Positions 1 through 44,499 of a stretch of DNA of 44,499 bases are shown in pieces; position 1 is the first letter of the stretch, and each line of letters starts with the position of its first letter. The DNA is from Synechocystis salina LEGE 00031. Its GTDB lineage: Bacteria > Cyanobacteriota > Cyanobacteriia > Cyanobacteriales > Microcystaceae. Location of the stretch: NCBI RefSeq assembly GCF_015207985.1, contig NZ_JADEVV010000034.1:1-44499 (forward strand), given 5' to 3'. Below the pieces are notes generated by a model. That model was not told the DNA's origin and did no database searches. It saw only the letters and a list, made by a program, of their open reading frames with translations. The position numbers were made by a program, and so were the translations under genes.

Positions 1-517
1 GGGTTGGCTTGGCATTGGGGGGGGGAGCACTGCGACCACTAGAGGGACGGGGCCTGGTCCTAGCTTCCGCTTCTCCATAGCCATCGGGACGACCACTGCG
101 GGCATCATCGTCATAACCCCTCAGGCGGCGATTGTTACGGGCCACCGGCTCATCTTCCGGTTCCAATTGGTCCAATTCGGCTTCGGTATATACCCTAGTT
201 TTACTCACCCGGCGATCGTCTGCGTAGGGGGCACTGCGCCTAGCCTGTTCGGTGGTGATGCCCCGCAAACGGATGGTTTCAGTGGCAAAAAACACAGTGG
301 AGCCACTGAGTAATAATTGCCCAAACTGTAAAATCGGGTCTAGCCGCCAACCTTGGAACAGTAAAATTAATCCGCACAGTAGGCCCACAGCGGAGAAAAA
401 GATGTCATAGTCCCGGGACACCTCCGGCCGCACCGAGCGCAGGAAATAGAGCCCCGCCCCGGCCACTGCGAGAAAAATACCAAGGATGCTAGCTGAATTG
501 AGCCCGAAATTTACCAT
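1..517 (-). CDS. ycf66: Ycf66 family protein, N-terminal part (gene runs off the window)
   Basis: Reading the minus strand from the ATG at 517 gives an open frame to the window edge, about 172 residues, beginning MVNFGLNSASILGIFLAVAG. Two hydrophobic segments (about residues 9-25 and 37-55) are followed by a soluble part with FFATETIRLRGI and then a charged, Arg/Asp/Pro-rich low-complexity tail. This is the pattern of Ycf66, a conserved cyanobacterial and plastid membrane protein of unknown function. The C-terminus is missing because the window begins inside the gene. The CobW-type gene lies upstream on the same strand, 62 bases away, so the two may be co-transcribed. The family call rests on recognition of the N-terminal pattern. 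Confidence 0.8.
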   Translation of the reverse strand, partial: MVNFGLNSASILGIFLAVAGAGLYFLRSVRPEVSRDYDIFFSAVGLLCGLILLFQGWRLDPILQFGQLLLSGSTVFFATETIRLRGITTEQARRSAPYADDRRVSKTRVYTEAELDQLEPEDEPVARNNRRLRGYDDDARSGRPDGYGEAEARTRPRPSSGRSAPPPNAKPT

Positions 518-579
518 TACCCTGAAAGCTGATGTTTCTCTGCTCCATGGTAGCTGATTCTGTTAATGGCCGAAGGGGC

Positions 580-1629
580 CTAGATGTTGGCGATCGCCAT
601 TTTGATCTTTTCCGGTTCCAAAGCCTGGCCAATTACCACTAAGCGGGTTTGCCGGCTATCTACCTCTGTCCAGAGGCGATCGTAGAAATAATCAAACCGT
701 GGCCCCACCCCTTGCAGCACCAGACGCATAGCCTTTTGGGGCACGGCGACAAAACCCTTAATGCGATAAATCTCATGGTTTTCCACTAAATTGGCTAGAC
801 CTTTGACCAACTGCTTGGGATCAAACTCTCGGTCCAGGGCCACATAGACTGCATTAATATCCTCATCGTGGTTGTGGTCTTCCTCGTGGTCATGGTGACT
901 GGGGCGACTATGGAGATTGTCTTCCACCGCTGCATTAAAGCCGAGGAGAACTGCTGGGCTAATTTGCCCTTGGTGACAGGGCACCACTTTCACCCCCGTG
1001 GGTAACTGGTCGCCCAACCAGCTTTCCAGCCGTTGTTGATCCGCATCCGCCAACAAATCGGTTTTGGTTAACAGCACCATATCCGCACAGGCCAACTGGT
1101 CTTCAAATAATTCTTCGATGGGGGTTTCATGGTCGAGGCTATCATCGGCCTGCCGTTGCGCTTCCAACGCATCCAAGTCTCCCACCATGGCTCCCCTAGC
1201 CAGGGCATCCCCATCCACCACGGTAATCACCCCATCTACGGTGGCGCCGGTGCGAATTTCTGGCCAACGAAAAGCTTGAATTAGGGGTTTGGGTAGGGCT
1301 AAACCAGAAGTTTCCACCACAATGCAATCAATTTCCTCCCGCCGCTCCAATAAAGCCTGCATGGTGGGCAAAAATTCCTCCTGCACAGTGCAACAGAGGC
1401 AGCCATTGGCCAATTCGACAATTTTAGGGGCTTCATTAGAGATCTGATTACCGTCTTCGTCACACATTTGGCAACTGCGGAGTATGTCCCCATCAATGCC
1501 CACTTCCCCAAACTCGTTGACCAATACGGCAATGCGTCGTCCTTGGTTATTTTGCAATAGGTTCCTAACCAGGGTGGTTTTGCCAGAGCCGAGGAAGCCA
1601 GTGACTACGGTAACGGGGATTTTGTGCAT
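580..1629 (-). CDS. CobW/COG0523-family GTPase, probable metallochaperone
   Basis: A 349-residue G3E-family P-loop GTPase. The Walker A is GFLGSGKTT near residue 11. The family metal motif GCLCCTV (CxCC) is near residue 75, VETSGLALP serves as switch II, and TKTD replaces the NKxD base-recognition motif. A His/Asp/Glu-rich stretch (HHDHEEDHNHDED) near residues 244-256 precedes a CobW_C domain. Members bind zinc, cobalt or other metals through the CxCC and His-rich loops and pass them to target proteins. The His-rich loop and the lack of cobalamin genes nearby favour a zinc or general metal role over cobalamin synthesis; this is inference. No clear Zur box is visible upstream. The ATG at 1629 is the natural start. 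Confidence 0.88.
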   Translation of the reverse strand: MHKIPVTVVTGFLGSGKTTLVRNLLQNNQGRRIAVLVNEFGEVGIDGDILRSCQMCDEDGNQISNEAPKIVELANGCLCCTVQEEFLPTMQALLERREEIDCIVVETSGLALPKPLIQAFRWPEIRTGATVDGVITVVDGDALARGAMVGDLDALEAQRQADDSLDHETPIEELFEDQLACADMVLLTKTDLLADADQQRLESWLGDQLPTGVKVVPCHQGQISPAVLLGFNAAVEDNLHSRPSHHDHEEDHNHDEDINAVYVALDREFDPKQLVKGLANLVENHEIYRIKGFVAVPQKAMRLVLQGVGPRFDYFYDRLWTEVDSRQTRLVVIGQALEPEKIKMAIANI

Positions 1630-1729
1630 AAATTTCGTAAAAATTTGTGAAAACTTGTAACAATTAGGATATGACCGTCTGGGGGCGGGTCTTTAAGTTT
1701 AGCGGTGGTTTTCCCCCCAAGGAACGGTC

Positions 1730-2506
1730 ATGATAGATAAAGATTTTTCCCCCACTACGATTGTGCCCATGGCAATGCTCCTTTCCTCTCCCTCCAGCGA
1801 TCCAGTGAAAACGGCGCCAATGGAACCAGTGGTGGCTATGGAGAATCTCAGTCACTTCTACGGCACTGGCAACCTGCGTAAACAGATTTTATTTGATATC
1901 AATCTCCGATTGGAGGAAGGGGAAGTGGTTATTCTCAAAGGGCCTTCCGGTTCGGGAAAAACCACATTGTTGACCCTCATGGGGGGATTGCGGTCAGCCC
2001 AAAGCGGTAGTTTGCGGGTGTTTGGCCAAGAATTAAATGGTGCCAAAAAACACGAGTTAGTCCAGATCCGCCGTCACATTGGTTATATTTTCCAGGCCCA
2101 TAATTTGCTGGAATCCCTCACGGCCAGGCAAAATGTGCAGATGGCCATCGAACTACACTCCCAATACAATGACCATCAGGCTAAGGAATTGTCCATTGCT
2201 ATGCTGGAGGCGGTGGGTCTAGGGGACCACATCAACTATAGTCCCCATAGTCTTTCTGGTGGACAAAAACAACGGGTGGCGATCGCCAGGGCTCTGGTTT
2301 CCCATCCCAAAATGATCTTGGCCGACGAACCAACGGCGGCCTTGGACAGTAAGTCGGGCCATGACGTGGTGGAGTTAATGAGAAAACTAGCCCGGGAGCA
2401 GGGGTCTACTATTTTGATTGTTACCCACGACAACCGCATTTTGGACGTGGCGGATCGGATTATTCAACTCGAAGATGGGCAACTTTGTGCTGATACGGGG
2501 GAGTGA
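1730..2506 (+). CDS. DevA-like ABC transporter ATP-binding protein
   Basis: A 258-residue ABC ATPase of the LolD/MacB/DevA group. Visible are Walker A GPSGSGKTT (about residue 75), Q-loop FQAHNLLESL, signature LSGGQKQRVAIARAL and Walker B ILADEPTAALD. The N-terminal phrase ENLSHFYGTGNLRKQILFDI is characteristic of cyanobacterial DevA, which powers DevBC glycolipid or lipid export. About 35 residues precede the domain. The ATG at 1730 has AAGGAA a few bases upstream; a later ATG at 1820 is a possible alternative. No DevB or DevC gene is adjacent, so it must pair with membrane partners encoded elsewhere. It is divergent from the CobW gene. Confidence 0.87.
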   Translation: MIDKDFSPTTIVPMAMLLSSPSSDPVKTAPMEPVVAMENLSHFYGTGNLRKQILFDINLRLEEGEVVILKGPSGSGKTTLLTLMGGLRSAQSGSLRVFGQELNGAKKHELVQIRRHIGYIFQAHNLLESLTARQNVQMAIELHSQYNDHQAKELSIAMLEAVGLGDHINYSPHSLSGGQKQRVAIARALVSHPKMILADEPTAALDSKSGHDVVELMRKLAREQGSTILIVTHDNRILDVADRIIQLEDGQLCADTGE

Positions 2507-2849
2507 AGATTAATTAACCAACCCTAAAAACTCAGCTAGAAGCTCAATATAATGAACACAGCTAAATACTCAAATCAAATCATAGAGATACAGTAAATTC
2601 CGAATTGGCGTGACACACATAAAGCAGCAGTAACGCTCATTCTATAAAGAGTTTGCTGTGCCACTCAGACACCCCAACCGCTGTATTTAGGATTGGTAAA
2701 TGCCTATTTACCAGGTTTTAATTTTGCTTTAATTTTCCTCAAAACTTTAGGCACAGAGACGTTACCAGGCAAAACCTGGGGAGGCAAAACAAGATAATTA
2801 AACTGAACTCACCAATGAACCCCTCGCCTTGGAACTTAGCAGTGATTGC
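2507..2849. other. AT-rich intergenic region upstream of kaiA3
   Basis: 343 bases with no convincing gene. It holds two perfect inverted repeats: GGTAAAT-4-ATTTACC at 2695-2712, and CCAGG-5-CCTGG at 2765-2779. The second is followed by another copy of GGCAAAAC. Neither is followed by a T-run, so a simple terminator is unlikely. They may lie in the leader or control region of kaiA3. No tRNA or known riboswitch is recognised. Confidence 0.5.
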
Positions 2850-3749
2850 ATGACCCAGGATCCCTACCAAATTCTACTGATTGAAGACGATTCGGCCACG
2901 GCGACAATGGTTGAGAATTATCTGGGTTCGTCGACTATGTCCCCTTTGGCGGCCCGTCTGCCAGTGCAAACCACAGCGGTGTCGAATTTGGCTGAGGCGG
3001 TGGAAGTTTGCCAAGACCGGGAATTTGCCATTGTTTTATTAGATCTATTTTTATCGGAAATTCAAGGAATTGATACTCTAATTAAAGCCCGTACAATTTT
3101 TCCCGACCAATCCATCATTGCCTATAGCCAAAGTGAAGATGAGCATTTAGTTATTCAAGCTTTTCAGCACGGGGCCGATGGCTATTTACGACTAAAAAAC
3201 CTAGACAGCTATTTGCTTTATTATGAATTGCTATCGGTTTTAGAAAGAAATATTTATCGTCGCAAGAGTGAAAATCAACGGAACTTAGCCAGCCAACAGA
3301 AGGAATACCACGACCTGGAAACCCTAATTAGCTCCACCACCAGCGTCACCGCCCGGATGTTTGGCTCCGATACCATCAAAGACTCCTTTCCAGAATTGTT
3401 TGAAGAGTTGAAACAATCCTATGGAGAGTTGTTAGAGTTAGCGTTGGATCAACGGGCCTTTAGGATAGACCACAATCTATCTGGTCGCTTGAGAAATTTA
3501 GCTGATCGCCTAGGTTTTATGAAAGCCAGCCCCAGGGATATTATCGAAATCCACACCACGACCCTCAAGGAAAAAAATCACAATATTAATGTGGTTAAAT
3601 CCCAAGCCTATGCCGTCGAAGGCAGATTGATAGTATTAGAATTAATGGGGTATTTAGCTGGCTTTTATCGCAAGTACTATGTCAGCTTAAATAATTTGAA
3701 TATTTCCTCCCGCATTTCACCACGACTACCTTCCAAAGATAGTTCTTGA
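2850..3749 (+). CDS. kaiA3: KaiA3: receiver-like domain fused to a KaiA-type C-terminal domain
   Basis: A 299-residue protein from the ATG at 2850; an in-frame TTG at 2829 would add seven residues. Residues 6-130 form a response-regulator-like receiver: acidic pocket E12-D13-D14, candidate phospho-acceptor D65 in LLDLFLSE, and GADGYL near 108. The usual Lys/Thr positions are less canonical. After a linker, residues 165-290 resemble the KaiA C-terminal dimerisation and KaiC-binding domain (ASPRDIIEIHT, GRLIVLELMGYL, FYRKYYVS). Canonical KaiA has a pseudo-receiver lacking a phospho-Asp, so this is a distinct chimera. kaiB3 follows downstream. From memory, this orthologue in Synechocystis has been reported as KaiA3, which stimulates KaiC3 phosphorylation. 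No output domain of NarL or OmpR type is seen. Confidence 0.82.
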   Translation: MTQDPYQILLIEDDSATATMVENYLGSSTMSPLAARLPVQTTAVSNLAEAVEVCQDREFAIVLLDLFLSEIQGIDTLIKARTIFPDQSIIAYSQSEDEHLVIQAFQHGADGYLRLKNLDSYLLYYELLSVLERNIYRRKSENQRNLASQQKEYHDLETLISSTTSVTARMFGSDTIKDSFPELFEELKQSYGELLELALDQRAFRIDHNLSGRLRNLADRLGFMKASPRDIIEIHTTTLKEKNHNINVVKSQAYAVEGRLIVLELMGYLAGFYRKYYVSLNNLNISSRISPRLPSKDSS

Positions 3750-3931
3750 CGTGTTAATGTTTTGTTGAGTAATCTATTCTTTGATCAACTGATCATATCT
3801 TACTTTAACGAGATTACCAATCTGTTAGTTTATTGTTGTTTTTTCTTTAGATTCCTTTTGATTGAGGTTATTTATCCTAAGTTTATTGAGTTAGATTTGA
3901 GCAGTGGCCTTATTTACTATCAACGATAGAT

Positions 3932-4234
3932 ATGAATAGGATTGTCTTAAGACTTTATATTACGGGTAATTCGGTGCGTTCTCAGCAGGCGATCGCCAAT
4001 ATTTACCGCATTTGTCAAGAAGATTTAGGTGATCAGTACAACGTTGAAATCATCGATGTATTGGAGCAACCCCAACGGGCGGAAGAGGAAAAAATTATGG
4101 TCACCCCCACCCTGATCAAACAATTGCCCCCTCCTCTGCAACGGATTATCGGTGATATGTCCAATACGGAAAAAGTTTTGCTGGGGCTAGACATTGTGCC
4201 CGAAGGTTTGCAGGTTCATTTCCCGGAGGATTGA
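3932..4234 (+). CDS. kaiB3: KaiB3 circadian clock protein
   Basis: A 100-residue thioredoxin-like KaiB. The family pattern is complete: LRLYITGNSVRSQQAIANI, EIIDVLEQPQRAEEEKI, then VTPTLIKQLPPPLQRIIGD and EKVLLGLD. KaiB binds the KaiC CI ring after a fold switch and sequesters KaiA, driving dephosphorylation. It lies 182 bases downstream of kaiA3 on the same strand; the AT-rich spacer may hold its own promoter. No kaiC is present in the window. In PCC 6803 the matching KaiC3 is encoded elsewhere on the chromosome (from memory). The length is typical of KaiB and lacks a long acidic tail. Confidence 0.9.
   Translation: MNRIVLRLYITGNSVRSQQAIANIYRICQEDLGDQYNVEIIDVLEQPQRAEEEKIMVTPTLIKQLPPPLQRIIGDMSNTEKVLLGLDIVPEGLQVHFPED
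3988..3997. repeat. HIP1 palindrome (representative copy; family spread over the window)
   Basis: GGCGATCGCC, the extended HIP1 octamer GCGATCGC. Other clear copies lie at 2278-2287 and 4314-4323, and many more within nearly every gene on both strands. The high frequency is a genome-wide trait of Synechocystis and related cyanobacteria; it is not a mobile element. Confidence 0.9.
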
Positions 4235-4356
4235 CAGCTATCCCCTAGGCGGTGGGACGATATTAGGTGATGATTAAAAACTAGGGCGAGAATTTTGCCT
4301 CTTACATTTCTCTGGCGATCGCCAAAGCTCAAGTTTTTTCCCTGATCTACCCCTCC

Positions 4357-5565
4357 ATGTTGCCCAATTCCCATCAACGCCAAGCTGTTCAGGCTCTCTA
4401 CAATACCTATCCTTTTCCCCCGGAACCCCTGTTACAGGAACCACCCCCGGGTTATAACTGGCGCTGGCAATGGACTGCGGTGCACAATTTCTGTTTGGGG
4501 CGACGGCCATCTAACCAAAAAATTCGTATTCTCGATGCCGGCTGTGGTACTGGGGTGGGAACGGAATATTTAGTTCACCTTAACCCCGAAGCGACAATCC
4601 ACGCCATTGACATTAGCGAAGGGGCGTTGCAGGTTGCCCAGGAAAGATTACAAAAATCCGGCGTGTGGTGTGACCGAGTGAGTTTTCAGCAGTTACCCCT
4701 CGAAAATGCCGCCAGCATACCAGGACAATTTGACTACATTAACTCCGTGGGGGTGTTGCACCATCTCCCCGACCCCATTGCAGGCATCCAAGCTCTAGCG
4801 GAAAAATTAGCCCCCGGTGGTTTATTCCACATTTTTGTTTACGCTGAAATCGGCCGTTGGGAAATCCAGCTCATGCAAAGGGCGATCGCCATTTTACAGG
4901 GGGAAAAACGGGGTGATTACCAGGATGGAGTAGCGGTAGGTCGACAAATTTTTGCTAGTTTGCCGGAATATAACCGTTTAGTGAAAAGGGAAAAAGAGCG
5001 TTGGTCCCTGGAAAATCACCGGGACGAATCCTTTGCAGATATGTATGTCCATCCCCAGGAAACAGACTACAACATCAATACATTATTTGAATTAATCGAC
5101 TCGGCCGGACTAGAATTTTTAGGCTTTTCCAACCCCGACTATTGGCAACTCGATCGCCTGTTGGGTAAAGCGCCGGACTTGATGGAACGGGCCAAAAATT
5201 TGGGCGAAAAGGAACGGTATCGTCTGATCGAATTGTTAGATCCAGAAATTACCCACTACGAATTTTTCTTGGCTAAACCCCCTGTACAAATTAGTGATTG
5301 GGCTGACGATGGGGAACTTTTACAAGCCAAACCAGGGCTTCATCCCTGTGTTACCGGTTGGCCCAGCCGCAGTTTATTTGACTACAACTATCAACCGTTG
5401 GAATTAACAGAGGCTGAATTTAAGTTTCTTCAAGAGGTGGAAAATTGCACTGACAGTCAAGCCAATGTGGCAACAATCCTGGCTAACCTAGGCGATCAAT
5501 CCATCAATTTGGCATTGGTGCGGAGCCTACAAACTAGGCAAATACTGACCCTCAGCAAATCCTAG
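4357..5565 (+). CDS. Class I SAM-dependent methyltransferase with C-terminal extension
   Basis: A 402-residue protein. Residues 45-170 form a Rossmann-type methyltransferase: motif I ILDAGCGTGVGTEYL near 58, acidic strand-2 end IHAIDIS, and INSVGVLHHLPDP with LAPGGLF as later motifs. An unusual N-terminal stretch (VQALYNTYPFPPEPLLQEPPPGYNW) resembles the start of a family of bacterial 'YPFP' methyltransferases. The C-terminal third (about 270-402) has no motif I recognise and may bind the substrate. The substrate is unknown. It starts 122 bases after kaiB3 on the same strand, so it may be read with the clock genes, but no functional link is visible. Confidence 0.8.
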   Translation: MLPNSHQRQAVQALYNTYPFPPEPLLQEPPPGYNWRWQWTAVHNFCLGRRPSNQKIRILDAGCGTGVGTEYLVHLNPEATIHAIDISEGALQVAQERLQKSGVWCDRVSFQQLPLENAASIPGQFDYINSVGVLHHLPDPIAGIQALAEKLAPGGLFHIFVYAEIGRWEIQLMQRAIAILQGEKRGDYQDGVAVGRQIFASLPEYNRLVKREKERWSLENHRDESFADMYVHPQETDYNINTLFELIDSAGLEFLGFSNPDYWQLDRLLGKAPDLMERAKNLGEKERYRLIELLDPEITHYEFFLAKPPVQISDWADDGELLQAKPGLHPCVTGWPSRSLFDYNYQPLELTEAEFKFLQEVENCTDSQANVATILANLGDQSINLALVRSLQTRQILTLSKS

Positions 5566-5660
5566 GATCTGTTTTAATGATTACCGATACTCTGAAATTC
5601 GCAGACGGGGGCTAGGGACTAAAATTGAAAAGTCCCCCTGGTTGCACAGAGGAAATTGCT

Positions 5661-6272
5661 ATGGTTCAGTCAGTTGATCATCGCAAGTCACTGGCTTTGA
5701 ATATTCCTGAAGAACTAGCCTTGCAGGTTACGCCAGCACAATTTGCTGTTTTAGCGGCGGAAAATCGTGATTTAAGACTTGAACGCACAGCAACAGGGGT
5801 ATTAATTGTGAATCCTCCCACTGGTGGCGAAACAGGTAATCGTAACGCCAAAATCATTACTCAACTTGGGGTATGGGGTGAAGCTAACGACACTTTAGGC
5901 ATAGCGTTTGACTCCTCCACGGGATTTGAATTGCCCAATGGCGCTAACCGATCGCCGGATGCGTCTTGGCTAGCAAGGGAACGCTGGCAAACACTTACTC
6001 CCAAACAAAGACAGGGATTTATCCCCCTGTGTCCTGATTTTGTGGTGGAATTACGGTCTCCAACCGATTCGCTGAAAAAACTGCAGGAAAAAATGCAGGA
6101 GTATATGGAAAACGGGGCTAAGTTAGGTTGGTTGATTGACCCCAAAAATCAGCGGGTGGAAATTTATCGTTCTGGTCAAGCGGTGGAAGTTCTGGAAAAT
6201 CCCAGCACCCTATCAGGGGAAACTGTTTTGCCAGGATTTACCCTATCTCTGCAAAGAATTTTCCCTAGTTAA
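5661..6272 (+). CDS. Uma2/DUF820 family protein (PD-(D/E)XK nuclease-like fold)
   Basis: A 203-residue member of the Uma2 (DUF820) family, greatly expanded in cyanobacteria. Typical elements are GFELPNGANRSPDASWLA, a core D/E strand FVVELRSPTDSL, then LQEKMQEYMENGAKLGWLIDP and VEIYR. The acidic residues of SPDA and VEL plus the downstream charged helix recall a restriction-endonuclease-like active site, but no activity is established for the family. The ATG at 5661 is preferred over an in-frame TTG at 5625 because AGAGGAA lies just upstream and N-terminal alignment begins there. It converges on hisB with only 17 bases between stops. Confidence 0.85.
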   Translation: MVQSVDHRKSLALNIPEELALQVTPAQFAVLAAENRDLRLERTATGVLIVNPPTGGETGNRNAKIITQLGVWGEANDTLGIAFDSSTGFELPNGANRSPDASWLARERWQTLTPKQRQGFIPLCPDFVVELRSPTDSLKKLQEKMQEYMENGAKLGWLIDPKNQRVEIYRSGQAVEVLENPSTLSGETVLPGFTLSLQRIFPS

Positions 6273-6289
6273 TGGGATTAAAATCAGCC

Positions 6290-6922
6290 TTACAAAACTC
6301 CTTTGGAACTGGGAATAGTATCGGCCCGGCGGGGGTCAACTTCGATCGCCATGCGCATGGCCCGGGCAAACGCCTTGAAGGTGGCCTCGATAATGTGGTG
6401 GGAGTTAATGCCATCAAGCTGGCGGATGTGGAGGGTCATTTGACTGTGGTTAACCACCGCAACAAAAAATTCCCGCACCAGTTGAGTGTCGTAGGTGCCC
6501 ACCCTTTCCGTCGGAATTTGTAGGCCATAGCTGAGGTGGGGCCGCCCAGAAAAATCCAACGTTACCTGTACTAAGGCTTCATCCAAGGGAGCAATGAAAT
6601 GGCCAAACCGATTAATGCCCCGGCGATCGCCAAGGGCTTCAGCTAAAGCCTGACCAAGGGTAATACCCACATCTTCGTTGGTGTGGTGGTCATCAATTTC
6701 AATGTCCCCAGTGGCGTTCACTTCCAGGTCAATCAAACCGTGGGAAGCAATCTGGTGCAACATATGATCCAAAAAAGGCACTCCGGTGGCCACATGACAT
6801 AAACCACTGCCCATCAAATTCAAACTCACTCGCACATCCGTTTCTTTAGTGACTCGATGTACCGCCGCCGCACGCGGGGAAAAGTTGGGGACCAGCAGGG
6901 AAGGGGTGGATGACTCCGGCAT
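6290..6922 (-). CDS. hisB: Imidazoleglycerol-phosphate dehydratase
   Basis: A 210-residue HisB, catalysing dehydration of imidazole glycerol phosphate to imidazole acetol phosphate in histidine synthesis. The Mn-binding His clusters are visible: [13 protein letters not shown], then [11 protein letters not shown] and a C-terminal [17 protein letters not shown]. It is the monofunctional form, without the histidinol-phosphatase domain of enterobacterial HisB. Start: the frame extends to a TTG at 6952, but the ATG at 6922 gives the usual family length. It is not in a his operon; hisH lies 16 kb away. Scattered his genes are normal in cyanobacteria. Confidence 0.95.
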
Positions 6923-7238
6923 GGGGAAAATATGGGTGAAGTTGAGTGGCAATGGCTTTTTTTAGAACAGCCTTAATCCATTTTAAAGGTAAAGAGAAGA
7001 TTGTCAGAAGTTAGAGAGTGTTTAAAAAGCTCTCTCTCTCTGCAACAGTTTGAAGGGAAGCTAGAGAAAAGTCCCCCAGAATTTTGATTGCTTTAGTGGG
7101 TTAATCAAGACCTTGCCAACCAGCCATTGGGAACGCAGATAAATCTAGAGTAGTTTCGGGTTGACCCACCTCACTTGGGGCCCGGCCAAGAAAAGGGGAT
7201 AATATGCCCAGGTTATTTACTCACTAATTTCCCCCGCC

Positions 7239-8264
7239 ATGATTGAGGTTGAACATCTCAGCAAAGTTTACGGTTCCACCACTGCGATCCAGGATGTGGA
7301 CTTTTCGGTACAAAAAGGCGAAATTCTCGGTTTTTTGGGCCCCAACGGCGCAGGGAAAACCACTACCATGCGGATTTTGGCTGGCTACATTCCGGCCACT
7401 ACCGGGACAGTGCGGGTGGCAGGGTTTGATGTCCATGAACAATCCCTAGCGGTGCGGAAACGCATTGGTTATCTACCGGAAAATCCCCCTCTCTATGGGG
7501 ATATGACAGTGGAAAGCTTTTTGGGCTTTGTGGCTAGCATTAAGGGAGTTAAACCAGGCGATCGCCGCCAGCGGGTGACCTGGGCCATGGAACGGTGCCA
7601 GTTGACGGAAAAACGAAAAGTCCTGATTCGCAAGCTGTCCAAGGGATTTAAGCAACGGGTGGGCATTGCCCAGGCCATTGTCCATGATCCGGCGGTGATT
7701 ATTTTGGATGAACCCACGGTGGGACTGGACCCAAAGCAAATTATCGAAGTGCGTAACTTAATTAAAAGTTTGGCAGAGGAGCACACCATCATCCTTTCCA
7801 CCCACATTTTGCCGGAGGTGAGCATGACCTGTGACCGGGTAACCATCATCAACCAAGGGCGGGTGGTGGCCACCAATACCCCGGAAAATTTACTAGCAGA
7901 TTTAAGAGGTAATCTCAGTTATCAGTTGGAGGTAGCTGGGGCAGAGGGAACGGCGATCGCCCGTTGTTTACAGTCCTTGCCCGGTGTGGAAGAGGTGGAG
8001 ATTAAAAGCCATCCCCAACAGCAGGAACGTCAGCAAATTTTGGTGCGGAGTAATCAACTGAAGGAACTGGGGCAACAATTAGCCCAGGCGATCGTTACCC
8101 AGGGTTGGGATTTGTACGAAATGCAACGGCTACGCCCCACCTTGGAAGATGTGTTTTTAAATCTGATTACCAGTGAAGTGGTGGACGAAGAAATTGTGAC
8201 GGAATCGCCCCAGGAAACGCCAGAAGCTCAGGTTGATGATGAAGAAAATCTGGAAAATGCTTAA
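7239..8264 (+). CDS. ABC transporter ATP-binding protein (NatA/GldA-like)
   Basis: A 341-residue ABC ATPase of the ABC-2 type (NatA/GldA/CcmA-like). Walker A is GPNGAGKTTTMR near residue 36, the signature is a degenerate LSKGFKQRVGIAQAI, and Walker B is VIILDEPTVGLDPKQ. IILSTHILPEV carries the H-loop. Residues 220-315 form the extra C-terminal domain seen in this group, and the last 25 residues are strongly acidic. Such proteins normally pair with an ABC-2 permease and often lie beside it, but none is adjacent here. The ATG at 7239 begins MIEVEHLSKVYG, a standard start. The substrate is unknown. It overlaps the small downstream gene on the opposite strand by four bases. Confidence 0.88.
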   Translation: MIEVEHLSKVYGSTTAIQDVDFSVQKGEILGFLGPNGAGKTTTMRILAGYIPATTGTVRVAGFDVHEQSLAVRKRIGYLPENPPLYGDMTVESFLGFVASIKGVKPGDRRQRVTWAMERCQLTEKRKVLIRKLSKGFKQRVGIAQAIVHDPAVIILDEPTVGLDPKQIIEVRNLIKSLAEEHTIILSTHILPEVSMTCDRVTIINQGRVVATNTPENLLADLRGNLSYQLEVAGAEGTAIARCLQSLPGVEEVEIKSHPQQQERQQILVRSNQLKELGQQLAQAIVTQGWDLYEMQRLRPTLEDVFLNLITSEVVDEEIVTESPQETPEAQVDDEENLENA

Positions 8265-8434
8265 TAATCGCTATCGGCAACGCAAATTCCCTTGCACTTA
8301 ATGCCATTGCTGGCCGTGCGGCGACAATGGGGACAAAGGATTGGTTCTGACTCCGACGGGGGGGGAGATGAGTCTTGGCGATCGCCAGTTTGGGATGTGG
8401 TTCTATCTGAATGATCAGTGGCGGAGACTACCAT
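8261..8434 (-). CDS. Small CxxC protein, 57 residues, possible zinc-binding
   Basis: A short frame on the minus strand from the ATG at 8434 to the TAA at 8261-8263. The first half is Ser/Thr/Pro-rich and probably disordered (MVVSATDHSDRT). The second half has CPHC, CKGIC and a terminal VADSDY, giving four Cys with a pattern like a small zinc ribbon or rubredoxin-type knuckle. Its stop overlaps the end of the convergent ABC gene by four bases. It is the last of ten same-strand genes running from crtO, 80 bases after the channel gene. Support is the ordered Cys spacing, the tight packing and intact codons; function is unknown. From memory PCC 6803 has a small hypothetical gene here. Confidence 0.62.
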   Translation of the reverse strand: MVVSATDHSDRTTSQTGDRQDSSPPPSESEPILCPHCRRTASNGIKCKGICVADSDY

Positions 8435-8514
8435 GAAATGAGCTAAGTGATACTGTTTGGGCTAGGTTTCGCTTCTACCATTGTGCCAAGGGATGAATTT
8501 TCTCGCATGGGTGC

Positions 8515-9219
8515 CTAGTCGGATTCTTTTTTCTCCTGGGTTTGGTTGTGACGATTAAGATCGTTAGTGTAGAGACTAACCAGGCGGGCAACGAAAATTA
8601 CTGAATACATTTGACCAATAACCGCCTCCATATTGGACAATCCCATGGCAATGGAATCTGTGGGGAGAATATCGCCGTAACCCAGGGTGGTCAAAGTCGT
8701 AAAGCTAAAATAGAGCAAGACGAAATTGTTAATTCCATCACTTTGTAATTCATTAAAATTGGTAGGGGAGATAATATAGGAGATCCGGTAAAGTAAAAAC
8801 CAAAAGACTCCAATCAGTAAATAAACACTGATAGCCCCCAGTAAAATATTTTGGTCTACTTTTTGGGCCTTGTTCAATTGTTGGCTAATGGTAATCACCG
8901 CCGCTCCGAAGAACACCGCATAGACTATATCTGCCCAAGTAAATAGTCTTTGGGAAATGGTTGGGTTACTAATCAACAAAGTTAATAAATCACAGCCCAG
9001 GGCGATCGCCACCAGTCCCCGTAGAAAAGTTTTCCAGAGAGAGCTAATGGCCATATTTTTTACCATTACCAGAATGGTCACCGTAAACAAGACGGAAGTA
9101 ATAACTCCTCCTATTTGCGTTTTCACAAACATGGCAAAAAGCAGTAATGAAACAATTGACCAAAAAAGATTACGGTAATGCCAGTTATCAAGATTTTTTG
9201 GTCGATATTTGCCAAACAT
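8515..9219 (-). CDS. Potassium-channel-like membrane protein
   Basis: A 234-residue integral membrane protein from the ATG at 9219 (a TTG at 9234 is possible). About five hydrophobic helices precede a pore loop with the selectivity filter TLTTLGYGDILP (near residues 185-196), then a last helix MYSVIFVARLVSLY. The GYGD filter marks a K+-selective two-helix pore module. I see no Arg-rich S4, so voltage gating is uncertain. There is no RCK or cyclic-nucleotide domain; the protein ends shortly after the last helix. The position near hisB matches, from memory, slr0498 (SynK) of PCC 6803, but I do not give the symbol. It lies 29 bases behind the SulP gene, suggesting co-transcription. Confidence 0.82.
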   Translation of the reverse strand: MFGKYRPKNLDNWHYRNLFWSIVSLLLFAMFVKTQIGGVITSVLFTVTILVMVKNMAISSLWKTFLRGLVAIALGCDLLTLLISNPTISQRLFTWADIVYAVFFGAAVITISQQLNKAQKVDQNILLGAISVYLLIGVFWFLLYRISYIISPTNFNELQSDGINNFVLLYFSFTTLTTLGYGDILPTDSIAMGLSNMEAVIGQMYSVIFVARLVSLYTNDLNRHNQTQEKKESD

Positions 9220-9248
9220 AAATCCCCAGCCCAAAAGCCATTAAACGC

Positions 9249-10919
9249 CTAATCAACATTGATACAGGCGGCGGCCATTTGTAAAGCGAGCAAACGACTT
9301 TCCAAACGATGATGGGGAGATAGTTGGGCCAACACCGGCAACCTCTGCAAGCGAGCTTGGACTTGACCCTTAGCCCCCACCAAAAAAACTTCCCGTTGCT
9401 TAGCTAATGCATCTTTGAGCATAGTTTCGATCGCCAGTAGGGCAGTGATGCCAAGGCGGGGTACTGTGGCCAAATCGAGGATCAGCACATCGTAATTTTC
9501 CACAATGGTTAGCCTGCGGGCAATGGACTTGGCTGCCCCAAAGCTCATGGGACCACTGAGGTGAAACATAAAAATGCGGCCATTGGCTTCTCGCAAAATT
9601 TGTTGTTCCTCCTCTTCTAACCAGTCTTCCCCGTCTCCCCGGGTAACACTTTTAATCGACTGGAGTTGGATATCGGTCAAATTTTTCACTGTGAACAGAT
9701 TGGCCACAAACACCCCCACCGCTACCGCCGTAATCAAATCCACAAACACGGTCAATCCCAACACCAGATACATTAACCCCGCCCCCTTCGTGGAAAGTTG
9801 GTGGGCCCGTTTGAGGAAACTCCAATCAACAATATCGATGCCCACTTTGATCAGGATGCCCGCTAAGACGGCATGGGGAATGGGTTCCGTTAACTGTCCC
9901 GCTTTGAGGACAATTATTAACAAAATCAGCGCATGGATCATGCCCGCAATGGGGGTTTTGCCACCGGAATTGATATTAATTACTGTCCGCATGGTGGCCC
10001 CGGCTCCCGGTAAACCACCGCATAGGCCCGAAACAAGATTGCCAATGCCCTGGCCGACTAATTCCCGATCAGAGTCGTGGTGACTGCGGCTGATGTTATC
10101 TGCCACGAGGGAAGTCAGGAGAGAGTCTAGGGAACCCAACACCGCCAACATGATGCTATAGAGCAACATTTGTTTTAAGCTCCCCCAACTGAGATAGGGC
10201 AGATGAAGGCTGGGCAAACCGGAGGGAATTTCCCCAATACGAGGCAGGGATACATTTCCGAAAAAAATGAGCGAAATTATTGTCCCCACCACCAGAGCGA
10301 TTAAGGGGGCGGGCAAAATCCGGTTAACACGGGGCGGAGAAAAAAAGACGATCGCCAGGGCAATTAAGCCCAAACTAACGGCGGCAAAATTAACATCATT
10401 GATATAGGTGGGAAGAGCTTCCAGGGAGCGCACTACCCCAGGAGCCGTTTGGTGTCCCAATAAGGGGGCAATTTGCAAAATGATGATAATTACCCCGATG
10501 CCGGACATAAAACCGGAAATGACAGTGTAGGGCATAAAGGTAATATATTTCCCCAAACCAAATAGCCCCAAAAGCACCTGGAAAATGCCGCCGAACATCA
10601 CCACTGTCAGGGCCATGGCCCAACCATTTTCTGGATTGCTGGCAGTTAAATTGGCAAAGGTGGAGGCCATTACCACTGTCATGGGTCCCGTGGGGCCACT
10701 AATCTGAGCTGGGGTTCCCCCACAAAGGGCGGCAAAAAATCCCGTACAAATGGCGCCATATAGTCCCGCAATGGGGCCAGCCCCCGAAGCAACCCCAAAG
10801 GCTAAGGCTAGGGGAAGGGCAACGATCGCCGCTGTGATACCGCCAAAAATGTCCCCCCGGAGATTATCAAAACGGAGCCCATGGACAAAACGGGCAGGGG
10901 AAGGGAGGGTAGTAGCCAT
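9249..10919 (-). CDS. SulP-family anion transporter with STAS domain
   Basis: A 556-residue SLC26/SulP transporter. Multiple hydrophobic helices occupy residues 20-415, with GGITAAIVALPLALAFGVAS near residue 22 and the conserved AQISGPTGPMTVV. A cytoplasmic STAS domain follows (about 440-545; VLILDLATVPRLGITALLAI). Substrates in the family include sulfate, bicarbonate and other anions; the sequence alone does not decide. From memory the PCC 6803 orthologue is annotated as a low-affinity sulfate transporter and is not the characterised bicarbonate transporter BicA, which is a different gene. It sits between the O-methyltransferase and channel genes, all in one direction. Confidence 0.9.
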   Translation of the reverse strand: MATTLPSPARFVHGLRFDNLRGDIFGGITAAIVALPLALAFGVASGAGPIAGLYGAICTGFFAALCGGTPAQISGPTGPMTVVMASTFANLTASNPENGWAMALTVVMFGGIFQVLLGLFGLGKYITFMPYTVISGFMSGIGVIIIILQIAPLLGHQTAPGVVRSLEALPTYINDVNFAAVSLGLIALAIVFFSPPRVNRILPAPLIALVVGTIISLIFFGNVSLPRIGEIPSGLPSLHLPYLSWGSLKQMLLYSIMLAVLGSLDSLLTSLVADNISRSHHDSDRELVGQGIGNLVSGLCGGLPGAGATMRTVININSGGKTPIAGMIHALILLIIVLKAGQLTEPIPHAVLAGILIKVGIDIVDWSFLKRAHQLSTKGAGLMYLVLGLTVFVDLITAVAVGVFVANLFTVKNLTDIQLQSIKSVTRGDGEDWLEEEEQQILREANGRIFMFHLSGPMSFGAAKSIARRLTIVENYDVLILDLATVPRLGITALLAIETMLKDALAKQREVFLVGAKGQVQARLQRLPVLAQLSPHHRLESRLLALQMAAACINVD

Positions 10920-11024
10920 GGAAAAGGAAGGGGAATTGCATCAAGATTGCTAATCGTCAGCATAGACCAGGGTTATAAATCTGGAACCCGCAACCATCAG
11001 CATTTCCGGACAGGAAGAGGCCTA

Positions 11025-11687
11025 CTATTTTTTAACAGCCAACGTCATACCATCCCCCAGGGGAATCACACCGATTTGTACTCGTGCATCTCGGGCCAGG
11101 TCACGATTAAATTCTTGCAAAACCCGGGTTTGGGGTTCTTGGGGAGCAACCTCGGCTACTTTTCCGTGCCAGAGTACATTATCAATAACTACCAATCCCC
11201 CTGGCCGCAGTAGTTTCAAGCCAGCTTCGTAATAGTGGGGATAGTTACGTTTATCGGCATCAATAAAAATCAGGTCAAATTGAGGCAACGGCTTGATCCC
11301 AGCCAACTGTTCCAACGTTGCCAAGGCGGGCCCCAATCTTAAATCAATTTTTTCTGCCATCCCCGCCCTCTGCCAATATTCCTTGGCGATCGCCGTGGCG
11401 TTGGGGTCTTGGTCACAGGCAATAATTTGACCATCGGAGGGAAGTTGTAAGGCCATAGCCAAGGTACTGTAACCCCGAAAAACACCAATCTCCAGTACCT
11501 GTTTTGCTCCGGTTAAACTGATCAACAAACCAAGGAATTGGGCTTGCTCTGGGCTAATTTGCATAGGGGAACCGGGTAAATGGGCTGTTTCCCGCCGCAA
11601 TTGGGCTAGATACACCGACTCCTCTGCACTAATGCTTTGCAGATAGACGTAAAGACTAGGATCAAAACCAGTGATACCTTGGCCCAT
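11025..11687 (-). CDS. Cation-dependent O-methyltransferase (CCoAOMT-like)
   Basis: A 220-residue class I SAM methyltransferase of the caffeoyl-CoA/catechol O-methyltransferase type. Motif I is [17 protein letters not shown], followed by IIACDQDP, metal-site residues in [13 protein letters not shown], and [15 protein letters not shown]. The family uses Mg2+ or Mn2+ to methylate vicinal hydroxyls of aromatics such as hydroxycinnamates and flavonoids. From memory, the PCC 6803 orthologue (slr0095) has been purified and crystallised with this activity; the natural cyanobacterial substrate is not settled. It lies 18 bases downstream of dnaJ and within the tocopherol-region gene string. Confidence 0.9.
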
Positions 11688-11705
11688 GGCATTTTTAGCC
11701 GAATT

Positions 11706-12710
11706 TTACCCAAATAGGTTGGCGTATTTTTCCACCGCTTGGCGGGGATTTTCGGTCCGTTGCGCCCGGATTTTTTCGTAGCATTCCCGTTCAACGGCGC
11801 TGGGATTTTTCGGAGCAGTAATGACTAGACGCACCAACTGATCGCCCCGGCCCTGTTTGGGGTTGGGCCAACCTTTGCCCTTTAACCGTAGGGATTGGCC
11901 AGATTTAACCCCGGCCGGTACTTTCATCCGCACCATGCCATCGGGGGTGGGCACATCAATGTCGGCTCCCAACACCGCTTCATCAGGGGCGATCGCCAAT
12001 TCACAGACCAAGTTATCCCCTTCAAATTGGAAAAAGGGATGGGAGGTCAGTTGCAAATTAAGGTATAAGTCCCCCCGTTGGCCGTAGGGGTTAGCCATGC
12101 CCTTACCCTTGACCCGCACTCGACTACCATTTTTGGCCCCGGCAGGAATGCGCACTGTGACCATTTCTTCCCCCAGGTTGAGGCGTTTTTCCACCCCCCG
12201 AAAAGCTTCCGCTAGGTTTAACTGTAGGGTTGCTTCCCGATCGCCTGCGGGGGCCTGGGCATTGCCAAAACCACCAAAATCATTAAAACCAGGGCCGCCG
12301 GTGGAATAACCATAGGAAGTTCTGGGACCGCCACCGGGGGTATTGAAACGCCCTAATAGCTCATTGATAAATTCGTCAAAATTACCGTACTGGCTAAAGT
12401 CAAAGCCACCAAAATCAACTCCCACGCCGGCATTCCCTGGGCCGTAACCCCCACCGGGTTGCCCCGCGGCTCCGGCCTGTTGCCAATAGCGACCAAATTG
12501 ATCATATTTTTTGCGTTTTTCCGGGTCGGAAAGCACCTCATAGGCTTCGCTAATTTCCTTAAACTTTTCCTCCGCTGCCTTGTCCCCAGGATTTTTGTCA
12601 GGATGATATTTCAGTGCCAATTTACGGAACTGTTTTTTAATGTCAGCTTCTGAAGCGGTTTTGCCCACCCCTAAAATCTGGTAATAGTCCTTGAAATCCG
12701 TTGATGCCAT
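11706..12710 (-). CDS. DnaJ-family co-chaperone, CbpA-like (no zinc finger)
   Basis: A 334-residue Hsp40. The J domain occupies residues 1-75 with the Hsp70-stimulating HPDK in [12 protein letters not shown] Gly/Phe/Pro-rich linker follows (about 80-160), then two C-terminal substrate-binding beta-domains ([19 protein letters not shown] and [19 protein letters not shown]-like repeats). The Cys-rich zinc finger of true DnaJ is absent, so it is a type II (CbpA-like) protein. It would deliver clients to Hsp70 and stimulate its ATPase. Synechocystis carries several such proteins. It is not next to dnaK or grpE; an Hsp70-like gene lies 6 kb upstream on the same strand. Confidence 0.93.
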
Positions 12711-12827
12711 ACAAGTGTCCCTCCTGTGACCTGAAACTGCCGCCCTGGAGCAAAGCCTGGAAAAATTTTCCCGGACTTGCCATGGAGTTGATCAAACCGC
12801 CCCAGCTTTACCCCTAACTAACTTACT

Positions 12828-13601
12828 CTAACAAGAAGTCCCGTCGGAGTTTGACCGGTTCCCCCGATTCGGTTTTGCCCCCCGGTACCAATGGGCCAAA
12901 GTGTGAGGGGAAACACCCAGATGGTAGCCCGCCACCACCGCTTGGTTAATGACCGTAGTCCGCACCAGTCCTAGCTTTTGCCACCGTCGTCCAGACGTAA
13001 TCACTTTGCCTTCGGCGATCGCCACCTTGCCCTGCTGTTTTCCCAGTTTTTGCATAAATTGGTAATCTTCCATAATCGCTAAATCGGCAAAGCCCCCCAG
13101 CCGCTGGAAATCCCGTTGCCGAATAAACAAACCTTGGTCGCCATAGGGCCGTTGAGCGTAAATGGAGCGCCAAAGAATTAATTTTTCTAGCCAGCGATAG
13201 GGTCTACCAGGCAGATCAATAGTCAACCCAAAAGCTCCGGCTATGTAATCCGAATTGCTTAATATTTGAGCTATTTGGGCAAAAAAATCCCTAGGTAAAA
13301 TACAGTCCAAATGTAAAAATAACAGCCATTCCCCCCGGGCCAAACTGGCACCGTAATTCATTTGGTTTGCTCGCCCTGGTTGAGGGCTAGAAAAAACCTG
13401 TAAAGGCAAACGATCAGCATAATTTTGGCATAATTCCACTGTGCGATCGCCACTCCCCCCATCAATCATTAAGATTTCTATTCGTTGATCCTGGGTAAAT
13501 TGTCCCAAATATTCCTTGCTATTATCGCCTGAGGATTTTTGTAAAATTTTTGCTTCATTAAAGACAGGAATAATAATACTCAGCTGGGGAAGAACAGCCA
13601 T
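12828..13601 (-). CDS. Family 2 glycosyltransferase
   Basis: A 257-residue GT-A glycosyltransferase. It begins LSIIIPVFNEAKIL, has nucleotide-sugar and metal motifs MIDGGSGDRTVEL and LHLDCILP, and a downstream acceptor/base motif MEDYQFMQK. The sequence RANQMNYGA plus LHLDC is characteristic of a small bacterial group annotated as rSAM/selenodomain-associated transferase 2. The sugar donor and acceptor are unknown. Its ATG is 8 bases from the aldehyde dehydrogenase stop, so the two are almost certainly co-transcribed. There is no membrane anchor apart from a weak hydrophobic start. Confidence 0.85.
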   Translation of the reverse strand: MAVLPQLSIIIPVFNEAKILQKSSGDNSKEYLGQFTQDQRIEILMIDGGSGDRTVELCQNYADRLPLQVFSSPQPGRANQMNYGASLARGEWLLFLHLDCILPRDFFAQIAQILSNSDYIAGAFGLTIDLPGRPYRWLEKLILWRSIYAQRPYGDQGLFIRQRDFQRLGGFADLAIMEDYQFMQKLGKQQGKVAIAEGKVITSGRRWQKLGLVRTTVINQAVVAGYHLGVSPHTLAHWYRGAKPNRGNRSNSDGTSC

Positions 13602-13609
13602 GGCTTAAC

Positions 13610-14974
13610 CTAGGAAAAAAATCTTTTAATCAAGTTCATTTTTTTACCATAGGGAGGATAACGGAGATTAGTTTCCCCCCAAAAGGGACGACGTAAAATA
13701 CTTTTATGGTTGCTAAAAGTATTAAAACTGGCTTTGCCATGGTAGCGCCCCATGCCACTTTCCCCCACTCCGCCAAAGGGTAATTCTGCCACAGTCAAAT
13801 GTATGAGAATATCGTTCAAACAAACACTGCCAGAGCTGGTAGATTGCAGTATTTGCTCTTGTTTTTGTCGATTATTACTGAAAAAATATAACGCCAGCGG
13901 TTTAGGTTTAGCGTTAATAAAATCTATTGCTTCCTCTAAGTTTTCATAGGTCAAAATTGGCAGGATGGGTCCAAATATTTCTTCTTGCATTAAGAGGGAA
14001 TTTAGATCCGGATCAACAACTAAAGTCGGCGCCATATAGTGATCGCCTTCGTTATAATCTCCCCCCGTAATTACTTTGCCATGGCTTAATAAATCCACTA
14101 ACCGTGACCATTGTCGTCGGTTAACAATGCGAGTGTAGTTAGGACTATGGGCCGGATTTTCCCCGAACAGTGTCTTAATGGCTTGTTGTAAAGCTGGCAA
14201 AAGTTGATCTAGACAGGATTGCTCCACTAATAGATAATCCGGCGCCACACAGGTTTGCCCCCCATTGACCAGTTTGCCCCATATAATGCGTTTTGCCGTT
14301 TCCCTTACATCAATTTCCCTATCCACCACACAGGGAGATTTCCCCCCCAATTCCAACGTAACCGGGGTTAATTGGCCCGCTGCCGCCGCCATAATTAACC
14401 GACCCACCCTCGGGCTACCGGTGAAGAAAATATGGTCAAATTTTTCCTGTAGCAATTGTTGGCTAACGGTTTCATCCCCTTCCACCACCGTGGCCCAAGC
14501 TGGGGGAAATACGCTTTGAATTAATTGGGCAATTACTCCACTGATGGCTGGGGTATATTCGGACGGCTTTACTACCACAGAATTACCAGCGGCGATCGCC
14601 CCAATTAAGGGCATTAAACAAAGATAAAAAGGATAATTCCAGGGACTAATAATTAGGACTACACCAAGGGGCTCTGGTCTTAGCTGGGCTGTGGCAGGAA
14701 ATACCAGTAAATTAACGCCCACCCGTTGAGGCTTAGACCATTGCTGGAGATGTTTTTGATAATAATTGATTTCCCTAATTACCCCCAAAATTTCGTTCAC
14801 ATAACTTTCAAAGGGAGGCTTACCAAAATCCTGCTTAAGGGCAGCAGTAATTTCTGCTTCCTGGGCTTGGATTTGTGCTTTTAGTTTGCTTAGTAAGCTT
14901 AATCTTTTTCCCACTGATTGAGTTTTACCAAGGTGAAAGAACCGTCTTTGCTCCGCAACAATGGTTTTAAGCAT
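13610..14974 (-). CDS. Aldehyde dehydrogenase (class 3-like)
   Basis: A 454-residue NAD(P)-dependent aldehyde dehydrogenase. Catalytic Cys is C242 in NGGQTCVAPD and the general base is E208 in LELGGKSP. The cofactor region shows ISPWNYPF and FFTGSPRVG. Length and gaps fit the class 3/fatty-aldehyde group, which oxidises long-chain or hydrophobic aldehydes. From memory, the PCC 6803 orthologue (slr0091) acts on alkanals and apocarotenals, which would fit its position behind carotenoid and tocopherol genes. The last 20 residues are basic and hydrophobic (KKMNLIKRFFS) and could touch a membrane. It is translated just before the glycosyltransferase. Confidence 0.92.
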   Translation of the reverse strand: MLKTIVAEQRRFFHLGKTQSVGKRLSLLSKLKAQIQAQEAEITAALKQDFGKPPFESYVNEILGVIREINYYQKHLQQWSKPQRVGVNLLVFPATAQLRPEPLGVVLIISPWNYPFYLCLMPLIGAIAAGNSVVVKPSEYTPAISGVIAQLIQSVFPPAWATVVEGDETVSQQLLQEKFDHIFFTGSPRVGRLIMAAAAGQLTPVTLELGGKSPCVVDREIDVRETAKRIIWGKLVNGGQTCVAPDYLLVEQSCLDQLLPALQQAIKTLFGENPAHSPNYTRIVNRRQWSRLVDLLSHGKVITGGDYNEGDHYMAPTLVVDPDLNSLLMQEEIFGPILPILTYENLEEAIDFINAKPKPLALYFFSNNRQKQEQILQSTSSGSVCLNDILIHLTVAELPFGGVGESGMGRYHGKASFNTFSNHKSILRRPFWGETNLRYPPYGKKMNLIKRFFS

Positions 14975-15065
14975 ATCTAGGGTAATTAATTTTATGATAA
15001 AAGTAAAATAATGATTAGAATAATCAAAAACTAAGCATTAGTAAATCTTTTCAGACTATCTATTG

Positions 15066-16097
15066 TCAAACTTCCAAGCTTTTTTCCAAGGCTTCCACTG
15101 CTTCGTAGAGAGCTTGAAAGTTGCCTTCTCCAAACCCTCTAGCTCGATGACGGCGCTCAATAATTTCCCAAAATAAACTACCATCTCCGTAACAAGGCAG
15201 GCTAAAAATTTGTAGTAGTAACTGCTGACCTGTATTCTCCTGATCATCGAGGAGAATCTGTAGACGTCGTAGGCTATTCCAATCCAAATTTAAACAATTA
15301 TTGTGGAAGTGATTGCACTGCTGTTGTTGTTTGTAATAGCTAGGAGGTACAGAAAGAAATTCCACTCCCAGACCGCGCAGATGGGTGACAGTTTCAATAA
15401 TATTATCGGTGGCAAAGGCCACGTGTTGAATGCCTGCTCCACCATTATTAGCTAAAAAAGTTTCTATTTGAGAAGTATTTGTAGTCGGACAGTTGAGATT
15501 AAACTGAACTTTTCCATTAGCATTGATTAATGCTTCACTGTATAACCCAGAATCGCAAGTATTAATAGTAAAGCGTTGCTGTACTGACCAACTAAACACC
15601 TGTTGATACCATTGAGAGGCCTGGGTAAATTGATCAGCTCCAATGTTTAGTACCACATGATCAATGGTGGTTAAGTTAGAGCCATGGAACTTTTGGCTTT
15701 TCAAGGAAGGACGAGCGGGATAAACGCTATGGGCCACGTCTCCCCAGGCCACAAAAGTCAATCCCTCTACCCCAGTCAGGAGATGCCTAATAGGGCTAGT
15801 TTTAATTTTTTTTTGCTCTAGGTGAGCGGTAAAGGTAGACCAATTTTCTGTTGCTATTTGCCATGCCACCTCACCAATGCCAGGGGGATGTTTTTGTAGG
15901 TAATCACCATATCTACTGAAATCAGATCTAGGGGCAGGGGCAGAAATTAGTAGCAGAATTTGCCCTTGTTGATAAATGCCAGTAATCCCCTCCTGATTGT
16001 TGATTTTATCTAAGCAAATGAAACCCCATTGGCGCTGATAGCAATGATGGGCTGACTGATAATCGTCAACGTATAAATGAAGATAGTCGAATTCCAT
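15066..16097 (-). CDS. hppD: 4-hydroxyphenylpyruvate dioxygenase
   Basis: A 343-residue HPPD, converting 4-hydroxyphenylpyruvate to homogentisate, the head-group precursor of tocopherols. The iron ligands are visible in the C-terminal half: TIDHVVLNIG, IQHVAFATD and the Glu of FWEIIERR. The terminal helix carries the conserved RGFGEGNFQALYEA. The N-terminal half is a vicinal-oxygen-chelate repeat that has diverged. Two vicinal oxygen chelate halves and the total length match bacterial HPPDs. It lies 23 bases downstream of the tocopherol methyltransferase gene, a direct pathway link. The ATG at 16097 is a clear start. Confidence 0.94.
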   Translation of the reverse strand: MEFDYLHLYVDDYQSAHHCYQRQWGFICLDKINNQEGITGIYQQGQILLLISAPAPRSDFSRYGDYLQKHPPGIGEVAWQIATENWSTFTAHLEQKKIKTSPIRHLLTGVEGLTFVAWGDVAHSVYPARPSLKSQKFHGSNLTTIDHVVLNIGADQFTQASQWYQQVFSWSVQQRFTINTCDSGLYSEALINANGKVQFNLNCPTTNTSQIETFLANNGGAGIQHVAFATDNIIETVTHLRGLGVEFLSVPPSYYKQQQQCNHFHNNCLNLDWNSLRRLQILLDDQENTGQQLLLQIFSLPCYGDGSLFWEIIERRHRARGFGEGNFQALYEAVEALEKSLEV

Positions 16098-16120
16098 AAT
16101 TACCTAGGACATTGTGGACT

Positions 16121-17005
16121 TCAAACTAAAGGCTTTATCCCCGTTAATAAGCCAAAACGCACCAATCCCCGTTCATAGCCCCATTTCATTAACCGCAAAC
16201 ACAGGGCGGCATTGATAATTTTTGGCCCCGTTTGTCCTAGGGCCCATAACACTTTGGGATCAAGGGCAGATTCCATTACCCTGTCCCAAAAGGGGGCCAC
16301 AGCCACAGACCAATCGGCGGTTTTAATTTCCCCAAAGCCGCATTCTCCGGCGATCGCCCCGTAATCTGGTAAGGAAACCACATAGGGTAAACAGTACACG
16401 TCATAAATGGCTTGGAGATGGCGACGTTCATCGGCGGTTAGGGGGCCATTGCCGGGATCAATGGGACGGTGACACCAGGTAGCTAAAATCAGACAGCCAC
16501 CGGGTTTAAGTACCCGCCAAGCCTCTTGCAAAAACTGAGCTTTGTTGGGCATGTGCTCCCCACTTTCCAGAGACCAAACCCAGTCAAAAGAGTCGGAAGC
16601 AAAGGGTAAAGCTAAGGCATTGGCCACTTGGAACTGACAGCTTGAGCCCAATGCCAGGGCCTTGGCCCTTTCCCCTGCCCGTTCCACCTGTACGGGGGAG
16701 AGACTTACCCCCATCACTTCTGCTTGGTATTGCTGGGCTAAATACAAACTGCTGCCGCCAATGCCACAGCCTAAATCGAGAATTTTTCCTGGCTTGCCAC
16801 TATCTTGGGGCACTGCCCAGGCCAATAGTTCTTTAATCAGATCAATTTGGGCCTGACAGCGATCGATCCGATAGGTGCCGTGGGGCCCGTAGTAGCCGTG
16901 GTGCATGTGCTCACCCCAGACATCTTCCCAGAGACCGGTGGAGTCGTCGTAAAAGTCCTTAATTTTTGCGTAGAGGTCTGCACTGGCAGTGGTGGTGCTG
17001 GCCAT
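16121..17005 (-). CDS. Gamma-tocopherol methyltransferase
   Basis: A 294-residue SAM methyltransferase that methylates gamma- to alpha-tocopherol, the final step of vitamin E synthesis. Motif I is ILDLGCGIGGSSLYLA, then VMGVSLSPVQVERA, SLESGEHMPNK and VLKPGGCLILATWCHR. The sequence is close to, but not identical with, the PCC 6803 protein (slr0089) as I remember it. That entry carries about 23 extra N-terminal residues resembling a signal peptide. Here the frame upstream of the ATG at 17005 meets a TAA with no plausible start, while the remembered MVYHVRPK start exists at 17082 in another frame. The short form is therefore the supported one. Confidence 0.93.
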   Translation of the reverse strand: MASTTTASADLYAKIKDFYDDSTGLWEDVWGEHMHHGYYGPHGTYRIDRCQAQIDLIKELLAWAVPQDSGKPGKILDLGCGIGGSSLYLAQQYQAEVMGVSLSPVQVERAGERAKALALGSSCQFQVANALALPFASDSFDWVWSLESGEHMPNKAQFLQEAWRVLKPGGCLILATWCHRPIDPGNGPLTADERRHLQAIYDVYCLPYVVSLPDYGAIAGECGFGEIKTADWSVAVAPFWDRVMESALDPKVLWALGQTGPKIINAALCLRLMKWGYERGLVRFGLLTGIKPLV

Positions 17006-17097
17006 GGTATGGAAAGGAAAATAACAATAGGATTCAAGGCTGACCTTCGAGGGGCAAGCTTAGGCCTAACATGGTAAACCATTTATCATTGTGAGCT

Positions 17098-18726
17098 TTA
17101 CCAAAAACGTCGTTGTTGCTTTAAAAAAGCCCGAGCGCAATTTCTACCAGGCATACCGGAGATGGAGCCACCGGGATGGGTGCCGGCCCCTGTCAAGTAA
17201 AGGTTTTTGATGGGGGTTTGGTAGTTAGCGATTTCCGGTAGGGGTCGCAGGAACATCATCTGGTCTAGGGTCATATCCAAATGGTAGACATTGCCGTTGT
17301 AACTGCCCAGCCGTTGGGCTAATTCCGCCGGACTTTCCACCTGGCGACCAATAATTAAGGATTTTAGGTTAGGGGCATAGTCAGTCAATTTATTAATCAC
17401 CCGATCCGCCACTTTTTCCTTCAACTCATCAGTCCAACCTGTGCCCATTAACCCCGTTCCTTCCAATCCGGCGATGCGGTAGGGAGCAAAAAATTCAATC
17501 CACAAAGTGTGCTTGCCTGGGGGGGCCATGGTGGGGTCCAACACGGTGGGGATGTCTAAGTATAGGGAAGGGTTAGCGTCGGGAACTTGCCCCAGGGCAA
17601 TAAGAGCGTGGGACTCTTCCACATGGCGTGCCGAGTCGGCGATTAAAATGGTTCCTGTCAAATCCTGTTCTCCGGCCATGGCGGTGAAGTGGGGTAAACC
17701 AGAGAGGGCGCAGTCAATTTTTAAAATCGCTTCATTATTGTTTACCGTCCGCCGTTCCAGCCGTTCCCCTAGGGTTTGATCCACCTTGGCTAGGGCCCCC
17801 GGTTCCACCAATTGCAAAAATAAACGGCGGGCATCAATGTTGGAAATCACGCCTTTTCTGGCCCGGTACTGTTCGCCACTGGCCACTTCCACCCCGATCG
17901 CCTGGTTATTTTCTACCAATACCCGTTTGACGGTTTGATCGGTGAGGATTTTTCCCCCTTGGGCTTGCACTAATTTCACCAACGCATCTGTTAAAGACCC
18001 CGTGCCCCCTTTGGGCCTAGCAATGCCTTCCCCATGGCGCATGGCCACCATCATCATGCCGGAGCTACTGCCTTTTTGGGATGGGGGAGCGCCAATTTCT
18101 GAACATAGTCTGGCCAGGGGAGCCTTCACCCGTTCACTGTCGAACCATTCATTAAGCACATCTTCCGGGGAGCCAATCATGGTGCGAATAAAATCCAGCG
18201 CTTTGGTTTTCGACCCGGCGATCGCCAACACAGATTTTAAATTTTCCCAACCGTAGTTGAGGGCTAGATCTAGTAACGCCTGGGGAGGAGCATTAAAAGC
18301 AGGCTGGACAGCGTTGAGCAAATCTGTCCAGTAATTGACAAATTGCCGATATTTTTCCGCATCCCTGGGGCTATAGGTGGCAATGTGGGCGCAGGTTTGA
18401 GCTAAGGAACGGTAGGCCATGAAAGCTTCACCGTCCAACCCAGGACAAAAAACACTGGGGTCACAAAATAAATATTCCAAACCGTACTGGGACAAATTTA
18501 ATTCCTGCAACACTGGCCCCAGAAAGATAAATTCGTGGTCAATGGCACAGCGATTAAAGCGAAACTGGGGGGATAGCTCCGGCATGAGAGCTTCTGTGGT
18601 GGCCGCCCCCCCCGGCACTTCCCGCTTTTCTAGTAACGTCACCCCCAAGCCCCGTTGGAGCAGATAGGCGGCACAGACTAGGCCGTTATGCCCCGCCCCA
18701 ATAATGACGACATCGGTGGTGATCAT
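17098..18726 (-). CDS. crtO: CrtO-type beta-carotene ketolase
   Basis: A 542-residue FAD-dependent protein of the phytoene-desaturase-like superfamily. The N-terminal dinucleotide fold is DVVIIGAGHNGLVCAAYLL followed by LEKREVPGGAA. The C-terminal FAD motif is NLYLTGAGTHPGGSISGMPG. CrtO adds a 4-keto group to beta-carotene, giving echinenone, and is unrelated to the CrtW ketolase. Echinenone and its derivatives serve photoprotection, for example as cofactor of the orange carotenoid protein. Length and sequence agree with CrtO; distinction from CrtI-like desaturases rests on overall resemblance. It is first in the ten-gene minus-strand string, 92 bases before the tocopherol methyltransferase gene. 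Confidence 0.9.
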   Translation of the reverse strand: MITTDVVIIGAGHNGLVCAAYLLQRGLGVTLLEKREVPGGAATTEALMPELSPQFRFNRCAIDHEFIFLGPVLQELNLSQYGLEYLFCDPSVFCPGLDGEAFMAYRSLAQTCAHIATYSPRDAEKYRQFVNYWTDLLNAVQPAFNAPPQALLDLALNYGWENLKSVLAIAGSKTKALDFIRTMIGSPEDVLNEWFDSERVKAPLARLCSEIGAPPSQKGSSSGMMMVAMRHGEGIARPKGGTGSLTDALVKLVQAQGGKILTDQTVKRVLVENNQAIGVEVASGEQYRARKGVISNIDARRLFLQLVEPGALAKVDQTLGERLERRTVNNNEAILKIDCALSGLPHFTAMAGEQDLTGTILIADSARHVEESHALIALGQVPDANPSLYLDIPTVLDPTMAPPGKHTLWIEFFAPYRIAGLEGTGLMGTGWTDELKEKVADRVINKLTDYAPNLKSLIIGRQVESPAELAQRLGSYNGNVYHLDMTLDQMMFLRPLPEIANYQTPIKNLYLTGAGTHPGGSISGMPGRNCARAFLKQQRRFW

Positions 18727-18892
18727 AAAAACTTGGCCTCGACTTTGGGTAGAACATTTTACCCTGATCTTGGCGATCGCCTGGAATCGATTTTTGTCTT
18801 GGCATGGTATTGATCAACACAGTGATGCATTGATCCCCAACGATTAACGCCAATAAATACACCCAAGTGAATCCTGACTTTGGCTAGGAAAT

Positions 18893-20503
18893 TTAACGCA
18901 ACTGGGCCACCACTTGATTTTCCAGTAACAGTTTTTGCTGTAACAAATCTTCCACGGTAAGCCGTAGATAGCGCTGGTCATCCACCCAAAATTTGACCTT
19001 AATGCGATCGCCACCGGGGACCCCAGGGGGAGACAGTTGGGCAATTTGCCTGGCCCCATTGCGGTCGTTGAGGGGTTGGACTGTGAACTCTTGGTTTTCT
19101 AAAACCCTAGTGATTAACTGATTGCCGTCAAAGTACACTTCCGTGGCCCCAATGCTGGACCCCAATTCCCCGACAATTAGTTCAATGCTGGGCTGATTAT
19201 CCAAGGAAGCGCCTAGGGTCAGTTCAATCGGCTCGGCCATGGGGTAAGTTTGCCCATTTTTGATAATCGGGTGCCAATTATGGCTATTTTTACGACGATT
19301 CCAATACCTAACTCCGTAGCTATGGTAGAGATAATCCTGCACCCCACGGCCCTGGTAAATTTGCAACGCTCCCAAGGCGATCGCCCCAAAGGGTTGTTGA
19401 TTGCGAATTTTATCGGCAGGAAATTGAGCGTTAATCCAATCTTGCACCATGGGCAACTGACTGGTTCCCCCCACCACCAACACTGCATCTAGGTCAGCGG
19501 GAGTGGAACCTCGTCGTTGGGCAGTTTGCTGAACCTGTTCCCACAGAGCCGTTAGCCGGTCAAAAAATTGTCGTTGCTGGAGGATTGCTGTTAAGTCCGA
19601 TCGCCGCAGTTGAAATTCGTAGGATTCTAGAGCCTGGTCATCAAAGTAAACTTCTGTGGCTTCTTCTGTTTGGGCCAGGGCAATTTTGAGCCGCTCCGCT
19701 AGACGTTTAATCCAGGGGGAAACCTGTAAACCTTGGGCCTGGGTGAAATATTCACTAATCCAATAGTCAATGTCACTACCGCCTAAATTGGCTCCTGCTT
19801 TGGCCAACACCTTAGCTAGAGCAGACTTTTCCGCTGTTTTTCCGCTCCCAAGCACATCCCCCCATTTGAGCAGAAATCCTGCACGGTTTTTTGATGTCTT
19901 CTCTCCCAACTGCACCCAGGAAAAGTCCACTGTGCCCCCACCAAAATCCAGTACCAAGATTTGGTTGGCATCCCCCACCCCGTAGCCCAACGCGGCGGCC
20001 GTAGGTTCATCCACCAGGCGCACTTCCTCCACTCCCCAACTGCGACAGGTGTGGCTCAGCCAATGGCGATAGGATTCAAAGCTGTCCACCGGCACTGTTA
20101 AGGCCAAACAATCGGGCCCTTTGCCTTCTTGCTCCGTTAAGGTTCGGATTAATTTATTTAAATACCACTGCCCCAATGTTTCCAAGGACAACGTACAGCC
20201 ATCCAATTGGGGTAAAAATCCCTGCACCGCCGCCCCAATGCCCCGCTTAAAGTTGCGAAAAAACCTGGCATCACTGGGAATATCCCTGCCTTGATCCATC
20301 ACTTCCCTGGCGATCGCCACCTGGCCAAGGGCCGCATTTTCCACGTAGAGCAAACTGGGAACCAAGGGGCCACTATCCCCCAGGGGACGGCTCAGAGAAG
20401 GCAGGTCAATTAACTCTCCTTGACGGGTTACTTCATTCCAGCGGGCAATGACGGTATTGGTTGTACCAAAATCAATGGCGTAGGACACGGCAAAACCAGA
20501 CAT
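18893..20503 (-). CDS. Hsp70-like protein (DnaK-related, short form)
   Basis: A 536-residue actin-fold ATPase. Phosphate-1 is AIDFGTTNTVIARWN, the connecting region LVDEPTAAALGYG, phosphate-2 ILVLDFGGGTVDFSW, and the adenosine motif VLVVGGTSQLPMVQ. The nucleotide domain is followed by about 150 residues with a beta-rich region (IELTLGASLDN, SIGATEVYFDG) that may correspond to a reduced substrate-binding domain. The typical DnaK linker (DVLLLDVTP-type) and helical lid are not seen, and it is about 100 residues shorter than DnaK. A segment at about 225-245 (GKTAEKSALAKVLAKAGAN) is also non-standard. It may be a specialised Hsp70 rather than a housekeeping DnaK. It is divergent from thrS. Confidence 0.85.
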   Translation of the reverse strand: MSGFAVSYAIDFGTTNTVIARWNEVTRQGELIDLPSLSRPLGDSGPLVPSLLYVENAALGQVAIAREVMDQGRDIPSDARFFRNFKRGIGAAVQGFLPQLDGCTLSLETLGQWYLNKLIRTLTEQEGKGPDCLALTVPVDSFESYRHWLSHTCRSWGVEEVRLVDEPTAAALGYGVGDANQILVLDFGGGTVDFSWVQLGEKTSKNRAGFLLKWGDVLGSGKTAEKSALAKVLAKAGANLGGSDIDYWISEYFTQAQGLQVSPWIKRLAERLKIALAQTEEATEVYFDDQALESYEFQLRRSDLTAILQQRQFFDRLTALWEQVQQTAQRRGSTPADLDAVLVVGGTSQLPMVQDWINAQFPADKIRNQQPFGAIALGALQIYQGRGVQDYLYHSYGVRYWNRRKNSHNWHPIIKNGQTYPMAEPIELTLGASLDNQPSIELIVGELGSSIGATEVYFDGNQLITRVLENQEFTVQPLNDRNGARQIAQLSPPGVPGGDRIKVKFWVDDQRYLRLTVEDLLQQKLLLENQVVAQLR

Positions 20504-20658
20504 GAAGGAAAACGTTTTGGATTATAACCTGTTCCCATGGGCGCCATAGCCATCTCCATCCAGCCACAATGCCCAGAGCGATGGGGGGCGGGAGCAGATC
20601 AAGTATCATGGGAGGGGGCTGAACTCCTTCGTTTGAACATTTTTTGTAAACATTATCC

Positions 20659-22470
20659 ATGGCCAAACCCCCCGTTTCCTCCGATACCATCGCCTTACCC
20701 CGCACCAGTGAGTCGGAAAATCTCAAAAAAATCCGCCACACCACTTCCCACATCATGGCCATGGCGGTACAGAAACTCTTTCCTAAAGCCCAGGTAACCA
20801 TTGGCCCCTGGACAGAGACGGGCTTTTACTACGATTTTGACGTGGAAGAACCCTTCACCGAGGCGGATTTAAAGGCCATCAAGAAGGAGATGGTGAAGAT
20901 AATTAATAAAAAATTGCCGGTGATTCGGGAAGAACTCAGTCGAGAAGAGGCCAAACAAAAGATTGAGGCAATCCAAGAACCGTACAAACTGGAAATCCTC
21001 GCCAGCATCCATGAACCCATCACCCTTTACCATCTGGGGGATCAATGGTGGGACCTCTGTGCCGGGCCCCATTTAGAAAACACAGCGGAGATTAACCCCA
21101 AGGCGATCGCCCTTGAAAGTGTGGCGGGAGCTTACTGGCGGGGAGATGCCAACAACGCCCAACTGCAAAGAATTTATGGCACTGCTTGGGAAACCCCAGA
21201 ACAATTGGCAGAATATCAACGGCGCAAGGAAGAAGCCCTCAAACGGGATCACCGCAAACTGGGTAAAGAATTAGGACTATTTATCTTTTCTGACCCCGTA
21301 GGCCCCGGTTTACCCCTCTGGACTCCCAAAGGCACAATTATTCGCACCGTTTTGGAGGATTTTCTTAAACAGGAGCAAATTAAGCGGGGCTATTTGCCCG
21401 TGGTTACCCCCCACATTGCCCGGGTAGATTTGTTCAAACAATCGGGGCACTGGCAAAAATACCACGAAGACATGTTCCCCATGATGGCGGAATCAGCGGA
21501 GGAAGCGGCCCAGGAAATGGGCTTTGTGCTCAAACCAATGAACTGTCCTTTCCATATCCAGATTTATAAGAGTGAACTGCGTTCCTATCGGGATTTGCCC
21601 CAACGGTTAGCGGAATTTGGCACCGTCTATCGCTACGAGCAATCGGGGGAACTGGGAGGCTTAACCAGGGTGCGGGGGTTTACGGTGGACGATTCCCATT
21701 TATTTGTCACCCCGGATCAGTTGGATGCGGAATTTTTGAGCGTGGTGGATTTGATTCTGACTGTGTTCAAAAGTTTGCAACTGAAGAATTTTAAAGCCCG
21801 TCTCTCCTTCCGGGATCCAGAATCCGATAAATACATTGGTTCTGATGATGCTTGGGACAAAGCCCAGGGAGCCATCCGTCGGGCGGTGCAGGAATTGGAG
21901 ATGGATTATTTTGAAGCTCCAGGGGAAGCGGCTTTCTACGGCCCTAAACTGGATTTCATTTTCCAAGATGCCCTGGAACGGGAATGGCAACTGGGTACCG
22001 TACAGGTGGATTACAATTTGCCAGAGCGGTTTGATTTGGAATACATTGCCGCCGATGGTTCCCGCCAACGACCTGTGATGATTCACCGGGCCCCCTTTGG
22101 TTCCCTGGAACGGTTAATTGGCATTTTAATTGAAGAGTATGCCGGGGATTTTCCCCTCTGGTTAGCTCCTATTCAGGTGCGTTTGCTGGCGGTGAGTGAT
22201 GAGTTTTTACCCTTTGCCCAGTCAGTGGTCAAACAAATGCAAGCCCTTGGTTTGCGGGCCGAAGTGGATACCAGTGGCGATCGCCTAGGGAAAATGATTC
22301 GCAATGCAGAAAAGCAAAAAATCCCAGTTATGGCAGTGGTGGGAGCCAAAGAAGTGGAAGCCAATGTCCTCAATATCCGCACCAGAGCTTCGGGGGAATT
22401 GGGAGAAATTCCTGTAACGGAGGTGTTGGAAAAATTACAGGCAACTGTGACCAACCACGACACTTGGTAG
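20659..22470 (+). CDS. thrS: Threonyl-tRNA synthetase (without TGS domain)
   Basis: A 603-residue class II synthetase charging tRNA-Thr. The N-terminal editing domain is present (HTTSH near residue 28 and CAGPH near 133). The catalytic core follows, with the zinc Cys in PMNCPFHIQIY, motif 2 TVYRYEQSGELGG and motif 3 HRAPFGSLERLIG, then an anticodon-binding C-terminal domain. The protein starts directly before the editing domain and lacks the roughly 60-residue TGS domain found in most bacterial ThrRS, consistent with its shorter length. From memory this is common in cyanobacterial orthologues. The ATG at 20659 starts MAKPPVSSDT. It ends 12 bases from the convergent hisH. Confidence 0.96.
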   Translation: MAKPPVSSDTIALPRTSESENLKKIRHTTSHIMAMAVQKLFPKAQVTIGPWTETGFYYDFDVEEPFTEADLKAIKKEMVKIINKKLPVIREELSREEAKQKIEAIQEPYKLEILASIHEPITLYHLGDQWWDLCAGPHLENTAEINPKAIALESVAGAYWRGDANNAQLQRIYGTAWETPEQLAEYQRRKEEALKRDHRKLGKELGLFIFSDPVGPGLPLWTPKGTIIRTVLEDFLKQEQIKRGYLPVVTPHIARVDLFKQSGHWQKYHEDMFPMMAESAEEAAQEMGFVLKPMNCPFHIQIYKSELRSYRDLPQRLAEFGTVYRYEQSGELGGLTRVRGFTVDDSHLFVTPDQLDAEFLSVVDLILTVFKSLQLKNFKARLSFRDPESDKYIGSDDAWDKAQGAIRRAVQELEMDYFEAPGEAAFYGPKLDFIFQDALEREWQLGTVQVDYNLPERFDLEYIAADGSRQRPVMIHRAPFGSLERLIGILIEEYAGDFPLWLAPIQVRLLAVSDEFLPFAQSVVKQMQALGLRAEVDTSGDRLGKMIRNAEKQKIPVMAVVGAKEVEANVLNIRTRASGELGEIPVTEVLEKLQATVTNHDTW

Positions 22471-22482
22471 GGCTAAATATGC

Positions 22483-23103
22483 TCAAAGCACCTTCTGAAC
22501 GAAGTTAGCCAAAATTTTTAGTCCCAGGGTAGAGGACTTTTCCGGGTGGAATTGCACTGCCATCACATTATCTTTGGCGATCGCCGCCGCGATGGTCTGA
22601 CTGCCGTGGGTAGTGCTAGCGGCAACTACCTGGGGATCAAGGGGAGCCATGTAGTAGGAGTGGACAAAATACACCTGGGGGTCCGGGGGCAAAGCTTGCC
22701 AGAGGCATAAATCCGGTTGATTTAATTCCAGCCCATTCCAGCCCATGTGGGGAATGGTCAGTCCCGGCTCAGAACGGAAATGTTTGACTTGTCCAGGGAT
22801 AATGCCCAGCCCTTTTTCCTGGCCCTCTTCGGAACTGTCAAATAGCAGTTGGGAACCTAAACAAATCCCCAAAAAAGGAGTCCCCTTGGCGATCGCCGTT
22901 TTGAGCACATCTTCCAAGCCCCTTTCCCGTAAATGTTGCACCGCCGGATCAAAGGAACCTACCCCCGGCAGAACAATGGCCGTGGCACCATCAATAACGT
23001 GGGTCTGGTCCGTGACGAGGGGATTCCCCCCCACTTTCTCCAAACCCTTACAGACGGAGTGGAGATTGCCCATATCATAGTCAACGACGGCGATGTAACC
23101 CAT
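22483..23103 (-). CDS. hisH: Imidazole glycerol phosphate synthase, glutaminase subunit
   Basis: A 206-residue class I glutamine amidotransferase that feeds ammonia to HisF in histidine synthesis. The N-terminus IAVVDYDMGNLHSV, oxyanion LPGVGSFDPA, nucleophile Cys in FLGICLGSQLLF and the His-Glu pair in VQFHPEKS form the complete triad. The open frame extends 36 codons further upstream, but this extension looks like noise and family alignment starts at the ATG at 23103. There is no Shine-Dalgarno of note. hisF is not adjacent. The gene converges on thrS. Confidence 0.95.
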   Translation of the reverse strand: MGYIAVVDYDMGNLHSVCKGLEKVGGNPLVTDQTHVIDGATAIVLPGVGSFDPAVQHLRERGLEDVLKTAIAKGTPFLGICLGSQLLFDSSEEGQEKGLGIIPGQVKHFRSEPGLTIPHMGWNGLELNQPDLCLWQALPPDPQVYFVHSYYMAPLDPQVVAASTTHGSQTIAAAIAKDNVMAVQFHPEKSSTLGLKILANFVQKVL

Positions 23104-23349
23104 GGGAGAAAAGACGCAAAGTAGGACAGAGTTAAACCCTTTAATGGTCGGGCTTAACCCCCGTCTAGCCATTGTACGCAAAGTTGACCGTTCCCCAAGG
23201 GAGTCCAGCAATTTATCCAGGCAGGGAGATCCCAGAAAAAATCTTGGCGAAACCAGGGATCAAGTTCGCCATTGGGCAATTTTGATATTAGAATTCAGCC
23301 AACACACCAATTTCACCAATCTATTGGCATTATTTGAGACTTGAGAACC

Positions 23350-24405
23350 ATGGGGAATGAAAAAACTAGAGTCGGTATCATTGGCGCATCGGGCTATGGC
23401 GGCATTCAGTTAGTACGTTTACTTTTAGAACATCCCCAGGTGGAATTAACCTACCTAGCGGGGCACAGTAGCGCAGGGAAGCCCTACAGTGACCTTTATC
23501 CCCATTTAACCCACCGGGTAAATCTCACCATTGAACCCATTGACCTAGAGGCGATCGCCGACCGTTGTGATGCGGTATTCCTTGGTTTGCCCAACGGTTT
23601 GGCCTGTGACATGGCCCCGGTATTATTGGCCAAAGGTTGTAAAGTTTTGGACCTGTCGGCGGACTACCGTTTCCGTAACCTCAACACCTATACGGAATGG
23701 TACAAAAAAGATCGCCAGGACCAAGCCACCAATAACCAAGCTGTTTACGGCCTGCCGGAATTGTATCGGGATGCCATTAAGGATGCCCAACTAATTGGTT
23801 GCCCCGGATGTTACCCCACCGCTAGTTTGCTGGCCCTTTCCCCGTTGCTCAAACAGGGTTTCATTGTGCCTGAAACCGCCATCATTGACGCCAAATCCGG
23901 CACTTCCGGGGGAGGTAGAGAAGCAAAAGTTAATATGCTCCTAGCGGAAGCGGAGGGTTCTTTGGGGGCCTATGGGGTTGCTAAACACCGCCACACCCCT
24001 GAAATTGAGCAGATTGCCAGTGATTTAGCCGGTACGGAATTGCAAGTCCAGTTCACCCCCCACTTGATCCCCATGGTGCGGGGTATTTTAGCCACCGTTT
24101 ATGCCACCCTGCGTGATCCGGGGTTAGTGCGGGATGATCTGATCACTATTTACAGCGCTTTTTACCGGGCTTCCCCCTTTGTGAAAATTCTGCCCCACGG
24201 GGTTTACCCCCAAACCAAATGGGCCTGGGGCACTAACCTTTGCTACATCGGCATTGAAGTGGATCCCCGCACTGGGCGGGTCATTGTCCTTTCCGCCATT
24301 GATAATTTGGTCAAAGGCCAGGCAGGGCAGGCGGTGCAATGCCTAAACCTAATGATGGGTTGGGAAGAATCCTTGGGCTTACCCCAACTCGCTTTTTATC
24401 CCTAG
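23350..24405 (+). CDS. argC: N-acetyl-gamma-glutamyl-phosphate reductase
   Basis: A 351-residue ArgC, reducing N-acetylglutamyl phosphate to the semialdehyde in arginine synthesis, using NADPH. The N-terminal Rossmann motif is [18 protein letters not shown]. The catalytic Cys lies in [11 protein letters not shown] (near residue 153), followed by [13 protein letters not shown] and KHRHTPEI. The ATG at 23350 is preferred over an in-frame TTG at 23341 because it places [12 protein letters not shown] at the start. It stands alone, divergent from hisH, and is followed by a strong terminator-like hairpin. Mosaic gene order of amino-acid genes is typical of cyanobacteria. Confidence 0.96.
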
Positions 24406-24456
24406 TCATGGGTTAGTCAATTTCTCCCCTGGGAGTCAATCATTGGTCACAGTAAA

Positions 24457-24495
24457 ACTCCCCCAGGATTCACATTCTGGAGGAGTGATTTTTTT
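24457..24495 (+). terminator. Rho-independent terminator after argC
   Basis: ACTCCCCCAG and CTGGAGGAGT form a 10-base-pair stem with one mismatch around a 10-base loop, followed directly by GATTTTTTT. It begins 52 bases after the argC stop. The stem could also act weakly for crhR on the other strand, where the following sequence has only four T. A second small dyad (CTCCC/GGGAG) lies just upstream near 24424-24435. Confidence 0.8.
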
Positions 24496-24547
24496 AGCGA
24501 GTCATTAACCCAGCTTCGTTTTTTCAACCAGCCGATCTGACCATTGT

Positions 24548-26023
24548 TTACTGTTGGCGATCGCTGTAGGCAGGGCGACGGCCACCACTGGAGCGACGGG
24601 GTTTACCCGGTTTACCTTGGTAGCCCCCACCTTTATTTTGACCACCGCCACCACCACGGTTACGACGCAGGACGGGCTTGTTGAAGTCGACTTCAGGTAC
24701 TTCCCAATCGGTTTTCATCCAATGGGGACAACTCTGGTCATAAATCATTTGCAGAGCCGCAGCGGCGATCGCCTGGGCATCATACTCATCGCTCAGTTCC
24801 CGCACCAGGGGTAAGAACGAGGCCATCCGTTCACCGGCGAGGGCTTCCTTGAGTTGTTCTTGGAGTTTTTCAATGCGTTTGGCTTCCACCTGGGAACGGT
24901 TGGGGATCGCACAAACCTCGATCTGTTGTTTGAGACGGTTTTCGATGGAGCGCAGTAAACGACGGTCAATGGGTTCCACTAGGGCGATCGCCTTGCCGGT
25001 TTTACCAGCCCGACCGGTGCGGCCAATGCGGTGAATATAGGTTTCAGCGTTATCGGGCAAATCAAAGTTAACCACATGGCTGAGGTTATTCACATCTAAG
25101 CCCCGGGCCGCGATGTCCGTGGCCACCACCAGCTTAATTTTGCCATCCCGGAAACGATGCACCAAGCGCTCCCGTTGGGACTGGCTCAGGTTGCCGTGGT
25201 ACTCATCCACGCTATGGCCCGCTTCTTGCAAACGACTGGTCAGGTCAGCGGCGGTCTGTTTGGTGCGCACAAAGATAATGGCGGATTCCGGATCTTCCAT
25301 TTCCAAAATCGGTTGCAACGCTTTGGCCTTAGACCAACCCCGGGGCACATGGTAAAGCTGTTGCTCAATGCGGGTGGGGGTGGATTGGGTCTGTTTGACG
25401 GTCACTAGGGAGGGATCGTTCAAAAATTGGTTGACCAACTCTTTAATTTCCCGGGGCATGGTGGCGGAAAAACAAGCCGTCTGACGGGTAGGAGGAGTTT
25501 TACGCAGGATAGTCTTCACATCGTCAATGAAGCCCATGCTTAGCATTTCGTCCGCTTCATCGAGCACCACCCATTGGATGGTTTCCAATTTCAGTTTTTT
25601 GCGCTCAATTAAATCAATAACTCGCCCTGGGGTACCCACCACAATCTGCACCCCCCGCTCTAGGCTGCGAATTTGTCGTTCGATGGATTGGCCACCGTAC
25701 ACATTCAAAATAAACAGACGGCGCTCGTGGGAAAAGTCCTTCATCGCTTCCGCCACCTGTTGGGCCAACTCCCGGGTGGGGGTCAAAATTAAGGCTTGCA
25801 AATCCCCCTCGGGATCAATGCGGTCCATCAACGGCAAGGCAAAGGCGGCGGTTTTACCGGTACCCGTTTGGGACTGGGCCAACATATCCCGGCCGCTGAG
25901 CAAGAGGGGAATCGCTTCGGTTTGAATCTGGGTGGGGGACTCAAAGCCAATGTCGGCCAAGAGTTGACAACGTTTTTCAGAAAGACCAAGGTCGGCAAAA
26001 GTACTAGTCAAGGTATTAGTCAT
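24548..26023 (-). CDS. crhR: DEAD-box RNA helicase CrhR
   Basis: A 491-residue ATP-dependent RNA helicase. In order: Q motif FADLGLSEKRCQLLADIGFE, motif I AQSQTGTGKTAAF, Ia PTRELAQQV, II VLDEADEM, III SAT, then IV-VI including ARGLDV and HRIGRTGR. A linker and a Gly-, Arg- and Asn-rich tail (RRNRGGGGGQNKGGGY) follow, suited to RNA binding. Its length agrees with CrhR of Synechocystis, known from the literature to be induced by cold and by reduced electron transport. The ATG at 26023 is preferred over a TTG at 26035. It lies 131 bases behind rimO on the same strand; that spacer may be a 5' leader with its own promoter or processing site. Confidence 0.93.
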   Translation of the reverse strand: MTNTLTSTFADLGLSEKRCQLLADIGFESPTQIQTEAIPLLLSGRDMLAQSQTGTGKTAAFALPLMDRIDPEGDLQALILTPTRELAQQVAEAMKDFSHERRLFILNVYGGQSIERQIRSLERGVQIVVGTPGRVIDLIERKKLKLETIQWVVLDEADEMLSMGFIDDVKTILRKTPPTRQTACFSATMPREIKELVNQFLNDPSLVTVKQTQSTPTRIEQQLYHVPRGWSKAKALQPILEMEDPESAIIFVRTKQTAADLTSRLQEAGHSVDEYHGNLSQSQRERLVHRFRDGKIKLVVATDIAARGLDVNNLSHVVNFDLPDNAETYIHRIGRTGRAGKTGKAIALVEPIDRRLLRSIENRLKQQIEVCAIPNRSQVEAKRIEKLQEQLKEALAGERMASFLPLVRELSDEYDAQAIAAAALQMIYDQSCPHWMKTDWEVPEVDFNKPVLRRNRGGGGGQNKGGGYQGKPGKPRRSSGGRRPAYSDRQQ

Positions 26024-26154
26024 GGAAAAATTCAATAATTTCAGGTAACAAAAGACGGTTTAGTGGGCAAATAATTAAAAGTTAAAAATTTTGCGGGAAT
26101 GGCTGGGAACCAACCGTCAATAACACAGCCAGTCCATCCCCTTAGTTCAATTAG

Positions 26155-27486
26155 CTAAAAAACCCTAGCCTCCTCGGCGGTTAGACCATAGAGGTCATAG
26201 TCGTCGGTGGCGGTGATGGTCACAGGCATAATTTCGTTCAAGTTAGCGGTCCCTTTGACGTAGACCAGACCGTCCACTTCCGGGGCAAATCTGGATGCTC
26301 GGCCAATGAACTCCTCGGTGCTGGGATTTTCCTGTTCGATTAGCACATCCAAGGTTTGTCCCAAGCAGGCGGCATTTTTCTGGGCAGAAATGGGTTGCTG
26401 CAGGGCCATTAACCGATCCCGCCGATCGCCCATTACCTCTTCCGGCACAGCGTTAGGCAGGTCAAAGGCGGCGGTGCCTTCCTCTGGGGAAAAGGTAAAG
26501 ACTCCCACATGGTCAAATTGGTGGCGCTGGACAAAGTCTAACAAATGCTGAAAATGTGCCTCCGTTTCCCCCGGAAAACCAACAATGAAGGTGGTGCGCA
26601 AGACAGCGTCGGGAAGGGCGGTTTTGAGCTTGGTGATAATGTCGTCATTGACCTGACCTTGCCAGGGACGATGCATGGCTTTGAGAATGTCCGGGTGGGA
26701 GTGTTGCAGGGGCAAATCCAAATAGGGTAGGACGTTGGGCGTAGTGGCGATCGCCTCGATCACTTTCGGGGTCAATCCAGTGGGATAGGCGTAGTGAATG
26801 CGAATCCAGGGAATATCGACTTTGCCGAGGGCCTGTAATAGTTCCGCCAATTTTGGCTCCCCATACAAATCCAAACCGTAGTTGGTGGTGATCTGGGAGA
26901 TGAGAATTAATTCCTTTACTCCCTGGCTGGCCAATTGCTGAGCTTCGGCCACAATGGATTCGATGGGACGGGAGCGTTGCTTACCCCGCAGTTGGGGAAT
27001 AATGCAAAAGGCACAGCGATAATCACAACCTTCCGCCACCCGTAGATAGGCGATCGCCTCGTTGGTGGTGCGATAACGGGGTAAATGTTCGTCGGCAATG
27101 AAACTAGGATTAGCAGAAACTGCTTTGACCCTTTGGCCCTGTTCCGTTTGCCGGATAATATCAACAATGTTTTGGTAATCCCCTGTGCCCACCACAGCCA
27201 CTGCTTCGGGGATTTCTTCTAACAGTTGCTCTTGGAAATGTTGGGCCAGGCAACCGGAAATAACAATTTTCTTCTTCGCTTCAGCCAATTCCACCAAGGT
27301 CCGCACCGATTCCTGGCGGGCATCTTGGATAAAACTACAAGTATTAACAATGACGTAGTCGGCCAATTCTTCGTTGGCATCCACCTGGTAGCCGGCTTCC
27401 ACCAGCAGTCCCAGCATATGTTCCGAATCGATCCGGTTTTTTTCGCAACCTAAGTGGTTAATGGCGATCGTTGGCGTTTGGCCCAT
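26155..27486 (-). CDS. rimO: Ribosomal protein uS12 methylthiotransferase RimO
   Basis: A 443-residue radical-SAM methylthiotransferase that adds a methylthio group to an Asp of ribosomal protein S12. The N-terminal UPF0004 domain holds cluster Cys in [18 protein letters not shown] and ISGCLAQ. The radical-SAM cluster motif is CDYRCAFC (CxxxCxxC), followed by [15 protein letters not shown]-terminal TRAM-like domain (residues about 375-443) ends the protein. The CEKNRID and C-terminal sequences favour RimO over the related tRNA enzyme MiaB. It precedes crhR; from the literature, rimO and crhR are co-transcribed in PCC 6803 with processing between them. Confidence 0.94.
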
Positions 27487-27767
27487 AAATTAATTACTAG
27501 GGATTAACTGACTATTGACTGAGTTCGAGTCCAAAGGATGTAGGGTAGGGACTAAACCAGGCAATGATCAGCAAATTCTGTAAACACAGCCTGCAGATGG
27601 GGAACGGTGGTCAGACCCTTTTTATTTGTAAAGACATTGTAACAGATTTACACCAGAAAACCTGAAGTCGTTTGGTGTAATGTTATACATTTGCTGACAT
27701 TGACCCCAAAACTAGGGCGATCGCCATGGGGCCACGGTGTTAGATACCGGAAAATTACGCCCTAAGA
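27487..27767. other. Intergenic region between rimO and the response regulator, with a hairpin
   Basis: 281 bases. A perfect 8-base inverted repeat TTACACCA / TGGTGTAA spans 27648-27680 around a 17-base loop. On the minus strand a TACAAT at 27641-27636, about 150 bases before rimO, could be a -10 element. The rest shows nothing else that I recognise: no tRNA, no long frame. Confidence 0.45.
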
Positions 27768-28523
27768 TCAACCAAAACGATAGCCGAAACCCCGCACTGT
27801 AACTAAGTATTCCGGCTGACTAGGGTCTTGTTCTAGCTTTTCCCGCAGCCAGCGGATATGGACATCCACCGTTTTGCTATCTCCCATAAAATCAATGCCC
27901 CAAATATGTTCAATTAACTGTTCCCTGGACCAGACCCGACGGGGATAGCTCATGAACAATTCCAACAGGCGGAATTCCTTCGGGGCTAGATTGACTTCTT
28001 CTCCCCGCATTAACACCCGGCATTCCTGGGGATAGAGCACCAAGTCTCGAAATTTACGGAATGGGGCAATGTTGTTACCGGCCAGGCCTTGGCGACGGAT
28101 CATGGCCCGGCAACGGGCAACCAATTCTTTCAGGCTAAAGGGCTTAGTGATGTAGTCATCAGCCCCCACTTCTAAGCCAGTGACCTTTTCCATTTCACTG
28201 CCCTTGGCACTGACAATTAAAATCGGAGTGTTATCGCCACCAAAGCGCAAACTACGACACACATCTAAACCGTTTACCTGGGGAAGCATGATGTCGAGAA
28301 TGATCAGGTCAACGGCGGCCTGGCCTGGGTCTTCGCTAAATTCTTGCAACAGGGCTAAAGCGTCGCGGCCATCGTCCACTGCATAGACTTCATAACCTTC
28401 TTCCTGCAGTGAGAGGACAATGGTTTCACGGATGGAAACTTCGTCTTCAACAACCAAAATACGATGGCTGGGGGGAATTTCCTGGTGTTGGAGACTATGG
28501 GGGGGGGCTTCTAGCGTTGCCAT
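27768..28523 (-). CDS. OmpR/PhoB-type response regulator
   Basis: A 251-residue two-component regulator. The receiver domain (about 17-140) has ILVVEDEVSIRET, phospho-acceptor Asp in LIILDIMLPQVNG, SAKGSE and the Lys of DDYITKPFS. The winged-helix DNA-binding domain (about 155-250) has LAPKEFRLLELFM, SREQLIEHIWG and TVDVHIRWLREKLE. Upstream in-frame starts exist at 28556 (ATG) and 28565 (GTG), but a promoter-like pair lies directly before 28556, so the ATG at 28523 fits better. No sensor kinase is adjacent. Target genes are unknown, but a dyad overlaps its own promoter and may be autoregulatory. Confidence 0.9.
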   Translation of the reverse strand: MATLEAPPHSLQHQEIPPSHRILVVEDEVSIRETIVLSLQEEGYEVYAVDDGRDALALLQEFSEDPGQAAVDLIILDIMLPQVNGLDVCRSLRFGGDNTPILIVSAKGSEMEKVTGLEVGADDYITKPFSLKELVARCRAMIRRQGLAGNNIAPFRKFRDLVLYPQECRVLMRGEEVNLAPKEFRLLELFMSYPRRVWSREQLIEHIWGIDFMGDSKTVDVHIRWLREKLEQDPSQPEYLVTVRGFGYRFG

Positions 28524-28538
28524 TGGGAAACCTACTAG

Positions 28539-28585
28539 ATGTTGTTTAACCAACATATAACACACAAGATTGATGTTAACAGCAA
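28539..28585 (-). promoter_or_regulatory. Candidate promoter and dyad operator of the response regulator gene
   Basis: On the minus strand, TTGCTG at 28585-28580 and TGTTAT at 28562-28557 are separated by 17 bases, a reasonable sigma-70-type promoter. Directly downstream, 28556-28539 is an 18-base dyad ATGTTG-6-CAACAT, which would span the transcription start. The position suits a repressor site or autoregulation. Prediction from sequence only. Confidence 0.5.
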
Positions 28586-28739
28586 ACTTTTTTGGCAGAA
28601 TAATGACATGGGGAAGGAAGCAAACCTCCCCTAGTCCTGAAAATTGTCCATGGAGAAATTTCCCTCCTTTGCCATTAAAGGGAAATCATTGGATTTATAA
28701 AACCTAGGTGTGGAATGGGACTTGATTTAGTTTTGGCCC

Positions 28740-29222
28740 CTAGAATTTACCGAAGCCCTCATCGACTAAGCTTGGCTTATTCTGATAGGCGGCCACCGCT
28801 AGGCGATCGCACCGCTCATTTTCTTTGTTGCCAGCGTGGGCTTTGACCCACTGAAACGTAACCTGGTGTTTTTCGCACAGCGCTAACATCGTTTCCCAGA
28901 GATCGGGATTTTTGGCCTTTTCCTTGGCATTTCTTTGCCATCCCTTGGCCTTCCATTTCTTGGCCCAACCCTTGCTCATGGCATCGACCAGATAGCGGGA
29001 ATCGGTGTAGAGCAATACCTGGGACGGTTCCGGTAAGTGACTCAAGGCGGCGATCGCCCCCATAATTTCCATGCGGTTGTTGGTGGTCATTTTATAACCG
29101 GCGGATAGTTCCTCCCGGCGACCATCATCGTAGAGAATTACTGCGCCATAGCCACCGGGGCCAGGATTCATGGAACAAGCGCCATCGGTGTAGAGGGTTA
29201 CGGAGTTTGGGGTGGAGGCCAT
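28740..29222 (-). CDS. rnhA: Ribonuclease HI
   Basis: A 160-residue RNase HI, cleaving RNA in RNA-DNA hybrids. The four catalytic acids are D13 (LYTDGAC), E52 (NNRMEIMGA), D74 (LLYTDSRYL) and D139 (NERCDRLA), and the active His lies in WVKAHAGNKENE. The basic handle region (KGWAKKWKAKGWQRNAKEKAK) is present, as in the E. coli enzyme. The ATG at 29222 is chosen; a TTG at 29237 would add five residues. It lies upstream of the response regulator gene with a 216-base gap and is divergent from the small membrane protein gene. Confidence 0.97.
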   Translation of the reverse strand: MASTPNSVTLYTDGACSMNPGPGGYGAVILYDDGRREELSAGYKMTTNNRMEIMGAIAALSHLPEPSQVLLYTDSRYLVDAMSKGWAKKWKAKGWQRNAKEKAKNPDLWETMLALCEKHQVTFQWVKAHAGNKENERCDRLAVAAYQNKPSLVDEGFGKF

Positions 29223-29335
29223 GGACAAATTCAGCAAGGTTAGGGTTAATGGAAAAGTCAGCGCCGGTCAAGCTGGGCTCGCAAGCAGGATGGAAAATCA
29301 GAGTGAACGAAGATCGTTTTGCCGACACGAAACTG

Positions 29336-29659
29336 ATGCGCCTACAACTTTGTTTATATCTGCTTCCCGTAGTGGGCATATTACCGTCCCTCTGGCAGTT
29401 GCGCCAACCAGACCAACCTGGTTGGGCCGACCATGAGTATCATCGTCAACGTCGCCGCTTGAGCCGTCGGTCATTGCAGTTAACCCTGGGCTGGCTCTGT
29501 CTGTATTTACTGCTCTGGGGGACTGGCCAGGGGACGGGGGAATTGGCAGGATTTAGACTGATGTACCTGAATGGTCTGATCAGCACCGGTTATTTCCTGG
29601 TGTGTTTGCTTTGGATGGGCAGAATTTTTTTCCAGCCTTTGCCATCTGCGAAGAAATAG
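29336..29659 (+). CDS. Small membrane protein of unknown function, three helices
   Basis: A 107-residue protein from the ATG at 29336. Three hydrophobic segments are visible: LCLYLLPVVGILPSLW (about 4-20), LTLGWLCLYLLLWGT (about 53-68) and YLNGLISTGYFLVCLLWMG (about 78-98). A basic, Arg-rich loop (HRQRRRLSRRS) lies between helices 1 and 2 and probably stays in the cytoplasm. I do not recognise the family. The open frame continues upstream to 29207, but the extra part overlaps rnhA and lacks hydrophobic or conserved-looking sequence; a GTG at 29303 is another option. It converges on the PilB-like gene, with stops 8 bases apart. Confidence 0.68.
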   Translation: MRLQLCLYLLPVVGILPSLWQLRQPDQPGWADHEYHRQRRRLSRRSLQLTLGWLCLYLLLWGTGQGTGELAGFRLMYLNGLISTGYFLVCLLWMGRIFFQPLPSAKK

Positions 29660-29667
29660 TGCCTGGA

Positions 29668-32115
29668 TTACCAAGGGTCAATCACGGACTTGAACGGATT
29701 GAGTTTACCCTGTTCTGGGGAATTGGTTTCTTCTTCCGCAATGAAGGTTTCTTCCCCGGCATTGGGGGGAGCGGCGGACGATGGCTCCAATTCGTCGATT
29801 AATAATTCTTCAATTTTATCAAAGCCTTCCATGACGGTGATGTTCTGGTCATGCCTATCCCTCACCTTGGGCTTTTTGTGGGCGGATAAATCCTCTAGGG
29901 CTTGCAATTCCGCCATCAGGTCTAAGTTGGGGCCAGAAGCAGATGGGGGATGGGGGGGAGCGATATGGGGTCGGGGGGCAGAAGGGCGATCGCCCGCCAT
30001 TTTTTTCAAATCCGCCAGGGTACGGTTAAGCTCTTGCACAGATTTTTCCAGTTGTTGCAGACGTTGCCACCATTGGTCGTTGGGGGGCACACTTTCTCCT
30101 GGGTGAGGTTGACTTGCGGGGGTGGCAACTGGAGGGGGAGCCGTAATACTAGCCGCAGTGGGGGAGGTTTGGGGCGATAGTTGCTGGGGCAGTTGGGGAA
30201 AAAGTCGGTTTACTTCTTCGAGGGTGGTAACTCCCTGACTCACTAAGGCGATCGCCGTCCGAGCGGGACTGGCAATACCGGCTTGATTAAGACCGTTGAT
30301 AATTTCTTCATGGGAGCAGGGGCCACTGACCAACTGTTGGAGTTCAGGAGTGACCGACACCACCTCAAATACCCCTGTCATGCCAGCGTAACCCAGGCCA
30401 TGGCACTGACGACAGAGGCGACTTTTGATCATGGGTTGGGCCATTAGCTCCACACTCAAACTGTTAGCCCGATAAATGGGCCCCGCAGGCAAACCAAAAC
30501 GCTGTTGCTCTTCCAGTGTCACCTCCCCCTTCAAACGACAGGCAGGACACACCCGCCGCACTAGTCGCTGGGAAACAATGCCCTTGAGGTGTTGTCCGAG
30601 TACTGCCGGTTCAAACCATTCCTGCAGCTGGACGATCGCCGAGGGCACATCTTTGGCAATAACGGAGGTGAAAACTAAACGTCCTTGGTTGAGGGCCTGG
30701 GTCAAAGCCTGGGCGGTTTCTTGATCTTCCAAGGGGTCCACCGCCACCACTGGGGGGAACTGCTCCTGGAGGGACTGCACTGCCTTCTCGCCGGTAAAGT
30801 CCTTTTGGAGGTTAATCTCTAACTGATTAATGTCTTTATAGATATGAACCAGGGGATCGGACACCAGGGCGACGGCACGATCCTGTTCCAACTGTTTTCC
30901 CAAAAAAGCTTCCATGGTGGTGGTTTTGCCGCCATAAGCCGCCCCGATCACCACCACTAAACCCTGGGATTGCTCAGCTAATTTTTGCAAACTTTCCTGG
31001 CCCTGGCGATCGCCACAAAGTTGGGTAAAATCGGGCAATTTTTCTAGGGAAGGCACCACCCGCACCAGTACTTTTTCGCCGTAAAAACTGGGGAGAATAT
31101 TGACGTAGAAAAATACCGACTGGCCGTTATAACTTTTGCGGATGCGGGCCTTTTGGGGCACATTGGTCTGGCTGGTGTCCAAATGGGTCATGGTTTTCAG
31201 CCTAGTGACCAGTTTGGGTCCTAATTCCCTGGGCAAGGGTTCGAGCAACATACACAAATTACCGCCCTTGCGAATCCGCACTAGCACCTGATTATCCTGG
31301 GGATCAATGTGAATTTCGCTGGCCCCTTCCCGTAAGCCCAGAATAAGAATCTTATTGGCTAATTTAACTTCTGGCCCTTCGGCTTTGGTATCTGAGGTTG
31401 GAACAGATACATTCTCCCCTATGGCACTGACCGGCGGAGCAGTGGGGGGAGCAACCGGGGGAGTATTCTGTAGAGCGGCGATTTGTTGGGGCAAATCCTC
31501 AATTATTTCCGTCACTTCCACCACCGTTGCCTTGCCATCGTAGGGATTTTCGGCGATCGCCGTTTGGTCGTGGGCGCTGAGGGCAGCCTGCACTTCCGGA
31601 TCGTGGTAAAGCTGGTCAATTAAATTGTCAAAATCTTCCCTAGTTACCCCCCGCCGCCGCAGGGTAAGACTATGGGGGGACAATTGCCGTTGCAAAAATT
31701 GACCTGCTTCCTTACTGCTAGGGTCCACCATCACCACCAACAATGCACCGGGATCTTCCCGATAATGTAGAGGCAAAAAACCATACTGACGGCAGACGGG
31801 CAAAGGAAAGTAACGGTTCAGTAAACTGGCGATCTCCTCGGTGTTGGCCAGGGTCATCAACTGATGTTGGTCAAAAAATTTCACCCCATGGATCACCGAG
31901 AGGGCAAACTGTTGTTGAGCTTGGTACTGACGATGTAGTTCGTCGGGCAAAGATTCCCCCAACATTGTTTCCACCAACGTCGGCAGAGCAATGCCGGTGC
32001 GGCGAGCCTCCATTAAAGCCTGATGAATTTGAGAAAGGGAAAGATAACCCGCTTCAATGAGGGCTTGTTCAAAGGGGGAAAGGCTAAATTCGGGGGAATC
32101 GGAGGGTAAGACCAT
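29668..32115 (-). CDS. pilB2: PilB/GspE-type secretion ATPase with degraded catalytic motifs (PilB2)
   Basis: An 815-residue protein. An MshEN-type N-terminal domain (about 10-165) and a Pro-rich linker precede the ATPase region (250-590). Retained are the Asp-box start SEIHIDP, Walker A GAAYGGKT at 391-398, and the zinc tetracysteine (C523, C526, C568, C571). Altered are Walker B, where the usual GEIRD is replaced by DPLED at 460-464 (the catalytic Glu aligns with Pro461), and the His box, where STLHTND-like sequence is SVIAKDV with no His. A long acidic, Pro-rich C-terminal extension (about 630-815, with a coiled-coil segment LQQLEKSVQELNRTL) is atypical. In PCC 6803 the second PilB (slr0079) is not essential for motility, from memory. 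Confidence 0.85.
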   Translation of the reverse strand: MVLPSDSPEFSLSPFEQALIEAGYLSLSQIHQALMEARRTGIALPTLVETMLGESLPDELHRQYQAQQQFALSVIHGVKFFDQHQLMTLANTEEIASLLNRYFPLPVCRQYGFLPLHYREDPGALLVVMVDPSSKEAGQFLQRQLSPHSLTLRRRGVTREDFDNLIDQLYHDPEVQAALSAHDQTAIAENPYDGKATVVEVTEIIEDLPQQIAALQNTPPVAPPTAPPVSAIGENVSVPTSDTKAEGPEVKLANKILILGLREGASEIHIDPQDNQVLVRIRKGGNLCMLLEPLPRELGPKLVTRLKTMTHLDTSQTNVPQKARIRKSYNGQSVFFYVNILPSFYGEKVLVRVVPSLEKLPDFTQLCGDRQGQESLQKLAEQSQGLVVVIGAAYGGKTTTMEAFLGKQLEQDRAVALVSDPLVHIYKDINQLEINLQKDFTGEKAVQSLQEQFPPVVAVDPLEDQETAQALTQALNQGRLVFTSVIAKDVPSAIVQLQEWFEPAVLGQHLKGIVSQRLVRRVCPACRLKGEVTLEEQQRFGLPAGPIYRANSLSVELMAQPMIKSRLCRQCHGLGYAGMTGVFEVVSVTPELQQLVSGPCSHEEIINGLNQAGIASPARTAIALVSQGVTTLEEVNRLFPQLPQQLSPQTSPTAASITAPPPVATPASQPHPGESVPPNDQWWQRLQQLEKSVQELNRTLADLKKMAGDRPSAPRPHIAPPHPPSASGPNLDLMAELQALEDLSAHKKPKVRDRHDQNITVMEGFDKIEELLIDELEPSSAAPPNAGEETFIAEEETNSPEQGKLNPFKSVIDPW

Positions 32116-32658
32116 GGCGGGGGCGGCGGAGATAACGGTTCAACAAACAACAACAGTGGTGACTAGTGCTAGTTTCAGCATGCCTCAAAGGAGCGAAATC
32201 CTATCAAAATTCCGCTAAATGCCTAAGGCTGACAATTTTTTTCACTCAACTTAGTACTTTCCCCTAGTTTAAGCAATGGTTGGCTAACCGGGGTCAATTT
32301 ATATCGATTTCAATCTAATTGCATGGGCAGTTTTCCTGCAAATCGACAATGAAGTTTATTTTTACCCTAAATTTTTTGCCCTAGATATTTGGTTTTTCTT
32401 CCACCAAGAAAATGGGGAAATATCCCAAAAGTATAAAATTTTTCTTTGTAATTGCTCCCTCCAGTTCGGCAAGCTGGAGCTTGGTCTTTTTCTCGGGTTT
32501 ACCAGTGTTGATTAACCAAGCATAATAGGCACTTACAGCGAACTCTACAGCGGCTTGATATGCATAAAACACTCGTAAAGCTCAACTATGTAAGGGTTTT
32601 GTTGTGCCATCCAGAGCCCTAGGCGCTGTCCCCCCCCCGATGACAGGGATTACCAAAA
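32116..32658. other. 543-base gap between the PilB-like gene and queD
   Basis: AT-rich DNA with no confident gene. It contains one small minus-strand frame (32381-32572, listed separately) and a run of nine C at 32630-32638 that could be prone to slippage or assembly error. No tRNA, terminator or repeat is recognised. The C-run lies about 20 bases past the queD stop. Confidence 0.5.
32381..32572 (-). CDS. Possible small protein or gene remnant (63 residues, uncertain)
   Basis: A frame starting with GTG, beginning MFYAYQAAVEFAVSAYYAWL and ending FLVEEKPNI. An in-frame TGA four codons upstream limits the start. Composition is protein-like, with an amphipathic or hydrophobic start and a Lys-rich middle, but I recognise no family. 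It could be a real small gene, or a remnant of a larger one. It lies on the queD strand 86 bases downstream. No ribosome binding site is convincing. Confidence 0.25.
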   Translation of the reverse strand: MFYAYQAAVEFAVSAYYAWLINTGKPEKKTKLQLAELEGAITKKNFILLGYFPIFLVEEKPNI

Positions 32659-33048
32659 TCAGAGAAATGTGGACAGGCGGGGCGAGAAGTAACGGGCGGC
32701 GGAGGTACAGGTTTCCAGCACTTCCACCGAATGTAACCCCGGTACCCCAGCTTCTTCTAACTTGGCAAAGATCCAAGCGGCGATCGCCTCACTGGTGGGG
32801 CTTTCCAAGCCGAGACTTTCGTTGAGGTAATAATGGTCGAGGTAGTTTTTCACCAAGGGGTCCAAATGGGCTTTGAGCACACTAAAATCCATCACCATAC
32901 CCGTTTCTGAACCAGTGGTTTTGAGGCGATCGCTGGCCACGTAAACCCGTCCCCGAAAACTGTGGCCATGTAAACGCCGACATTTTCCTTCATGGTGGGG
33001 CAATTGGTGGGCCGCCTCAAAGGAAAATTCCTTATAAATAATCCACAT
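32659..33048 (-). CDS. queD: 6-carboxy-tetrahydropterin synthase / PTPS family
   Basis: A 129-residue T-fold enzyme of the 6-pyruvoyl-tetrahydropterin synthase family. Zinc-binding His14, His27 and His29 are in FEAAHQLPHH and LHGHSF, and catalytic Cys23 is in GKCRRLHG. The substrate-binding Glu is in VEVLETCTSAARY. QueD converts dihydroneopterin triphosphate to carboxytetrahydropterin, an early step to queuosine; eukaryotic-type PTPS gives tetrahydrobiopterin. The short CRRLHGH spacing is typical of bacterial QueD, but cyanobacterial members are not all tested and a pterin role is possible. It is divergent from gmhA. No preQ1 riboswitch is recognised in its leader. Confidence 0.85.
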   Translation of the reverse strand: MWIIYKEFSFEAAHQLPHHEGKCRRLHGHSFRGRVYVASDRLKTTGSETGMVMDFSVLKAHLDPLVKNYLDHYYLNESLGLESPTSEAIAAWIFAKLEEAGVPGLHSVEVLETCTSAARYFSPRLSTFL

Positions 33049-33265
33049 AAAAATCTCAAATCACTGTCTGCTCACCCTAGGATGAGGGAAAACCGTCCCC
33101 AGTGACCAAACGCCAACCCCTTTAACATTAGCCAATTTTTGCCTCCCTCGATTAAGATGAGGAACTATATTTTGGCCCCTGCCACTTTTTTGCGGTAATG
33201 GGAGTCCCTAAAAGTCGAAGCTAGATTTTGCTTGTTGCTTCAGGCTTTGAAAATGAGGATTTACT

Positions 33266-33850
33266 ATGTCTGAATGGGTTGAACAGCGATTACAGTCCCT
33301 TGCCAAGGCTTTTGACCAATCCTATTGCACAGCCATTGAGGCCGTGGTGGACCTGATTTGCCAAAGATTCCAGGCAGGCAACAAATTGCTCATCTGCGGT
33401 AACGGGGGATCCGCCGCCGATGCCCAACATCTGGCCGCTGAGTTTGTCGGCCGTTTTCATTTCAACCGCCAAGCCCTACCGGCGATCGCCTTAACTGCCA
33501 ACAGTTCCATCCTCACTTCTGTCAGCAACGACTATACCTACGACATTGTTTTTTCCCGCCAGGTGGAAGCTTTAGGGCAACCGGGGGACGTTCTTTGGGG
33601 TTTATCCACCTCTGGCAAATCCACCAATGTGCTCCATGCACTGAAATGTGCCAAGGATAGGGGTTTGCACACCATTGGCATGGCTGGTAATAACGGCGGT
33701 TTGTTCCAGGAATTTGCCGACTATCCCCTCTTCATTGCCGATAAAAATACCCCCTGCATCCAAGAAGTGCATTTGATGACCTACCACCACATCTGTGAAC
33801 AGGTGGAATCCCGTCTCTTCGCCCAAAAGTCCGTTGGCGTTAAGGTATAG
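33266..33850 (+). CDS. gmhA: Phosphoheptose isomerase (sedoheptulose 7-phosphate isomerase)
   Basis: A 194-residue SIS-domain isomerase converting sedoheptulose 7-phosphate to D-glycero-D-manno-heptose 7-phosphate, the first step to ADP- or GDP-heptose. The phosphate/sugar site is CGNGGSAADAQHLAAEFVGRF, followed by SNDYTYD and LWGLSTSGKSTNV. The C-terminal Glu/His metal site is IQEVHLMTYHHICE. A GAGG ribosome binding site lies 7 bases before the ATG at 33266. A GmhB-like phosphatase and a glycosyltransferase follow, making a heptose-transfer cassette likely, for surface polysaccharide or S-layer glycan. Confidence 0.94.
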   Translation: MSEWVEQRLQSLAKAFDQSYCTAIEAVVDLICQRFQAGNKLLICGNGGSAADAQHLAAEFVGRFHFNRQALPAIALTANSSILTSVSNDYTYDIVFSRQVEALGQPGDVLWGLSTSGKSTNVLHALKCAKDRGLHTIGMAGNNGGLFQEFADYPLFIADKNTPCIQEVHLMTYHHICEQVESRLFAQKSVGVKV

Positions 33851-33954
33851 CTGAAAAAGGAACCAAAATTAGTTCCACCGAGAATCAGACTATTTCCCTG
33901 CCTGGTAAAATGCTAAGGCCCTTTTTAACCTAGCCAAAATCCACACCGATAACC

Positions 33955-34524
33955 TTGAGTGCCCTCCGCAAAGCTCTGTTCCTCGACCGTGACGGCGTCA
34001 TCATTGACTATATTCCCTACCTTGGTAAGCCAGAACAAGTGCAGTTACCCCGGGGTGCCGGACCAGCTTTAATCCAGTGGCAAAAAGCCGGTTATTTATT
34101 AATTGTGATCACCAACCAGGCGGGCATTGGCCGGGGTTATTTTGACCATGGTGACGTGGCGGCGGTGCATGACAAAATTCAACGGGAGTATGGCAAAGAG
34201 GGAGTAAAGTTCACCGATTTTTTCCTTTGCCCCCACCATCCAGAGGAAGGCTGTGATTGCCGCAAACCTGCCCCCGAAATGCTGTTGCGGGCGGCAGAGC
34301 AGTACCAAATTTCTCTCCAAGAATCCTACTTTATTGGTGATGCCCCCAGTGACGTTGGAGCGGCCATTGCCGCTGGTTGCCAACCAGTGGTGCTACTAAC
34401 AGGTCGGGGCCAGGAAACCTGCCAGAAGTTGGATAAATTTGCGGCGCAATTAGCAGAGCCGATTCCCGTCTTTGCCAATCTGGGGGAAACTGTTAGTCTG
34501 CTGGCTTCCCCCTCAAGCGAATGA
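33955..34524 (+). CDS. gmhB: D-glycero-D-manno-heptose 1,7-bisphosphate phosphatase (HAD, GmhB-like)
   Basis: A 189-residue HAD phosphatase. The nucleophile motif is LFLDRDGVIIDYIPY (Asp10, Asp12), motif II is VITNQAGIGRGYF, the zinc loop is CPHHPEEGCDCRKP, and motif IV is YFIGDAPSDVGAA. These match GmhB, which removes the C7 phosphate from heptose 1,7-bisphosphate; histidinol-phosphatase homologues share the fold. The start must be TTG at 33955, because no ATG or GTG in frame precedes the DxD motif; translation may therefore be weak. Its stop overlaps the next gene's start as ATGA. It lies 104 bases after gmhA. The heptose kinase/adenylyltransferase is not in the window. Confidence 0.88.
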   Translation: MSALRKALFLDRDGVIIDYIPYLGKPEQVQLPRGAGPALIQWQKAGYLLIVITNQAGIGRGYFDHGDVAAVHDKIQREYGKEGVKFTDFFLCPHHPEEGCDCRKPAPEMLLRAAEQYQISLQESYFIGDAPSDVGAAIAAGCQPVVLLTGRGQETCQKLDKFAAQLAEPIPVFANLGETVSLLASPSSE

Positions 34525-35732
34525 ACTCTGACGATTCCAAGGATCAACCCCTCTTTATTTCTCTCATTCCCCATCTAATGGGAGGGGAAGGCCATATTTT
34601 GCCTTACCACGGGGCAGTGCGGCGATCGGTGGAGTATTTGGGTTGGCAGTATCAAGCTTGGGTTCCCCAGAATGCAGATCAGAATTTGGAGGAAATTGGC
34701 GATCGCCTCCATCGAGTTCTTCTGCCGGAGGATTTGGAAGCAGAGGGCAGTATGGTAGCAAAATTAACCCGTCTTCCCCAGGCCATGGAATGCGGCAATG
34801 TCTTGGCCCAACAATTGCAACCGTTGCTGAACAATGGAGAAAACAGACCAGTCATCCTCTTTTTAGAACGCTTTATCCATCTCCAACTCTTTGCTGTCTG
34901 GTGGGGACTGCGGCAATTGTCTGCTTCAAACCGCAAAAGATTGCATTTTTGGATTCTCTACCGCCGAGATGTGCATTTAGACCAAACCCGCCCTCTTTAC
35001 CATGGGCTCCACCAACGCTTAGGAAAATTATTGCCCCCGCCCCAGTGCCAATTTTTAACCGATAGTGAACCCCTCGGGCGATCGCTCCAGAATTATTTTC
35101 GCCAACCCTTTATGGTGATGCCCATTCCCCACACGGATTTTGCTGAAGTTGTGCCCCTATCCCTACAAGCTGATCCCATACTCTGTTGGTGGCCCGGTGC
35201 CCCCAGGGAAGAAAAGGGTTGGTCGGTGATGCGAGGTTTGGTTTCATCACCTTGGCATAACTCCCCCAAGCTGAAGATAATTGCGGCGGCCGCTTCCGGG
35301 TTAAAAAGTAACAGTGAAGGCATTGAAGTTCATTTAATTGGCGATCGCCTGACCAGGGAAGAATACACTGATTGGTTAAACAAAGCCCAAATCATTCTCT
35401 TACCCTACGACCCAGAGGCTTACGCAGAAAGGACTTCCGGCATTTTCACTGAAGCCATCATTGCAGAAAGGATACCGTTAGTATCCCCCGGTACCTGGAT
35501 GGCCAGGGAACTAAACCAGTACGACCTCAATAGTTTAGTAATGGATTGGCAAACCCCATCCCAGGGGTGGGCAGAAATTGCTCAAAAGTTGGCCGACCCC
35601 ATCATTCATCAGCGGTTAGCCGCCATGGCCCAGGCCTACCGTCAACACCACAGCCTGGAAAATTACGCTAAAACCCTGCAAGAAGTCTGGCTTTCCCGGC
35701 ATAATGGAAGCATGGAAGTTAACAATATGTAA
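34521..35732 (+). CDS. Putative glycosyltransferase (GT-B-like)
   Basis: A 403-residue protein. The N-terminal half has a glycine-rich start (LIPHLMGGEGHILPYHGAVR). The C-terminal half resembles GT-4-type nucleotide-sugar binding: EVHLIGDRLTREEY, then WLNKAQIILLPYDPEAYAERTSGIFTEAIIAERIPLVSPGTWMA. The pattern of an acidic residue followed by SGIFTEAI fits the E-x7-E-type donor-binding region. It would transfer a sugar, possibly heptose or mannose, to a surface glycan. Its ATG overlaps the gmhB stop by four bases, so the two are translationally coupled. Acceptor and donor are not known; the family call is by fold-like motifs only. Confidence 0.78.
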   Translation: MNSDDSKDQPLFISLIPHLMGGEGHILPYHGAVRRSVEYLGWQYQAWVPQNADQNLEEIGDRLHRVLLPEDLEAEGSMVAKLTRLPQAMECGNVLAQQLQPLLNNGENRPVILFLERFIHLQLFAVWWGLRQLSASNRKRLHFWILYRRDVHLDQTRPLYHGLHQRLGKLLPPPQCQFLTDSEPLGRSLQNYFRQPFMVMPIPHTDFAEVVPLSLQADPILCWWPGAPREEKGWSVMRGLVSSPWHNSPKLKIIAAAASGLKSNSEGIEVHLIGDRLTREEYTDWLNKAQIILLPYDPEAYAERTSGIFTEAIIAERIPLVSPGTWMARELNQYDLNSLVMDWQTPSQGWAEIAQKLADPIIHQRLAAMAQAYRQHHSLENYAKTLQEVWLSRHNGSMEVNNM

Positions 35733-35774
35733 CATTCCGTCTCCGATTTTTCATATTTCTAGGCAGATCCATCC

Positions 35775-36965
35775 ATGCGCGTAATTCTGATGACAGGTAA
35801 GGGGGGGGTTGGCAAAACCTCCGTTGCGGCGGCCACCGGCCTTCGTTGCGCGGAATTAGGCCATAAGACCCTGGTCCTGAGTACCGACCCGGCCCATTCC
35901 CTCGCTGACAGTTTTGATATGGAGTTGGGTCATGAGCCTCGCCTTGTGAAGGAAAATCTCTGGGGAGCGGAATTGGATGCCTTGATGGAGTTGGAGGGTA
36001 ACTGGGGCGCAGTGAAGCGTTACATTACCCAGGTGCTACAGGCCCGGGGGCTAGACGGGGTACAAGCGGAGGAACTGGCCATTCTGCCTGGCATGGATGA
36101 AATTTTTGGTCTGGTGCGGATGAAGCGCCACTACGACGAAGCTGATTATGACGTACTGATTATCGACTCTGCCCCCACGGGCACGGCCTTGCGTCTGCTC
36201 AGTTTGCCGGAAGTGGGAGGCTGGTATATGCGGCGTTTTTATAAGCCTTTGCAAGGGATGTCCGTGGCCCTCAGACCGTTGGTGGAACCCCTATTTAGAC
36301 CGATCGCCGGTTTTTCTTTGCCCGATAAAGAAGTGATGGATGCCCCCTACGAATTCTATGAGCAAATTGAGGCTCTGGAAAAAGTGCTGACGGATAATAC
36401 TCAAACTTCCGTGCGCCTAGTGACTAATCCAGAAAAAATGGTGCTGAAGGAGTCATTGCGGGCCCATGCCTATCTGAGTTTGTACAATGTGGCCACAGAT
36501 TTGGTCATTGCTAACCGGATTTTGCCGGACACCATTGATGATCCCTTCTTTCAACGTTGGAAAAGTAACCAACAGGTCTATAAACAGGAAATCTACGACA
36601 ATTTCTATCCTCTGCCGGTGAAGGAAGCGCCCTTATTTTCCGAAGAGATGTGTGGTCTAGCTGCTCTGGAAAGACTGAAAGAAACTTTGTATAAAGATGA
36701 GGATCCTTCCCAGGTTTATTACAAAGAAAACACCATTAACATTGTCCAGGGTGACAATAACGACTACAGTCTAGAGCTTTACTTACCTGGCATTCATAAG
36801 GAACAAATCCAACTCAATAAAACCGGGGATGAGTTAAATGTCCGCATTGGCAACCATCGCCGTAACCTAGTGCTGCCCCAGGCCTTGGCTGGCTTGACCC
36901 CTGCTGGAGCAAAAATGGAGGATGATTACCTCAAAATCAGGTTTGCTGAAGCCGTTAAACGTTAA
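35775..36965 (+). CDS. ArsA/Get3-family ATPase with C-terminal Hsp20-like domain
   Basis: A 396-residue P-loop ATPase. The deviant Walker A is GKGGVGKT (residues 8-15), switch I is [13 protein letters not shown] and switch [15 protein letters not shown] single ATPase half is present, unlike the duplicated E. coli ArsA. The last 75 residues (about 320-396; [39 protein letters not shown]) form an alpha-crystallin/Hsp20-like beta-sandwich, as in the cyanobacterial and plant-type ArsA-Hsp20 architecture. The Get3-like CxxC zinc motif is not seen, so a tail-anchored-protein role is unproven. No ars genes adjoin. Its stop overlaps the convergent sufS by 11 bases. Confidence 0.88.
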
Positions 36966-38217
36966 AGTTATCGTCACTAAAGAAGCGAATGGTGGCTTGC
37001 AAAGATTGCAAAAATAAATCAATTTCTTCTTTGGTGTTGTAAAAATACAAACTGGCCCTGGCACTGCCAGAAGCGTCAAATAGCCGGTGCAATGGTTGGG
37101 TGCAATGGTGACCAGAACGGATAGCAATGCCGTCTTGGTCCATCATGGTGGCCACATCACTGGCGTGGAGTCCAGCCACGTTAAAGGAAGCCAGGGCAGC
37201 CCGATCGCCATGTTGAGGACTAGGCCCATAAAGCCGCAGTTGGGGAATTTCCGCCAAGCCTTGCCAGAGGTAATGGGTTAATTCCACTTCGTAGTTGTGG
37301 ATATTTTCCATACCTAAATCAGTTAGATAATCCACTGCAGCCCCCAAGGCGATCGCTTCGGCAATGGCCGGAGTACCCGCTTCAAATTTATGGGGTAATT
37401 CCCCAGTGGTGAAATGGTCGAAAAAGACCTCAGCAATCATTTCTCCACCCCCAAAAAAGGGCGGCATGGCTGTTAAAATTTCCTCTTTGCCGTAGAGGAA
37501 ACCAATGCCGGTGGGGGCGCACATTTTGTGGCCACTGGCCACTAGCCAATCACAATCAATCAGTTGCACGTCCAGGGGATAATGGGGCGCACTCTGACAA
37601 GCATCAATTAATACTTTGGCCCCAACTTGGTGGGCTAATCGGGTAATTTCTTCCACTGGGTTAATGCAACCCAAGGTATTAGAAATGTGAACAACAGTGA
37701 CTAGCTTGGTTTTTTCAGAAAGTAGGGTTTTAAATTGCTCTAAATTAAAGCTTTCCTGCTCGTTTAATTGGACAAATTTCAGCACCGCCCCAGTCTTGGC
37801 CGCCACCATTTGCCAAGGTACTAAATTGCTGTGGTGTTCCATCACAGTGGTGATAATTTCATCCCCTGGCTGAAGATTATTCATGCCCCAACTATAGGCC
37901 ACTAAATTAATCGCTTCCGTGGCATTACGGGTATAAACAATTTCCTTTGGCGATCGGGCATTGATAAATTTAGCGATCTTACCCCGTACTGCTTCATAGG
38001 CATCAGTGGCCCGCACACTTAGCTGATGGGCTCCCCGGTGGACATTAGCATTATCGTTTTCGTAATAGTGCCTTAATTTTTCCAACACTACCCGGGGTTT
38101 TTGGGACGTAGCGGCATTGTCCAAATACACCAGAGGATGACCATTAATTTCCTGATTTAAAATGGGGAAATCCTGGCGGACAGTGGCGGCAAGGCTGGGG
38201 GTTTGTAGGGCAAGCAT
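36955..38217 (-). CDS. sufS: Cysteine desulfurase SufS
   Basis: A 420-residue PLP enzyme (class V aminotransferase fold) that releases sulfur from cysteine for iron-sulfur cluster assembly. PLP-binding K231 is in [12 protein letters not shown] and the persulfide Cys372 in [12 protein letters not shown], matching the type II desulfurase pattern. EHHSNLVPW and [10 protein letters not shown] line the PLP site. The final length and the C372 position agree with the Synechocystis enzyme as I remember it. It is the last gene of the sufBCDS operon; no sufE is present. Its 3' end overlaps the ArsA-like gene on the opposite strand. Confidence 0.96.
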
Positions 38218-38282
38218 GGTTTAACAATCAAACAATACTAAGACTAATTAAAAATCAACTAAAATATCAATTTTCTGACTGA

Positions 38283-39644
38283 CTAAATAGTCCGACAGGA
38301 AATACATTGCCGCAGACGTCCTTGCAAAGAGGGTAGGGGAATTTGATCCAAAATTTCTCCGGCAAAGGCATCAATTAACAAATGGCGGGCATCGTAATCA
38401 TTTAAGCCCCGACTGCGGAGATAAAAAACTTCATCGGCTTCTAACTGACTGATGGTGGCACCGTGGGAGCATTTCACGTTATCGGCGGTGATTTGTAGCT
38501 CTGGTTTGGTATTGATGCGAGCTTTGGAGGACAGTACTAAGTTCCGATTTAATTGTTGGGCATTGGTTAGTTGGGCCGCCTGGGGCACTAAAACTTTGCC
38601 GCTAAAAACTGCCTGGGAATATTCATCCACAATGCATTTATGGAGTTGATTAGTCACCCCATGGGGGTGATTTAAGGCAATACTGCTGTGGGTGTCGCTT
38701 ACCTGCCGGCCGGCCAGGGTAGTCAAGGCCAAAAATTCGGTCTCCGTTGCTTCCCCCTGTTGGGTCATGGCCAAATTGTGGCGGGATAATTTAGCACCCA
38801 AATTAATATCAATGAGTTTGTAATGACTCTGCTTGGCCTGGGCGATCGCCGTGGTGGCAATGTGGAAGCTATCACCGGAATCCCGCTGGTTACGAATATG
38901 GGTGACCTGGGCATTTTCCCCTAGGTAAATTTCGCTGACAATGTTGTTAAAGTAGGGCTGTTGCTGCGGGCGATCGGTGCAGTTGGTGCTGATGGCTCCA
39001 TAGGACTCGGCAATGGTTACCTTGGCATTAGCTCCGGCTACAATCAACAGTCGGGGTTGAACCAGTACCGGAGTGGGATCAACCACCGTTAAAAACAGAC
39101 AATGGATGGGGGTCGCCAGCTCAATATTGGCGGGAATCCAGACTATGGCACTATCCTTTAGCCCCGCCGTGTTGAGGGTGCTAAAAACATCCTCTCCATC
39201 TTCCCGTTGAGCTAAATAATCAGCTAAGTTTTCCTGTTTATTGGGGGGCAAAAGATTCCAAGATCCGCAGACGATATTTTCAGGCAAATCGCTGGTATTG
39301 GATAATTCCGCCGAGAAGAAACCATTAACAAAAACCAAACGGCTTTGCTTTGCTTCCGGTAAATAAAAGTTTTCTGCACTAGCAGCATCTAGGCTGATTT
39401 TTTTTGCAGTGGCAAAGTCAATTTCCTTGAGCTCAGTTAAATTAGTGAACTGCCATTCTTCATCATTTTTATTGGGTAATCTTAGTCCGTCTAACAATTT
39501 CTCTGCCCGTTGTCTTTTGGCGAGCAAGGTTGGCTCTCCACCTTCCCCTGACATTGCCCGCTCCTTAAGACTCTGCAACTGTTTGTCTACTTCAGCATGG
39601 TGAATATTTTTTCTTAAAGCATTAGTCAGAACAGCGGCAGTCAT
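38283..39644 (-). CDS. sufD: Fe-S cluster assembly scaffold protein SufD
   Basis: A 453-residue SufD, forming the SufBCD scaffold with SufB and the ATPase SufC. A right-handed beta-helix core is indicated by repeats such as LVFVNGFFSAEL, AKVTIAESYG and HLIDINLGAKLSRHN-like strands. The conserved C-terminal pattern is KPELQITADNVKCSHGAT (a His and a Cys in NVKCSHG) and DEVFYLRSRGLNDYDARHLLIDAFAGEIL. Together with SufB and SufC it assembles clusters from SufS-derived sulfur. It sits between sufC and sufS with short spacers (112 and 65 bases). The ATG at 39644 is a clear start. Confidence 0.95.
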   Translation of the reverse strand: MTAAVLTNALRKNIHHAEVDKQLQSLKERAMSGEGGEPTLLAKRQRAEKLLDGLRLPNKNDEEWQFTNLTELKEIDFATAKKISLDAASAENFYLPEAKQSRLVFVNGFFSAELSNTSDLPENIVCGSWNLLPPNKQENLADYLAQREDGEDVFSTLNTAGLKDSAIVWIPANIELATPIHCLFLTVVDPTPVLVQPRLLIVAGANAKVTIAESYGAISTNCTDRPQQQPYFNNIVSEIYLGENAQVTHIRNQRDSGDSFHIATTAIAQAKQSHYKLIDINLGAKLSRHNLAMTQQGEATETEFLALTTLAGRQVSDTHSSIALNHPHGVTNQLHKCIVDEYSQAVFSGKVLVPQAAQLTNAQQLNRNLVLSSKARINTKPELQITADNVKCSHGATISQLEADEVFYLRSRGLNDYDARHLLIDAFAGEILDQIPLPSLQGRLRQCISCRTI

Positions 39645-39756
39645 AGCAAATATCCTTGGCGATGGTGGTTCGGATTAGTTAACGGTTAAATTAAGTCTAA
39701 GTCAGCAATTAAATTAGTAATTTTATTGCTAACTTTAGTTGAACTCTGAAAAAGAA

Positions 39757-40527
39757 TTAGACAGCAGCCAATGCTTTTTCATCTAAGAAGTCATAGCCTT
39801 TTTCTTCTAGTTCCAGAGCTAATTCCTTACCACCGCTCATGACAATTTTGCCATCATACATGACATGGATATGATCGGGAACAATGTAATTTAGCAAGCG
39901 TTGATAATGGGTAATCACCAAGGTGGCATTGTCGGGATTTTTTAGAAAATTGACCCCCTCAGAAACAATGCGGAGTGCGTCAATATCTAGACCGGAATCA
40001 ATTTCGTCCAAAATGGATAGGGTCGGCTCTAGGATAGCCATCTGCAAAATTTCGTTGCGCTTCTTTTCTCCCCCGGAAAACCCTTCATTCAAACTGCGTT
40101 CCAGAAAAGCAGGATTCATTTTCACCACATCCAATTTTTCTTGAATTAAGTCTTCAAAGTCAAAGGTATCTAATTCTTCCAAGTCTAAATGTTTGCGTTT
40201 GGCGTTATAAGCAATGCGGAGAAAATCTAAATTACTGACGCCGGGAATTTCTAAGGGATATTGAAAGGCGAGAAAAATACCTGCTAAAGCCCTTTCGTGC
40301 GGTTCTAGAGCTGATAAATCTTGCCCCTGGTAAATAATTTCACCGTCGGTAATTTCATAGTCGGGGTGCCCAGTAATTACCTTGGACAGGGTACTTTTGC
40401 CGGAACCGTTGCGCCCCATAATGGCATGGACTTCCCCTGCTTTGATTTCTAAGTTAACCCCCTTGAGAATTTGATTTCCATCAACGGAGGCGGCCAAATT
40501 TTTAATGGATAGAACAGTCTGGCTCAT
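39757..40527 (-). CDS. sufC: Fe-S cluster assembly ATPase SufC
   Basis: A 256-residue ABC-type ATPase. Walker A is GRNGSGKST, the signature is [12 protein letters not shown], and Walker [15 protein letters not shown], all diagnostic of SufC rather than of a transporter. The H-loop is [11 protein letters not shown]. It binds SufB and SufD and drives the conformational change for cluster assembly. It has no membrane partners. It is the second gene of the operon, 140 bases after sufB and 112 before sufD. Known as ycf16 in plastids. Confidence 0.97.
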
Positions 40528-40667
40528 GAATTAATTTAGTTAAGTAGTTGAGTGGTAAAAATAGATTATGTGAAGAGAAAGCTTGTTTTTTAATAAAACA
40601 GTGGGTCAGAATCAGGGGTCTTGGCCAGGGCAGTTTGGCATTAACCGCCCCTAACGAATAGACTTGC

Positions 40668-42110
40668 TTAACCCACAGTACCTTCTAGTTTGAGGCTCAA
40701 TAATTTGTCAGCTTCCGCCGCAAATTCCATCGGCAATTCGTTGAGCACATCCTTACAAAAGCCGCTGACTAGCATGGACACTGCATCCTCTTCTGAAATT
40801 CCCCGTTGGGCAAAGTAAAAGAGTTGATCCTCGCCAATCTTGGAGGTGGAGGCTTCGTGTTCTACCTTGGCGGTATTATTATCCACCTGAATGTAGGGGA
40901 AAGTGTTAGCCGCCGCCCGATCGCCAATGAGCATGGAATCGCATTGGGAGTAATTGCGAGCGCCCTGGGCTTTGGGTCCCATTTTCACCAAACCCCGATA
41001 GCTATTGGCAGAGTTACCAGCAGAAATACCTTTGGAAATAATGGTGCTACGGGTATTTTTGCCGATGTGAATCATCTTGGTTCCCGTATCGGCCTGCTGT
41101 TTATTATTGGTTAAAGCAATGGAATAAAATTCTCCCACTGAATTATCACCCACCAGTACACAACTGGGATATTTCCAGGTGATCGCAGAACCAGTTTCCA
41201 CCTGGGTCCAGGAAATCTTTGAATTAACGCCTTTGCATAGACCCCGCTTAGTCACAAAGTTGTAAATTCCCCCTTTGCCGTTTTCATCGCCGGCATACCA
41301 GTTTTGCACCGTGGAATACTTAATATCAGCATTATCTAGGGCCACTAACTCTACTACTGCAGCATGGAGTTGGTTGCTATCGTACATGGGCGCTGTACAA
41401 CCTTCCAAATAGCTAACGGAGGCCCCTTCTTCGGCAATAATTAATGTCCGCTCAAACTGCCCCGTATCTCCATTATTAATACGGAAATAGGTGGACAATT
41501 CCATGGGACATTTCACCCCTTTGGGAATAAAGACGAAGGAACCGTCACTGAATACGGCGGAATTTAAGGCGGCAAAGAAATTGTCAGCGGTGGGCACCAC
41601 ACTGCCCAAATATTTTTGCACCAGCTCGGGATGTTCCTGTAAAGCTTCAGAAATGGAACAAAAAATTACTCCGTCCTCCGCCAGCTTTTCCTTAAAAGTG
41701 GTGCCAATGGAAACACTGTCAAAAATGGCATCCACCGCCACATTACTCAAACGTTTTTGCTCCGACAGAGGAATGCCCAGCTTCTCGAAAGTTTCCAACA
41801 AAGCGGGGTCCACCTCGTCTAAGCTTTCTAGTTTTTTCTTACTTTGCTTAGGGGCGGAATAGTAAATAATATTTTGGTAATCAATGGAGGGATAGCTCAC
41901 CGCTGGCCAAGTGGGTTCCGTCATGGTCAACCAATGACGGTAGGCCCGCAGGCGAAAATCTAACATGAATTCTGGCTCATTCTTTTTAGCAGAAATGAGT
42001 CGCACCACGTCTTCACTCAGACCACGGGGGATAGCATCCGCTTCAATGTCGGTGATAAAGCCATATTTGTAGGGTTGGTTGACCAGGTTTTTAACGGTGG
42101 TGGAACTCAT
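40668..42110 (-). CDS. sufB: Fe-S cluster assembly scaffold protein SufB
   Basis: A 480-residue SufB, the main scaffold for nascent clusters. The beta-helix core carries the conserved [34 protein letters not shown], and later DEHEAS-like sequence [29 protein letters not shown]. The N-terminal part ([27 protein letters not shown]) matches the plastid ycf24 family. Iron- and sulfur-accepting Cys residues are present, for example in the EGCTAP and SQCDSML segments. It is the first gene of sufBCDS, transcribed away from sufR, behind two SufR-type operators. Confidence 0.97.
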
Positions 42111-42207
42111 CGAATGCAGTGTTCTCCGGGGAATTCAGATAGGTAACTGCCTAGGGCAAGGTAGATTGGCAGTGGAACGGAATAAATCTCAAGGAATGAA
42201 CCTTAAA

Positions 42208-42221
42208 CAACTTATTTGTTG
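42208..42221. promoter_or_regulatory. SufR operator site 1
   Basis: CAAC-TTATTT-GTTG, the CAAC-N6-GTTG inverted repeat known for SufR, extended to AACAAC-6-GTTGTT at 42206-42223. It lies 97 bases before the sufB start and 224 before sufR. SufR with an iron-sulfur cluster represses sufBCDS and, in published work, its own gene. Confidence 0.85.
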
Positions 42222-42247
42222 TTTTAGTCTATTCTAGAATAGATTAG

Positions 42248-42261
42248 CAACCCAATTGTTG
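42248..42261. promoter_or_regulatory. SufR operator site 2
   Basis: CAAC-CCAATT-GTTG, a second CAAC-N6-GTTG repeat, 40 bases (about four helical turns) from the first. It lies closer to sufR. The palindrome ATTCTAGAAT at 42231-42240 lies between the two sites. The shared spacing suggests cooperative repression of both promoters. Confidence 0.8.
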
Positions 42262-42445
42262 TCAAAGTACCAAGACCAAGGTCGGTGATCCTGCGGGAAG
42301 TCCCTTAGCCCATGGGCCAGGGTTAACCAATTGATAATTACCCGACAATTAATTTAAGCAATCATGCTTAGCATGGGGGTTGTCCCTTCAGTTTACTGGA
42401 CTGCCACCGCATCGGTTCCAAAATTTCCCTCTCCTGTTGTTGACC

Positions 42446-43096
42446 ATGACCACCAGTTCTTCCCACTCCACCAAAGAAGATATTCTGCGCTATCTCCTCA
42501 AAGAAGGGCAAGGATCGGCGATCGCCATGGCTGAGGAGTTGGGCATTAGTCCCCAGGCCATGCGCAAGCACCTCAAGGATTTGGAAAATGATGGCTTAAT
42601 TGAGCATCAACAGGAAAGACAGGGCATGGGCAGACCCCAATTTCTCTACCAACTGAGCAAACAGGGCAGGGAACAGTTTCCCCAACGTTACGGAGAATTT
42701 GCCCTTTCTTTCATCGATTCCCTGGTAGAAACAGTGGGGGAGGAACAGTTGGGGGCAGTGCTGAAAAAACAATGGCAACGGAAAGCGGAAGCCTACCGCC
42801 AACAAATTGGCCAGGGTTCCTTGGCCAAAAGGGTACATAAACTAGTGGAACTACGGCGTCAAGAAGGTTATATGGCAGAACTCCATCCCCTGTCGCTGGA
42901 ACAGTCGGAGAAATTCATTTTGTCTGAGCACCACTGTGCAATCGCCGACGTGGCCGAATCCTATCCCACTGTTTGTGGTCATGAGTTGGAAATGTTTGCC
43001 GCCATTCTGCCGGACTGTGCCATCGAAAGAACCCATTGGCTCAATGACGGGGAACACACCTGTGGCTATTTGATCGAGTCTAAAGCCCCGGACTAA
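42446..43096 (+). CDS. sufR: Transcriptional repressor SufR
   Basis: A 216-residue DeoR/ArsR-like winged-helix protein. The DNA-binding domain is at the start (TKEDILRYLLKEGQGSA, EELGISPQAMRKHLKDLE). The C-terminal cluster-binding Cys are C164, C177, C191 and C206, with spacing C-x12-C-x13-C-x14-C, exactly the published SufR signature. It senses iron-sulfur status and represses sufBCDS. The open frame begins at a TTG at 42380, but the ATG at 42446 gives the known 216-residue length. Both operator sites lie upstream on its 5' side. Its stop overlaps pilL-N by four bases, tail to tail. Confidence 0.97.
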   Translation: MTTSSSHSTKEDILRYLLKEGQGSAIAMAEELGISPQAMRKHLKDLENDGLIEHQQERQGMGRPQFLYQLSKQGREQFPQRYGEFALSFIDSLVETVGEEQLGAVLKKQWQRKAEAYRQQIGQGSLAKRVHKLVELRRQEGYMAELHPLSLEQSEKFILSEHHCAIADVAESYPTVCGHELEMFAAILPDCAIERTHWLNDGEHTCGYLIESKAPD

Positions 43097-44040
43097 TGGG
43101 AGGCGGAAAGATTTTTAATCAGTTGGCGCAGTTGACTTTCGTTAAATACCTTCATCAGAATGTTGGCCGCCGCCGTCGGTTCCGCTGGAATGAGAACCTG
43201 GGCCACATGACTAGATGCCAATTGTTTAAGACCATCGCTGACCCGGATGTTTTCTGGTTTGGCCAACGTAAAACAGTCATAGCCCTGTTTCAGATCCTTC
43301 AACACCACCGGGGCCAAAGTGCGGTAGGAATGCAACGGATTGGCGATCGCCTGTTTACTGAGGGAGAGTAAATGCTGCCAATTTTCCTGCTTGGGGGCTA
43401 AGCGACCCAAACGGGTGCAATATTCTTGCAGCTTCTCCCGGGAAGTGGCCGAGGGCTCCTGCTTAAACAACTGCAACATTTTGTGCAACAGGGCTTTAAT
43501 TTCTTCCGGCACATCGCTCTCATTGAACGTACCCGCATTGGTAGACTTAGCCGCCATGGTCTGGGTTGAGGTGGCCGTGGCACTACCTTGGGTGAGGAGA
43601 TAATTGAGATAATTCTGTAACTCTTCAAACTGGTGGGAAGCCCCATCCACAATGGAATCTGCCTCCTCTGGTTGGAGCCCGCTGGGACTTTGGAGCTTTT
43701 CCACCAAGTCCTGCAAGACATCGTAGCCGTTGAGGAATAGGGATTCCAACTTTTGGTCTACGGGTAATTGATGCTCCTTCAACACCTTGAATGCATCTTC
43801 TAGGCGGTGGGCCGTCTTTTGGATGCTGGTGTAGCCCAACATGGCCGCTCCCCCCTTAACGGAATGGGCCGCCCGAAACATCTCGTTGACCTGTTCCGAG
43901 TCCCGCACCACCTTACCCAGGTCAAGGATGCCCCGTTCCAGGGTTTCCAAATGTTCCTGAGCTTCTTCGATAAAATAGCCGAGGATTTTCTGCTGATCCA
44001 AGGTCGTACCCTCAAATTTGGATGGCCATCCCCTTAGCAT
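43093..44040 (-). CDS. pilL-N: Hpt-domain protein PilL-N (N-terminal part of split CheA)
   Basis: A 315-residue protein. The histidine phosphotransfer domain occupies about residues 10-120, with phosphorylated His in FRAAHSVKGGAAMLG and the helix LEDAFKVLKEH. A linker rich in Ser/Thr/Ala and a second helical region (about 165-300) with no recognised enzymatic motif follow. No kinase N, G1, F, G2 boxes or CheW domain are present, so it cannot autophosphorylate. From memory, the PCC 6803 orthologue (slr0073, Hik36) is PilL-N, with PilL-C elsewhere, and contributes to pilus-based motility. The ATG at 44040 is chosen; a GTG at 44049 is possible. Confidence 0.82.
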   Translation of the reverse strand: MLRGWPSKFEGTTLDQQKILGYFIEEAQEHLETLERGILDLGKVVRDSEQVNEMFRAAHSVKGGAAMLGYTSIQKTAHRLEDAFKVLKEHQLPVDQKLESLFLNGYDVLQDLVEKLQSPSGLQPEEADSIVDGASHQFEELQNYLNYLLTQGSATATSTQTMAAKSTNAGTFNESDVPEEIKALLHKMLQLFKQEPSATSREKLQEYCTRLGRLAPKQENWQHLLSLSKQAIANPLHSYRTLAPVVLKDLKQGYDCFTLAKPENIRVSDGLKQLASSHVAQVLIPAEPTAAANILMKVFNESQLRQLIKNLSASH

Positions 44041-44049
44041 ACCGCCCAC

Positions 44050-44236
44050 AGACTAAAATAAAACAGCGAACTTAGTAAGCGTTAACTTTAGTCCAAAAAA
44101 CGGGTCGGGGGATCGTCTGAGTAAGATGATTTATATCTTATACGGCTAAAGCAAATTTTAGCCCCAACGGTGTTTGTCTGTGGGAAAAGTTTTTTGTCAA
44201 CAATTTACAATAATTTGGTTCAACGGAAAGCCGATA
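44050..44236. other. Intergenic region between pilL-N and rsmG with two dyads
   Basis: 187 bases. GGCTAAA-6-TTTAGCC at 44144-44163 and TAAGAT-7-ATCTTA at 44122-44140 are perfect inverted repeats. Neither has a T-run. They could be leader structure for pilL-N or a terminator-like fold after rsmG. Nothing else is recognised. Confidence 0.4.
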
Positions 44237-44499
44237 TCAATCCACGACGCCGAGGGGATGTTGACGGGGCACGCCGATCGCCCGGGGAAAATCATTGGGG
44301 GTAGGCTTTTCCTTGGTTAGATAGATGAAGTGTCGTTGGGCACCGCTCCAGGGGGTAACAACTGCCACCGTGGCACTGACTTTGCCGCCTAAGAGGGCAC
44401 TGGCCCGTTCTAACTGCTCCGCTTCCGCCGCTGACCATTGACCCCGGTAAAGCACCACTGTGCCCCCCACCTTCACCAAGGGGAGAGCATATGCCGCGC
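44237..44499 (-). CDS. rsmG: 16S rRNA (guanine-527-N7) methyltransferase RsmG, C-terminal end (partial)
   Basis: The minus-strand frame runs from the TGA at 44237 to the window edge, about 87 residues. It carries the RsmG-type C-terminus: [17 protein letters not shown], an acidic and Ala-rich helix ([17 protein letters not shown]), then [21 protein letters not shown] and a terminal [12 protein letters not shown], where the RxxG-x-P ending is diagnostic. RsmG (GidB) methylates G527 of 16S rRNA. The N-terminal catalytic part lies beyond the window. It is followed, on the same strand, by pilL-N. Confidence 0.85.

Follow-up and report, generated by a model that had tools for sequence, protein, structure and literature searches.

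Introduction

The closest described system is the second oscillator of Synechocystis sp. PCC 6803, whose KaiA3 protein (Sll0485) consists of a NarL-type receiver with an aspartate at position 65 (D65) and a KaiA-like four-helix domain at the C-terminus, the kaiB3 gene being located downstream of kaiA3 and kaiC3 at another site of the genome (PMC11372060). An in vitro rhythm of KaiA3 with KaiB3 and KaiC3 has been reported, in which the PCC 6803 KaiA3 raises KaiC3 phosphorylation and KaiB3 opposes it (PMC11372060). The same paper lists KaiA3 in 15 cyanobacterial species and five other genera, describes D65 as conserved save in Pleurocapsa and Microcystis, and proposes a cognate kinase for KaiA3 without naming one; its main text does not contain the word "lysine". 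A 2026 review likewise proposes a cognate kinase, and calls the N-terminal domain of KaiA3 a genuine receiver, not a pseudo-receiver (PMC13421787). By definition, a receiver missing any of the five active-site residues is a pseudo-receiver; pseudo-receivers that keep the aspartate may act as less efficient response regulators, lysine substitutions need not abolish phosphorylation, and the pseudo-receivers of canonical KaiA and CikA bind quinones (PMC12632262).

The stretch of DNA analysed here (the window) is the whole of contig C74, positions 1-44499, from a Synechocystis genome of 3.97 Mb in 115 contigs. It carries a gene pair that the original prediction had assigned to a second Synechocystis oscillator, and PMC11372060 bears this out: the two genes encode KaiA3 and KaiB3, already known from the KaiA3B3C3 oscillator of Synechocystis. 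As in PCC 6803, KaiA3 has 299 residues, receiver and KaiA-like domains and D65, with kaiB3 as the next gene and kaiC3 elsewhere; no difference was found in length, D65 or gene order as given in that paper, and the locus is very probably the kaiA3-kaiB3 locus of PCC 6803 or of a close relative. With the pair published, what can now be put more sharply is the question of whether a kinase talks to the KaiA3 clock, and which.

Results

The kaiA3-kaiB3 locus

Coordinates and description of both genes had been given correctly in the original prediction, as judged by open reading frames and Pfam (Table 1), and the proposed chimera of a receiver fold and a KaiA fold with kaiB3 downstream was borne out by Pfam and fold matches. 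The mechanical ORF list begins kaiA3 7 codons upstream, at a TTG. The kaiB3 product is a full KaiB domain (PF07689; 111.4 bits against a cut-off of 27, profile positions 1-82 of 82) and is among the five KaiB-domain matches found in its own genome. The flanking genes are ordinary, judged by Pfam. Promoter and terminator scans at positions 2500-4400 gave no more than shuffled sequences.

Table 1. Features of the kaiA3-kaiB3 region, in window positions.
Feature	Position	Strand	Basis or remark
CobW-type GTPase, neighbour of the pair	580-1629	-	Pfam
ABC transporter ATPase, neighbour of the pair	1730-2506	+	Pfam
kaiA3, receiver-like N-terminal and KaiA-like C-terminal domains	2850-3749	+	299 aa from ATG
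Receiver-like domain, residues 8-113	2871-3188	+	Pfam Response_reg, E 1.6e-11, above cut-off
D65 codon, presumed phospho-acceptor	3042-3044	+	Translation, alignment
Leu115 codon (CTA), conserved-lysine position; next codon AAA = Lys116	3192-3194	+	Sequence, ungapped alignment with GYLxK relatives
KaiA-like C-terminal domain (modelled span, residues 150-299)	3297-3746	+	Foldseek, profile matches
kaiB3, 100 aa	3932-4234	+	Pfam KaiB E 1.7e-32, above cut-off
Methyltransferase, neighbour of the pair	4357-5565	+	Pfam
Uma2-type nuclease, neighbour of the pair	5625-6272	+	Pfam

KaiC3 and the other Kai proteins of the genome

That no local kaiC exists and that the module is split from KaiC3 proved right: no kaiC is present in the window, none of the 11 KaiC-family (PF06745) matches of the genome lies on contig C74, and the KaiC3 gene is on contig C27. 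Three two-domain KaiC proteins are encoded on contigs C14, C26 and C27. The C27 protein (505 aa) shows 89% identity to single proteins of genomes G014 and G141, against 54-56% identity to KaiC1-type proteins from seven genomes (its own genome among them), and is identified as KaiC3 from these comparisons. Canonical KaiA is encoded by a separate gene on contig C14. A second KaiB-domain gene (121 aa, L169:1468-1833, minus strand) is found on contig C26, after kaiB2 and beside kaiC2.

Genome G141 (4.8 Mb) retains both kaiA3 and KaiC3. The reduced genomes G145, G181 and G266 (2.8-3.1 Mb), which share its genus code, gave a KaiC1-type match (55%) only, with no KaiC3 at the threshold used; kaiA3 had no match at E 1e-15 in G145 and is disrupted by in-frame stops in G181 (L035) and G266 (L034). 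Canonical kaiA is free of stops in G145 and G181, the two reduced genomes searched for it. In the reduced genomes of this genus the second clock was lost first, and the co-loss supports a link between KaiA3 and KaiC3 despite their separated genes. G131, from another genus of the same family, has neither kaiA3 nor KaiC3.

Relatives of KaiA3

When one genome was scanned for each species, with two motif patterns that favour well-conserved members, 94 relatives were confirmed and 80 of these kept. The kept loci belong to Cyanobacteriota (38), Chloroflexota (15), Pseudomonadota (13), Planctomycetota (4) and Thermodesulfobacteriota (2), with one each from Armatimonadota, Zixiibacteriota, Verrucomicrobiota, Nitrospirota and Calditrichota and three without a phylum. 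A kaiB gene was present within 1.5 kb downstream in 75/80 loci and a kaiC gene within 2.5 kb downstream in 62/80, some contigs ending too soon for the latter. The separation from kaiC3 is not unique to Synechocystis, since 11 of the 38 cyanobacterial loci, seven of them from Microcystis, are without a linked kaiC.

Other architectures were also observed. A KaiA3-type C-terminal domain is fused to PAS, with no receiver, in L100:7551-8498, L104:7557-8528, L109:7557-8498, L118:7440-8426 and L119:940-1830, which come from Thermodesulfobacteriota, Planctomycetota, Chloroflexota and MAGs labelled Proteobacteria; these genes stand directly ahead of kaiB and, save in L118 (contig end), of kaiC3 too. 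PAS domains lie between a receiver and the KaiA3-type domain in L101:6504-8471 and L107:814-2430, a receiver fusion with no Pfam PAS match occurs in L098:7065-8477, and L096:5411-7039 has PAS and no Pfam receiver match. In family f38, composed of small genomes of the same phylum, the domain is located behind PAS repeats (L036:1453-3204, minus strand; L039:1-1974; L040:1-1980), Pfam-checked in L036. The KaiA3-type domain of f38 may serve something besides a KaiB clock, because genomes G240, G321, G325 and G077 gave no KaiB family match.

The C-terminal domain

Taken alone, the sequence evidence for a KaiA C-terminus is thin. Residues 181-275 matched Pfam KaiA (PF07688) with E 0.0099 and 16.5 bits, below the 22.2-bit cut-off, and just 8 of 52 relatives matched this family at E 0.01. 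Searched against PDB sequences, a profile of the 52 C-terminal domains ranked KaiA in the first three places, with borderline E values (0.05-0.16). Alignment to KaiA C-terminal domains, originally suggested as a check, gave a divided answer: the hhalign comparison with 22 canonical domains ran collinearly through 90 columns with E 0.0013 and a probability of only 18%, and the Pfam score stayed under the cut-off. When the AlphaFold2 model of residues 150-299, made from 52 relatives (pLDDT 89.4), was compared with the PDB by Foldseek, the five top-ranked structures were all KaiA C-terminal domains (E 0.04-0.08, probability 0.99-1.00, TM-score to target 0.55-0.70), with no match at E 0.001.

From the subthreshold Pfam score, the few relatives matched, the profile E of 0.05, the low hhalign probability and the lack of a stronger Foldseek match, it could be argued that this domain is not KaiA and that KaiA3 is an ordinary response regulator. 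Such a reading is extremely improbable, since the best five fold matches and the best three profile matches are all KaiA, kaiB and kaiC follow at the frequencies given above, and the published stimulation of KaiC3 phosphorylation (PMC11372060) contradicts it. A non-KaiA identity was rejected on the top fold and profile matches. The KaiA C-terminus is considered settled because fold match, gene order and the published KaiC3 assay concur; the KaiA fold on which the original prediction depended is the one recovered in the five best structural matches.

The receiver pocket

The full-length model of KaiA3 (pLDDT 91.8) had receiver folds among its PDB matches and placed strand beta5 at residues 111-114. 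According to the alignment, four of the five receiver active-site residues are kept (E12, D13, D65 and S93), and the position of the conserved lysine at the end of beta5 is occupied by Leu115. Residues 111-115 read GYLxK or DYLxK in most relatives, while the window protein reads GYLRLK, as do L014 (97% identical) and L041, and L017 reads GYLRLQ. Residue 115 is taken as the place of the lysine because the alignment has no gaps in either flank and lysine stands at both 115 and 116 in five rows (L021, L028, L062, L064 and L065). A HMMER pairwise alignment to NarL gaps the query and puts the adjacent Lys116 at the lysine position, and this one-residue shift, the sole route to a lysine there, counts against the assignment; an alignment slip is nevertheless thought unlikely, as the GYLxK relatives align gap-free at the flanks. 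A sequencing error was rejected, the residue being identical in the independent L014 genome. By the five-residue definition (PMC12632262), the window domain is classified from its sequence as a pseudo-receiver with a retained aspartate.

Pocket residues were counted in 70/80 loci taken as receiver-bearing. The 10 left out were L096 (no Pfam receiver match), L098, L101 and L107 as receiver-PAS types, and L100, L104, L109, L114, L118 and L119 as PAS or undetermined; residue 115 of L106 was set to K by hand from its alignment, and L117 is a fragment without residues 12-13. Among Cyanobacteria (n=38), D65 was present in 24, K115 in 16, both in 13 and all five residues in 11. Among the non-cyanobacterial loci (n=32), these numbers were 29, 26, 26 and 22, respectively.

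Degenerate pockets were also observed in the Thiodictyon/Lamprocystis group of purple sulfur bacteria (L095, L099, L115, L116 and L117), with A, R or C at residue 115 and T, N, D or E at residue 65; no kinase was found within 1.5 kb upstream of kaiA3 in this group (L117 being short of flank). These sequences point to a separate decay. In a Prochloraceae MAG (L064), KaiA3 has a glutamate at residue 65 and retains Lys115, and this Glu65 could mimic a permanently phosphorylated receiver.

Loss of the lysine and decay of D65 in one clade

A tree of 78 rows was built from C-terminal-domain columns only, receiver columns being excluded. Seven matches beyond the named loci were added (L014, L017, L018, L021 and L028-L030) and others, some of them duplicate contigs, were left out; the omitted row L016 is also without D65 (Asn). 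K115 is missing in all 25 rows on one side of a branch with support 100/95, a clade that includes Hydrococcus, Microcystis, Chlorogloea, Aphanothece, Cyanothece/Crocosphaera and Synechocystis. Of the other 53 rows, 46 have K at residue 115, four have R, two have A and one has C. D65 is retained in 14/25 rows of the K115-less clade versus 47/53 of the others. At least 9 changes of D65 are required on the tree, 4 in 24 clade rows, 1 in Hydrococcus and 4 in the other 53 rows, and the 24 clade rows represent 2.67 of 29.1 branch-length units, the clade making up about 9% of tree length. The excess of changes in the clade, which was picked post hoc, gave binomial p values of 0.0006 (5 of 9) and 0.006 (4 of 9). 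These patterns are most simply explained if the lysine was lost once, followed by relaxed selection on D65. A point against this is that a pairwise comparison of K115 with D65 along the tree, which had only 4 pairs, gave no significant association.

The original prediction saw in D65 a plausible phospho-acceptor. The aspartate is present, but the pocket around it is non-canonical, and its role as a working acceptor is doubtful, because Leu115 takes the place of the lysine in a clade where 25/25 rows lack it and D65 was repeatedly lost. On balance it is unlikely that D65 is phosphorylated in Synechocystis by an unlinked kinase, with Lys116 or another residue substituting for the lysine, and tunes the action of KaiA3 on KaiC3. 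In favour of this reading, D65 is retained along with three of the four remaining pocket residues, lysine substitutions need not abolish phosphorylation (PMC12632262), and a cognate kinase has been proposed in both PMC11372060 and PMC13421787. Within the clade, K116 occurs in 11 of the 14 rows with D65 versus 1 of the 11 rows that have lost the aspartate (p 0.001, from few lineages), and because it tracks D65 in this way it may partly stand in for the missing lysine. Against this, L017 and L018, from the same family, keep D65 with neither K115 nor K116, and the Thr/Ser of residue 93 is lost in seven Crocosphaera-type rows (Met) and one further row (Ile).

Histidine-kinase genes beside kaiA3

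Histidine kinases were identified in phmmer searches that used three reference kinases. One was counted when it had at least 200 aa, lay on the same strand and ended no more than 1.5 kb upstream of kaiA3, and the loci considered were those whose upstream sequence extended over at least 1.5 kb. In Cyanobacteria this was the case in 1/33 loci, and the count of 1/33 was unchanged with a profile built from 51 seed kinases, which has lower specificity as it also matches receivers. None of the 19 loci of the K115-less clade with enough flank had an upstream kinase, and the other cyanobacteria had one in 1/14, Calothrix parasitica (L085). In the non-cyanobacterial receiver-type loci an upstream kinase was found in 17/30, from five named phyla, 11 of these 17 lying within 300 bp of the ORF start, and 21/30 loci had a kinase either upstream or after kaiC3. 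Among ORFs of at least 300 aa within 500 bp upstream of these loci, 15/22 were kinases, compared with 5/45 ORFs located more than 2.5 kb upstream (p 4e-6, kinship ignored). One of three receiver-PAS types had an upstream kinase (L101, gap 4 bp); the PAS or undetermined types had none upstream (0/4), and a kinase directly after kaiC3 in L100, L109, L114 and L119.

Eight linked kinases were analysed with Pfam (L076, L078, L083, L085, L088, L092 and L111 upstream, L062 after kaiB3), and all of them contained HisKA and HATPase domains. Their N-terminal parts included PAS (L078, L083, L085 and L111), HAMP (L088) or receiver and PAS (L076), and were not recognised by Pfam in L062 and L092, the latter read from an internal start. 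It is not one inherited kinase, since the sensor parts differ.

Intact pockets (D65 and K115) had an upstream kinase in 17/35 loci versus 1/28 for the others (p 6e-5), mostly a contrast between phyla; among non-cyanobacteria only, the values were 16/25 intact versus 1/5 (p 0.14), and a kinship-corrected test, with 4 pairs on supported branches and 10 on all, gave no significance. A missing linked kinase is by itself no proof of lost signalling, because the other cyanobacteria outside the K115-less clade have both D65 and K115 in 13/17 and yet a kinase upstream in only 1/14. An orphan kinase acting on D65 would be invisible as a neighbour. The Calothrix kinase (L085), used as query, gave 45 matches in the Synechocystis genome, 0 of them on the window contig. 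The best match (38%, kinase domain only) is a phytochrome-type kinase (PAS_2-GAF-PHY-HisKA-HATPase), a match that reflects kinase-domain similarity and nothing more.

Discussion

From the PCC 6803 data, the KaiA-like C-terminal domain of KaiA3 would act on KaiC3, encoded elsewhere, raising its autophosphorylation, and KaiB3 would oppose this action. The N-terminal domain appears to derive from a receiver whose full active site is still present in several other phyla, where a histidine-kinase gene is often found beside kaiA3-kaiB3-kaiC3 and the kinase-linked receiver would be a phosphorylated input. The active-site lysine would have been lost, most simply once, in the clade that contains Synechocystis, the site decaying since then, so that D65 in Synechocystis most likely undergoes weak phosphorylation or none and the domain would serve mainly as a pseudo-receiver with a structural or ligand-type role, like that of canonical KaiA. 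On the basis of the pocket residues and their distribution, it is reasonably likely that the kinase input has been weakened or lost in the Synechocystis clade, with the domain kept as a pseudo-receiver of this kind, and the kinase-to-KaiA3 input in Synechocystis is probably weak or vestigial. The original idea that a two-component kinase could reach the clock through KaiA3 fits better with the non-cyanobacterial relatives, with their fuller pockets and adjacent kinases, than with Synechocystis, where the pocket is incomplete.

By analogy with canonical KaiA, the N-terminal domain might sense a small molecule such as an oxidised quinone, D65 being a leftover. This version, rather improbable as a separate account, agrees with the classification as a pseudo-receiver and with the quinone binding of canonical KaiA and CikA (PMC12632262), but it is one form of the preferred explanation, with which it overlaps, and is not wholly distinct from it.

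A broader scheme, for which the chances seem evenly balanced, is that KaiA3 started out as a response regulator through which a two-component system fed into the clock. An adjacent kinase would phosphorylate the receiver and directly set KaiC3 phosphorylation in Chloroflexota, purple sulfur bacteria, Planctomycetota and others, one cyanobacterial clade would have turned the domain into a pseudo-receiver after losing the lysine, and PAS-fused sensors would drive the same domain in certain other bacteria. If this is true, the Synechocystis clade offers a present-day view of how the canonical KaiA pseudo-receiver could have arisen.

Neither the missing lysine nor kinase genes beside kaiA3 were described in the open literature consulted, and the missing lysine bears on the statement in PMC13421787 that the domain is a genuine receiver. 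Synechocystis KaiA3 would be the obvious protein for a test but, with an incomplete receiver site, makes a poor candidate. Operons of the Roseiflexus type or from purple bacteria are the best place to look for a kinase-KaiA3 input, because pockets are fuller and kinases often adjacent outside Cyanobacteria. Roseiflexus-type and Chromatiaceae operons have a complete receiver and a kinase gene overlapping or within a few hundred bases, so that phosphotransfer to a clock protein is directly testable there.

Comparison with known systems

The window KaiA3 resembles canonical KaiA (PF07688) in its C-terminal fold and its position ahead of kaiB, and differs from it in scoring under the Pfam cut-off and in keeping D65 in the N-terminal domain. 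Its receiver is like the canonical receivers of NarL and CheY in fold, acidic pair, D65 and Ser93, but a leucine replaces their conserved lysine. The Roseiflexus-type proteins (L078, L079, L083, L084 and L103) have the same architecture and are likewise encoded ahead of kaiB, which is followed there by kaiC3. Unlike the window KaiA3, they have all five receiver residues, and a histidine-kinase gene is located directly upstream, the gap to the ORF start ranging from -73 to 46 bp.
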